Origin: Mucor racemosus
Taxonomy: Eukaryota; Mucoromycota; Mucoromycetes; Mucorales; Mucoraceae
Assembly: GCA_027405735.1 (NCBI GenBank)
Contig: JAPEHQ010000009.1
Span: 372,001 to 436,000 of the forward strand
Reading direction: 5' to 3'
Length of the DNA stretch: 64,000 bases
Every line of letters begins with the position of its first letter. Position 1 is the stretch's first letter. Below, piece by piece: positions 1 through 64,000 of the stretch. A program made the position numbers and the translations under genes. The notes beneath the pieces are model-generated. The model made no database searches and was not told the origin of the DNA. It saw only the letters and a list, made by a program, of their open reading frames with translations.

Positions 1-1576
1 GGGGTCATAAACATCCGGTATAATAGCCTTACGCATAGCTTTCAAGTTCAATTTATGAAATAAACGCAAGTGGACCCAAAAACGTCTTTTGAAATCAAAT
101 TTCTTGTCGCACGCTCTGCAGTAATTGTTCTTATCATTAGGATCAGGAATGAGATCAGGGTTGGCATTAGGGCCTTGATTAGGACGAGGGAGATCCATAT
201 TATGCGTGTAGCGACAATGGCGTCTGAAATCTTTTCGGCTGATATTTGTAGTGTTACATACTCTGCAGTAGAAATTCGGATCATAAGGATCAGGTAATGG
301 TACTTCCTTGGGTTTCACAACACCATTTCTGCTCATTTTATGAACCCTTTTGCAATGTCTGTGGTATGCAGGCAGTGAGCTATAGGTAAAATCACAGGAT
401 CGACAATAATTGTTGGCATCGTTCCAATCAGGAAGGAGGTTGGGGTGTCGTACTAGATTGATATTGTGGTGATGTGTTAAATGATATCTGTATGGTGTCA
501 TTGTTTGAAATCGTCTGTTACATTTTCGACAGTATAGGTTGATTTCATCCAAATCAGGACCAAACTCAGGAAGACCTTCTTCGGGATCGATTTCAGATGG
601 AAGTTTTTTGAACGAGTTTTTGGGTCTACCACCTAAAGATTCTCTCAATGGCATACGATGGACATTTTTCAAATGACGACGATACTCCCCAGTACTGTTG
701 TAAGTTCTTTCACAAGCACGGCAGTTATGATTAGGATCTTTACTATCAGGTTCCAACCAAAAATGTACGATTTGCTTTTGCTTGGCTTTCATATCATGAA
801 ATAACAAATGATGCTTGAGATTATTTCTATAATCTTCTGTGTCTTCGTCACACACTTCGCAACGATAATCAATTGAGCGATTATTCATTGGCTGTTCATT
901 ATCAGTATCATCCTTCGGTAAACTGAAGCGAACATTTTTAACCTGTTCAGCGTTGGTATCAAAGCCAGCATTTTTAGATTTGGGTTTTTTATTAACCTCT
1001 TTGAAAGCAACAGTTTTTCTTTTATTCTTTTGCTTGGTTTTCGGTGCCGCTACACATATGCATTTAAGATTAGTATATTTGTATATTTTCTCTTTTTGAT
1101 TTCCTTGTTCATACCAGGTAGAGAGGCATATAACAGCTCGGATTTACCAACATTTGTTTCCTTTTTAATATCGACGTCCAGATCCATTTCTTGATAATAA
1201 TTTTTATCGAATCTCTTTCGTTTTGTTAATCTAGTTTCCACTTTATTTTGATTGACATCTTGGAAAGAGGGCAATGCTATTTTGTCGTCCTTGTCCGGCT
1301 CTACTTTTGCCATTAAAAGGTCAGATTTCGTTGTTTCATCCGAAACAAAGCCTGGAGGCAATTTCACTCGCTCTATAACAATTTTGATTTTTGGATACTT
1401 CATTCTCGGTTGTGTATACCGGTTTTATTTTCGCAAAGAAGAATCCAGTTACAAAAGGGAAAAGATAGATTGAGGTCAATTTCCTTTGGTTCCTCATTTC
1501 TTTGTCTCCATTTTAAAAGCTTCCAGTAGTCAGTCACTTTCATTGTCTGATTCTCATGGTTACAAAAAGGCCCCAT
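1..1576 (-). CDS. C2H2 zinc-finger protein (3' end beyond window)
   Basis: Partial gene, exons 1576-1420, 1372-1115 and 1049 to the window edge. The last exon reads open to base 1 and holds at least six C2H2-type fingers with Cys-x2-Cys and His-x4-His spacing, for example CRACERTYNSTGEYRRHLKN followed by VH, and CRSCDFTYSSLPAYHRHCKR followed by VH. Linkers are acidic and Asn/Pro-rich, as in repeat-finger proteins. The intron at 1050-1114 is clear: GTATGA donor, TACTAAT branch site, TAG acceptor, matching phase. The upstream intron (1373-1419, 47 nt) is also phase-consistent, but its branch site is weak, so the start at 1576 is tentative; translation could instead begin at 1403. The N-terminal 140 residues are basic and finger-free. 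By family it is probably a nuclear nucleic-acid-binding protein; its target is unknown. Confidence 0.82.
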
Positions 1577-1677
1577 AGAAGTTTCTTGGAACGACAGGTA
1601 CAAACGAATGGTTTTCGGTTGAAATTGATTATGCTACATCAGCAGCCTTTGGATAGGTTTTATTTCAAAAAATAATC

Positions 1678-1716
<39 letters not shown>

Positions 1717-2267
1717 GTAATAAAAGAAGACTTTGACAACAAGGTACATACTTTTTGCAAATGGTGACAAAATGTTGCCAAATGTGTTTACAGCACTGTC
1801 CGAGTGATTCCCAGGTTTCGTGATTAAAACGAATAAGCGCAATCATGCGGGTGTCTGGTCATCCTTTTGGTTTTGATTACGAAGAATTCTTCTTTAGCTG
1901 TCAAAAGTTACACATCTCACTGAATAAAGTTTCGTGTTCCTCGTTGTCATGGTGACTATAGTCTAGATATAAACTCTTTCTCGGTCAGTGAAGGATTTCT
2001 AGTTTCATTATAGCAATGAGTGCTTCAAATTAATTTATTCATATGAAATTTTGACATTGAAAACAGACAAATGTCTATGATTTTATAGTTTAGCATTCTA
2101 ATCACATTACTACAAATATCAAGGTTCTCGACTATCTGTAATGTTTACATTTACACTACGCCTCCCAAAAAATAGTGGTGTATCAGCGCGTGCAAACAAT
2201 AAACCACAATCCGACTTGTTTTCTCTCTGTTTTTTCACTATTTATTTATTTTTGCATTGCCCTACAA
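1577..2267. other. Divergent intergenic region with TAA microsatellite
   Basis: About 690 bases separate the divergently transcribed zinc-finger and STN1 genes, so both promoters should lie here. Apart from the trinucleotide tract near 1674-1722 I see no gene or distinctive motif. Confidence 0.6.
1674..1722. repeat. (AAT/TAA)n microsatellite
   Basis: A near-perfect run of about 15 ATA/AAT units with one interruption (agtaa) at its right end. It lies between two divergent promoters. Confidence 0.95.
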
Positions 2268-3587
2268 ATGGATACAACGCTACTTGGTTTAGATCCCCTT
2301 TTTCTAACAAATGTCAAATTAATTATACATGATCTATTAAACCTAGAACAGGCAAATGAGGATATGATAGGTATGTACGTTGATTTCATCAATATATTTT
2401 GACAGTAAGTTTAAAAAAAAAAACTGCTTTCAGGCGTATATAAATTGTTTCAGCATAAAATAAAGCTCGTGGATATATGTGGAACCATTGTGGCTGTGGA
2501 GAGAAATAGTTTTACAACTAACTATACAGGTAAAAAGAAATGCAATCATTGTATTTTGTCTAGATAAATACTTACAGTTGCAACAGTTGATGACAGTACA
2601 GGAACAATTACATGTAGTTTATGGAGCGCAGCAGAAGGATACAATTACAAACCATTAGAGATTGGTACAGCTGTACGAATTACTGGGAAGATTTCAACAT
2701 TTAGAAATGAAAGACAGATTGTAATTTACGATATATGTATGTTTGTATATTATGCGTCAATATATTTACAAAACAATAATAATTAAACGTCATTTACAAA
2801 AACGCACAGACCCAACACTTGATCCAAATCAAGAATTACAACATTTCATACATGCTATTTTATTAAGAAAGGAATACGAGAAAGAATACAAACTACCTAA
2901 CGTGATGAAACCACATGTACAAGAATTGGTAGAGCAGATTCAAGCGGATGAAGAAGATCAGTTAACATATAGTTCACAAAAGAAAAGGATGGATAAATCA
3001 ACATTTGAAAAAGCAGTTTTAGAATTCTTGAGAAATCATCATGTTCCTATAGTTTCAAAGGATACAGCAAGGGATGATCCCATATTAGCAGCTATGGCAA
3101 TGGAAATTTTAAGCAACAGGGTAAGCAATATACGACAGTTATGTGTGTATATGCTTATTCGCATTATTTTAGTGTGGTAGTAAACCTACAAAAATGGAAA
3201 TAACACATCTGTTCACAAAAGCAGTAGAGAAATGGTTAACGGAAGGTTATATTGTAGAAGCTGGCTGTAATGAAACATACAAGGTAGTAGACGAAGAATA
3301 TTTGGCTGAATTTATTGTAAAATCAATAAGAGACATGTCAAAGCAAATGTCTAATAAGCTTAGTAAGTTTTTGTCCTTTATTATCTGCTTACTATAATTT
3401 AACAATACATGTCTTTCTTTTTTTAGGTGGTATTCGTATAGAATACATTATTAAATCAATATCTGCCGATAAAGAGTATGCTAGCTTGGCAAAAAATAGC
3501 AATATAATTCACAAGGTTGTCAACGACCTTGTTGAACAGAGTTTAATATATCCAACAGGCAGGCATGAATATAAAGTATTCATGTAA
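2268..3587 (+). CDS. STN1: CST complex subunit Stn1
   Basis: Exons 2268-2370, 2434-2529, 2578-2736, 2810-3120, 3173-3362 and 3427-3587 join in phase to 339 codons. Residues 1-20 match the Stn1 opening (a GLDPLFL motif, as in the GLDP-[VL]-FL of animal STN1/OBFC1). Residues 35-120 form the OB fold, with LVDICGTIVAVERN and VDDSTGTITCSLW; the C-terminal half resembles the two winged-helix modules of the family. Stn1 works with Ten1 and a Ctc1/Cdc13-like subunit to bind single-stranded telomeric DNA and recruit DNA polymerase alpha for C-strand fill-in. Length is normal for the family. An upstream in-frame extension to 2175 exists but is low-complexity, so the ATG at 2268 was chosen. Introns are 48-73 nt. 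A decayed partial copy lies 2.5 kb downstream. Confidence 0.93.
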
Positions 3588-3699
3588 TACTAAATAATAC
3601 TTGTTATTTTCTTCTTTATTATTGCTAATACGCTACATAATATATAAACTAATAAATCACGACAATAAGACTGCTCAAGACATTTGTTACTATGCATTG

Positions 3700-4400
3700 T
3701 TGAAATTCTTTGAAAGTTCGGAAACATGCAATATTTTCTATTTGTATTTAATAGAATATAAAATACCTTTGCTTAAAGTCAATGTTTCAAGCGAAGGTTC
3801 TTGTTTTGTTGTTTTTCTTGGATTTTTTCGTTTTTTTTTTTCGCCTGAAAATGAGGGTAAATCCAAAGTCATTTCAAACATTAAGAATTCTCTGTTAGTC
3901 TTTGTTCCATCAACTTTTGTCGTTCCTAAACTTGTTGCTGTTCTGCCAGCATTCTCGTCTTCCTGATGATATACTTACTATTATCAGTTTAATAATATTA
4001 ATATCCGTACTGTGTTTACTAATTGTATGCTTTAATAAAGTATTGTGTGATATTGGTGATGATGGTGATCCAGATATTCTATCATCTTTTGCTTATTTAT
4101 TCAATTTCCACATACCTGCCTTTTTTAAATAAGTGCCACCTTCTAGCAATGCCAGCATACTAACTGATCCATATCTATGTCCATTCATGCAGGTGTAGGT
4201 GTAGATTGTACAGTGTCAATATTGGTAGTGGTTAATTGCTCTTGCTGTTTGAGTTCTTCGAGATGTTGTTGTTTTTATAAAATTGGGCTATCAACTTCAT
4301 CCATGATAGCATTTTCTTTGATTTTAGGCGATGTTGTATCAGGTGATAATATATTAATTCTAGAATATCGTCTCTTTGAATTTGCCGTTTGAATGAAGTT
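3700..4400 (-). pseudogene. Possible degenerate protein-coding remnant, unidentified
   Basis: The minus strand has coding-like stretches broken by stops and frame changes. Around 4390-4180 one frame reads SPDTTSPKIKENAIMDEVDS, then a stop, then QHLEELKQQEQLTTTNIDTV, and further on MDIDMDQL. Around 3960-3745 another frame is open for about 70 codons and includes a basic KKKRKNPRKTTKQE segment. The composition (Gln/Lys/Asp-rich, low-complexity) resembles a disordered nuclear protein, but I recognise no domain. It may instead be chance open sequence, or 3' flank belonging to STN1. Confidence 0.33.
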
Positions 4401-6079
4401 TATTGACATTGGTCCTGCTGTAATGCCTGCTAGCTAACCTGATTACAAATAAATACAATTCTATTAAACTCAAAATACCTATTGCTCGTTATTTTTATTA
4501 ATTGCATTATTGTAACTGCTTTGGTTTGGCTACGCTCTCTAATTTATTCATGATTGTTGTTGGAGATTGGAACTAAAAAATATCATTTTAAAAGCATTTT
4601 CTTATCTAATTGGAGACACAATTTTGGTAATTTATTGCAAAAATATGATTAATTAGTATATTTATTTATGCAAATATCTTTTGTTTTTACAAAAAAGCAT
4701 TGCTTTTTGTGTTATTTTGGCATGATTTTGAAAAGCTTCGCTCTGAAAATCATTTGGCATTTGATCTGTGGGGGTGCATTATTTGAATGTCCGCTTCAAA
4801 ATTTTCTGATTCTGTTCGTTTTCTGCCAGTTATTTTAGAATTTAAGCGTAAAGTATACTACCTACTATTTATAAGATCATTGGTACGTATTTTTCATGCG
4901 CTTCTAATGGCGTATTGAAAAAGCTTATATCTCAATTCTACGTTACACAATCTGGAGAAACCTAAGGATTGATTTTTAGGAGAAAAGCCAATTTTATACA
5001 TATCAAATACTCAAATCAGTAATTGGATATGATTTTTCTACTTTTTCTAATCAATTTTCTTCGAATTATACCTTTATGGAATATTTCATTTTAGGAATGG
5101 AAATTTGAAAAAGGAAATTTTTGAACCTTTCCCTTTGTCGCTGGGATAAAATAGGTGAAATATTGTTGATCTGTTTAACTAAAAATTGCAACTGCAATGA
5201 CACTAAATTCACTTGAAAACAGATGTCTATTTACAGAAGAATTGTTAACTGTAATGGCACTTAATTTCACTTGCGAACAGACAAGGAAAAGAAAAGCATC
5301 ATTACATGTAAGCGAGATATTTATACAAGAAAAAAGGGGGAGGGGGATAGGACATAAACAAACAAATTATAAGGTCATACACCTGACCTCCAATATTGTA
5401 AACCATAAGGTCACTTGCAATTTTTGTTTTACGACACCTTATAAAGGGTGGGCATCTATCACATTTTTTCCCACTCTTACACATTTTCTCTCACCCTTTC
5501 ACAGTTTCAAAAATAATTGAGCAAATGCAACAAAAACATGTAATGTGATGTGAGAAGTGGCCTAAAACCATAGGATTAGAGGCTCAAATTGAGCGATTTT
5601 GAGGAACATTTGAGTGTATAATCCGTCATTTAGCAAGTTTATTATATGGAACGGATGTATAAAATCGCTGTCATTAGTAAAATATATATCTTGCGTTCAA
5701 TATTGGTATATCTGTAACAAGAGTTGGCATTAAATCGATCTTGTTTGGGTTCACAAGCCAACGTGTGTAACAATAATTAAGTAACAATCTCAGTTATCGA
5801 ACATTCAAAGGATTTTTCTGATGCCAAATCTCTATTATATGCATTATAATTATTTAACCAGATAAAAAAAAAGTTTTTAAATGCTATGATATTTTTTGTT
5901 TTATAATTTAATATTGAATAAAGGTTCTGTTACAATTACGTACCTTCAAAATATTTGATTTCAGAATAAAATACGTAGCAAATCATAAATCAAGCTTATG
6001 CATGATGGGATATTAAATATGAATATCAAAGGTTTACATGTATATATGATAAAGAAATATGTCTTTAAGCATATTTAGT
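4400..6079. other. AT-rich intergenic sequence with a short direct duplication
   Basis: No supported gene. An imperfect direct repeat is visible: aactgcaatgacactaaatt at 5188 recurs as aactgtaatggcacttaatt at about 5249, each followed by a similar cacttg-aacaga string, giving a period near 60 bases. Poly-A and poly-T runs are common. Confidence 0.55.
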
Positions 6080-6520
6080 TGCTTCAACGGTTAGAAATAA
6101 AAGACAAATTATAATTCATGATATATATGTGTTTATATTTTGTGTGTCACTACTTCTAAAAAGATTGATGAATCCCATTTACAAAAATGCATATTATTAT
6201 GTTACATTGTAAAATCAATATCTGCTAATAAAGAGTACATTAGCTTGGTAGGAAATAGTAATATGATTTACAGGGTTGTAGACAATCTTGTTTAGCAAAA
6301 TTTAATAAATCCAACAAGCAGAAATGAATATAAAGTGTTCATGTAGTACAATCATCTATTGAATACTACTATACTATTGCTAATTTCTCTTTCGTTTCTC
6401 TTCATCCTTATTATTTTCTTCTTCTTCTTTCGCTCGCTTACTATCATCTTTACTATTGCCAATACTATACATAATATATACATATATATATTTACATAAA
6501 CTAATAAAATACGATGACGA
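6080..6520 (+). pseudogene. Decayed, internally deleted STN1 3' copy
   Basis: Bases 6090-6160 resemble the end of STN1 exon 3 plus the start of its next intron (2703-2770). Bases 6208-6345 resemble the last exon (3450-3587), for example atcaatatctgctaataaag against atcaatatctgccgataaag. Similarity then continues into the STN1 3' flank, to about 6516. Intron sequence is present, so the copy arose by DNA duplication and not by reverse transcription. Exons 4 and 5 and neighbouring introns are missing. In the last-exon frame a TAG interrupts the copy where the intact gene encodes the LVEQ stretch. It cannot encode a working Stn1. Confidence 0.85.
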
Positions 6521-6643
6521 AAATATACAAGGCCATCTCTTTGATGGCATATATAGTGCCATTGATAGATTCGATTTACGGTATAAATTTACATATAAAA
6601 CACGATATACAAGTAAGCTTAAGCCAAGTATTAAATAGCTCAG

Positions 6644-8133
6644 GGAGATATCACTGGGTCAACAGTGACTCCAACAGGTAACAACAAGAGAGAGAAAAAA
6701 GTTAGATGGTTTCCGTAATTTAATATAATAAATATACAAATCTATTCTTAGTTTCTATTGTTCCTGGATCAACATCTTCAATTTCAATCCCGAAAGTATC
6801 TTCAGTTGATTTAACCAGTAATTTCATTCCAGGATTACCAACAATAACAACTGCAACATCACCTCAAATTGTGTTTATTACTGCATGTAATACTTGTAGC
6901 GGTAGTAGTGGTAATAATGCTGCAGCGACTGGTATGGCTATATTACGTAATAATCTATAGTTACACATTTTCCAATTAATTTATTATTTTAGCATCTATT
7001 GTGGATAGTACTAATGAGGAACAGAGTCAATTGAGCTCCAATGACTTGGGTGCTATCATTGGTGGATGTGCTGGAGGCCTTGTAGTCATTATCATTGTTA
7101 CTGTTTTGATATGTGTACGAAAAAGAAAAAGAAGAAATAGAGGTTTTTACGCTGGTCGTGATCTCCAATCCACTGCAATCCCTGTTGCTGTTGTAGACGA
7201 TGTTAAACAAACATATCCATCTGCTAAAGGTTTGCGCATTTCATATGCAATATTATTATTTTATGTTGATATTTTATTCTTTTATTAGATATAGTACCTA
7301 GTAACACACTTACTAACACTAGTTTTTATATTGATAATAATGATTCAACTATTAAAAGATACAATCTCTCAATGGCGGTAGACGATACAGCATATGATAC
7401 TGTAACTACTCCGCCTGTCATACTCTATTCAGATTCTCTTAATCGACAACAGCAACAACAAAATATGAGCAATGAAAAGTATATGTTGGATAGTGGCATT
7501 ACTTCAACATCTCTAATACCTCGACCAGTTGTTAGTAGACCACTGGAAAGAAAACTGAGCCAAGGCGCTCGATTATCAAAATACAATTTCTTGTCTCAAG
7601 CATTTTCACAAATGAGAACTTCTTATGCTGGCGAAAATGCCAACAATATGTCAATGAATGCTACAACAACAACAACGGCATCTAAATCCCTAAACACCGA
7701 TACAAATCATAACCATGATTCAATGGTTTTGCCACACGATAAACCTAAAAAGTATCAAATGTATCAACAACATCAAGATTCCAGTTCTGATAACATGTTA
7801 TTTCCATCACCACCATCTTTACCACCTAATGCGGCATCTACCACAAGCTTCTATTTTGATCCTAATACTACTGCAACTCGAGAATCTACAATGACAGTTG
7901 GTACATTGCATGCTTCCTTATTCCATAAACAACAAACAAGTACACCTTCTCCTACATCCTTATCATCTCCAGTAAGGCAAAAACAATATACCTCTCATTT
8001 AACTGTATCACCAGCGATAGATGCAGATAGTGTGGTATCAGATGTGAGTCAATACAGTTCTAAACAGTCCTCTCCTACGACGACTACTACCTCAGCAGCA
8101 TTGAACCATAATAAACCTTATCCATTTTTTTGA
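6644..8133 (+). CDS. Single-pass membrane protein with Ser/Thr-rich ectodomain
   Basis: Visible exons are 6644-6677, 6752-6931, 6993-7229 and 7289-8133, joined in phase. The order is a Ser/Thr/Pro-rich extracellular stretch with one Cys-x2-Cys, a membrane span (LGAIIGGCAGGLVVIIIVTV and on), a basic stop-transfer RKRKRRN, and a long cytoplasmic tail of about 320 residues rich in Ser, Thr, Gln and Asn. No catalytic domain is seen; the layout is that of a fungal surface sensor or adhesin-like protein. The start is unresolved. The exon at 6644 follows stops, and the only nearby ATG (6547) would need a 31-nt intron. The decayed STN1 copy ends just upstream, so the original 5' exons, including a signal peptide, may have been lost. 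Confidence 0.68.
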
Positions 8134-9104
8134 ATGGGTACTGTTACACTTAGCTATGCTTCTTTGTGGGTAATATATAAAATATTATAAATGCTATAGT
8201 TTCTAATAATAATAATAAAAAAAACATTATACAGCAAAAGTCTAATAGAACAAATACAAAGCAGCAGGTATAAAATGTTGACACACATGTAGTGATGCTT
8301 TGTTTCTTTTTCCTTTTTTTTACCCCGGATTTACTAAAAAGCATAATAATTGTGAAACGATTTATTGATTTCTTGGATTATTCTTTTTGGCAGAATAGTA
8401 TATTCGAGTCAATTGTTTCATATCTTATATACGTTATACACCATTGTTTGAAATAGAAGAACCGGCTCGGTAAAAATATGCTTTACTCTGTTAAAAACAG
8501 CATTTTCCCGCCTTTAATGAAATATTTGACATTTAATCAAATGAATAATCATGCAATATATGAAAATTTCAATATGCTTTCGTCATATGAATATACACAA
8601 ATACAATGATGAGCTTGTTTCAAATATTACTAATACAACATCATTCAACGCTGAAATGGAAACCACGCTACGCTACATCGTTTTTAGACAGCCCTGCAAC
8701 AGAATTATTTCCTTTTTCTACAAAAAGAACCAATTATTGTCAATGTATTCATCTGGTAACACGACGTATTAAATCGATCTTTTTTTAACGGGCCCATTAT
8801 TTGATAATGATAACCGCGGTTAGTTTACTGTTTATAGGATTAATGGTAACTTTAAAAGGGGAGAACCTAGACTTTATATAGTTTCACAACGTGGCCCAAC
8901 TAATTTAGCAAGTGAAATTTACCCCACATTTTAAGAAACATGTTGTCAATTATTTTTATATAATTTTTTTATTAACATAAAGGGAAAGAGAAAGAGAAAA
9001 AAAGAGACAATAGAAACGAGAAAAAATGTACATAGGAATAATAGCAATATGATTTACACATAAATAAAAAAAAAAGAAAATAAAAATACAAATACAGAAT
9101 TATC
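8134..9104. other. Convergent intergenic region
   Basis: This is the 3' space between the membrane-protein gene (+) and the CSL gene (-). It is AT-rich with poly-A/T runs, and no open frame has convincing protein character. Confidence 0.6.
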
Positions 9105-12060
9105 TTAAAAAGCATAAAATTGGTCCGTTCTATAAACAACACCATCGCCACGAACCAGCAACAAGGGTATCTTCTTTTGAAGGCCATCTTCTTCAATAAT
9201 TAAAGTAGGGCTACTTAATAATTCTTGAATATCAGGAATAGTACAAACCATAGATTCTCTTGATTTGTATTCGGTATGTGGTGATTTAATATCTCCAAAC
9301 CAGAGGTTGAGATCTCTTGTCAAGTTTTCACCAGACAATGTTAAACAATCAGATTGTTTAATATCTTGCAAGATTGGAAAAGGCGTAATAGGTGCAGATG
9401 ATGTAGATAGTGTTGTTGTAGCTTGTTGATTAAAAGGCATATTAAAGCAGCTTTGATCAGGAGCATCTGATGGTGTCCAAAATGTATAACTTGCACAATC
9501 AGTACCAACGATAGTCCAAACTGCTGCATCAGAAACATCTTCAGTCCAACAAGCACCTTCTAAACCTAAAGCATCTACAGAACTACCACGGCGTTCAGCT
9601 AAACTGCCACGACGTCCTACTTTGGTTTCAGTGCTACTAATTGAACTCATACGACGACGAGCAACAGAAGCAGCAGTATTAGAAGACTTTTTGCATTCTT
9701 CATTTTCAAATAATTTGTTTTCAACTACATTTTGCATTAAATCATTCCAAACAGGAGCATTTGCTTCCACTTTTGTAGGTTGACAATTGGGAACAAGATG
9801 ACGAGTATATGCAGTTTTATGCATACCAACAACATCATTTAAACAAGCTAAATAAGTTACAGGATGACATGATTGAGGGATTTTATAGTTTGGTTGTTGT
9901 TGTTGTTGCTGTTGTTGCTTTGGTGATGGAGATGCTTGTTGCTGTTGTTGATATCTTGCTTTATTATGATGTGAGAATGTTGGATCTTGAACAATTTGAA
10001 AGGCAATTTTATGAAGTTGCGATACTGGATCACCGACTGTTTCGTCACCACATTCACCACCAGTTTTTCCAGAAAGATCGTCCATACGATTACCACCTAA
10101 AACCATGCTTCCTTTATCTACTTTACGAATTATCATGACAGGGCTAACAAGACCAGTTGTTACACATTGAAGTACTACAGGTTGATTGTAATGAATAGCA
10201 ACAGGTTGCTGAGTAGATGATGGAGTTTGTAATGCAATGGCGGGAGGAGGAGGGAAATTGGGGTTATTGGGATGATGGCCATTAGAACGAATAGTGTTGG
10301 CATCAGGTGAACGAGTTGTATCTACAATCCAAATGACAAAAGGGTCCCAAGATCCAGTACGAGCAACAAAGCATGTACCATTATTTTTAGTGTTGTTGTT
10401 GTTTTTGTTATTTGTGTTGGTATTATTATTGGATGGTGGTTGACCATTAGATACGCCCAAATATTTTGTTGAAACAGTTTGAGAACGGATACGGTTAAAC
10501 AAGGAAATAGTTGTACCATGATGAATACATACTATACAAAAAAAGAAAATTAATAAATGTATATTATATCTAGTGCAAGTAAAACACTCACATTCCATGT
10601 TCTTGATACTTTGTCTCTTTTTGCTTGGCTTACTAATTACTTTGATGCCCTTACTAGGAAATGTACCTAATTGTAATCCATTTCCAAGCTGAATTTTAGC
10701 CAATACTTCGACCCGTTTTCTTTTTTCATCAGCGTCATTTATATACAATTGTTTAGACACACATCTTCCAGAAACTGATGTATTTGCACAAGCAGCAGTG
10801 TCTACAATAGTACCATTTGTTGTTGACCATTCAAGTACACCTGTTTGATTAATAGTTTCTCCAGAAATATGAATCGTGAGTTTAGGAGAGCTTAGAGTTT
10901 GTGAAGGCGATTGAAAGAAATTGGATTTCTTTGGTTCGGTCAACAAATTAGATTTGTCCGAAGCATTGCTAATGCTGTTTGTCCACCAATTTGCACCTTT
11001 TAAAATGGTAGTAGGAGGTGGACACAAGAATCTAAATATTCGTCATTAGTGTACTGATAATAATAAATATCTATAGTTGACTAACCTTTTCTCGGTTCCG
11101 TAACTCTTTTGTGCTACTCTGCTTGTTAATACCATGACGGTTCTTTCACCTGTTACGGGTAATGATCTCTCTTGATGATCACGGCGGATTAAATAATCCT
11201 GAATTAAAGGTTTCAATGAAGATGCAGTAGTTTCGCCTTGAATGATACGAGCAGTAATTAAGCCGCTTTTGCTATTATTAGTTTTTGCAATATCCCAGTC
11301 TTCTTGCTGTTGAGGTTGTTGAGGTTGTTGTTGTCCAAATGAAATAGGTTCAAATCCCAAAGAGGCCGGCTGCATTGGAGTAATAGGAGGAGAAGGTGAC
11401 ATGGAAGATAAAGAAGATGAACCCATGGTATTTGAAGGGGAAACAGGGGATAATGAATTGGTACTACGTCTCTGTCTCTTTTGAGCTTGTGTATGCATCT
11501 CCTTGACTTCTTGTTGCTCTAATAACCAATCAGCCATTGTATTAATCTCATTAGTAATAGCTGATGGGGGAATTGTGTTATTTAAATCATTATTCAATTT
11601 AAATAAATCACTTCCAGCAGCAGTAGAACCAGAAGAATCCATGAATGACATGTCTGAAATAATTGTAGAAGCATCATTGTTTAAATTATTGCTGGAACAT
11701 GTAGACGAGTTTTCTGCAACTAGTGCATCCAGAAAACTTGTAGAAAAGAAATTGGATGAATTTGTGGATAAAGCAGGCGATAAAAGAGTAGCATAATGAG
11801 GATCATCCTCTCTTAAAGATAAAGTACGTCTATGGATTGGTCTTTCATTTTCAATATTAGCGTTCAGATTGGCAGTAGAATTCAATAATAATTGAATGTC
11901 ATCCCATGGAGAATGCTCATTTGCTGTCATAATATTCAAGTCTTTTTGCATATCAAATGAATGATAATCCATTTCACCAACAGCTACTGAATGGCGACGG
12001 GAATTATTTCCAGAAAGTGATGTGTGGTGTTGATCAAAAAATGAATCAAAATTAAAATGG

Positions 12061-12106
<46 letters not shown>

Positions 12107-12305
12107 GCTGTTGCTGTTGATCTTCTACATGCAATCCTGCATTTGCATTTGTTGTAGATGGTGATGAAGGCGATGAATAAATGAAATCAGACCAAGAAGA
12201 AGATGTTGTTGGCATAGAGGAACTAAGCAATTTATCATCTGCTTGCTTTCTCTTTCTTGACATCTCTTGTGAATTGGTTGTGGTTGTGGTTGTGGTTGTA
12301 AACAT
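9105..12305 (-). CDS. CSL (CBF1/Su(H)/LAG-1) family transcription factor
   Basis: Exons 12305-11086, 11031-10592 and 10531-9105 join in phase to 1028 codons. Residues 1-330 are disordered and Ser/Thr/Gln-rich with a polyQ run near residues 61-81. The Rel-homology N domain follows, with the CSL signature RVAQKSYGTEKRFLCPPP spanning the first intron. The beta-trefoil domain contains LFNRIRSQTVSTKYLGV, close to the NRLRSQTVSTRY element of Su(H)/RBPJ. The C-terminal immunoglobulin-like domain includes AVWTIVGTDCASYTFWTP. CSL proteins are nuclear and bind GTGGGAA-type sites. Fungi lack Notch, and fungal members (S. pombe Cbf11/Cbf12) act in cell adhesion, lipid metabolism and division control. The protein is longer than metazoan RBPJ because of the N-terminal extension and low-complexity insertions in the trefoil region. 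Introns are 54 and 60 nt. Confidence 0.93.
12061..12120. repeat. (CAA/CAG)n tract encoding polyglutamine in the CSL gene
   Basis: The plus strand shows a run of about 20 tgt/ttg units, read on the minus strand as CAA/CAG codons. Length polymorphism is likely. Confidence 0.95.
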
Positions 12306-14579
12306 AATTTTGTGTATCTAATCTTCGTACCAGCGAATTTATTTTGTGTTTTATAACAAAAAGAAAAGAGAACTTGCATTCAAGGATAAGAAATCAAGGG
12401 CCTTTTATACAAGAATATGTGGTACAAGATAGTACTGCTAAAAGAGTGTCCTAATTAAGCATCATAAACCCCACATTTATTTATGGTTTAAACCAATCAA
12501 GCTATAGTGGATGGCAAGAGCATTTTTGCTGCTCCGGTTTTCTTAAAAAACTTTTTACCGTCCACATGATGTACAACTAGTTTTCCCGCTCTTCTTCAAC
12601 CGAAGAAACGGGTGACACCACTAACTGCTTGCTTTGTATTGCTTTTTTACAAGTAATATCTATGAACCTTAATTTATGTCATCATCGACAAACGCATGTA
12701 AAAATATATACACGGTATATTGTATATGTATATATTTATAACTGAGATGTATGTATATTTAGGGCATATCTGACTTGTCCTTGCTTTGTTTATAATACGC
12801 ATTATTTGTTACTAAATGATGATACACTTGAAATAATATATTTATATATATATATATGTGTATACATCATTAACTTCTTTTTACATGTCTCGTTACACCA
12901 ATACTAAATAAATGTTTATAAAAAAAACAAACTAATATCAGGATTATATTTAGCAGAGGCTTGGAAAAAAAAGAAGATCTTTTTTTTTTAAAAAAAAAAC
13001 CATCATCAAAATCATGTGTGCATATTCCTTTACATCACCGAAAACAAAAAAAGCAATATGTCTATAAACATTTGCGTTTTACGTTCTCTCCCCTCAATTT
13101 TCCTATTATGTCAAATAATACTGCATTTCTCCAATTATGATTCTTTGCTTCTTGGTTTATATATGTGTTATACATATAATATTGTATTACACATGACATG
13201 AAATAATCCTAGTTTGTTATTGTATTGATCTGATCTGTTGAGTTTTAAAATATCAGAACAACATGTTAATATAATTCATGATGCCCTCCTTTGTGCTAAG
13301 AATTGGAATACATGTATATATGTATATGCGCATATTGTACATACGACAAACACAGAATAGATCTATATCGATAAAGAAAATCAAGCTTTGAGTTTAACTC
13401 TATTATGATAGTAATTACAACTAAATCTCTATGTTTAAAAAACGCTTGCTGAATGTGCCTGTATACAAAACTATTTCAACAAAATTAATAAAGCTTAATA
13501 TATATATATATATATATCAAGAGTTTAGATGGTTAAAGCAACTTTTACCATTGTTCTTGTCTTCAATAAAAATACTACTATTAGCAAAATTATGAGCTAT
13601 AAAATCGAATTGAACCGCAGTTTATAAACCAAATCAAATAAAATCAAACCTGAACACTATTCGTGCAGTCTAACTGTAAATGTATATAAGCCAATATCTA
13701 ATTCGATTGTTTTGAAAATTAAAGTTTCGTCTGAAACGAATTACAAAATTGATTTTGTTGAAACTAATTACGCTAGGGGTTGCTTCCTATGATGCAGTGA
13801 ATCTTTCGACTCTTTTTGTTGAGATACATATATTTGACCTTTGATTCTGAAATTAGCAAATACTCGATTAGCCTTTTTTGTTGTCATATATGTAAAGGCT
13901 ATGGTCTACCATACATACAGGAGTTTGAGGATTGTTTTGCTCTGCTTTCCAAGGGATTCATGGAACAATCAAGCAGAGTAAGATTTTATTCTTCTACATT
14001 CCACATGTTGACTGCATGCACATTCTTTAAAATATTTTGACATGGCATTGCAAGGATATATATCAGTCCTCTTTTTTTTTCTTGATCTTCTTAATTGAAA
14101 ACTGAGGTAATTGGATTTCAACCTATGAATGGATAGAAGAAGCTCGATTTAGAAGACAATTCGACAAAAAAATTGATGAAAAATCAAAATTGCACAACTG
14201 CACAACAAAATGCAATCAAGCTGAGTCGGCTTAGTGAATGTTTCGTTACAATTTTCGATTCTACATTGATCTATAATGCTTTTAGAATATATTTATTCAC
14301 AAATTTTCTTGGGAAATGCAGATCAAATCTTGACAGTTTTTTTGAAATAAAGACTTTTTTTTTTTTGTAACAAGCAATAGAATACAACGCATTCAATAGA
14401 TGTATTACAAAATTACCTACAACATGAGTATTTATATGAAGATGTGGTTTATATGCAAATGTGAATTTATTTTTCGTCGCGAAAATCTAACTTTCCATCG
14501 ATTTTTTTGGGTCGACGACTTTTCGAGGGTGATCTTTCTCGGTATATATTTGCTTATAGCTGTTTAAATCATCATTGAA
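12306..14579. other. Long AT-rich region upstream of the CSL gene
   Basis: The part near 12306-12700 should contain the CSL promoter. Alternating TA tracts occur at about 12838-12858 and 13499-13517. A short plus-strand frame at 13816-14040 contains protein-like text (LPYIQEFEDCFALLSKGFME) that may be a fragment of a decayed coding element, but it has no supporting exon. Nothing else is recognisable. Confidence 0.5.
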
Positions 14580-15180
14580 TATTTAATTTTTTTAAAAAAT
14601 AGATGTAGAACACATTGCACTACAACTTTAATTATGTAGAAAAGGAACGTTTAATTATCAATATCGGTAGTTGTTGATGTATCATTCTTAACCGGATGTC
14701 AAATTCAAAAGTAAAACAATAGTTCAGGAACCGAAAGTCAAGACATTTAAACATCAACGGAACCACGGTTCCAGCATGATAATACAGCATAATGTTCCAC
14801 CATTAGGTTTCTAGTTTTATTTTACATTTATATATTCTAATAAATTAGTTGTCATTGGCATATGTGCTGGTCTTGGTTGACTTATTAGCACTATTTCTAA
14901 TTCCAAACTGTATGGTAAGCCACAAAACCCGTCAGGGAAAAGTGGGCGCTTGTTTCTTACAATTTAACCAGCAAATTAATGGGAAGCTACAATTATACTT
15001 CTGGGTACTGCTACAGCTGTTGAATATATTTTGAAATTGTAGCCCATTTTGATCTATTATTCATTGATTGCAAGCATTTTTCCAGTTATTTCATTTTATT
15101 TAAGCAGAGGAAGAGGCGGTTTCACCCAAAAACATATGTTCTACTCTTTCAAAAACAGCTACTAGCTAACAAAATAAGTA
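14580..15180 (+). repeat. Dispersed repeat family C, copy 1
   Basis: Bases near 14590-15175 match 44130-44550 and, in part, 57180-57345. Shared landmarks include aacacattgcactac, ttaaccagcaaatyaatggga, and a ttgatywattattcattgat block followed by tttttccagttrytt. No coding frame is shared. Function and class are unknown. Confidence 0.75.
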
Positions 15181-15459
15181 TATACTATTTTTATATTCAC
15201 TGCACATTAAGTGCAGCTGAAATATTCAATTTCGAGCCATTATTTTATTTTATAAAAATTTTCAAAAAATGTCTGAAATAACCCATACAAAATAGTTTAA
15301 AAAAGTATGCGTTTTCATTATTTCCCCATTTCCGCAGCAACTCAGGGAGGCTGAAGCTTTTGCAGTTTTGTGTGCCAATACTGGAAGTACCTATTATGTT
15401 GCAACGGGAGCTTATTTTGAAATTTTGATCAATATTTGGCGAGTGCTGGCACGCTTACC

Positions 15460-15830
15460 GACCTTGATAGGTGTAAATAGGAATGGGTTTCGATTCGAGT
15501 TTGAATCGAGTTTTAACGGAAACGGCCATTCGATTCGAGTTGGAAAACGGCCCGTTTTTTTGGAGCCCAGATAAAAAACGGGGTGGGAGCAAGTATTGGT
15601 TTGCCTTAAGGAGGCTGTTAATAGCAAACTTGTCAAGTTAATATGGGATTATGAATTGATAATAGCATATTTGACAATTTCATAACTTGAAGTATTTTTT
15701 CAATCCTGTTTTCGAGTTTAGCTGACAAAAAAAAAAGAAGAAACTCGAATACCCTCATTCGAGTTTGCATAAAAAACGGCCCGTTAAAGCAGTCAAACTC
15801 GGTTAACCGTAATACCATGCGTTGTTTGTG
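15460..15830. repeat. Local cluster of short repeats (cgattcgagtt / aacggcccgtt)
   Basis: Variants of ttcgattcgagtt recur at about 15487, 15504 and 15528, and related actcgaa/ttcgagttt strings near 15742-15765. The sequence aacggcccgtt appears at about 15547 and 15775. The clustering, with both orientations represented, suggests a decayed repeat. No gene is seen here. Confidence 0.55.
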
Positions 15831-16134
15831 AAATCCTAGGTGTAAATAATAAATATATAGCAGCAGGCAACCGACTTGTTATTCAAAATTTCCAAATGCA
15901 CAATGGCCCATAAAAGCTGATAGTATCAGAAATACTTGTAGCACCTATTCATATCTATTATATCCATATAGAGCGAGTGGTAGCTTACAAGGATCAATAT
16001 TTTTAAAGATCGTGTTTTTGATTGCTTTCAATAAAAGTGCACAGTAAGCTATAGGTGCACATTGGCGATGACTTTCTCAACACACAGTAGGTTGTCGTGG
16101 AAGTTTCTTTTTGATGATATCAGCGTGTCAAGGA

Positions 16135-17640
16135 TGATGTGTATCTACTATCAAGTAAAGTTGGAAGTAGTAGTTATTAGTGATCAAAATTATTAGCCAA
16201 GATAGGGCTTTTGTTGTCGGATTTTTACGGTTTTAAAAAATAGATTTCAGATGGTTTCGAATGGTTTTCGAATACTTCTTCGCCAAAATATTGATTCAAG
16301 TTACGTGAAATCTTCAACGAAAATATACCTCACCTTTACGGGCAATTGATATCTGTCCTAAAATAGAAGAGTTAATAATATACTAGAATACAAGTAAGCT
16401 AGCCTAAAACATTGACCAAAATTGAATTAAAATTGATTATAAAAAATTGCGCACCTAAATTGAGGTATTAATTTTTTTAGTAAAAAGATAGATCCAACTG
16501 CAAACTACTCTGCATTTTTTGTTTCGGCGGAAAATGTTAATTTTTCGTCGAGATAATCAAAATAATAATTCATATTACGGCTTAAAACCTATCATAACTG
16601 GGTTTCAAAATTGATTTGTGAAATCGATCAGAAAATGATCAAAGAAATAAAATCGTTTAATAACTCATGAACTGCAAAGTAAGTAGACCTAGCATACTAA
16701 ATAATTTTTGTACAGTTTTAAATTCTGCTTTTATTAAAACAAAATTCAAATAAATTTTTACATTAAATTTTGCGTAAAATGCGATTGAAATTTTGAAGGT
16801 TTTTTGAAGATACACATCACTTTTTATAAATGTATTTTTAATATAAATAGTGGTAATAATGCTTAAATTAATTATCTATCGATCGAACTATTGTTGAGCC
16901 TTCTAGCTGCATTTTTCGTAGAGAAACCGAGATTTTTATCCAATTTTTTTCAAATTCAGAATTTGGGATGAGGGTATACAAGGGAAAAATTGAAGCCAGA
17001 AACGAAGGCATCTCTTTGTACACATTTTTCATGATATCTCCACGAAAAATCAATACTTTAAGAAAAACTAAATTGGATCCAAGAGAGCTCAACGACGTCC
17101 ATGACATAAATGCAAAAAATACTGTTTAATTTAATGAATATTTTGAAATATACTACAAAAATGCCAAAAAAAATGAAAAAAAATAAAAGTGTTCAGAATT
17201 TTTCCTTACTAAAATATGTTATAGAGTACTTTAAAGCTAGTAAGTTTTACTATCAAAAAGTGTTGGTATAGCTTAATTTTTTGCAGAGATATGAAGGCTC
17301 AAAGTTTTTGATTTTTATCAGCGCAATGCCTGTAAAAATCTAAAACATTAGCACTGAAAAAGTTATACCAACTGCAAAAGACAGGATATTTATGAATACT
17401 TATTTTTAGATTAAAGTTGATTATCTCAGATACACTGGCATAAAATGTTTTCTTACGGTTATTTAGTGAAAAAAAAGTAGAAAAGAGATGAAGAATGAGA
17501 CCCAATTTTAAAGAAAAAGCGGTAAATTTTACTTGTTTTTGAGTCTTTCGAGAGGTATAAAATATATCGAAAAACAGATAGCCTAATAGCCTAATGCGAC
17601 CAATTTATATCTATTCTACAATGTCCAAGGTATACCCACT
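16135..17640 (+). repeat. Dispersed repeat family A, copy 1
   Basis: About 1.5 kb, also present at 32360-34185 (inverted), 47535-48800 and 57925-59430. Landmarks are gatagatccaactgcaaac at about 16489, a block with caaattcagaatttgggatg at about 16949, and taatgcgaccaatttatatc near the right end. The antisense strand keeps an open frame of about 80 codons at 17107-16868, described with the findings. No known transposase domain was recognised. Confidence 0.88.
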
Positions 17641-17774
17641 CCTAACAGTTGTTTAGAGTATAGGGTTAGTCGTAATTTTTCAAAAAATATTTGCAACAGC
17701 TTCTAGAACAGATAAGGTAGTAAAAAGTAAAAAATACTCAAGGAGGTACAGTATGCACTTTCACTTTATGATTC

Positions 17775-18178
17775 TCACTCTGAACTCAATGGCTTGTACG
17801 TTGGGCTGATATTACGAGCGTCAATGGCGACAGGTTCTATTTTCCAATCATTGCTGACGGCAGGGGTTGCAGTATCAACAGCCTCTTCTTTTTCGCTGCT
17901 GCTGTCACTGCTGCTGTCGGATTCTTCGTTTAAATAATCCAGTGCACTAGCTGCTGGAACAGGTGTCTGTCTTGTGGGATTTTTTGGCCCCCATACCTAA
18001 TCATAATAGTTCCTGAAAAAGTAAAACTAAGATCAGGAGGGTCGTCAAATCTAATCTGCCACATAACTTTTCCATTAACGCCAGTAATGGAACCGATAAC
18101 AACACCTTTGAGTGGAAGTCCAGGAGCAGAGAAGTCAAATTTCTCTCTTAAAAGTCTAAGGACTTTTGTTTTGGTCAA
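17775..18178 (-). pseudogene. Frameshifted coding remnant, unidentified
   Basis: The minus strand reads YLTKTKVLRLLREKFDFSAP at its start, then GKVMWQIRFDDPPDLSFTFS, and after a frame change near 18000 continues as GPKNPTRQTPVPAASALDYL and an acidic Ser/Asp/Glu tail ending in a stop at 17775. The two halves are each clearly protein-like but lie in different frames with no splice signals between them, so a frameshift is the simplest reading. It abuts the divergent pseudogene at 18182, and both may be parts of one decayed mobile or multicopy unit. I do not recognise the family. Confidence 0.5.
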
Positions 18179-18181
18179 ATA

Positions 18182-19703
18182 TTGTTTGGAAATAGAGATA
18201 CTGTAGCTGATGCCATTGCTCTCTTTAACGTAAGAATTGATATTCTATTTAGTCGTGAGAATCCAAATCCGATAATAATTTATTTTATTTTTCTTTTCAG
18301 AAGCGAAACAACCAGAACTCCCTCTTTTATAAAGAATATGACGGATATTGGGCAAGAAGAGATGAAGATGAAAGAGAAGAATCAGGTCGCAGGATCGAAA
18401 AGCGTATGTATAGTACGTTAGAGGATGTAGCTGAAAACGTATTCAGTTCAATAACACAAGCATCCAAGCGTGTACGTGTGTGTTCAGGTACTTTAAAAAT
18501 ATTTAATCGGTGTACTGACTATTTCATCATGTTTTTTAGTCGTGTAACATAGGCGAAAGCAGCAGCGGCGGCAGCAGCAACAACGACAGCAACAACGACG
18601 ACAACGACAGCAACAGTAACTACAACGACGACAACGAAAGCATAATTCTAAATGATTTGACCTCTACTTACAAAGAGTAACGCTACACACTTGCACATGA
18701 TACTATGCATATTCTTGGCCTTAACTTAAACCTTCTTTTTGATAGGACCACTGGTTTACAGATACTATTTCTTGATGATAAGGTGTTCAGTCTATACTTG
18801 ATAAAGAGCTTCTCGAAACATTAATACAACAGACTTCGATCCAGGCTGAACCACTGTCACCTCAAGCTGCGTTAATTCTGCATGGGCTGAATGGATCAAC
18901 TGCTCAGTTTGAGAAATTTCGAAAAATGATCAGAAATTTCAAAACCTCAGATAGTATTATGAATTATCCAGATCTTAATTTTATTGAGACTATGGGCAAT
19001 CACTTATAAGAACTGAGAATCTGTGTGAAGAACCTGTAACTAAGATTATTGCTGTGTAGCCTGAACCTTTGGCAAAGTCCCTAAACCCTCTCTTGATGCC
19101 CACTCTCGAAAGAACTGCCGCAGCTAAAACGGCCGTCATTCTGCTTGGCAAACTGCTCTTGTCTGTAAATGACAAAATTCATTTCTGCTGATAAACTAAT
19201 AAGATGATGCTCTGACACTTGAATCTAAATACTAACACCTTTTATTCCAGGTTACAGGTGGAAACATTGTTGACAAATAGCACAAAGTGGGACGGGGTTG
19301 GCTTCCATATCAACGCCGATAAACGAATTGGCTATTGTTTGGTCGAGTTTTCGGGCGGAATAAAAAAGAACTGCTCAGAGAAAAAAGCTGGTCGGGACGA
19401 AGAGAAAATCGACACTGGTGTTGTTAAGTTCATGGATTTCACCAACGCCGATAAAGGTCATTTTATTCGATTTCATAGTAAGGTATCTCTCTATCTTAAG
19501 TTGAGACTAAACTAAACTGCTTCAATTATTTAGATATAAAGTTGTACTTTGAATCGGTTGTTAAGCTTAAAGATCGTTTGATTAGAAGAACCCATGTTAC
19601 CATCAAGCTGCCAACAACACCCGCTAAGATGAAAGACTTTTTTAATCAAACACAATTGCTATTCTCTTGGAAAAAGTCTCTTATCGATATTATCAGTTTG
19701 TAA
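18182..19703 (+). pseudogene. Degenerate member of a probable multicopy family
   Basis: Splice signals and coding text remain recognisable. Exon-like pieces include NSLFYKEYDGYWARRDEDER (from about 18301), a Ser/Asn/Asp tract from about 18541, TLIQQTSIQAEPLSPQAALI near 18816-18880, LERTAAAKTAVILLGKLLLS near 19105-19165, and a final part with TKWDGVGFHINADKRIGYCL and LVEFSGG at about 19280-19360, ending LIDIISL-stop at 19703. At least one frame change (around 18785) and in-frame stops near 19010 and 19056 break the reading frame. The WDGV...LVEFSGG pattern recalls proteins I associate with large Mucoromycota-specific families of unknown function; that link is from memory and unconfirmed. Confidence 0.6.
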
Positions 19704-20478
19704 GAGTCAAAGTGTTTTATTTGTTCTGTATGTACAGTAAGTCTTCTATGTTAGTGCATAGTTCAACAAATAATTCGTCTATAGCTGGTATATCTTCAAT
19801 ATGTGTTTCTTCTATCAAATCTAAATATATACACAACCAGAGAGTTTTTATGGAATTGAATTCATCCTTTTTACATAAAGTTACATAACATTCAATAAAA
19901 AGACTCTTTTCATACCAATGAAATCTAAGTGATGAAAAAAAAAGCAAATACGACTTCATATTTGTGGGATCAAATGACTTTATTGCTGAACACCTCATTT
20001 CTTATTGTTTAGGCCGAAACAGGTAAAAATATCAGCGACAGAACATGAGCAGCCTTTTTGATACCTTAATAGCTGCTTGGAATATTTAAACAACCGCGTC
20101 CGGGATGTCCGATAATTTTTTCTAGAGATTTAAAGCTCGGAGATATCATTAGATGGCTGCTTTCGGAGACTGTTCGGCTTTTTTTTTGGAAGAGTGACCG
20201 GAGACAGAGAGAGAGCGAGATCAAATTTTAAATAAGTCGCAAACTTTATGTGTATTGTATTCCAAGCAATACAGCGAGAGAGAAATATAATAAAAAGAGA
20301 TGTAGTAAAATCAATTAGAACATTAGAACCGAACAAGGGCAAAAAGAAGGAATTGCTTTATTTATTACTGCTTGAAATAGGTCTTCATATTTATACTGTT
20401 TTCATAATAATATATATGAGTTCATTCGATATAAAAAAATATAACATGTCTGTTTGGAATGCTTACTGGAGAATGTAA
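19704..20478. other. Intergenic AT-rich sequence
   Basis: No supported gene or repeat. The short open frames lack coding character. Confidence 0.5.
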
Positions 20479-21562
20479 CTAAAAGCTTGTTTTATTATAG
20501 CAGTTGATGATCTGGCGCTTAGAATGTCTACAGAATTCCTGAAGATCGCTGACGCGTACATTTTTACATGCATCTGCAATCCTTTGCGATAGATTCTCTT
20601 CCTCCATTAATCTATGACGCTTCATTTTTCCTTTTACAAGAGCCCAAAACTGCTCAATTGGGTTCAGTTCTGGTGAGTAAGGAGGCAAGTACATTACTCT
20701 ATAACCTCTGCTTTCAATTTTTCTCATCATTGGATGAGACTTATGAATAGTACAGTTATCCATTACAAGGTAACTACCCATAAGACTTTGATCCATGTCC
20801 ATGATATCAAGAAGTTCATTCATAAATTTTAAAAAATGAGCAGTAGTTGTACCCTTTGCTACTGGCTTATTTTTCTCAACATCAGCAATCTTTCCAACAT
20901 CAATGTACCCTATAGTAGGCTCTTCAATGATGATATCACCCGCTCTTTACTCTTTGCTCTTTGCATCCTGTAAGCTTTCTTTTTTTTTGGGTCGGTCTGT
21001 TTTTGCTGCTTGACGTTTTGAACCTTTTTGGCTTTTGAGTGGTGGTTTTTTCATAGCAACGTGGAGAACACTAGTACAGTGTATAGCACCGATAATGGTG
21101 TGGGATGGAGAACGAACCTTTTCAACTTCTACTTGGGCAGGTGCTCCCACAACCGACCTAGCCCAGTTGTTTCTCATATTGATGTTAAACCCAGCTTCAT
21201 CAATAAAAACACAATTGTTTGTATAGTCCAGATTTGAGTCCTTCCACTTAATAAACCACTCGTATCTCGTTTGCAAGTTGTCGTCAGAGTTTCTTACTTT
21301 GGGATCAAATGTTGGTTTCTTAATTGAAATCAACATGTTGTTTCTCAAGTGGTGGGCTTATTCCGAGATTCTTTGCATGCGAATTCACTTTTTCTCTCTC
21401 CAAAGGGCCTTCGACCATTCGATCAGTGAATATTTTTCTGGCTTGATCACTGCAGTCTTTGTGAATGCCATCACTCAATGGTTTGGCAACTTCTACATCA
21501 AATGAGGTTCGAAAAAGCGACCAATTGAAATTTAAAAAGCGACCAATTGACGGTGGAAGCAC
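20479..21562 (-). pseudogene. Broken Tc1/mariner (IS630-type) DDE transposase
   Basis: The catalytic core is readable. The first Asp lies in NNCVFIDEAGFN (about 21205), the second in YLVMDNCTIHKS (about 20755), and the Glu in PPYSPELNPIEQFWALVKGK (about 20650), the typical DDE_3 endonuclease motif. The N-terminal part (21562-21330, with KDCSDQARKIFTDRMVEGPL) is out of frame with the core, and a TAA interrupts the core at 20947-20949. The element cannot make a full transposase. A 17-base unit, aaaaagcgaccaattga, is tandemly repeated just upstream (21512 and 21534). I could not find matching terminal inverted repeats enclosing this gene. Confidence 0.85.
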
Positions 21563-21572
21563 TGTATATATA

Positions 21573-22057
21573 CAGCCGTGATTCGATTTAGTGGAATCGT
21601 TGGGAGGGAGAAAAGAGAAAAGTGTCCACTAAATCGAATAAATCATTATCCGTAATATTGGATCAAAAAATGAGAATAAAAAGGCGTTACTAGTTTATAG
21701 TATTAAATAATATTTTTAATAAAGGCTTTTCATATTCGAGCAACTGAATTGAACAGTGGATAACAAGAAATTTAATAAAAGACTGAGGTAAATTAGGCAC
21801 GTGATTTGGTTACTCTCCATATTTCTTCTAATTTCATGGCTACCAGATCAAGCTATTGCCGGCTAAATACAGTTTTATCCAATAGTATTTATATTTTACT
21901 AATATAGTGGACTGGTAGAAACGAAATTGTCCACTATCCACTGAATCGATTCAGTGGATTTAGGCAGTAAAATTATTAAAAAAAAACGGGAGATTTCAAA
22001 CTGTCCATTAAATCGAAAATCCGTTATTTATGAGTCCACTAAATCGAATCACGACTG
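21573..22057. mobile_element. 485-bp MITE with TA target-site duplication
   Basis: The left end cagccgtgattcgatttagt mirrors the right end, which on the opposite strand reads cagtcgtgattcgatttagt. The inverted repeat continues as gga for about 23 bases with one mismatch. TA flanks both sides (21571-21572 and 22058-22059). Further copies of the ccactaaatcgaa / ttcagtggat motif occur inside. There is no coding capacity. CAGT-starting ends with a TA duplication are typical of pogo/Tc1-mariner-derived MITEs. Confidence 0.92.
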
Positions 22058-22059
22058 TA

Positions 22060-22771
22060 ATATCCAACGAAGTGTTATTTTTTGAGTGGCCAACGAGATT
22101 CAATTATAAATGCATGGTTTCATTTCTAGAAAACAATCCACCTTCTTCAATCAGTATGTATAATACAAATTGAGTAGCTATTCTCTGGACTGAATTAATG
22201 TATAGCTACAATTCGATAGAATGATATTAAGTAATCAAGAGAAAAAAGATAAACGTTTGATAAACTTTTAGGCAATTTAGCAGTTTTTGTATGAAAGTAT
22301 CAATTATTTCACCATGATCCATATTTTTGAAATAAGAGAATGAACTAGTGATTACAAATATACTTGCATGAATTCTTAACATTTACATACTGTACTATTA
22401 TAGATTTAAGCTCTAATTTGGCACGATAAACTTAATATCATCTAGAAACTAGATCTAAGATGTTGTAACACACACACACACACAAAAGAAGATCTCATTC
22501 TCTACATGAACAAAATATAGGAACAATGCGTAACTCATTGTTACAAGTTTAGCCATAACTTTAAAAGAGATAAATTCCCATAAGAAACGAAATAGGGTAA
22601 TTTCGCACACACATTTCATTTAGTATAAAAATGCCCATATTTTAAAATAAATGTGTCAGTCCAATTCCCATAGAAAAACGGTGTGTATAAGTTTATTTTA
22701 TAATATTTAGAAAGAAAAAATTAAGCAAACTAAATAGCCATGTTAGTTTTTTCTCTTCTCTCTTTTGTCTA
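22060..22771. other. Intergenic sequence, with ARPC4 3' flank
   Basis: AT-rich with an (AC)n run near 22470-22485. No gene is visible. Confidence 0.55.
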
Positions 22772-23490
22772 TCAACTTTTTACCTGAACCAAATAGCTTT
22801 CTGCAACAGTTCTTGCGCGAGTATTTACACTCAACTTCATCTCAGAAATTTCCTTGTCAACTTCTTCCATGAAATGAACAATAAAGTCAACCAATTTGTG
22901 TTTATACATTTGTTCAGTATGGTTGTTTGTAATCAAGAAAGAGATATCATAGCCCTAAATTAATAATTTAAAGTTTATAAATGTTGCAACCTATTTCTTG
23001 GCTAAAAAAAAATAAAAAAACTTACATCAACTGGCTTTCTACGTAAAATAACAAAACTCTCGGCTCTCATCATCAAGAAACGAGAGAATTTATGACACAA
23101 TATACGTTCGAGGTCATCAGCTTGTTTGATCTTAATGCTGACACGAACAGAGTTGACTGAAGGTTCGACTAATACTTTTTCATTTTCGTTACGACTGATA
23201 ACTAAAGGGTTCATCAATAATTCTTTGGATTTTCTAATAGTAAAAATGTTGGATGTATATACATTTATGCTGTGGTATCATATATTTACCCTGACTCAAT
23301 TTCAGGTGTATTATGTCTTTCTGCTACTTGAGAAGAGAAGTTCTCTAAACATAAAGCAGCAGTCAAAGTTGAACGAACAGCTGTAAGATATGGGCGAAGT
23401 GTATTAGACTAGATTTAGTAAATAAAATATCGCGTTAATTTCTTCCATTTGTGTCTAATTTTTTTCGATTTGTATTGTAATATTTACCAT
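22772..23490 (-). CDS. ARPC4: Arp2/3 complex subunit ARPC4 (p20)
   Basis: Exons 23488-23490 (the ATG alone), 23408-23290, 23233-23026 and 22954-22772 join in phase to 170 codons, the normal family length. Diagnostic segments are [47 protein letters not shown]-like [20 protein letters not shown], and YKHKLVDF followed by [24 protein letters not shown]4 forms the structural core of the seven-subunit Arp2/3 complex with ARPC2; that complex nucleates branched actin at endocytic patches. The start codon sits alone in exon 1, separated by a 79-nt intron, which is the only way to give the conserved N terminus an ATG here. Confidence 0.95.
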
Positions 23491-24537
23491 AATGTTGGTT
23501 TTATCTTTTTTAAATAAAGGGAGGGAAAGAGAGGAAATAAGAAAAAGAAATAATGAGAGTAATACACTTTCTTTCGTCACTTGTTGCACACTGTTTTACT
23601 CGGCGTTTTAAGGTGCACAACAACAGCAAATGTATACCTACATATTGTGCTTTTCAAATACAGTGCTTTGTGAGTGAATAACCGAAAGCTATGGTCCGAC
23701 ACTCGAAAGTCTCTACCGACTAATCGATGCAAGCAAGAAACAAATACCGTCAATGTTCTCTTTGCTTTGAAGCATAAAAGCCCTTGCTATTGTTGCCTTC
23801 ATTTTTTTCCACCTATCATTATCAACATTTGTTATTTTATCAATTATGAATAAACAGTTATATATCATGCAAAGCAACAAAACACAAAAGCATTTTGCAT
23901 GACACGAATAAGAGCATCCACAGCGGTTTGTAGTATATCAGTATAAAGCAGCACTGTATAGATAAACTCAACTGTTTTGAACGTCATTGTTTTTTGTTTT
24001 ATATTCTTTATTTATATTAATCTAATCCAAAAGATAACATCGGTATGTAAGCAACATTTGATGATTGTTTTAGACATGATTCAATAATAAAAAATGATTC
24101 GTCTAACTGGTAGGAACATCGAGTTATGTAAACAATATTTTAAATATACATGTAATCTACATAGGAAATATATGTATAATTACATCTAATCAATATCATA
24201 AATTATAACTACATATAATATACAAGAACACACAATATAAACAAAATCGAGTGTATATACACATATACACGAAAGAATGTTAAGTGTGTTAAATTTACGT
24301 TCTTAATCATGGATGAATGCAATTTATGTCCGTGCAGAATATTTCTCGCTTTTGTTGTTGTTATTATTGTTGCAATTATAACCATGCTATCATGTTGTCA
24401 AAAAATATACTGTATGGAACTGTTGTCAAATTCCTTCCTAATTTTATATAAAAAGAGTCAATTTCTCTCCTATGGTAGGCAGATTTCTATTCTTTATATC
24501 ATATAATTAACAGCATCGTCTTATACATATATACAAA
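23491..24537. other. Divergent promoter region of ARPC4 and the Ser-Ala repeat gene
   Basis: About 1 kb without a supported gene. It should hold the promoters of the minus-strand ARPC4 and the plus-strand repeat protein. The only clear element is the TATA-like box described separately. Confidence 0.55.
24444..24456 (+). promoter_or_regulatory. TATA-like box of the Ser-Ala repeat gene
   Basis: The sequence ttatataaaaag lies about 85 bases before the ATG at 24538, a position typical of TATA-dependent, strongly regulated fungal genes. Confidence 0.55.
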
Positions 24538-26022
24538 ATGCGTTTTTCTCTTGCCATCATCTCCTCTGTTGTATTAGCTCAAGCTGTTTATGCTTCTTCT
24601 TCTGCTGCTGAATCTGCTTCTGCTTCTGGATCTGCTTCATATGCTCGTTATGCTGCTGCATCAGTATCTGCATCTTCAGCCGCTCCATCTGCATCTGCTA
24701 GTCATGCTGATTCCCTTGATAAGCGTAATTTATTTGAGTATATTAAGAAGGTAATCTTTGCTGATGAAGAAAGCTCTGTTGAATCCGCTTCTGCTTCTGC
24801 TTCTGCCTCTGTTCATGAAGATGCTTATTATATTGCCGCTGTTTCTGAATCCGCATCTGCTTCGGCATCTGCTTCTGCTTCATCTGATGCCCCAGCTCTT
24901 GGCAAGCGTGCTGGTGATATGCAAAATATCCTCGAATCAATGGAAGAATTAGCCTTCTCTGCCAACGCTGCTTCTTCTGCTTCTGCCTCTGCCTCTGCTT
25001 CTGCCTCTGCCTCTGCCTCTGAAGCCCCTGCCCTCAAGTGGAGAAATCGTGCTGCTGCCCGTGTCAGTGCTCAAAGTGCTTCCCGTTCTGCCTCTCAATC
25101 TCAATCAGCATCTGCTCATGCCACTCCTTTGGTCAAATACAATAACTGGAAGCGTTCCGCAAGTGAAAGTGAAAGTGAGAGTGCATCTGCTTCTGCTGCT
25201 GCTTTTGAAGATATTTTCGCTGCTGCTTCAGTTTCTCAATCAGCTTCTGCCTCATTTGCTGCTGATGCTGTTCCTGCATCTGCATCTGCTTCAGCATCTG
25301 CTTCAGCATCATTTGCACCCGTCTATGTTAAGCGTGGAGTGTTCGATGATTCAGTTACCTCTGCTCCTCCTCTTCCTTCGGGTTTGTACATTCCTATTCG
25401 TGCTGCTCAATCTGAATCTGCATCAGCATCTGCTTCTTTCTCTGCCGCTGAATACTCTGCCTCCGCTTCTGCTTCTGCCCCAGCTCTCTTAAAGCGTGAA
25501 GCTAGTGCATCTGTTTCCCAACAAAGCGCTTCTGCTAGTGGCCAGGCTAGTCGTTACAGAGCTGCTGCTGAACCATCTGCCTCAGCTTCTGCATCTGCAT
25601 CTGTTGTCGAGGAAGAAATGGCCTACATTGTCAAGAATGTCAAACGTGAAGAGGCATCTGCATCTAAATCTGCAAGTGCTAGTGCATCTGTTGTCGAGCC
25701 AGCTGCTGCAGCAGTTAGCGCTTCTGCCTCTGCAAGCGCTAGTGTCCCTGTGCTTATTAAAGCTGCTGCTGCCAGCGCTTCTGCTTCCGTTGTTGAGCCT
25801 GCTGCTGATTCTATTGTCGCTGATGTTCAATCACAAATCGAAGCCATTATGGTTCAAGATGAAGCATCTCCAGCTATTGATGAAACTGTTGATATTGAAG
25901 AAGTTTCCGTTGCACCAGTCGTCGAGGAAGAAGTTGCCGGAAATGATGAAGATAACTTTTGGATTGATGATGCAGAAGCCGAAGCTCAATTCCAAGGTTT
26001 TCACTGGAAGGAAAGCAACTAA
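24538..26022 (+). CDS. Secreted Ser-Ala repeat protein with spaced Lys-Arg (Kex2-type) sites
   Basis: Intronless, 494 codons. Residues 1-19 (MRFSLAIISSVVLAQAVYA) are a textbook signal peptide. The rest is built from (Ser-Ala)n blocks separated by short unique segments. Lys-Arg pairs occur at residues 62-63, 123-124, 205-206, 265-266, 319-320 and 369-370. Several units end alike: APALGKR, APVYVKR, APALLKR, with APALKWR and VPVLIKA as non-dibasic variants. This is the layout of Kex2-processed repeat proteins, whose units are cut in the Golgi and exported as peptides. The Ser-Ala alternation favours beta-sheet, as in silk. The C terminus (from about residue 430) is acidic and repeat-free. Codons are biased to TCT/GCT/GCC, and a TATA-like box lies upstream, both suggesting strong expression. 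No known family was recognised; a structural wall protein is the main alternative. Confidence 0.85.
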   Translation: MRFSLAIISSVVLAQAVYASSSAAESASASGSASYARYAAASVSASSAAPSASASHADSLDKRNLFEYIKKVIFADEESSVESASASASASVHEDAYYIAAVSESASASASASASSDAPALGKRAGDMQNILESMEELAFSANAASSASASASASASASASEAPALKWRNRAAARVSAQSASRSASQSQSASAHATPLVKYNNWKRSASESESESASASAAAFEDIFAAASVSQSASASFAADAVPASASASASASASFAPVYVKRGVFDDSVTSAPPLPSGLYIPIRAAQSESASASASFSAAEYSASASASAPALLKREASASVSQQSASASGQASRYRAAAEPSASASASASVVEEEMAYIVKNVKREEASASKSASASASVVEPAAAAVSASASASASVPVLIKAAAASASASVVEPAADSIVADVQSQIEAIMVQDEASPAIDETVDIEEVSVAPVVEEEVAGNDEDNFWIDDAEAEAQFQGFHWKESN

Positions 26023-26178
26023 ACTTATAAAACTCACCTAGACCTTAACTTAACGACCCGCGAAAAATATTTTACCCATCATAAATTCAACAAAACTATA
26101 TAACATCTTTTATTATTATACTATCATATTCCACTACTAAAAATTATAATAAAGTCTTTTTTATATATTATACATATT

Positions 26179-26897
26179 TTACTTGCTGAATGGAACTTGT
26201 TGAAAGCAATTTACAATCATTTTCATTGGAAAATATCGTTTATCAGGAACACGGTGAGTGAATAAAATGTTTAAATTGTTGTCAATAATAATAACAGACC
26301 GTTGCATTTCTAATGTCTCCATATTTAGTGATTTAAATGCTCTTGAAATTAATCTGTCTGCACTATCAGATGCTAATATAAACGATGGTTTAAAGTTTAA
26401 ACTTTGCGCTGTGGTATTTGGTAAAGCGTAGGCTGCGTGGATTTGTGCTCGATCCTGAGTCATAACAATTGGTACAGCACCGTATTTCATAAAAGTGTCA
26501 TAATGCTCTCTAAAGGAGATATATCGCTCTACATTAATGATTAATCTTTTACTGATTTTATGATATACTTTACTCTATATGGCATAAATCATCTTTTGAT
26601 TGCTGTGTACTATTATACACGTTAATATACATTATTGTGAATATGTTTTAACGCTTACAAATCGTATCCACAAAAGAACAGAACAGCATACTGTCCACCT
26701 TGAAACACATCTGATAACTGAAACTGCAATATTTGGCCTTGATAATAAATCAAGCATCGGAAATCATGAATACCAGGCTTACTTCGGTTTGCAATTTTTA
26801 ATTTAGTGTTAACTTCTTCACTTAATACGGCATCAACTTCATCAATGTATTCTCTGTATCGCTTTAAAGGGTTCTTGGTGTTTTGAAGTTGCTGCAT
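26179..26897 (-). CDS. Thioredoxin-fold AhpC/TSA-like protein lacking the peroxidatic motif
   Basis: Exons 26897-26659 and 26551-26179 give 203 codons. The GTAAGC donor is clear. Three acceptors (GAG, CAG, AAG) all keep the frame, and I chose the CAG before 26551. Residues 55-80 contain LSDVFQGGQYAVLFFCGYD, the peroxiredoxin first strand. Then follow FREHYDTFMKYGAVPIVMTQ, FILASDSADRLISRAF and RSVIIIDNNLNILFTHRV, matching the AhpC/TSA order (peroxide-sensing helix, VxxD, SDxxxxLxxxxG, FVID). The usual Pro-x3-Thr-x2-Cys peroxidatic motif is absent; the only nearby cysteine is in FFCGYD. It may be a non-catalytic or divergent redox protein. It is convergent with the Ser-Ala gene, with a 156-base gap. 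Confidence 0.72.
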
Positions 26898-27073
26898 TGC
26901 TATCGTATTTTATAATGTAAGAAAAAAGTGAAAGAAGAAAAGAAGAAAGAAAAAGAAACCCTGAATTAAACAGCTTTATATTTTATTGTGTATTTTGCAT
27001 GAAATGTGTATATGAAATTCGCATCGTGTTACACTTGCTTGAGAAAATAAAAAGTTCTCACAACATTTTATCA

Positions 27074-29340
27074 TTAATCCAACAAGACGACATCTTCTTC
27101 GTCGTCTTCAAGGACAACTACATTGTCAATTATTTGATGAGATACTTTAGCCTTTTTAGCTGTTTGTTGAGCCAAATGTTCATCTTCATCATCATCTAAT
27201 TTACGTTTTCTTTCTTCTGCTTCATTTTTAGACAATAAAGGTTTGGGAATTGCATTCATCAATTTTAAACTATCATCATGCTCCTCCTTTGTATCACTGG
27301 AAAAAAAAAAAGGGATTAATTCATATATAAAAATAAATAACAAGACAAGTTAAAACTTACAATTCTTCTAAAATAAGATCAACGTCCTCGCCACCATCAT
27401 CTTGAGTAATACGTATAATTGTACCAGGTTTTAAACCAACATCTCTTAATTTCAAATCGACACTGTCATCGAATTCAATATCATAAATCATACGGCTACC
27501 ATCCATAATAGCAACTTCATCTTCAACCATACCAGCTCCTCCTTGTTCTTGTGAAACCAAAATAACTTTTTGAATAATATCATTCAATGTGGTTTTATCA
27601 AAGTCTACTTTTACTGTTGCGCTTCTTGATCTGCAAACGCCACAGTTTGGGTTAGGTTCTGTATTTGCTTCTTGAACTAACCGAGAGCCAGTAGTAAGGT
27701 ATGTTCTAGGGTTGTTCTTGATATCTCCACGCAAAATACCATAGGCTTTCATAATGACAAAGCCTGCAATAACTGCATTGGTTGTTGCAATAGCGGGAAT
27801 AATATTTCCTGCCATAGCTATTTATAAGGATTTAGAAAAACTGATTTCCTGTATTTACGATCAAAACTTACACTTGACATCGAATAAACTTTTGCTTGGG
27901 ATATTAAATACATGTGCTCTCAAATTAGATGCAGCTGTTACAAAATCCATAGCATCGTCATCATCTTTATCAAATGATAAAATAGCATCTGATTGTGTTT
28001 CTTTTTCTTTCAAGTAACGAGTAGCTAATCTGACAACACTATCCTTGAACATTTCAAAATTCTCTTTTAATGTCCACACCTTTTGATCTGCAAGACCTTC
28101 TGCGGATGTTTTTGCTGCTGTTGATTCGCTTTCTAATATATCAAATTCTAATGGTGTTGGCATGGCTCGATTTTTCCACATGGAATCCATGGATAAAAGT
28201 CGTTTGATGTCTGTATTGTAAACCTTGTCGAATACCTTTTTAGCATAATCCGCTGATCCTACTGCTTCTTTAATTAATTTTAATTCGGCGGTTTCTCTTG
28301 ATAATGCAGCCAATTCTTGAGCTATTACAATTATTAGATCTTGTACTCTATTGTAATGTTTTTTGTTTTGTTTTTTGTTTTACCATTTTCTTCAGAATTA
28401 TCTGCTTCAAGGGCTTCTTCATCCTCTGAATTACCAAATAATTGGCTGAAAATTATATTAGATAACCGAGCCTATTTTTTTTTGGCAGCATCCTTACCTG
28501 AATAAAAAGCTCTTTGCCCAAACAATGCAATGAATAGGAGCACTAGGTGTACTTCTAATAGTACAAACAGGATATGTTGTAGGTGTAGGCTTGGGTTGAC
28601 AATCAAAACATTCCGTCTCAAACTATCAAGAAATAATTCAGTTATATAATTCATGCATATTCGTAAGTAAATTCTGCAAACCTTTTTAATGACATATGCT
28701 TGACCAAGGTAGCCCTGAGTACCTGATTCTACCAAAGGTACATCTGCTGCCAAGCACATGGCATTCACGTGGCGGCGAGCATCTATTTGTCTATATTAGC
28801 CAATTGTTTTTCCAAAGATCACACTTTCATTTTACCTAAATTGTCTAACGCGTTGAGAACCATTGTAAACTGCTTGAACCATTGAACACTAAATTGACTT
28901 TCTTTGATGTTGTTTTGAAGAGATTTAATATTGGCTGAAGGGTTAAATTTGATAGCTGATTCTTTAGCAACCTGAATACATATTCAAATATTGATTAATA
29001 CATGTTCCCTTCTTCAAAATTATGTCTAGAAATGCCATACATGTGCCTTTGCTTTCTTGACATGTTGACGTTGAAATAAGAATTGTCGATTCAAATTAGA
29101 AATATCGATAGTATCCAAATCAATCTACACAATCAAAAATATGGTTAATTATCAGAGCTGTCAAAATATAACGTTTCTTTTTACCACAAGAATGTCTTTG
29201 AATCCTGACATGACTAAATCTTTCAATAATTCACATCCAATACCACCAGCACCGACTAAAAGAATCTTGCTTTCTACGACTTTATTATACAATTCTTGTC
29301 CGAGAACTCGAACGTTATAAGATTCTCTGTTACTGTTCAT
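27074..29340 (-). CDS. UBA2: SUMO-activating enzyme E1 subunit Uba2
   Basis: Nine exons: 29340-29185, 29124-29041, 28971-28836, 28782-28682, 28622-28498, 28445-28384, 28321-27872, 27817-27361 and 27296-27074, all in phase, 597 residues, a normal family length. The nucleotide-binding loop is [20 protein letters not shown] (about residues 24-43). The zinc ligands are CFDC (164-167) and the CGVC pair in the fourth-quarter segment [10 protein letters not shown]. The catalytic cysteine is Cys179 in [12 protein letters not shown] ubiquitin-fold domain follows ([20 protein letters not shown]). The C terminus has a basic [11 protein letters not shown] stretch and a [14 protein letters not shown] segment that resembles a SUMO-interacting motif. 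Uba2 pairs with Aos1 to adenylate SUMO and pass it to Ubc9, mainly in the nucleus. Confidence 0.96.
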
Positions 29341-29839
29341 ATCGAATTACTGATTTATTATGGATTGAGCAGGTAAATGAATGCATTTCCATATTAAAGA
29401 AGCCAGCTTTTCAAGCGCGTCGCACAGTCACGAAGGAGGTCAACTCTAATATGCAATGTTTGCATTTGAAGCCTCTCCCCGCAACCATTAGTCATTGTAT
29501 CGTCAAATCCTCCGGGAAATCAAGGCACATTTACTTTGCCCAATTAATTATGAAGTATGAGCCTTTGAGGCTTTATATTGAATCAAATCAGCCCGTATCA
29601 TTGTTTACAAAGGATCCATTGACATTCAACATGTCATCAATCAAACGCCGAAGATTGTGGGGCTATCAGATACACTACATGGTCCATAGTCACAAGCTAA
29701 TGGACACGTTATTTCAAATGAAAAGAAAAAAAAATTAACAAAGCAAGATTATAATTCCCTTGTTCCAATTCTTTAATCTTTCTAGATTATTCAAATTTAT
29801 TGTATATATAGATAAAGTGTGGCATAGAGGATTAGAATA
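29341..29839. other. Divergent promoter region of UBA2 and LETM1
   Basis: About 500 bases between divergent housekeeping genes. A 95-codon frame at 29451-29738 lies wholly inside, but it has no recognisable domain and probably arises by chance. Confidence 0.55.
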
Positions 29840-31954
<2,115 letters not shown>

Positions 31955-32359
31955 CTTATAGATGTGATATAGTATGTTATTTAAATAAATATTTTTTGAT
32001 TACCCCCCACAACTTGATTGAGCCGAAAATTCTCTTTTTGACACAAGTCGCATTTTTCAAAGAATTTATTGTCCAGAAAAATGATGTTCTAACAGATGAC
32101 GTTCAGTAATTTGAAGAATCTCATTAGCTGTTGGGCTTTTCAAAATAAATTGTTTAATGTTTGGTGAGCTGAATCATAGTGACATTAGGAAGAGTTTGAC
32201 AGCCAATTGCCTTCAGAGGCGATATAATATACATAATTGGGTGTTTAAAGCTTTAGTTGTCTTTTCTAATATGAATGTCTTTTATTACATAAATTTCAAA
32301 TTCGGAGCGTATTCACATTTCTAAAACTAACCCCACACAAAACCGTTCTTGTGTTATAC
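31955..32359. other. 3' flank of LETM1 before the repeat block
   Basis: About 400 bases with no supported gene. A run of bases typical of a 3' untranslated region follows the stop (aataaatatt at about 31984). Confidence 0.5.
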
Positions 32360-34185
32360 TTTAGATATCACGAAATATGTAAAATTTGATCGTACTATGC
32401 TACCTGTCCATAGATGTGTTTTATATCCCATGGAAGACTCAAAAACGCGTAAAAATCTTTGCTTTTTCCTTAAAAACTGGCCCTGACTTTTCATCCCTGC
32501 TCTACTTTTTCTTTCACTAAATAACACAATGAAAAAATTATATGACAATGTACCTAAGATGTTCAACTTTGATCCAAAAGCGCGTATCCAGAAATATCCT
32601 ATTTATAGCTGTCGTTATAACTCTTTTAGTGCTAATGTTTCAGGTTGTTACAGGTATTGCGCTGATAAAAATCAAAAAATTTGAGACTTCATATCTTTAC
32701 GAAAAATTAAGTTATAATATCAACTTTTAATAATAAAACTAACTTGTTTTAATGTACTCTATAATATATTTGAGTACAAAAAAATTCTGAGCACTTTTAT
32801 TTTTTTTCATTTTTTTTGGCATTTCTGTAGTAGATTTCAAAGTATTCGTTGAATTGAGCAACACATTTTTTACATTCATGTCATTAAGCTCGTTGAGCTC
32901 TCACAGATGCAATTTAGTTCTTTTCAAAATGTTAATTTTTCGTGGAGATTTCATGAAAAATGTGTACGAAGAGATGCCTTCGCTTCTGGCTTCAATTTTC
33001 CCTATATACCCTCATCCCAAATTCTGAATTTGAAAAAAAATTGGCAAAAATCACGCTTTCTCTACGAAAAATGTAGCTAGAAGAATAATCAATGGCGCGA
33101 TCGATAGATAATTGCTTTGCACACTTTCTCAATTATTTATATTTAAAATATGCTTATAAAAAGTGTTGTCTATCTTCAAAAAACCTCTAAAATTTCAATT
33201 CCATTTTATGCAAAATTTAATGTAAAACGTTTGTCTACATTCTATTGCAATGGATGCAAAATTTAAAGCTCTACAAAAAACATTTAATGAGCTAACCTAG
33301 CTTACTTTACAGTTCATGAGTTATTAAACGATTTTGTTTCTTTGATCATTTTCTGATCTATTTCATAATAAATCGATTTTGAAACCCAGTTATGGTAGGT
33401 TTTAAGCTGTAGTATGAATCATTATTTGACTATCTCGACAAAAAATTAATATTTTCCGCCGAAACAAAAAATGTAGAGTAGTTTGCAGTTGGATCTATCT
33501 TTTGAATATAAAAAATCAATGATTTATCGAGACTTTGTAAATTAAAATCAACGTAAAAAGTACCGTTTATTAGAATGAATTAAATATGGGTTTATATAGT
33601 TATTGGAATTGTGTGATAAGATCTAATGGACAGGGATCCATTAGATGTGACAATAGATATTATTATTAATGTGTATGGATATAACATGTTATGTTTCAGT
33701 GGTAATATTGCTATAAGTTATGCTTCATTGTTAGTTCCTGGGTGACAGGAACCAGTTACTGGATAGATAAGATCTGCTAGATTTGTCGGAGATCTTCTAT
33801 ATATCGAATGATGTAATTCTAATAGATCAATCAATACCTCAATTTAGGTACTCAATTTTTTATAATCGATTTTAGTTCAACTTTGGCCAATGTTTTAGGC
33901 TAGTAGTACACTTGTATTCTAGTATATTATTAACCCTTCTATTTGCGGACGGATATCAATGGCCTATAGAGGTAAGGTGCACCTTCGTTGAAGATTTCAC
34001 TTAATTTGAATCAGTATTTCGGCGAAAGAAGCATTCGAAAACCATTCGAAAACCATTCGAAAACTATCTGAGACCTACTTTTTAAAACCGTAAAAATCCA
34101 ACAACAAAACCCTATCTCGGCTAATTTTGATCCTAATAACTACTTCCAACTTTACTTGATAATAGATGCACATCTTTGGCCACTA
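32360..34185 (-). repeat. Dispersed repeat family A, copy 2 (inverted, LTR-interrupted)
   Basis: Reverse-complement match to 16135-17640 along its length, for example ccctcatcccaaattctgaa near 33011 and gcagttggatctatctttt near 33485. A 310-bp LTR (33520-33829) splits it. The antisense-ORF frame that stays open in the other copies is shifted here by a one-base loss near 33000. Confidence 0.88.
33520..33829. mobile_element. Solo LTR (310 bp) inside repeat A copy 2
   Basis: It starts TGATTTATCG and ends TAATAGATCA, so it has TG...CA termini with a short TGAT/ATCA inverted repeat. It is flanked by the 5-bp duplication atcaa (33515-33519 and 33830-33834). The empty site is visible in the other family A copies, where caatacctcaattt-like sequence is continuous. 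No coding part remains, as expected after LTR-LTR recombination. Confidence 0.9.
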
Positions 34186-34647
34186 CGGTCGGGCTATGTT
34201 TCCCATGGGCATAATGATCTGCACAGATGGGAAGAATAAAAAAAAATTTGCAGATCAGGCAGCCCAGATGAGCAGAGCAATGAGATCAAGGTTTTTTAGT
34301 CAATTTATTAAAGTATATCAATCATAATATCATTAATAACGAAGATAATTTGAATGGTTTAAAGCAAATGTGAGTTACTACTGATTCAACAGAATTGCCT
34401 TATTAACGAGATATATCAATTTGAAATTTGGGGTGTGAAAGAGTCCTGCCCATGTTCTTCTTTCGTGGACCAAATGAGAACAACGATAATAACCTGTTTA
34501 GCAACACTAAAAGTATCTATGCCTTTGTAAATTTCTGTTTGTAACACACAAATGTTTTCTTCTCCATTATTTTCTCATCCCTTTTATTTACGTTTAAAAC
34601 TACAACAAAAAGACCAATATTTTTTTATAAACGGACATCAAGTAACA
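34186..34647. other. Sequence between repeats A and B
   Basis: AT-rich, with no gene and no match to the other repeats that I could see. Confidence 0.45.
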
Positions 34648-36258
34648 GGTACAAGTATATGTTTTTCCTATTGTTAATTTGGAAATGAATTATTAACTGT
34701 TAATGTTAGGGCACGTTATAATATTCTTCTCGAACAAAAAAAGCATCCAGGACTTAATCATTTTGTTCCGTTATCTACGTTATAATCAATACTTTTTCGG
34801 TCTAAATTCGATAATATCTACCTGGAGAAAAATTGGTGATTATAAAAGTATGTAAAGCATTGACTTAATTTGAATGAATGAATAAACTCATGTTAGTCTA
34901 TTTAGTTTCTAAAAAGCATTTATTTTTATGTAGCGGACAACAGTTAAGAAGAGGAAAACAAGATGTTGTCTTGTATATCATTACCAACTACCAACTATCA
35001 AAGGTACACCATAATTATTACTTATTAGCTTGTTATAAATAATTGATTTTACTAATAAATTAATTTTTATAGGCCAAAAGTAAGTTTTTTGTTCTGGTAA
35101 AGTATTAAATAAATTGGCTTGGGACAAAGAGGGGAAAAGGTGGCAATAGGTTCCAGTGATGGCCATGTTTATGTCTATGAACTATGATGTTGGAGGGGGG
35201 TAAGACTAAAACTCAATGTAGATTACCTCTAGCGCAATAATTATAAAGTAAAGCTATATTATCATCAAATAAACTACCATACAATATTAACATGTATAAA
35301 GGTTTACAGCAATAAGCTTGAATCAAGTGCTTACAGCATTGTACATTCTTGAAAAAATTCTCAAGTATAATAAAGCCTCTTATTTTTAAGACTTACAAGG
35401 CTTATAAGCGGAATATTAATTTCAAAAATTATTCTTGTCCAGATCATCAATTTTGGCATTTTTTAATTTTTTTTTTCTGATTTTGCAAATCTAGAGTTAA
35501 TTATACTACCAACTATAAAAATAAAAAATATACACACATAGAGTATTAAACGCTCTATTTGCTCAATTAAAAATAACAAACATTTTTATTGCAAAATATT
35601 GCATGAAAATCCTTTAACCAAAATCCCGTTTTTGGGGCAAAAGTACAAAGTTTCATTAATTAACATTTAATATTAAGCTTTTATAAAATGTCTATTAGTC
35701 ATGGCTACAATTTCCTCTCACATTGTAGTACATTTAAACGTTGATTTTGGTATCAAAATTTGATTTTTCTGTTTTTTGATGAAAATCATGAGTGTTGGTA
35801 AGGATGAAATGAGCCCCGAAAATGTCCGCTACAAAAACTGAATTTTCAGATCGTACATGGTTAAATATAAGAAAAGTTAAAAAAGCACCTTTTTATTTAA
35901 AATTTAGATATACTGTACCATAGTATACGAGACTTAACACTTCAATCTTGCTATGCTCAATTACGGCGTCGTTCTACGGGCTTGCTTTTGCAATTTTTAA
36001 TGAATGTATAATATGATAGACGGTTTTTCTGGCAACAAAAATGTATATTTCTATGATAACAGATAATTCTTATTTGTTTAATTTATGGTTTATGTGCTGT
36101 AATACTGCTTTTACATTGGATGAAATGAGCAATTTAGCAGGGTTTTAATTACGCTAAATAATGTAAACCCTTGAAAATCTTTTTCTACGTGTGTTGTTTC
36201 TCTCTTTTTGTTTTCGTATTCCAAGGATATTATTCATCGTTTGATAAGGCATATCAGA

Positions 36259-38067
36259 TGTAATAAGTGCTATGATCTTGTAATAGGTTGAGTCTATTAA
36301 GAAAGAAGTACCAGAGGTGGACGTTGATGGTGTTACTAATTGTAGTTGACTATTATTTTGATCAATACTTACTATGTATTAAGTGTGGTTAATATTTGAC
36401 AAGTAGTATTAAGTAATAGATCGGTTGTGGTTGTGATAATAAGTTTATTTGATTAAAATTATTAATGAAGGGAAGAAACAGATATTTTCACTAATGTTCA
36501 ATATCTGATTCAACATTTACATATTTATATGAATTATATAACTAAAACTAATTTATGCAATTATTGTTGAAACATCATGTAATGTGAATCATTACATTAT
36601 CCCCTCCTTCTTAGAGCGTTGTTTATATTGTAGAGAAGCTATTGAAGGTTTGTTGGGATAATCTTGATGGAATTGGTTAGTTAATAATGTTGCATTTTTC
36701 AGATTTTCTTTGGCTTCCCAAGTGTCTTCTGATGGGTCCTCGTATCCTTTACACTTGACCTTATATTGTAATTTATTCCTGAAAATTCTACTGTCCAATA
36801 TTTGGTCCACTTCATATTCTTCATTGCTATCGACAATTATTGGAGGAGGTTGTGGTAAGACTCTGTTGTCGATATCTTCTAATCCTATTACTGATCTGGG
36901 AGTTAATTTGGAGATGTGAAATGTATGGTGAATTTTCATTATTGATGCTGGTAGTTCGAGTTTGTACGCATGTGAACTAAGTTTTTTGACAATTTTGAAT
37001 GGTCCAATTCTTTTATGATCAAGTTTCTTCATTGGTCTTGTAGTTGTAATATTTTTTGTATCGATATATACCTGATCGCGAATCCTTAATTCACGTATTT
37101 GTCTTTTTCTTTGGTTTTAGTACATGGCTTGGGATTTTTGCGCACGTGAGATGTTGCTTTTGTTTTCCTCTTGAGTATCCTTTAATTTATTTAAAAATTC
37201 TTCAGACGCTGGAACGCATTCGCTACCCTCCTTCTTGATATTTATATCTGCTTTAGGGTGATAACCATAGTTGGCAAAAAATGGAGAACATTTGGTACTA
37301 GATTGACAGTGATTGTTGTAGCTAAATTCAGCTGTAGGTAATAGTTGGGACCAATCGATTTGTTGATAGTTGCAATACATCCTCAAGTATTGTTCCAAAG
37401 TTGAATTGGTTTTTCTGTTTGACCATCAGTTTCAGGTCTGAAAGCTGTGGACATGTTTACCTGAATTTGTAAGTTCTTGAGTAGGTGTTTCCAGAATTTG
37501 GAAGTGAATAATACGCCTCTTCTATCCGATATAATTGAAGATTGTAAGCCATGTAGTCTGAAAATATTATTGATGAATAAGATTGCTAATTCTTTTGCGG
37601 ACATGCTTTCGTTACAAGGGATGAAGTGAGCTATTTTTGATAATCTGTCGACGACAACAAAAATGCTATCAAAGCCTTGAGATTTTGGTAATTTTACAAT
37701 AAAGTCCATACTAATCGATTCCCATGATGGTTTATTTGGGATTTGTAGTGAAATTACCGGGCCTTGAGGTGCTTGTCTTGAAGGTTTACCACGAACACAT
37801 ATTTGACAATTTGCAACATAACGATTTACGAATTTAGTCACTCCTTTCCACCAATAATTCCGGGAAATTATTTCAGTAGTTTTGGCTCGACCAAATTGCC
37901 CAGATATGAGATTATCATGACTAAAATTATTAATGCAGGGAAGAAACAGATATTTTCACTAATAATGTTCAATATCTGATTCAACATTTACATATTTATA
38001 TGAATTATACAACTGAAACTAATTCATGCAATTATTGTTGAAACATCATGTAATGTGAATCATTACA
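36259..38067 (-). mobile_element. Internally deleted chromodomain Ty3/gypsy retrotransposon
   Basis: The 338-bp left LTR (36259-36596, TGTAAT...ATTACA) is the element's 3' LTR. A partial LTR at 37919-38067 is the remnant of the 5' LTR. A purine-rich tract (agaaggaggggataa on the minus strand) abuts the 3' LTR, as a polypurine tract should. The flanks tcaga (36254-36258) and tcata (38068-38072) are a 5-bp target duplication with one change; the empty site catatcagactatcaa is seen at 41130-41150. Gag, protease, reverse transcriptase and RNase H are all missing. Only integrase remains, fused by deletion directly to the LTR remnant. Confidence 0.93.
36592..37915 (-). pseudogene. Integrase-chromodomain remnant of the Ty3/gypsy element
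   Basis: Minus-strand pieces at 37915-37383, 37398-37117 and 37032-36592. Order: zinc-binding H2C2 region (YVANCQIC), integrase core with Asp in SMDFIVKLP and in ISDRRGVLFTSKFW and the Glu of FRPETDGQTE, the C-terminal GPFKIVKKLSSHAYKLELP domain, then a chromodomain (YEVDQILDSRIFRNKLQYKV, YEDPSEDTWE). A frameshift near 37390 and an in-frame stop at 37117 inactivate it. Chromodomain integrases (chromoviruses) direct insertion to marked chromatin. Confidence 0.92.
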
Positions 38068-38760
38068 TCATACTATCAAGCTGGTATTCTTTTTTTTATC
38101 TGAATACGCATGCTAACATAAGGGACTAATATTTTTAATGTAGGTAGCAGTCTATTATATTAGAGGTTGATATTCTCGTTTAAACCGCATTCTAAGCTCA
38201 AATGTTATCATTATTTACTACTGTACGTACTGTTGGACATATTTCTTAATTACAGATCAAATTGAAGGCAATGATATTTATATCAATTCAATGAAAAGCT
38301 AGAACTGGTTACAAACCCACAAAATGTTCCAGAAAAGTGATAAAATTTCAAATGATGATATAGAAACAAAAAAAAAGAATAATCTAATGTTTTGCCTAAT
38401 AACCATAGTTTTGATCGTAGCTATAAACACATTTACAAATGATGATAATCATAAATATATTGGCCCTTGCATGTATTGCTCTACATCAACAATGTATTGA
38501 ATTGTATTATTATTGTCTATAATCTATATCAATAAAAGCAAATGTAATTTAAAACCCCATTATTTCAGTAAAAAATGCATTGAAGTTTTGAGAACGGCAC
38601 GATGCTCATTTACAAACCAATTTGCGCCCATACGATCAGCTCATTATACTCATGATCAGATTTCATTATTATGCACAAATAGGTATTTGTATAATACAAA
38701 ACTTAAATATGGATGAAAGTGAAGCAATATATGCCAAAATAGGAGTTAGTATAACATGAG

Positions 38761-39949
38761 CTGCAGCGCACAGAAACTCAAGTAATATTTAACAGATGCA
38801 GTTGCATTTGGAAATTCAGTTTTTAGGAGTAGAAACACCTAGAATTATAAATTATACTGGATAACCAAAGTATGCATTATTCATCAAGCTGAAGACAAAC
38901 ACCAACTTTCCAATCCACCAGTGTTAAATGCAGTAGATATCAATTGTATAATCTCTACCAATGCGAAATAGTAATATGATATACTGTATGAATCAATCAG
39001 TTCGACAATTATAATCAATGGTAATAATAATAATAAGATTAAGTTTTTAAAGTAATAACAAAAACCTACCAACAGTATACTAGTAAATTGTATTTTAATA
39101 CACTAACGTTCAATATGACCGAATATTATTAATGAATCAAAGGAAATAAAACTGGTAAAAAAAACTGATACTCCTCAATGTAAAACGAGGTCAAGATTGA
39201 TAAGAGGTGTATTCATTATTATTGTGTGGTGGAAATCACGACATTTTGATGGGTAGAAATTACAGGATAAAGATTTTGTGCTTGCTTCAGGATGATATAT
39301 CATAAGTTTACCCAGCAGATGTAGAAATCCAGGAACAACTATTGAAATCCAACATGGCATGACATTTAGTAACTCATACTAAATGTCATACATAACCACT
39401 AGCATTAACAGCGACTATCAGGAACATTCAGGAACAATCCGTAGCAATGAAACATAAGCAATCCTACATCTTATTCAAATGATACAATCACAGATTCCCA
39501 ATTCCACAGATTCCATTGTATATGATTTGTTCCCAAATCATATCAGGTACCTCAATACCCGGCAATTCATTAATAATATTGATAATCATATAACCATTTA
39601 GAAAACATATAAATACGAAGCATCAATGAATTAATAAAATGTATCTTTTAGCAGAGTATTTTTATATTAGTATCTTTTGATATAACACAGGATTTTCAAA
39701 AGGATTTAAAAGCATACTTTATCAAACTTAGACCTTAGATACTCACCATATGCTATTAGTATCATTTTGTTTTTTTATATAATTGATGCATTAGTAAAAA
39801 TCAAGCTTTTCATATCTTACTGTATAACAATGACAGTGGGATATTTCTAAGTTTAGATTGACATTTATCATAATAAGGCGTGCTGATGATACGTTTGATG
39901 TTACTGTAAATGGAACCAGTTAATTTAATTTATAGAATTTAAATGCAAA
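38761..39949. other. Intergenic or repeat-derived AT-rich sequence
   Basis: No gene is supported. The part at 39400-39660 has LTR-like features (a catataaatacg TATA-like string followed by taataaaatgt), but no second copy or target duplication was found. Confidence 0.4.
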
Positions 39950-42250
39950 TACCGAGGAACAATTTGCAAGTACTTAAGTTGGTTTTGGTAAAGCATTGAA
40001 TAAATTGGCTTGGGACACAGATGGCAAAAAGGTGGCAATAGTTTCCAGTGATGGCCACGTTTATGTTTATGATATCCGAGAGGTAAGACTAAAACGCAAT
40101 GTAAATTACCTCTAGCGCAATAATTATAAAGTAAGACTATATTATCATCAAATAAACTACCATACAATATTAACATGTATAAAGGTTTACAGCAATAAGC
40201 TTGAAGCAAGTGCTTACAGCATTGTACATTCTTGAAAAAATTCTCAAGTATAATAAAGCCTCTTATTTTTAAGACTTACAAGGCTTATAAGCGGAATATT
40301 AATTTCAAAAATTATTCTTGTCCAGATCATCAATTTTGGCATTTTTTAATTTTTTTTTTCTGATTTTGCAAATCTAGAGTTAATTATACTACCAACTATA
40401 AAAATAAAAAATATACACACATAGAGTATTAAACGCTCTATTTGCTCAATTAAAAATAACAAACATTTTTATTGCAAAATATTGCATGAAAATCCTTTAA
40501 CCAAAATCCCGTTTTTGGGGCAAAAGTACAAAGTTTCATTAATTAACATTTAATATTAAGCTTTTATAAAATGTCTATTAGTCATGGCTACACTTTTCTC
40601 TCACAATGTAGTATATTTAAACGTTGATTTTCGTATTAAAATTTGATTTTTCTGTTTTTTGATGAAAATCATGAGTGTTGGTAAGGATGAAATGAGCCCC
40701 GAAAATGTCCGCTACAAAAACTGAATTTTCAGATCGTACATGGTTAAATATAAGAAAAGTTAAAAAAGCACCTTTTTATTTAAAATTTAGATATACTGTA
40801 CCATAGTATATGAGACTTAACACTTCAATCTTGCTATGCTCAATTACGGCGTCGTTCTACGGGCTTACTTTTGCAATTTTTAATGAATGTATAATATGAC
40901 AGACAGTTTTTCTAGTAGAAAAATGTATGTTTCTATGATAGCAGATATTGCCTATTTTGCTTAGTTTATGGGTTGATGCGCTGTAATGTTGCTTTTACAT
41001 TGGATGAAATGAGCAATTTAGCAGGATTTTAATTGCGCTAAATAATGTAAACCTTGAAAGTCCTTTTCTATATGTGTTGTTTCTCTCTTTTTGTTTTCAT
41101 ATTCCAAGGATATTATTCACCGTTTGAGAAAGCATATCAGACTATCAAGCTGGTATTCTTTTCTTTTATCTGAATACGCATGATAACATAAGGGATTGAT
41201 ATTTTTATTTCACCGCATTCGAAGGTCAAATGTTATCATTATTTACTACTGTACGTACTGTTGGACATATTTCTTGATTACCAGATCAAATCGAAGGCAA
41301 TGATATTTATATCTATTCAATGAAAAGATAGAACTAGTTAAAAACCCACGAAATGTTCTAGAAAAGTGATAAAATTTCAAATGATATAGAAATACAAAAA
41401 AAGAATAATCTAATGTTTTGCCTAATAACCATAGTTTTGATTGTAGACATGCTTGATTAAAACAAATCTTTTTGCAGCAGGCAATCGTAAGCTAAAATAG
41501 TAAGTTTAAAGAAGGTTAATTTGTTAAAATTTTATATGTAATAAAGTAACGTCTATAATCTTAGATTTGGCTTGTATATAAATTTAGGCAGTAAGTGTTA
41601 TTTAAGTTTATGCTCGAGCAAAAACCATTGTTGCTGTAGTAAACATTATAACTACCGTATAAACATTTTTACAAATGATGATAATTGTAAATATATTGTT
41701 GGCTCTTGCATGTATTACTTTACATCAGCAGCGTATTAAATTGTATTGTCTATAATTTATATTAATAAAAGCAAACGTGATTTAAAAACCCAATGCAGTA
41801 CTGTTGCATCCACAGATCTGGGTGCATTCCTTGATTAAGATTACGACACAGTTTGATATGTTAAGTTCTACATTGTTGTGTATTATGTTATGAAGCTCCG
41901 TTTATACAGGAATATGGAACTAGTGTGTGTCTCCTAGACTTGATTGAATATATTTATATATATATATATATATATATATAATTAGACTAGTCATATAATT
42001 AGAGAATGTGAATATAAAAGAAGATGTTTCGATCTTATAATGAAGTTCTATAGTTTTAGTGTGCTCTTTCATTTTATAATAGTTTTCCGTTATTTTTATT
42101 AAATAATTTAGTACATATTTTAGCTTTGAGATTGATATAATCTCCTGGCGTAACAAGTACAAAATGCAATGGAATTTTGAGAACGGCACGATGTTCATGT
42201 AAAAACCAATGTGTGCCCATAAAAATAGCTCATTCTGCTGATGGTCAGAT
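39950..42250 (+). repeat. Dispersed repeat family B, copy 2
   Basis: From the WD40 exon (39985-40082) to about 41140 it closely matches copy 1, without the Ty3 insertion, so it shows the empty target site near 41140. Relative to copy 1 it carries extra sequence at about 41450-41650 and 41790-42150. Upstream of the exon it differs from copies 1 and 3. Confidence 0.85.
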
Positions 42251-42394
42251 TTTATTGTTATAGTGTTGTATTCCACCTAATATCATACATTATCACTTTC
42301 TACAATATCAATACATCTTACAATCTATTGACTACGACATGTATTGAAGTGCAAGTCTTGATATCAGATATAAGAAATTCCTAGCGTACCAAGT

Positions 42395-42790
42395 TTAATC
42401 CAGTAATTACCAAGAACAATTGGACCTCAATTATGACACCATATTATTTCATCCCAGCGGTTAATCAATTAAGTCGCTATCAAATCAGCATCCAAGCACA
42501 TTTAGCGCAGCATTGAAACAAGGCAACTCAAAAGCTCTGCAAAAACGGTTAAATTATGATTGATCCATTTCAATCCATAGATTACTATCAAACAGATCTA
42601 ATGGTTCAATAGTGCCCTAAATTACATTTCAGGGTCTCAATGTCAAATCAATATAAAAGGCCATACTTTTATATCTAAATGAACGATATCTTGTTTTTAT
42701 TATACAGTTGAAGAACTGATTCATCATTACTCATTTTTTTAATTGTATTATTTTTTAAGTATTATTTATCAAACCTGAAAATATACGGCT
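42395..42790 (+). repeat. Dispersed repeat family D, copy 1
   Basis: About 390 bases that match 57510-57905 in reverse orientation, for example gacaccatattatttcatcc at about 42434 and agctctgcaaaaacggttaa at 42533. It contains an aatataaaaggcc TATA-like string, so an old LTR is possible, but clean ends and target duplications were not resolved. Confidence 0.8.
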
Positions 42791-42904
42791 CTCGTCATAT
42801 CGTATAATATTAAAAAATGCAAGAATCTTTACTTTTAACTGAATAATATCTCTAACAATTTTAAGTATTTTGAAGATTATTATATACGAAATTAAAGATG
42901 CATA

Positions 42905-43580
42905 TCAAAAAAGTAGCTGCATTATATTGAAAAATTAGGTAAAATCATTTGAGATTGGCAGTATTCAGAAATGCCAAATTTGTCAAATAATTGGTCATTC
43001 TCAAAGCTCGAGTAAACAGAACTATATCTTTTTTCAAGCTATATTTTATAATACATCAGTTGGATGCAAATGTTCAGCTTTATTTGTGCTGCTATTTTGC
43101 TTTATTTTAAGCGCATTTTTGATGGAGTAACAATACATCATGTAGAAATCTTTAAAAATCAGCTAAATGACTAATCACTTTTATTAGTTAAAAGTTGAAA
43201 TATGAAGGCTCTTGTAAGCCTTTATTCTCAAAAATACAGAATGCGCAGCATTTTCTTGTTTATGTGCAATATTTTACTAGATTCTAGCTACAATTTTGAT
43301 CGAGTAATGGTAGATTATCTCCAAATTTATAAAAATTAACCAAACGACTAATTATTTTAATCACTCCAAAACGAAGCATTAAAGCATTTGTATTTCTGTT
43401 TTCTTGGTACTGCAATATGCGCCAAATGTGCTGCTTTCATTTCCACCTTTTTTCTTGATTGTAGCTGCATTTTTGATGGAGTAATGACAGATATACCATC
43501 AAAAACATCCTCAAAAAATGGTTCAAATGACGGGAGCCACTAATATTGCTTGAAGTTTGAAAGAGCGTCAAAATTTCTGA
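42905..43580 (+). repeat. Degenerate tandem repeat, period 177 bp
   Basis: The anchor ttttgatsgagtaa occurs at 43117, 43294 and 43471, spaced exactly 177 bases, each preceded by a variant of gtagctgcat or a similar string. A weaker fourth unit may begin near 42912. Units share anchors such as aaatgactaatcacttttat / aacgactaattattttaatc. Confidence 0.7.
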
Positions 43581-44129
43581 GCTATAAATTAGCCACTCAT
43601 AATGTTCTATCAAAATCTCGAAAAACAAATTTAATTTCTTGTTTCAAAATCGACTCTCTCGGACTTTAAATGAAATTGCACGCTTTAAGCTGTAGTCTAT
43701 TTTTAAGCTGTTAATGTGCAAGATACTGGAAATTAGGAAATGTTTCCAATATTTGACAAAAATCTGTATATTTACCGTCACCTGACCATTAAATGATTTT
43801 TGTAGCTCATACAATTCTGCATCAATTCACGGTTTTAAATAAAACATTTTGCTCTCAGATTGTTTCATAAATACAAATATTTTGTGCACCACAGCTTTAC
43901 ATTTAAGTCAAATACCTTTCATGAAATCTTAATTTATTTATAACTCGATGGAAAATTGATATTTTTTGAAGATTTAAAAATCATCCAGTAGTATATAAAG
44001 TTGTATAAAATTTGTTGGTTATTTACTGTGAATTGTTAGTAGATCAGTTCATTCAAGGAACAAAAGTTTTTCATTTTCTAATATTCATTTTCTTACAGTT
44101 ACTTAAATCAATATTTGAAACCTAAACTT
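43581..44129. other. AT-rich sequence without recognised features
   Basis: No gene, and no second copy that I could see. Confidence 0.45.
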
Positions 44130-44550
44130 TTTGAAAAATAAATTCAAAGCACATTGCACTATACACGACAGTATTGATCATGTACAGTATAAGCACGATG
44201 TTTAATCATTAATTTCGGTGGTCCTCATTTTCGTTTATGCTGGTTTTCACTGATTTAGGACTCTATTTCTAATTTCAAATTGTCTATTTAGCAACAAATC
44301 CCATTTGGGAAAAGGGTGCTCTTGATTCGTACGATTTATCTAGCAAATCCATGGGATACTGAAGCTACTTAGTGCTGGATAATGTTATAATTGTAGTATA
44401 TTTTGAAACTTACAGCCCATTTGGATCAGTATTTATTGATTATTACAAGATTTTTCCAGTTGCTTCCCGTTTTTTAAGCAGAGAAAGACAGGTTTCTTGT
44501 CGAAAGTGGTGGTATTATACTTCTTCAAAAATAGCTGTTAACTAATAAAA
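44130..44550 (+). repeat. Dispersed repeat family C, copy 2
   Basis: Matches 14600-15175 from the cacattgcactat block to the caaaaatagctgttaactaa block. No coding capacity. Confidence 0.75.
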
Positions 44551-45214
44551 TCAAGATATGTTATTGATTTGATATTTCAAGAGTCAAATCATGTAGAACA
44601 TTGACCATAAGGGATTGATGTCAAGTGTGACAATATTGACCTTTTGGGAAATGGTTGTTTATTATTGTTATATCTTCTATTATTTTATGTAATCTTGAAT
44701 TAAGGGGTAATTTTTATATGCTTGAATCTTATTTATATTGATAGTGCTGCTTCAATATAGATGATGAGTAGTTGACTAAATTGATATCTTTGTTTATTAT
44801 TATTATTATTGATTTGGATAGAATCCTGTTTTGATATATATGTCATTTGTGTAATTGATTGCGCCGTGATTAAGGGTGCTATCATCTACACGACATGTAT
44901 GGTTCAAAAAATTATTCCATATTTTTAGCATGCGTTTGTTATTGTGTTCCATTGAAACGTTTGATTATTATTGTTGTTTATATTACAAGTGGCATCATAT
45001 TTTATAAGTAACACTTGGAAATTAGGTTATATTATTACATTATGAAGAAAAAATCCCTTAATTCTCTTAATTATGCCACATTAAGGAAAATAAGACAAAA
45101 TTTAAAAAAATAAGCAGTGAAAATTTTCTTATTTTTCTTAATGTGGCACAATTAAGAGAATTAAGAGATTTTTTGTTGATAGTGTTATTATCAAGCGTTT
45201 TTAGTATGTAATTC
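44551..45214. other. AT-rich spacer before repeat B copy 3
   Basis: Apart from the foldback at 45048-45174 there is a (TTA)n run near 44789-44806 and nothing gene-like. Confidence 0.45.
45048..45174. repeat. Foldback: 47-bp inverted arms around a 33-bp loop
   Basis: The left arm (aaaaaatcccttaattctct ... taag, 45048-45094) is nearly the reverse complement of the right arm (45128-45174, ending ttaagagaattaagagattt). Mismatches are few. No clear target duplication was found. It could be a small MITE or a transcribed hairpin. Confidence 0.85.
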
Positions 45215-45640
45215 CACTGCAAGAAGTACATGTTTCCACTATTGGTTAATTGGAAATGAATTATTAGCTGTTAATGTTAGGGCGCGATATAATTTTTTTT
45301 CTTGTTTGAACAAAAAAAGCATCCAAGACTTAGTTATTTTGTTCTATTATCTACGTTATAATCAATGCTTTTTTGGTCTAAAGTCAATATCTACCTGTAG
45401 ACAAATTGGTGATTATAAAAGTATATATAGTATTGACTTGATTGAATGAATGAATAAACTCATGTTAGCCTATTTAGTTTCTTCTGAAAAGCATTCATTT
45501 CTATTTAGTGGCTAACAGCTAAGAAGAGAAAAACAACATGTTGTCTTGTATATAACTATCAACTATCAAAGATACACCATAATTATTATTTATTAGCTTG
45601 TTATTAAAAATTGATTTTACTAATAAATCAATTTTTATAG

Positions 45641-45756
45641 GTCAAAAGTAAGCTTGTTCTGGTAAAGCATTGAATAAACTGGCTTGGGACAAAGAGGGTA
45701 AAAAGGTGGCAATAGGTTCCAGTGATGGCCATGTTTATGTTTATGATATTCGAGAG
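45641..45756 (+). pseudogene. Captured WD40 exon (dynein intermediate chain-like)
   Basis: The frame reads GKALNKLAWDKEGKKVAIGS, SDGHVYVYDIRE, between a splice acceptor and donor. This matches a WD40 blade, and resembles the last blade of cytoplasmic dynein intermediate chains (ALN+..W...G+..A+G.S+G....YD+GE). Only this exon is present, with no other gene parts around it. Related copies lie at about 35092-35190, 39985-40082 and 63116-63168; the last ends YDIGDIE, nearer the dynein sequence. Confidence 0.7.
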
Positions 45757-46432
45757 GTAAGACTAAAACTTAGTGCAAGTTATCTCTAGCGCAATAATTA
45801 TAAAGTAAGACTATATTATCATCAAATAAACTACCACACAATATTAAAATGCATAAAGGTTTACAGCAATAAGCTTGAATCAAGTGCTAACAGCATTGTG
45901 CATTCTTGAAAAAGTTCTCAAGTATTATAAAATCTCCTATTTTTAGGACTTACAAGGCTTATAAGCGGAATATTAATTTCAAAAATTATTTTTGTCCAGA
46001 TCATCAATGTTGACATTTTTTAATTTTTTTTTTCTGATTCTGCAAATCTAGAGTTAATTATACTACCAATTATAAAAACAAAAAATATACACACATACAG
46101 AATTTAGCGCTCTATTTGCTCAATAAAAAATAACAGACCTTTTTATTGCAAAATAATACATGAAAACCCTTTAATCAAAAACCCGTTTTTGGGCCAAAAA
46201 TGCTAAGTTTCATTACTTAACATTTAATATTAAGCTTTTATAAAATGTGTGTTAGTCATGGCTACAATTTCCTTTCACAATGTATTATATTTAAACGTTG
46301 ATTTTCGTATTAAAATTTGATTTTTCTGTTTTTTGATCAAAATCATGAGTGTTGGTAAGGATGAAATGAGCCCCGAAAATGTCCACTACAAAAACTGAAT
46401 TTTCAGATCGTACATGGTTAAATATAAGAAAA

Positions 46433-46768
46433 TGTAATAGATCAATGGATTGTCAAACTGGATATATAATATAGAGGATTATATGTCTGACTTTGATTCT
46501 ATGATTGGATATGAGAGGTTGGTGTTACTAATTGTAATTGCTATTACTAGTATACGATTATTACCTATGATTGATTATATGGAGTTATATAATAATTGGT
46601 TATAAGTAACAATGATAAATAAGTAATTATATATATTTATTTGGATTGTGGTTATAAATATTTTAAGGGAAAGGAAAGAACAGATAAATTCACTAATGTG
46701 CAATTGATCCGTTCTTGGTTGTTATTTATATGTGCAATTTGCTTATGTAATGTAACTGGATCATTACA
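46433..46768. mobile_element. Solo LTR (336 bp) inside repeat B copy 3
   Basis: TGTAATAGAT...GGATCATTACA, flanked by the 5-bp duplication gaaaa (46428-46432 and 46769-46773). It shares blocks with the LTR at 36259 (ggtgttactaattgta; aacagat...tcactaatgt), so it belongs to a related Ty3/gypsy family. Confidence 0.92.
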
Positions 46769-47534
46769 GAAAAGTTAAAAAAAAAGCACCTTTTTATTTA
46801 AAATTTAGATATACTGTACCATAGTATAAGAGACTTAACAATTCAATCTTGCTATGCTCAATTACGGCGTCGTTCTACGGGCTTGCTTTTGCAATTTTTA
46901 ATGAATGTATAATATGATAAACGGTTTTTCTGGTAACAAAAATGTATGTTTCTATGATAACAGATAATGCTTATTTGTTTAATTTATGGTTTATGTGCTG
47001 TAATACTGCTTTTACATTGGATGAAATGGCAATTTAGCAGGGTTTTAATTACACTAAATAATATAAAGCCCTGAAAACCCTTTTCTACGTGTGTTGTTTC
47101 TCTCTTTTTGTTTTCATATTCCAAGGATATTATTCATCGTTTGATAAAGTATATCAGACTATCAAACTGGTATTCTTTTCTTTTATCTGAATATGCATGC
47201 CAACATAAGGGATTGATATTTTTATTTAACCGCATTCTACGATCAAATATTATTATTTACTACTGTATTGTTATACGTATTTCTTGATTATTAACAGATC
47301 AAATCAAAGGCCATGATAATTATATATACTTAATCAATAAAAAGCTAGAACTGGCTACAAACCCACGAAATGTCCCAGAAAAGTGATAGAATTTCAAATG
47401 ATATAGGAACAAAAGAAAGAATAATCTAATGTCTTGTCTAATAACCAAAGAAGATGTACTACCTTCACTCTATAGGACATTAATATACAGTATCACAGAA
47501 AATAGAAATATTAATACCAGAATATAACCGCACT

Positions 47535-48800
47535 GGCCAATACCAATAAAAATTGACCCAAAATTGACCTAAAATTGATTATACAGTATACAAAAAATTG
47601 AGTACTTAAATTGAGGTATTAATTTTTTGTATTCATCAGATACCAGACAGATCCAACTCAAAGCTACTCTGTATCTTTTATTTCAGCGAAATATTGGTTT
47701 TTTGTCAAGATAATCAAAATGAGACTTTAGATTACAGTTTACAGCCTATACTAACTGAGTTTCAAAATCGATTTGTTGTGAAATCGACCAAAAAATGAAT
47801 CAAAAAACAAAATCGTTTAAAAGTTCATAAACTGCCAAGTAAATAGATTTAGCTTATTAAATGGTTTTTGTATGATTTTAAATTCTGCATCAATCTATAC
47901 AAAATTTAAACAAAGGTTCTACAATAAATTTTGCGTAAAATGCTATTGAAATTTTGGAGGTTTTTTGAATATACACATCACTTTTTATAAATATATTTTA
48001 AATATAAGTAATGAAAATGTTGAACAAAAAAATTATCTATCGATCGAGCTATTGCAAAATTTTCTAGCTGCATTTGTCGTAGAGAAAACGAGAATTTTGC
48101 AATTTTTTTTTCAAATTCAGTATTTGGGATGAGGGTATATAGGGGGAAAATTGAAGCTAGAAACGAAAGTATCTCTTTGTAGACATTTTTGAGAATATCT
48201 CCACGAAAAATCAATATTTTGAAAAAAACAAAATTGGATCCGAGAGAGCTCAACGAGGTGGATGGCAGGAATGTGAAAAAAAAAGCTGCTCAATTTAACT
48301 AAGACTTTGGAATCTACTACGAAAATGTCAAAAAAATGAAAAAAAAATAAAAGTGCTCAGAATTTTTCTATACTAGGATATGTTATAGAGCACTTTAAAA
48401 CAAGTAAGTTTTACTATTAAAGATTATTAGTATAGCTTAATTTGTTGTAGAGATATGAAGCCTCAAAGTTTTCAATCCATTAGCAGTGAAATACGCGTAA
48501 AAATCTGAAACCTTAGCACTGAAAAATTAATACTCACAGTAAAAAATAGGATATTTTCGGATACTTGTTTTTGGATTAAAACTGAACATCTTAGGTACAT
48601 TGGCATATAATTTTTTCTTAGCATTATTTAGTGAAAAAAAAAGTAGAGCAGGGATGAAAAATGAGATCCAGTTCTCAAGGAAAAAGCAGTAAATTTTACT
48701 TGTTTTTGAGTCTTTTGTGAGAAATGAAATAATTTCAAATCAGATAGCATAATGCGACCAATTCATATCTATTTAGCAGCGCTTAAAGTATATTCTAAAA
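47535..48800 (+). repeat. Dispersed repeat family A, copy 3
   Basis: Uninterrupted copy. The antisense strand is open at 48253-47978, in the frame that is also open in copies 1 and 4. Confidence 0.88.
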
Positions 48801-50293
48801 TCTGTATTGGACGGTGTTAGTTATGGAATAGGTGCCACGCTCAGATTTTGAAGATTGTTTTCTTTAAAAAACCAGCTTTTGATAACTCGTGGCGAAAGAA
48901 TCTTAAATAAACCGAATAATCGTATTTGACTACATCTGCGATGAAGAAATCCATTAATACACTATGTACATATACTACATAGCGCTTTTAAGGGATTTGT
49001 TATTATTTGTCATTTACAATCAACTTGCGAAGATGAAATTTGCATAATATATTATTCGAACGATCGAATTTTTTTCAACGTCAGATTCTGTCCTTTATTC
49101 AAAACTTTAATGTATTTAAGTTAATGTTTAAAGCAATATAAAAAACGTATTCAATAACTTTTAAAGGTTTTTAACATATCAAAAGCGACTTTTTATTTTT
49201 TTTATTACGAAAAAAGAATAAAATGACGATTTATAACTCTTTTAGTTTGACCCAGTAGCTTTTCATCTTGCAATGATTCAAGTTCCGGTGCCTTCGCCAA
49301 CTTGTCTTCTTGAACAGCCATACTTATAAATCGGGATGGAGGAATCGTGAATATCTGTTAATAACAAACTACGCATAATAAACTAAAATAGATCAAACCT
49401 ATGCAAACAAGCTAAAAATGAAATGCTGAGTAGGTTAGGAAAAAAAAAGGGGGGGTCAAGCGCGTCTCTTTTTTGTTTTATTTCCGTGAGCGTTGACGAA
49501 TGTTGTAATCAAATTGAAATGGTTCAAATGCCAATCAATTGATAATCATTTCTCCATGATTGTTTTCAGTAAAAGTTTAAAAGTTCCAGAAGATGCTGTG
49601 ATACGAATTCTTTTTATGTATCAAAAAACTAAACGACATCCATGTCAAAGAATAAATCAACCAGAAAGAGAAGAGGGGGGGCGGCATCTTAGTCATTGTA
49701 CAACATTGGATACTCGAAAAGCTAGAATGGATTGGGAACTCATTTTATATAAATAGGATATTACATACAGTGTTAACGCTATAAACTTTAATGGCTTTTT
49801 CATGCCTTAAATTAATAATTGGCATTGAACAAATTTGCATTAATTGATGTTAAACTTACGATTGCTTGCAGTAAATCGTGAGGCACATTTTTCTTTTTTT
49901 TTTTTCATGCGATCAGATTGTTGTCAATAGAATAGCAAGATTCTAATGATAAACACAAAGTTTCAATTGGATGACATTGAAGGGTTACATTCTTTACGCA
50001 TTTACAAGTTGGTGAGTAACATGATTGCAGATCTTATTTGCAGCCTAATAATGAATTTCTGACTGATTTTCATGGAACAGAACTGATTATTTGGAATCCT
50101 TTAAAGTTTTCTATAACGAATCATCAGTGTAAATTTGTTGAAACGGCGCATAACCATCCAAGTCTTTACTGCAAGGCTGGCTGACGTATTTTTAAAACAG
50201 TCCCCCATGCCCATCTATCTTTTTTTTTCTTTTTTCCATTTTCCCAGGTTGGGTTGTCGGTTTTTTCATTTTATTTATAACATAATATAAAAT
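48801..50293. other. Intergenic region with small coding-like fragments
   Basis: A minus-strand exon-like piece (49354-49205, acceptor AACAG) reads FTIPPSRFISMAVQEDKLAK and continues to a stop. A plus-strand frame (49493-49756) and a short one near 49948-50185 are also open. None has a domain or matching neighbour exons, so I treat them as remnants or chance frames. The prohibitin promoter should lie at the right end. Confidence 0.45.
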
Positions 50294-51370
50294 ATGGCAC
50301 AACAAGCAAAGCAAGCTGCTCAAAAGTTAGGAGGAATGTTTCCTCAAGGATCTGGAAAGGGTATCGGTGGTGCTGTTGGTGCTATTGCCGTTCTCGGTGC
50401 TTTAGGTTATGGTGTTAACGCATCTCTTTTCAACGGTAATTTTCTTTTGTCCGGGGTATATTAAGAGTTTTTCGATAGATGTCTAACCCGTTTATTGTAA
50501 TATCTAGTTGATGGTGGTCATAGAGCTATCAAGTATACTCGTGTATTCGGTGTTCAAGATACCGTTTATAATGAAGGTACTCATTTCATGATTCCTTGGT
50601 TTGAGACCCCCGTCATTTATGACGTTCGTGCTAAACCTCGTAACGTTGCTTCTTTGACCGGTACCAAAGGTAAATTTAATAAATGAAAAAATGAAAGGGA
50701 TTGAAGAAAGAGAGAGATAGAGGAATTAAAGAGGAAATAGAGGACAATTGCATGTATAAATTTTGGAAATTAACACAAAATTACAGATTTGCAAATGGTC
50801 AACATTACTTGTCGTGTACTTTCAAAGCCTCGTGTCGATCAACTTGCTACTGTTTATCGTACTCTTGGTCAAGATTACGATGAACGTATTCTTCCTTCTG
50901 TAGTCAATGAAGTCCTCAAGTCAGTTGTTGCTCAATTCACTGCTTCTCAACTTATTACACAACGTGAGCGTGTATCTCGTCTTGTCCGTGAAAACTTGGT
51001 CCGTCGTGCTTTGCGTTTCAACATTATTTTGGATGATGTTTCCATCACTCATGTTGGTTTCTCCCCTGTCTTTGAGACTGCTGTTGAAGCCAAGCAAATT
51101 GCTCAACAAGATGCTCAACGTGCTGCATTTATTGTTGACAGAGCTCGTCAAGAGAAGCAATCTATTATCGTTCGCGCTCAAGGTGAGGCTAAATCTGCTG
51201 AATTGATTGGTGAAGCCATTGAGAATAAGCCTGGTTTCTTGGAATTGAAGAGAATTGAAGCTGCTCGTGAAATTGCCACTGTTATTTCTAGATCTGGTAA
51301 CAAGGTCATGCTTGACTCTGATACCTTATTACTCAATGTTAATACACCAAAGCAAAAGCAACAAGAGTAA
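50294..51370 (+). CDS. PHB2: Prohibitin-2
   Basis: Exons 50294-50435, 50508-50669 and 50787-51370 join to 295 residues. A membrane anchor lies near residues 25-45 (GAVGAIAVLGALGYGVNASL). The SPFH/PHB domain follows: HRAIKYTRVFGVQDTVYNEG, then IYDVRAKPRNVASLTGTKDL, then VNEVLKSVVAQFTASQLITQ and the coiled-coil AKQIAQQDAQRAAFIVDRAR. The NITCRVLSKP and FNIILDDVSITHVGFSP segments are typical of PHB2 rather than PHB1. It forms ring complexes with Phb1 in the mitochondrial inner membrane, stabilising new respiratory subunits and controlling m-AAA protease access. Codon choice is strongly biased, as expected for an abundant protein. Confidence 0.96.
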
Positions 51371-52065
51371 ATTTATAATATGTACAAAAAAGAAACCCCC
51401 CCTTTATCAATGCAAGTTTGACACAACACAAAAAAATAATAATAATAAAAAATAGACCTTTAGCTAAAAATAAAATGTAAACTTTAGTTGGTGTGTGCGT
51501 GAGTTTTCTTTTTATATAAATGTACATATTAAAGCCAAGTAGTGTGTGAGAAGACAGCGGCTTTTTGATGGGCTAGTAATAAAAACAGTAAACCGACGCA
51601 ATCATGTAACATCTCACAAGGAAAAAAAAATATGGAGCCCAAGCCGTCGCACGTACCACTTTAAAATAATTTCTAATCTTCGGAACATCTGTTCCTAAAG
51701 GCAACATTTTGTTGTCTAGATCTACAGTTTACATGTGCACAGAAATTTGAAAAAAGTTTATAATAAGAGAGTATATAGATGTGTATTATAGACAAATAAA
51801 TCTTATGTCCTGAAAGATCAGCATATATAAACATTTGCTCAACATTTAGTGATAGAAATGATGATATGGTTATAGTGAAAATGAAAAAAGATTAGTGTAA
51901 CTCACCTGGTGTGATAAAGATTCAAGGAAATATCTTTGAACAAGTGTGGTAACCATCCCCCCCAACTTTATAAGATGCCGTAAGAAGCACAATTCTCGGA
52001 ACTGTTATAATTTCTCCCCTTTTTTCAACATTTAGCTTCTTTTTCTTTCTTTCTTTCTTTCTTTC

Positions 52066-52108
<43 letters not shown>

Positions 52109-52138
52109 TATATTTCTTTTAAACTAAACACATCTCAA
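51371..52138. other. Intergenic region with (CT)n tract
   Basis: The 3' flank of PHB2 and the promoter of the forkhead gene. A CTTT/CT-rich run at 52037-52105 sits directly upstream of the forkhead ATG. Confidence 0.6.
52037..52105. repeat. (CTTT)n(CT)n microsatellite
   Basis: Five or more CTTT units followed by about 17 CT units, ending some 35 bases before the forkhead start codon. Pyrimidine runs there are common in fungal core promoters and 5' leaders. Confidence 0.93.
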
Positions 52139-53378
52139 ATGGAAAAAACCAAAACAATTCGACGTAGACGTAGTGATTGTTCTTGGAAAAAAGAAACAAA
52201 GAATAAATCAAGCATTGAATCAGAAATAATTCAATATCCAGAAGGTCCTATTGACATTGCTTGTTCATGGAATCCAATCGATAGAACAGATAAGCCGCCT
52301 TATTCCTATGCAACTATTATTGGCCATGCTATTCTGACTAGCAAAGAAAGAAAACTTACATTACATGATATCTATGTCTGGATAACTGATAATTACCCCT
52401 TTTATTCAAATGACACTCAAGGCTGGCAGGTAAATATCTATATCTTCAGTATATGAATTCATGCTAATGACAATTCATTTTTTCTAGAATTCGATTAGAC
52501 ATAATCTTTCTTTACATAAATCCTTTGTTAAAATTGATCGTGATTCTAATGCACAAACCCCACCTCGGAAAGGCTGTTTCTGGACAATCCGACAAGGAAG
52601 AGAAAAATTCTTTATAGACAATTTACAAAAACCTGTAAATTCAGTGAAAAGACAACATTCAATGAGTCATTTAGCTGGTACTGGTGGAGGTAGAAGACAG
52701 CATTTCTTACGTCGTACTTCATCCAACATTTTACCACCTACATCATCGACTGCAACATCTACAACATCATCACCTTCAAGATTATTCAATAGTTTTCGTA
52801 CTACTACAACTAATGATGTTCCGGAATCCGAACAGCATTTACTACCATCATCATTATCATCAGATCTTTTGTCTTCCCCATCTTCATCTTCTTTATCAGG
52901 ATCATCACCCACTACCTATCATCAATTATTTTATAATGTTCCTGAATCTACAATGTCATACAATGTTTATCCAACTGAACAAACTGACTTTTTCAGTAAT
53001 GACTATTTTTTAAACAGTAATAACAGCAGCAGTAGCGGTAGTCATCCTCCCTCGCTTTCTCCATGTGATGCATATTCTACTACTTCTTCATTTAATGATT
53101 ATCAATCATTTAATAGAAGTAGTAATAGATCATCTTATTCTGGTGCTGCTACTCCTGCTCCTGTTTCATCATTATATCCTCTTGCTCATAATGTTTACAA
53201 GAATAATAATACTTTTCCCCTACAACATCAACCAGATGCTTTCATGATGGAATGGTCTACAATCCCTAATACAGAAAATTCATTTATTTGTAGTTCTTCT
53301 GCTTCTTCTCCTGCAAATTATTATTTACAACAACCATCAAGAAACAACTCAATGGATTACAGTTCATTTCATCGATAA
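52139..53378 (+). CDS. Forkhead-domain transcription factor
   Basis: Exons 52139-52429 and 52488-53378 give 393 residues. The winged-helix domain spans about residues 49-150: DKPPYSYATIIGHAILTSKE, then LHDIYVWITDNYPFY, then across the intron GWQNSIRHNLSLHKSFVKID (recognition helix) and KGCFWTIRQGREKFF. N-terminal residues include a basic RRRR. The C-terminal 240 residues are Ser/Thr/Asn/Pro-rich and disordered, as in activation regions. Forkhead proteins bind RYAAAYA-type sites; fungal members act in cell-cycle, stress or sexual programmes. It resembles Sep1/Fkh2 in the domain, but no FHA domain precedes it, so it is nearer to the Fhl/Mei4/Sep1 type. The single intron interrupts the domain just before helix 3. 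Confidence 0.95.
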
Positions 53379-53562
53379 ATACATGTATAAAGACCTCCCC
53401 CCCCCCTCTCCCATTATGCCCTAATTTTTTCTCCCTTTTTTTTTTTTTGCATTTCCTTCACACACACACTTTCTTCATATGGTATGCCCATGCAAATTCT
53501 TTTTTTTTATGATTTCCTCTTTTTTTTTATCGAATAAAAAAAATCAAAAACTATGTATGAAT

Positions 53563-55967
53563 TTAGATTGCAGAAGGTTTAACTGTACTATTTAAGGGTA
53601 TTTTTGCTGTAGATATGGGAGTATTACTTATTGTATAAGATGGTAATAATTGTAATGAACCACTACTATGTTGTTGATCTATAAATGAAGGTTGTTGTTG
53701 TTGTGGGCTTTTTACTTGATTTGGTTTACTAGGAATAGTATGATCACTACTAAAACCACGCGGTGGAGTGGTGCTATCATGTAATGTAGCAGAATCTGAC
53801 GAAATATCAACATATACGGGTACACCGCTGCCACCGCCATCTGGGGTGGCTGTGACATGGTTGTATTCATTTGGTGTATTCATCATATCAAATGAGGCCG
53901 AACTATATCTTTGATATTCTTTATGTAAATGAGGCAAATTTTGTTGAGAAATCTCATACATGTCATTATTAGAAACGTCTTTATTGCTCTTGTCTTTTCC
54001 TTCTTGGATTTCTTCTTTTTTTACTGCTGCTGCTGCTGTTAATTTACGTTTCTCTGATCGTATCTTGTGAATTGCGTAGAAAATACCAGTAATCAATAGT
54101 ACAATCTATAATTTTAAAGTTCAAATAAGACAAACAAACCTCTTTATTTAGTTATATGAAATTCAGTAGTGTAACTTACCACAAGAACAGAACCAATGGA
54201 AATTCCGATGATGGCTCTATCATTTAGAGTATTGTGAGGATCAAAGTCATTGTTACTGTTGCTGTTATTGGAATCCCCTCCTGCACCAGACAAGAGCGTA
54301 AATGACTTTAACCATGTTGCAGATCCTGATAGACTCAAGAAATAAACATCATTTGTTATTAAACCCTTTTGATTTACACCAAAAAGAACAAACAATGTAT
54401 TATTACATAAAATAGCTTATATTTAAAAAGGATTAAAACCAATTTTTATATTATTACACCAAACCAACCTGAATGTCCAAATCTAGGCCCTGCTCCTTGA
54501 CTTTGTTCATAATCATCTACCCTTGTATATTCTAATGTTTTTGAGTCAAACAAATACAGGTAATCAGATACAGCAGAGGGATCTATAATTAAAATTTCAT
54601 GTGTATCATGCTTTTTTGGTGCAACACTCATGTTTTTTACGTACGTTTCTCATTGCCATCATCTGTTGCACCTCCATATATTAGGATCTTCCCTGAATAA
54701 GGCACTAAAATAACATTAGATCAAATACATGAACAAATTAAGGTTAAATATTACAAAGATTTGCTGTATGCATATATCTACTTGACATGGTCGGTGCCGA
54801 AGGGCTATATCTTAAATTCCATGTTGCATCCAATGTATTATATGTTAATATATCGTTCATGGGTATAATGTTATAATAAGGTACAAGTCGAGTAGAATTT
54901 GTGGTGCTGTCAATTGCCGAATTATTGTTGTTATTGTCGCTAGTCCGAATTCTTCCTCCAATATAGAATATATTTACACCATCTTTATCTAATGTGGCTG
55001 TATGACCAAAGCGAGTGAACGTTCCGGAAGGTAAAATTCCAGGACATATGCTCCATGCAAAATTCTATTTTTATATGAGTATATATAATCTCCTATTTTT
55101 ATGATTGATGTGCGTATATATCATACCTTATTTATGTTTAGTACTGTGGTAGAATTTATTGAGTAACCTGGGTATTGTCCGCTGTTGTATAATAATCAAG
55201 TTTGTTAGTTTAGCTACTGCAAGAAAAAGAACGACTTTTTTTCATGTTGTACCTTAAACCACCCCAATAATAGATGCGGCCTTGACTTGGAACACTTACT
55301 GCTGTTCCCATATATCTGTAGAGATTGTGTATATTTATTTATTTATTTAGAGAGAAGTGAATATTATATACAAATAAGGGAAAAGTTGTATAAGTTATAT
55401 AATGCATTATTTGATCAGGTATCGTTTCTGTAGTATATATTATACCAAGGATGTTTACTTACATTGCATTGGATAGACTTCTATTTTCATTTGAAATTGT
55501 GCTCCACAAATTAGTTTTTGCATCAAATAATCGTGTTACATTTCTAACGGAAGGTGTTCCATTATATCCACCATCTATTATGTATTGCGTATTTGACATT
55601 GATGTAGCTGTACCTGCTAATGCACCTTCTGTTATGTAATGTGTATCGTCCGGTATAGATATCCATTTTGCTGATGTCTCATCCAACACCAGGTTTTGCG
55701 TTAAATCTAAATAATGGTGTTCGTCTAATGCCCTTCGTACAACTACATCACCTAATGCTACATAGCCACCCGAATAACAATATATTTTGTTATTCAAAAG
55801 TGTGCAAGCTTTCAATGGTTTCAGTTGTTTGAACTGATTTAAATATGGCATTTCATTAAAAGAATCTTACAGGATTTATAATTTGGTGTAATAGAGGCCC
55901 CATGAGCAAGATAAATAAAGCAATAAATAATAAATATATAAAATAAAATACAACTTTTATACAACAT
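53563..55967 (-). CDS. Kelch-repeat type I membrane protein
   Basis: Nine exons (55967-55871, 55808-55463, 55315-55253, 55181-55127, 55064-54755, 54704-54645, 54582-54469, 54415-54180, 54105-53563), 607 residues, in phase. A signal peptide opens it (MLYKSCILFYIFIIYCFIYL). Kelch blades follow with SCTLLNNKIYCYSGG, QGRIYYWGGL, TATLDKDGVNIFYIGG, GKILIYGGATDDGNE and TLFVLFGVNQKGLITNDVYF. A membrane span is at about residues 415-438, then a basic stop-transfer KIRSEKRK and a 165-residue Ser/Gln/Pro-rich tail. No galactose oxidase catalytic residues were recognised. It is probably a cell-surface kelch propeller with a signalling or anchoring tail; similar proteins are widespread in zygomycete fungi, function unknown. 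The intron 1 acceptor was chosen for phase and kelch continuity. Confidence 0.88.
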
Positions 55968-57179
55968 CAAAAGAATCAAAAAACAAGAAAAAAAAAAGAT
56001 AAATGCATATAACAAAAAGAAATAAAAAAAAAAGAAAATAAAATAAAACGAAGACCCTAGAATCCAATGTATCATATACTACCTACAGTAACATTAGCTG
56101 TTTATTCAATTACATGAACATCTCTTTTTTATCCATATATTCACCCAATGCTGCTGCTCAACTAAGGGACATGATGCATCTATGCTACAGAGGGCGTCAC
56201 AAAGCAGCAGGTACATTATGCAGACATGTATCATAAACAACAACAAGAGTAAATAAACAGTGATATTCATACAAAATAAAGCGCCAATTACTGTATTTAT
56301 TTGTGGTTCTTTTTATTAAATGCAATCACCAACAATATGTATTTCTGTTGTGAAATCAAAATACATGATGTTTGGCAAAATATCAATTTCTTGATTTTCT
56401 TCTCAATGCATAAAAAACCATACCTAGTGTAAAATATACAGAAATCTGCGCTAAAGCAGAATTATCATCATTCATTTCCTACCCTGACGGAACTGTATAT
56501 TTAGTTGTATGTATATATATATATATATTGTTATCTGTAGTATGGTTTTTACAACTGCTTTGCTGTTTCTTTTAAATTTATAAAGCTGGGCTATTTTCCC
56601 TTTTTTTACACATGAATGCAATGTATATCTATATAATTATTAATATGTAGTACTATCTCCACAAGTATATAATCTGTAAATACGCAGAAGGATGTGGATA
56701 ATTTACGAGCTCGACGAGTTTTTCTCTGATACATAGAATAACTTGAAGATCTGAATTATCATAATAAGATATTTTATATCCCATATACTGTATATAAGCA
56801 AGTACCAACTATAGAAAACATACAGTATTTGAATTAAAATAATAGTGTAATTTATATGTGTATACAACAATTCAGCTTATAGATTTAAGCAAAGGACTAC
56901 TAAAATGTATCTCAAATTTTTTTCATTCATAAAACGATTTCAAATTGAATAGGTTGATCAAAATTGAACAACTATACACCATCATATATCATCATGTACC
57001 ATGGTTGCTTCTTAAAATTGTATAACAAAGGTTACTTTGTAAATAATTGGAACGTGAAATGTACATTTAAACGTATGAATAGGGCACTGTATACTTTATT
57101 CGACCTTGAGGCTCATCAGCAACCTATCCTACTATATCTAATTTGAAATGGTCTGCTAACTACAAACGCCACTAAAAAA
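55968..57179. other. Intergenic region upstream of the kelch gene
   Basis: It holds the kelch gene's promoter, alternating TA tracts (for example at about 56511-56530), and no supported gene. Confidence 0.55.
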
Positions 57180-57345
57180 AGTAAGCGTTTAATTCCTACG
57201 GTTCAACCAGCAAATCAATGGGACGCTAAAATTTAATTCTGGGTGCAGTTACAGCTGTAGTATATATTTTGAAACTTCCGACCCATTTGGATCGATATTC
57301 ATTGATTAGGATCATTTTTCCAATTGCTTTAAACTTTTTTAATTA
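57180..57345 (+). repeat. Dispersed repeat family C, copy 3 (partial)
   Basis: It matches the middle of copies 1 and 2, from ttcaaccagcaaatcaatgg to attcattgattaggatcatt. Confidence 0.75.
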
Positions 57346-57509
57346 TGTGGATGCATGTTGATTTACTATAGCCACTAACATGAACCGAAACCTTGGATGT
57401 GCGACCTAATTTATAATATTGACATAACATAGGAGGTTGAAACTTTACAAATCTATGAACGAATAAACTCTAGACATTATTCATCATAGTAACCGAAGAT
57501 CCATTTGTG

Positions 57510-57905
57510 CTGTTGTCGTACATTTTCAGGTTTTTTGATAAATAATGCTTAAAAAAGAGTACAATTAAAAGAGAATGAGTAATGAATCAGTTCTTCAAAT
57601 GTATAATAGAAACAAGATATTGTTTATTTAGATATAAAAGTATGGCCTTTTATATTAATTTGACATTGAGATCCTGAGATGTAATTTAAGGCACTATTGA
57701 ACCACTAGATCTGTTTGATAGTAATTTATGGATTGAAATGGATCAATCATAATTTAACCGTTTTTGCAGAGCTTGTGAGTTGCCTTATTTCAATGCTGCG
57801 CTAAGTGTGCTTGGATGTTGATTTGATAGCTACTTGATTGATTAACCGCTGGGATGAAATAATATGGTGTCATAATTGAGATCCAAGCGTTCTTGGTAAT
57901 TGCAG
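57510..57905 (-). repeat. Dispersed repeat family D, copy 2
   Basis: Reverse-complement match to 42395-42790, ending next to repeat A copy 4. Confidence 0.8.
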
Positions 57906-57924
57906 CTACAGACTGTGACGGCGG

Positions 57925-59430
57925 AGTTCCAAAATCGATTTGTTGTAAAATTGATCGAAAAATGATTCAAAAAAAAAAAAATCGTTTAAAAATTCATAAA
58001 CTGTAAAGTAAATAGACTTAGTTTATTAAATAATTTTTGTATAGTTTTAAGATCTATATCCATCTATATATAATTTAAACAAAGGTTTTACATTAAATTT
58101 TGCGTAAAATGCAATTGAAATTTTGGAGATTTTTTGAAAATACACACCACTTTTTATAATTATGCTTCAAGTTGTGGAATATGTACACATTTATCCACTA
58201 TATTGATCTCCATTTCATCTGATTCTCAATTAAAGTACAGCTGACATGAATAGACATTTCACTACTAAATGATATATGCTGATTCATACTAATATAAATT
58301 TTCTACCAAGCTTCTATCCTAGCAACTTATAGTTAAAGACCAATCAACCTACTGTGGATTTAATCACACCATTATGATCAAGGACCCATGAATTCTATGA
58401 ATACACCGATTGGTTACTACCAAGATTTATATCTGACAAGGGGTGTTATTGGCTATGTATGGACCTAGGAATTCTTACCTAATCTCTCTGATGAAAACTA
58501 TATAAAGAGGACATTTATTTATTACAAAAGTCCTCAAGTAGAATTTAACTTGATAATAAAACCCTAATGTTATCTAGTCGAATTCCTATTGTTTTTTTAT
58601 ACTTTTTTCCGTGAATAGCTCTGTCTGTTCCACACAAGTAATGTAGATAATGTGCAAAAAATTTATCTATCCATTGAGCTATTGCCAAACCTTCTAACTG
58701 CATTTTTCATAGAGAAAACGAGAATTTTGTCAATTTTTTTTTCAAATTCAGAATTTGGGATGAGGGTATATAGGGGAAAAATTGAAGCTAGAAACGAAGG
58801 TATCTCTTTGTGCACATTTTTGAGAATATCTCCACGAAAAACTAATATTTTGAAAAACCCTAAATTGGACCCGAGAGAGCTCAACGAGGTTGATGACATG
58901 AATGTAAAAAAAAAAAGTTGCTCAATTTAACCAAGACTTTGGAATCTACTACGAAAATGTCAAAAAAATGAAAAAAATAAAAGTGCTCAGAATTTTTTCA
59001 TATTAAGACATGTCATAGAGCACTTTAAAACAAGTAAGTTTTATTATTAAAGATTATTAGTATAGCTTAATTTGTTGTAGAGATATGAAGCCTCAAAGTT
59101 TTCAATCCATTAGCAGTGAAATACGCGTAAAAATCTGAAACCTTAGCACTGAAAAATTAATACTCACAATAAAAAATAGGATATTTCCGGATACTTGTTT
59201 TTGGATTAAAACCGAACATCTTAGGTACATTGGCATATAATTTTTTCTTAGCATTGTTTAGTGAAAAAAAAAGTAGAGCAGGGATGAAAAGTGAGATCCA
59301 GTTCTCAAGGAAAAAGCAGTAAATTTTACCTGTTTCGAGTATTTCGTGAGTTATAAAATAAATTTAGGAATAAGTATTATAATGCGATTAATTTATATCT
59401 ATTTAGCAGTATTTATGGTATATCCTAAAA
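57925..59430 (+). repeat. Dispersed repeat family A, copy 4 (LTR-interrupted)
   Basis: Matches copy 3 closely, particularly 58935-59335 with 48313-48715. Split by the LTR at 58173-58634. The antisense frame is open at 58899-58663. Confidence 0.88.
58173..58634 (+). mobile_element. Solo LTR (462 bp) inside repeat A copy 4
   Basis: TGTGGAATAT...CTGTTCCACA with 7-bp inverted ends, flanked by caagt on both sides (58168-58172 and 58635-58639). A tataaagagg box at 58501 and an aataaaacc string at 58555 give a U3-R-U5 layout in plus orientation. It is a different LTR family from the three listed above. Confidence 0.93.
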
Positions 59431-59802
59431 AGTGTTTATATGAGGTTGCAGATTGGTTTTAGAAAAAAGGGCATGCTCCAATTTTGAAGATTGAAAACTA
59501 TAAATTTTTCAAAATTCAAATTTTATTCGAGTAGGTAGTTACAGAATTTAACCAGAACAACGTTCAACGTATTTATCGATCGAGGATTTCAGCTATCATA
59601 TCAAAAGTTTAATTTGGAAAGGGTTGAGTGGCTTCAACTATCATCATGATTCATGCAACCTGCTTGAAACACAAGATTTCCTGTTCCTAATATGGTAAAC
59701 TCACACTACACTGACTACGGCTCGTCATTCTTTTTTCATACATACCACAAATATGTTTTTTTTCAGTTTTATTACATCCTTTTTCTCTACCTTAAATTAA
59801 GA
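59431..59802. other. Promoter region of the RabGAP gene
   Basis: About 370 bases with no supported gene. Confidence 0.5.
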
Positions 59803-62621
59803 ATGGAAGACACAGGAGATAGCTTTGCTGTTAGTGTTAATAGATAAAAACATGCATGCATGAAATTAACAGGGGTTCTATAATAGATAATAAACGACCC
59901 TCGTGTTTCGACAAACCCTCAGTCCTCTGTGGATAAGAATGGAGAGGAGGAAACGCCAGTAAAACTCTTGTATTCAAAATCAAAAGTCTATGTTCACCCT
60001 TCAAACAATGTCAGTGATTTTATTCCTGGCTATATGTCGATTGTTGAAAAGGTAGATCTGAAAATTTGAGTATTATTTTTTTACACTAACTCTTTGCAGC
60101 AGGCTCAAAATGAATATTTAGTTGCATGGACTCCAGAAGCGTTGATTCCATCTAAAGATATGGATGCTTTTGTCCGAGTAGATGTTAATCCTAATGATAT
60201 AGAACAAGTTGAATGTAAGTATACGGAAATCTCATATTTTGAATATTTATTAAATAGCGCAGTAGCTTCTATAATGATCCCATCGGAAGCCGAAGAATAC
60301 ACACTTTATGCAGTTTCTGCATCAATTGATACTATTAATTCCCTTCTTATAAGAGCCCCCTCTTTTTCAAAATGGTACGGTAGTATAGTAATCAATTTCA
60401 ATGATGGTCATTGTTCTGGGCCATTTTGGTTTCATGATGATGAAAGTAAAAGTACAATGCTTCAAAAGAATACACAAGGAGGAAAATTCACTTCTAAAGA
60501 CGATGCTCAAGTCAGATGGGGTGGTGATGAATTTGTTGAAAGATTAGGACAACTTATAGCCGTAGTCAAGTAAGATATATATATAGATTACATGTATATA
60601 CCTTCCATTAATGACCTTTTTTTTATCTACAAGGTCAAATGATACCGAAAATTTATACTTGGTTGGTAAAGCAGCAAAGAACAAGCAATTATTACAGGCA
60701 CAATTTCAAAAATCAGGTGCTTCAACATCTTCAATATCGCCAAAAGATAATGTCTTTGAATCAACACAAATGGATCCATTTGTTGCTGTAAGATGTTCAC
60801 AATTTTGAGCTGAATGTATGATACTAACTTCTTAATTTCTAGTCTTTGAAAGAGGCTCGATGGAATATTCTTGAAAAATTATCCCGAGTAACCAAATTCT
60901 CTAGAGATGCTGCTGTTAGTTTTCTCAGTAATCCAGCATCTAAACCTCTGATGCCATTATTCCCCCCTAGTGTCCAAGAAATGTGTAATAACGAAACAAT
61001 CAAACAAACCATCGATGATTATGATTCAGCTCGTATTTTCTTGGCAAAATGGGCTGCTGGATTAGCTGCACAATCAGAAAACTCTGCTCCTCGTGAAAGA
61101 AAATACCGAAATGTTGGCGTTTGGGGCCATGATGGCTGGGAAGAAGACACTGCTTTAGGCGTATTTGAGATTTTAAATGTAAATATTGCAGTTTATGGGG
61201 TGCATTTGATTTTTAACACGTCTTTAATTAGTCTGAAAATGATTTCTCAATCCCTACTCATACAAGAACAAAGCCTGTTTCTGAAGCAGAATGGGCATCG
61301 TATTTTGATAGTGATGGTAAATTGAGTGTAGGTGAGCCATCCGTCAGAAAGAGCATTTTCTGTGGAGGATTAGAGCCAAATGTTCGTAAAGAAGCTTGGT
61401 TGTTTTTAAATGGTGTTTATCCTTGGAATTCTACAGCTACTGATCGTGAGCGAATCAATATTGAAAAGAGGTATATATAGAACATTGATACATCTACAGT
61501 TTTATGCTCATATAAATATATATATATCTATCTGTCTATTTAGAGAAGAATATCAGCAATTGAGAAATAAATGGTTTGAAGACCAAGAATACAAGGAAAC
61601 TGATACATTCAAAGATCAGAAACATAGAATAGGTACGGCTATCGATGGCCAAGGTATTATCATACTTTTTTTTTACAATAAAACTAACCAACTCTTACCG
61701 TTTCATTTTATAGATAAAGATGTTCATCGTACTGATCGTACTGTTGATATTTATGTGGATGAAAGTATGCCAAACCCAGATCCACTTATGCACGTTGGCA
61801 CAAATGAGCATTTGGAGGTCTTGAAAAGTATTTTATGCACGTACAATGTTTATAATACAGAGTTAGGCTATGTTCAAGGTATGTCTGATCTATTATCACC
61901 TCTTTATGCTATTATTGGTGAAGAACCCATGTCATTCTGGGCATTTGCTGGCTTTATGGAACGCATGGTAAGAAAAGCAATCATTACAGCTAGACATGTT
62001 TTCTCTAATCGGATTTCTTTTATTTAAAAGAAGTCTAATTTCTACACTGATCAATCCGGCATGCATAAACAACTTTTGACCATGGATCTCTTGCTTCAAT
62101 TTATGGATCCATCATTATATAAGCACTTTCAAAGAACAGACAGTATCAATTTCTTCTTTTGTTTCAGATGGTTGTTGGTATGGTACAAGAGAGAATTCCC
62201 CTGGAAGGACATGCTTTCCTTATGGGAAGTGCTTTGGACAGACTATTTGACAGACAGGTTTCATTTGTTCATTGCGTTATCCATTTTGGATCAACATCGT
62301 GATGTTATAATTGAGTATTTAAAGAATTTTGACGAGATTCTGAAATATATCAATGATTTATCAATGACAATCAACCTTGAAGAAACACTTCAAAGAGCAG
62401 AAATTCTTTATTATCAATTTAAGCAACGTGTGGAAGCTGTTGATAATAAAAGGGAACAGTTGGAAGCATCTTTATCCAGTAAATCTGGTATAACTGAAAT
62501 ACAAAAAACTGACGCTAAACAAGATTTGGGTCGATTACCGGTGATTAACGAATTATTGCGTGAAATCCTTAGTTCGTCATATGCTGATATTGCTGCAAAT
62601 AATGAAAAGACTATTGAATAA
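59803..62621 (+). CDS. GYP7: Gyp7-like TBC-domain Rab GTPase-activating protein
   Basis: Exons 59803-59829, 59887-60051, 60100-60569, 60634-60787, 60843-61178, 61232-61470, 61544-61632, 61714-61967 and 62031-62621 join in phase to 774 residues. The N-terminal half is the Rab-binding region of the TBC1D15/Gyp7 group (LYSKSKVYVHPSNNV, SKWYGSIVINFNDGH, PLWFH-like GPFWFHDDES). The TBC domain follows, from GEPSVRKSIFCGGLEPNVRK through about residue 660. The arginine finger is Arg499 in DKDVHRTDR, and the glutamine finger is Gln548 in YVQGMSDL, so it should be catalytically active. Gyp7 stimulates GTP hydrolysis by Ypt7/Rab7 at the vacuole. The small first exon (9 codons, GTTAGT donor) is the least certain part. 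Confidence 0.93.
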
Positions 62622-63111
62622 TTAAATATGAATACCTTCAAAAATGATTATTTGGACATTTTCACTTACTACTACACCCACTTCCTTTCAATTCTCGATA
62701 TTTTTTATTCTTTTTAATATTACTCTTTTATGAGTTTACTCATTTTTATCTAACTTTTAAATTTTAATAAATCTTCATACCTACAAAAAAAAAAAAAAAA
62801 AAAAAAAAGGACATTTTCAGATCGTTTCTTGCCGATAAGTCGATATAATACTAATTTTACTTTTAAATAGATCGATGTAAAACTTGATGCTATATCTGCA
62901 GGCACTGTTTTCATTATTGTACTAATTGTGTGTGATGAGGTACACGCACAATTCACGAATTCAGTTATTCGCAAAAAAGTCATTATTTTCACAAACCAAC
63001 CCTGATTTTAGTGATTCTATATGAAAAAACAAAAAAAAAAACTGATCATTTTGTTTTAATATATATTTTTAATGAATATATCATATGATTAGCAGCTCTA
63101 TCATATTACGC
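62622..63111. other. 3' flank of the RabGAP gene
   Basis: It contains the polyadenylated insertion at 62665-62808 and poly-A/T runs. No gene is visible. Confidence 0.6.
62665..62808 (+). mobile_element. Small retroposed fragment ending in A(24)
   Basis: A 144-base segment ends in 24 consecutive A (62785-62808), preceded 14 bases earlier by AATAAA (62766-62771). It is flanked by a perfect 11-bp direct repeat, ggacattttca, at 62654-62664 and 62809-62819. This is the signature of a target-primed reverse-transcribed cDNA end. The source transcript is unknown. Confidence 0.8.
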
Positions 63112-63850
63112 TTGTTTATTGACTTCAGTGATGGCTATGTTAATGTTTATGACATTGGAGATATAGAGGTAAGACGAAAAATTAATGTAAATCGACTCTA
63201 GCACGATAATTAGAAAGTAACAATTTATCATCATCAAATAAACTATTGCACGGTATTGAAAGATGTAAAGATTTATAGTAGTAAACTTGAATCGAGTGGG
63301 TACAGCATCGTAGATTCTTGAAGCAGTTTTCAAATATCGTAAAATCTCTTATTTTTAAGACTTATAGGGCTTATAAACGGAACATTAATTTCAAAAATTA
63401 TTCTTGTTCAGATCATTAATTTTGATACTTTTCGATTTTTTTTTCTGATTTTGCAAATTTATAGTCAATTATACTACCAATCATAAAAATAAAAAATATG
63501 TACATATACAGAATTTAAAGATTTATTTGTTCACTTAAATAAAAAATATAATTTTGTTACAAAACATTACATGAAAATCCTATAACCAAAAAATCGTTTT
63601 TGGAACAAAAATGCAAAATTTTATTAATTAACATTTAATATTAAGCTTTTATAAAATACATATTAGTCATAGCTACAATTTTCTCTAACAATGTAGTGTA
63701 TTTAAGCGTTGATTTTGGTATCAAAATTTGATATTTCTGTTTTTTGATCAAAATCATGAGTGTTGGTAAGGACGAAATGAGCCCCGAAAATGTCCGCTAC
63801 AAAAACTGAATTTTCAGACTGCACATGGTTAAATTAAGAAAAAATTGAAA
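63112..63850 (+). repeat. Dispersed repeat family B, copy 4 (partial, diverged)
   Basis: It begins with the WD40 exon end (SDGYVNVYDIGDIE, then GTAAGA) and follows copy 1 to about atgagccccgaaaatgtccg and the start of the next block, then diverges near 63845. It is more diverged than copies 1-3. Confidence 0.82.
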
Positions 63851-64000
63851 AAAATACTTTTATTCAATTTGGCCAATTTTCAAAATCCAAGAAAAATCCA
63901 AGAAAAGTTATAGAATAGAACTACTAATAATAGAGAGTGGTGAAAACCTCCTCTGAGCTAAAATAAACAACTGTGTCTATCAAAATCAATGATTTAAAAT
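63851..64000. other. Right window edge, no recognised feature
   Basis: AT-rich sequence without a gene. Confidence 0.4.

Follow-up and report, generated by a model that had tools for sequence, protein, structure and literature searches.

The window, by which we mean the whole stretch of 64,000 nucleotides of Mucor racemosus DNA analysed here, contains at positions 24538..26022 (+ strand) a coding sequence that raises the question of what a protein of Ser-Ala blocks interspersed with Lys-Arg (KR) pairs is made for: is it cut into peptides, and if so, do these act as signals or as material? The sequence is intronless and encodes 494 amino acids and a stop codon, with 134 Ala, 115 Ser, 14 Lys, 15 Arg, 8 Gly and no Cys in the product. 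A TATA-like TATATAAAAAG (24445..24455, +) lies 83-93 nt upstream of the ATG, and an AATAAA starting 126 nt past the stop codon (26148..26153, +) is a possible poly(A) signal. The explanation that we prefer, tentatively and at slightly under an even chance, is that the gene encodes a secreted precursor which kexin processes into surface (coat) peptides, similar in its working to Rep1 of Ustilago maydis.

The protein opens with a hydrophobic, signal-peptide-like N-terminus, MRFSLAIISSVVLAQAVYA (residues 1-19; 24538..24594, +). The best 12-residue hydropathy window (2.42) starts at residue 3, and the V-Y-A end fits the -3/-1 rule as judged by eye, which is also how the cleavage site was placed. 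No 19-residue window exceeds 1.6 anywhere in the protein, N-terminus included, and the translation contains no GPI-like tail. Sixteen (SA)2-or-longer runs are present. Lys-Arg occurs at residues 62, 123, 205, 265, 319 and 369, at intervals of 61, 82, 60, 54 and 50. These positions are exactly those given in an initial annotation, made from the sequence alone, whose signal-like start and Ser-Ala blocks were likewise recovered.

Reading the translation along the + strand, the pairs close six units: unit 1 (residues 20-63; 24595..24726) ends in SLDKR, unit 2 (64-124; 24727..24909) in APALGKR, unit 3 (125-206; 24910..25155) in NNWKR, unit 4 (207-266; 25156..25335) in APVYVKR, unit 5 (267-320; 25336..25497) in APALLKR and unit 6 (321-370; 25498..25647) in KNVKR. 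They are followed by a C-terminal tail with Ser-Ala stretches and an acidic end (371-494; 25648..26019). The dibasic pairs of the mature part are six KR and one KK, with neither RR nor RK, and the KR count is far from chance, none of 20,000 residue shuffles of this part having reached six. The spacing is fairly even: 243 out of 100,000 random placements were as regular over the inner intervals, and 1,277 out of 100,000 when the two end segments (43 and 124 aa) were counted as well, in a control that ignores a possible exclusion of KR from Ser-Ala blocks, which alone could even out the spacing.

A unit end of the form A-P-x-x-x-K-R, which the initial annotation had described as shared, stands at three of the six sites (ending at 124, 266 and 320) and is missing from the other three. 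Shuffling within units produced three such boxes in only 1 out of 100,000 cases. KR is absent from two box-like spots, namely APALKWRNR inside unit 3 (residues 163-171; 25024-25050) and VPVLIKA in the tail (residues 403-409; VPVLIK at 25744-25761). Searched at the DNA level, the pattern A-P-x-(I/L/V/M/F)-x-K-R had 30 genomic matches versus 17 for its reversed control; the only two matches falling within one gene were those in the Ser-Ala precursor, with singles elsewhere.

Profile searches identified two kexin-type proprotein convertase loci in the genome, at C8:1239789 (L050) and C10:1640381 (L051), both matching Peptidase_S8 and P_proprotein. Kexin disfavours Pro after a dibasic site. Since the genome has two kexin genes, none of the six KR precedes Pro and the first site reads SLDKR, a sequence identical to that of the final site in the yeast alpha-factor leader, cutting of the precursor at several KR sites is highly probable. 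Secretion and Kex2-type processing, both proposed in the initial annotation, accordingly keep their standing as likely, given also the dominance of KR among the dibasic pairs. The signal peptide would be removed, kexin in the late Golgi would cut after each of the six pairs, and a carboxypeptidase may afterwards trim the KR. Cutting at KR would give seven fragments of 44, 61, 82, 60, 54, 50 and 124 aa, KR included, and predicted cores of 42, 59, 80, 58, 52 and 48 aa besides the 124-aa tail. The range of 45-80 residues expected earlier is thus to be widened to 42-80 aa, plus the tail. Net charges, for units 1-6 and then the tail, are -2, -7, +1, -6, -3, -2 and -22, so that the products would comprise six Cys-free Ser-Ala peptides, of which five are acidic and one is near neutral, together with an acidic tail. 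Ser and Ala make up 50-74% of the six units and 40% of the tail, and GRAVY per unit ranges from -0.31 to 0.46.

The alternative that survives best is a protein that stays essentially intact: a disordered, O-mannosylated, Ser-rich protein of wall or mucilage that kexin would cut once or twice at most, for example after SLDKR to release a propeptide, the other KR pairs being incidental or partly used. We regard it as a serious candidate, if a rather unlikely one. The Ser-rich, Cys-free composition agrees with it, and so does the lack of a predicted globular fold in AlphaFold2 run on the single sequence (mean pLDDT 39.5; 395 out of 494 residues below 50; helices only, no strands), a model that is weak for silks and neither favours nor rules against beta-sheet packing. 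The two box-like spots without KR and the long uncut tail are also in its favour, as are three Ser-Ala proteins encoded elsewhere in the genome (L034, L037 and L046) that look GPI-anchored by eye. However, six KR, next to which the only further dibasic pair is one KK, are far from chance, fairly even spacing would not be expected of incidental sites, and the precursor itself has no GPI-like tail.

The other Ser-Ala proteins of the genome bear on several readings. A DNA pattern of four Ser-Ala codon pairs, run against the assembly (53.2 Mb, 54 contigs), gave 39 matches versus 9 for the reversed control. By our count they represent 17 places, the precursor gene alone accounting for 9 of the matches. 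Among the frames at the 16 other places, some are not gene-like, and three have a signal-like start as judged by eye (L032, L046 and L047). Ser-Ala runs alone are not diagnostic and need not mean silk, because a RabGAP (L036) and other frames without secretory features contain them as well. Among the places read, the closest architectural partner of the precursor appears to be L047, a secreted-looking 339-aa Ser-Ala protein with two introns placed by eye (C15:842583-843736; L047:3084-4237, +). Its dibasic pairs, KR at 140 and RR at 201 and 241, are followed by A, G and S, respectively, which leaves three usable sites. L032 encodes a secreted-looking 471-aa Ser-Ala protein, as read from its frame (C1:878556-879968; L032:3557-4969, -), without a match in a Pfam scan. 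Its two near-identical repeats and a looser one, with KR at 83-residue spacing, combine Ser-Ala runs with the acidic linker EKRPPRRRP and a LIDGLIDNLDDIIDDI stretch. The protein was not counted in favour of cutting, because both KR and the RRR precede Pro. L032 and L047 share an N-terminus (E 1.3e-5 and E 3.8e-5 in two comparisons). Descent of the precursor from either was considered and found no support: BLASTP gave at best 23.5 bits against the one L047 exon compared (E 0.003, 34 columns) and 13.9 bits against L032 (E 16).

If the precursor is cut, the next question is whether its units resemble each other as ligands for one receptor would. Under full shuffling, all 15 unit pairs looked alike, their observed scores being reached by 0 to 19 out of 300 shuffles. 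When the Ser and Ala places were fixed and only the remainder was shuffled, one pair (2-4) still exceeded all 300 shuffles, while for the other 14 between 17 and 186 out of 300 equalled the observed score. Similarly, the smallest unit matched each of the six other pieces (p ≤5e-6 each in 200,000 random draws; 12-19 of 42 positions identical), and once the Ser/Ala positions were removed it matched none of them significantly (p times windows 0.095 to 3.7). The units, therefore, have a common Ser/Ala pattern and hardly any common sequence, and such a pattern leads us to expect a material rather than a ligand for one receptor.

This comparison bears directly on the idea that each unit would be an active peptide, either a signal (pheromone, hormone or effector) or a RiPP; pheromones and RiPP precursors had been named in the initial annotation. 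The units, separated by KR behind a signal-like start, are what such a precursor would show, and two of the six KR are directly followed by an X-A dipeptide (SA at 207-208 and EA at 321-322), a STE13-type start as defined in the available part of PMC6339444. On the other side, cores of 42-80 aa that are half or more Ser/Ala and lack Cys do not suit it, nor does the near-absence of likeness outside Ser/Ala, the class being known, from the same excerpts of PMC6339444, for identical or nearly identical motifs. In addition, no biosynthetic neighbour was found among the 10 Pfam-scanned frames of the window (65 frames listed). We, thus, consider this reading very improbable, the units having in common little beyond the Ser/Ala pattern. 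An alpha-type pheromone precursor in particular, which would have short, near-identical cores behind STE13 spacers, was rejected, given the size of the cores, their dissimilarity outside Ser/Ala and an X-A start at only two of the six sites.

Codon use was examined with the EF-1alpha and EF-2 frames of the same genome as the reference for codon adaptation. With Ser and Ala left out, the gene scored 0.545, compared to 0.605 for prohibitin-2 and 0.544 for LETM1, two housekeeping genes of the window taken for comparison, in an index that, being based on two gene pieces, gives a rank and not a measure of expression. Ten other stretches (forkhead, TBC, five further stretches of the window, L045 and two kexin stretches) all lay below the gene, at 0.232-0.353; two other Ser-Ala proteins scored 0.418 and 0.453, and scoring EF-1alpha and EF-2 against one another gave 0.751 and 0.843. 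Once Ser and Ala were included, the gene dropped to 0.433, below prohibitin-2 (0.607) and LETM1 (0.491) and above the ten stretches (0.203-0.307). The codons outside Ser/Ala are, hence, adapted as in the two housekeeping genes. Two EF-2 genes were seen in the assembly (C14:285666 and C16:246319; L054 and L055), with the same score and similar starts, possibly a recent duplication. The L045 frame (L045:2056-8001), of at least 1,982 aa, carries Cep192/HYDIN/ASH and CFAP-type Ig domains; the host mould is presumed to be without flagella.

The Ser codons of the gene are mixed (TCT 68, TCA 16, AGT 13, TCC 10, AGC 6 and TCG 2), as are its Ala codons, and the tandem arrays detected in its DNA are 37-48 bases each and no longer, which speaks against a fresh hexamer expansion. 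A low-complexity gene under weak constraint, with blocks built by slippage of Ser-Ala hexamers and KR pairs without a role, is accordingly a most unlikely explanation: Ser-Ala codon runs at 16 other places and the lack of relatives in database searches would suit it, whereas the mixed codons, the short arrays, the adapted codons outside Ser/Ala, the intact 494-aa frame, the signal-like start and the KR excess all stand against it.

As to relatives, a whole-protein database search scored the 7,992 candidates with the most words in common and found none at E 0.001, and residues 416-494 used as query gave 313 candidates and none at E 0.1. E-values were computed for 5.8 billion sequences, and Ser-Ala words flood the candidates in such searches, so that distant relatives can escape them. 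Pfam, NCBIfam and PDB searches with the precursor gave no match, and in the same genome the whole precursor and its last 54 residues matched only the gene itself. A control search with the prohibitin-2 exon of the window found 34 named Mucorales species among the 120 matches listed, a result that speaks for the species represented in the database and says nothing of the completeness of their gene sets. The exon shows 100% identity, across 97-98% of its length, to proteins of Mucor circinelloides and M. plumbeus, 99% to M. lusitanicus and 97% to Rhizopus arrhizus, which supports the zygomycete (Mucorales) host proposed in the initial annotation. Since prohibitin-2 of more than 30 Mucorales species is present in the database, the precursor gene may evolve rapidly, be restricted, have been missed in annotation or lie out of the search's reach.

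The precursor of Rep1 in U. maydis carries a signal peptide. According to the available part of PMC4617103, Rep1 has 12 repeats of 34-55 aa and is cut into ten peptides 35-53 aa long and an eleventh of 228 aa; these assemble into surface-active, amyloid-like fibrils at the surface of the hyphae and aid aerial growth. Both precursors place their units between Kex2 sites and have one long piece (228 aa in Rep1 and 124 aa here); however, three of the six cores here exceed 55 aa. In contrast to the Rep1 units, described as imperfect amphipathic repeats, those of the Mucor protein have Ser-Ala blocks in common and little else, and a role at the hyphal surface is a likeness that we only propose.

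More broadly, KEX2-processed repeat proteins (KEPs) were defined in PMC6339444 and surveyed again in PMC7329392, and the available text of the latter counts 357 KEPs from 38 out of 39 Mucoromycota strains. Excerpts of the former note larger-sized peptides in Mucoromycota KEPs, and KEP functions are described as largely unknown in those of PMC9769878. The novelty claimed initially for such a peptide family is, therefore, weaker than it seemed, the class having already been described in Mucoromycota. By the rules quoted from PMC6339444, a KEP has an N-terminal signal peptide, no transmembrane segment and at least four fragments after KR/RR cutting, at least three of which are alike by FIMO and cover at least 15% of the protein. 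In the Mucor protein, KR cutting gives seven fragments, an imitation of FIMO matched the smallest unit to all six other pieces (three stretches of 42 aa already make up 25% of 494), a likeness that lies in Ser/Ala, and the genome has two kexin loci. It would, thus, qualify as a KEP by the first pipeline's rules as imitated, and only through Ser/Ala, unlike a class characterised in that source by identical or nearly identical motifs. The 124-aa tail might exclude it from the second survey, which drops separated pieces of over 100 aa in the part of PMC7329392 at hand. The precursor is unusual in composition within the known class of fungal Kex2-processed precursors.

Hydrophobins are marked by an 8-cysteine region and, outside Dikarya, are reported only from Caulochytrium and, once, from Mortierella, in the consulted part of PMC6784888. 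The protein itself was rejected as a hydrophobin, having no Cys in its 494 residues and no Pfam match (PF01185, PF06766), and a possible coat role is all it would have in common with them. Hydrophobin profile searches of this genome gave no match, nor did those of 14 control genomes, all prokaryotes, so that an absence is not proven; the lack of matches fits a coat role. Insect and spider silks are rich in Ala, Ser and Gly. The long Ser-Ala alternation is silk-like, whereas the presence of only 8 Gly in 494 aa, the probable cutting into small units and the lack of a detected homologue are not. No fungal silk-like or Ser-Ala repeat secreted protein was found in the literature (open-licence papers, among the titles listed).

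In the coat-peptide precursor that we favour, the Ser-Ala blocks would be bulk material, packing in a silk-like manner or covering the wall of hyphae or spores with an O-glycosylated brush. Given cutting, a coat or assembly role seems to us slightly better than an even prospect. The dissimilarity of the units argues for bulk surface peptides and against pheromones or RiPPs, because outside Ser/Ala only 1 of the 15 pairs is alike. The adapted codons outside Ser/Ala and the lack of a predicted globular fold also speak for it, as does L047, a further Ser-Ala protein of secreted appearance in the same genome, whose dibasic sites are KR, RR and RR. The box-like spots without KR, the helix-only model, the Ser-Ala runs in non-secretory proteins and the lower codon score once Ser and Ala are counted speak against it. 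A bolder and unlikely extension is that fungi of the Mucor type, lacking hydrophobins, cover aerial hyphae or spores with blended, self-assembling Ser-Ala peptides from one kexin-cut polyprotein. The peptides would share only their Ser-Ala packing blocks and differ in their other parts, and the precursor would evolve too fast to be recognised by sequence in other Mucorales. The portion of the hydrophobin literature consulted (PMC6784888) does not settle by what means Mucorales render their aerial hyphae and spores water-repellent. A kexin-cut Ser-Ala precursor would be a candidate for that coat that can be tested by knock-out, and small silk-like peptides that self-assemble might be obtained from it.

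An Rfam scan of window positions 20000-30000, around the gene, gave no match. About 3 kb upstream of the gene lies a DDE_3 transposase fragment (20482-20946, -), with neighbouring frames to 21628, which we take to be of the Tc1/mariner type; the frame beside it at 20950-21357 had no Pfam match. The precursor gene stands between this fragment and a gene carrying a UBA_E1_SCCH domain. Further along the window, at 36595-37955 (-), a chromodomain, a Tf2-type SH3 domain and integrase pieces were found, as in an LTR retrotransposon.
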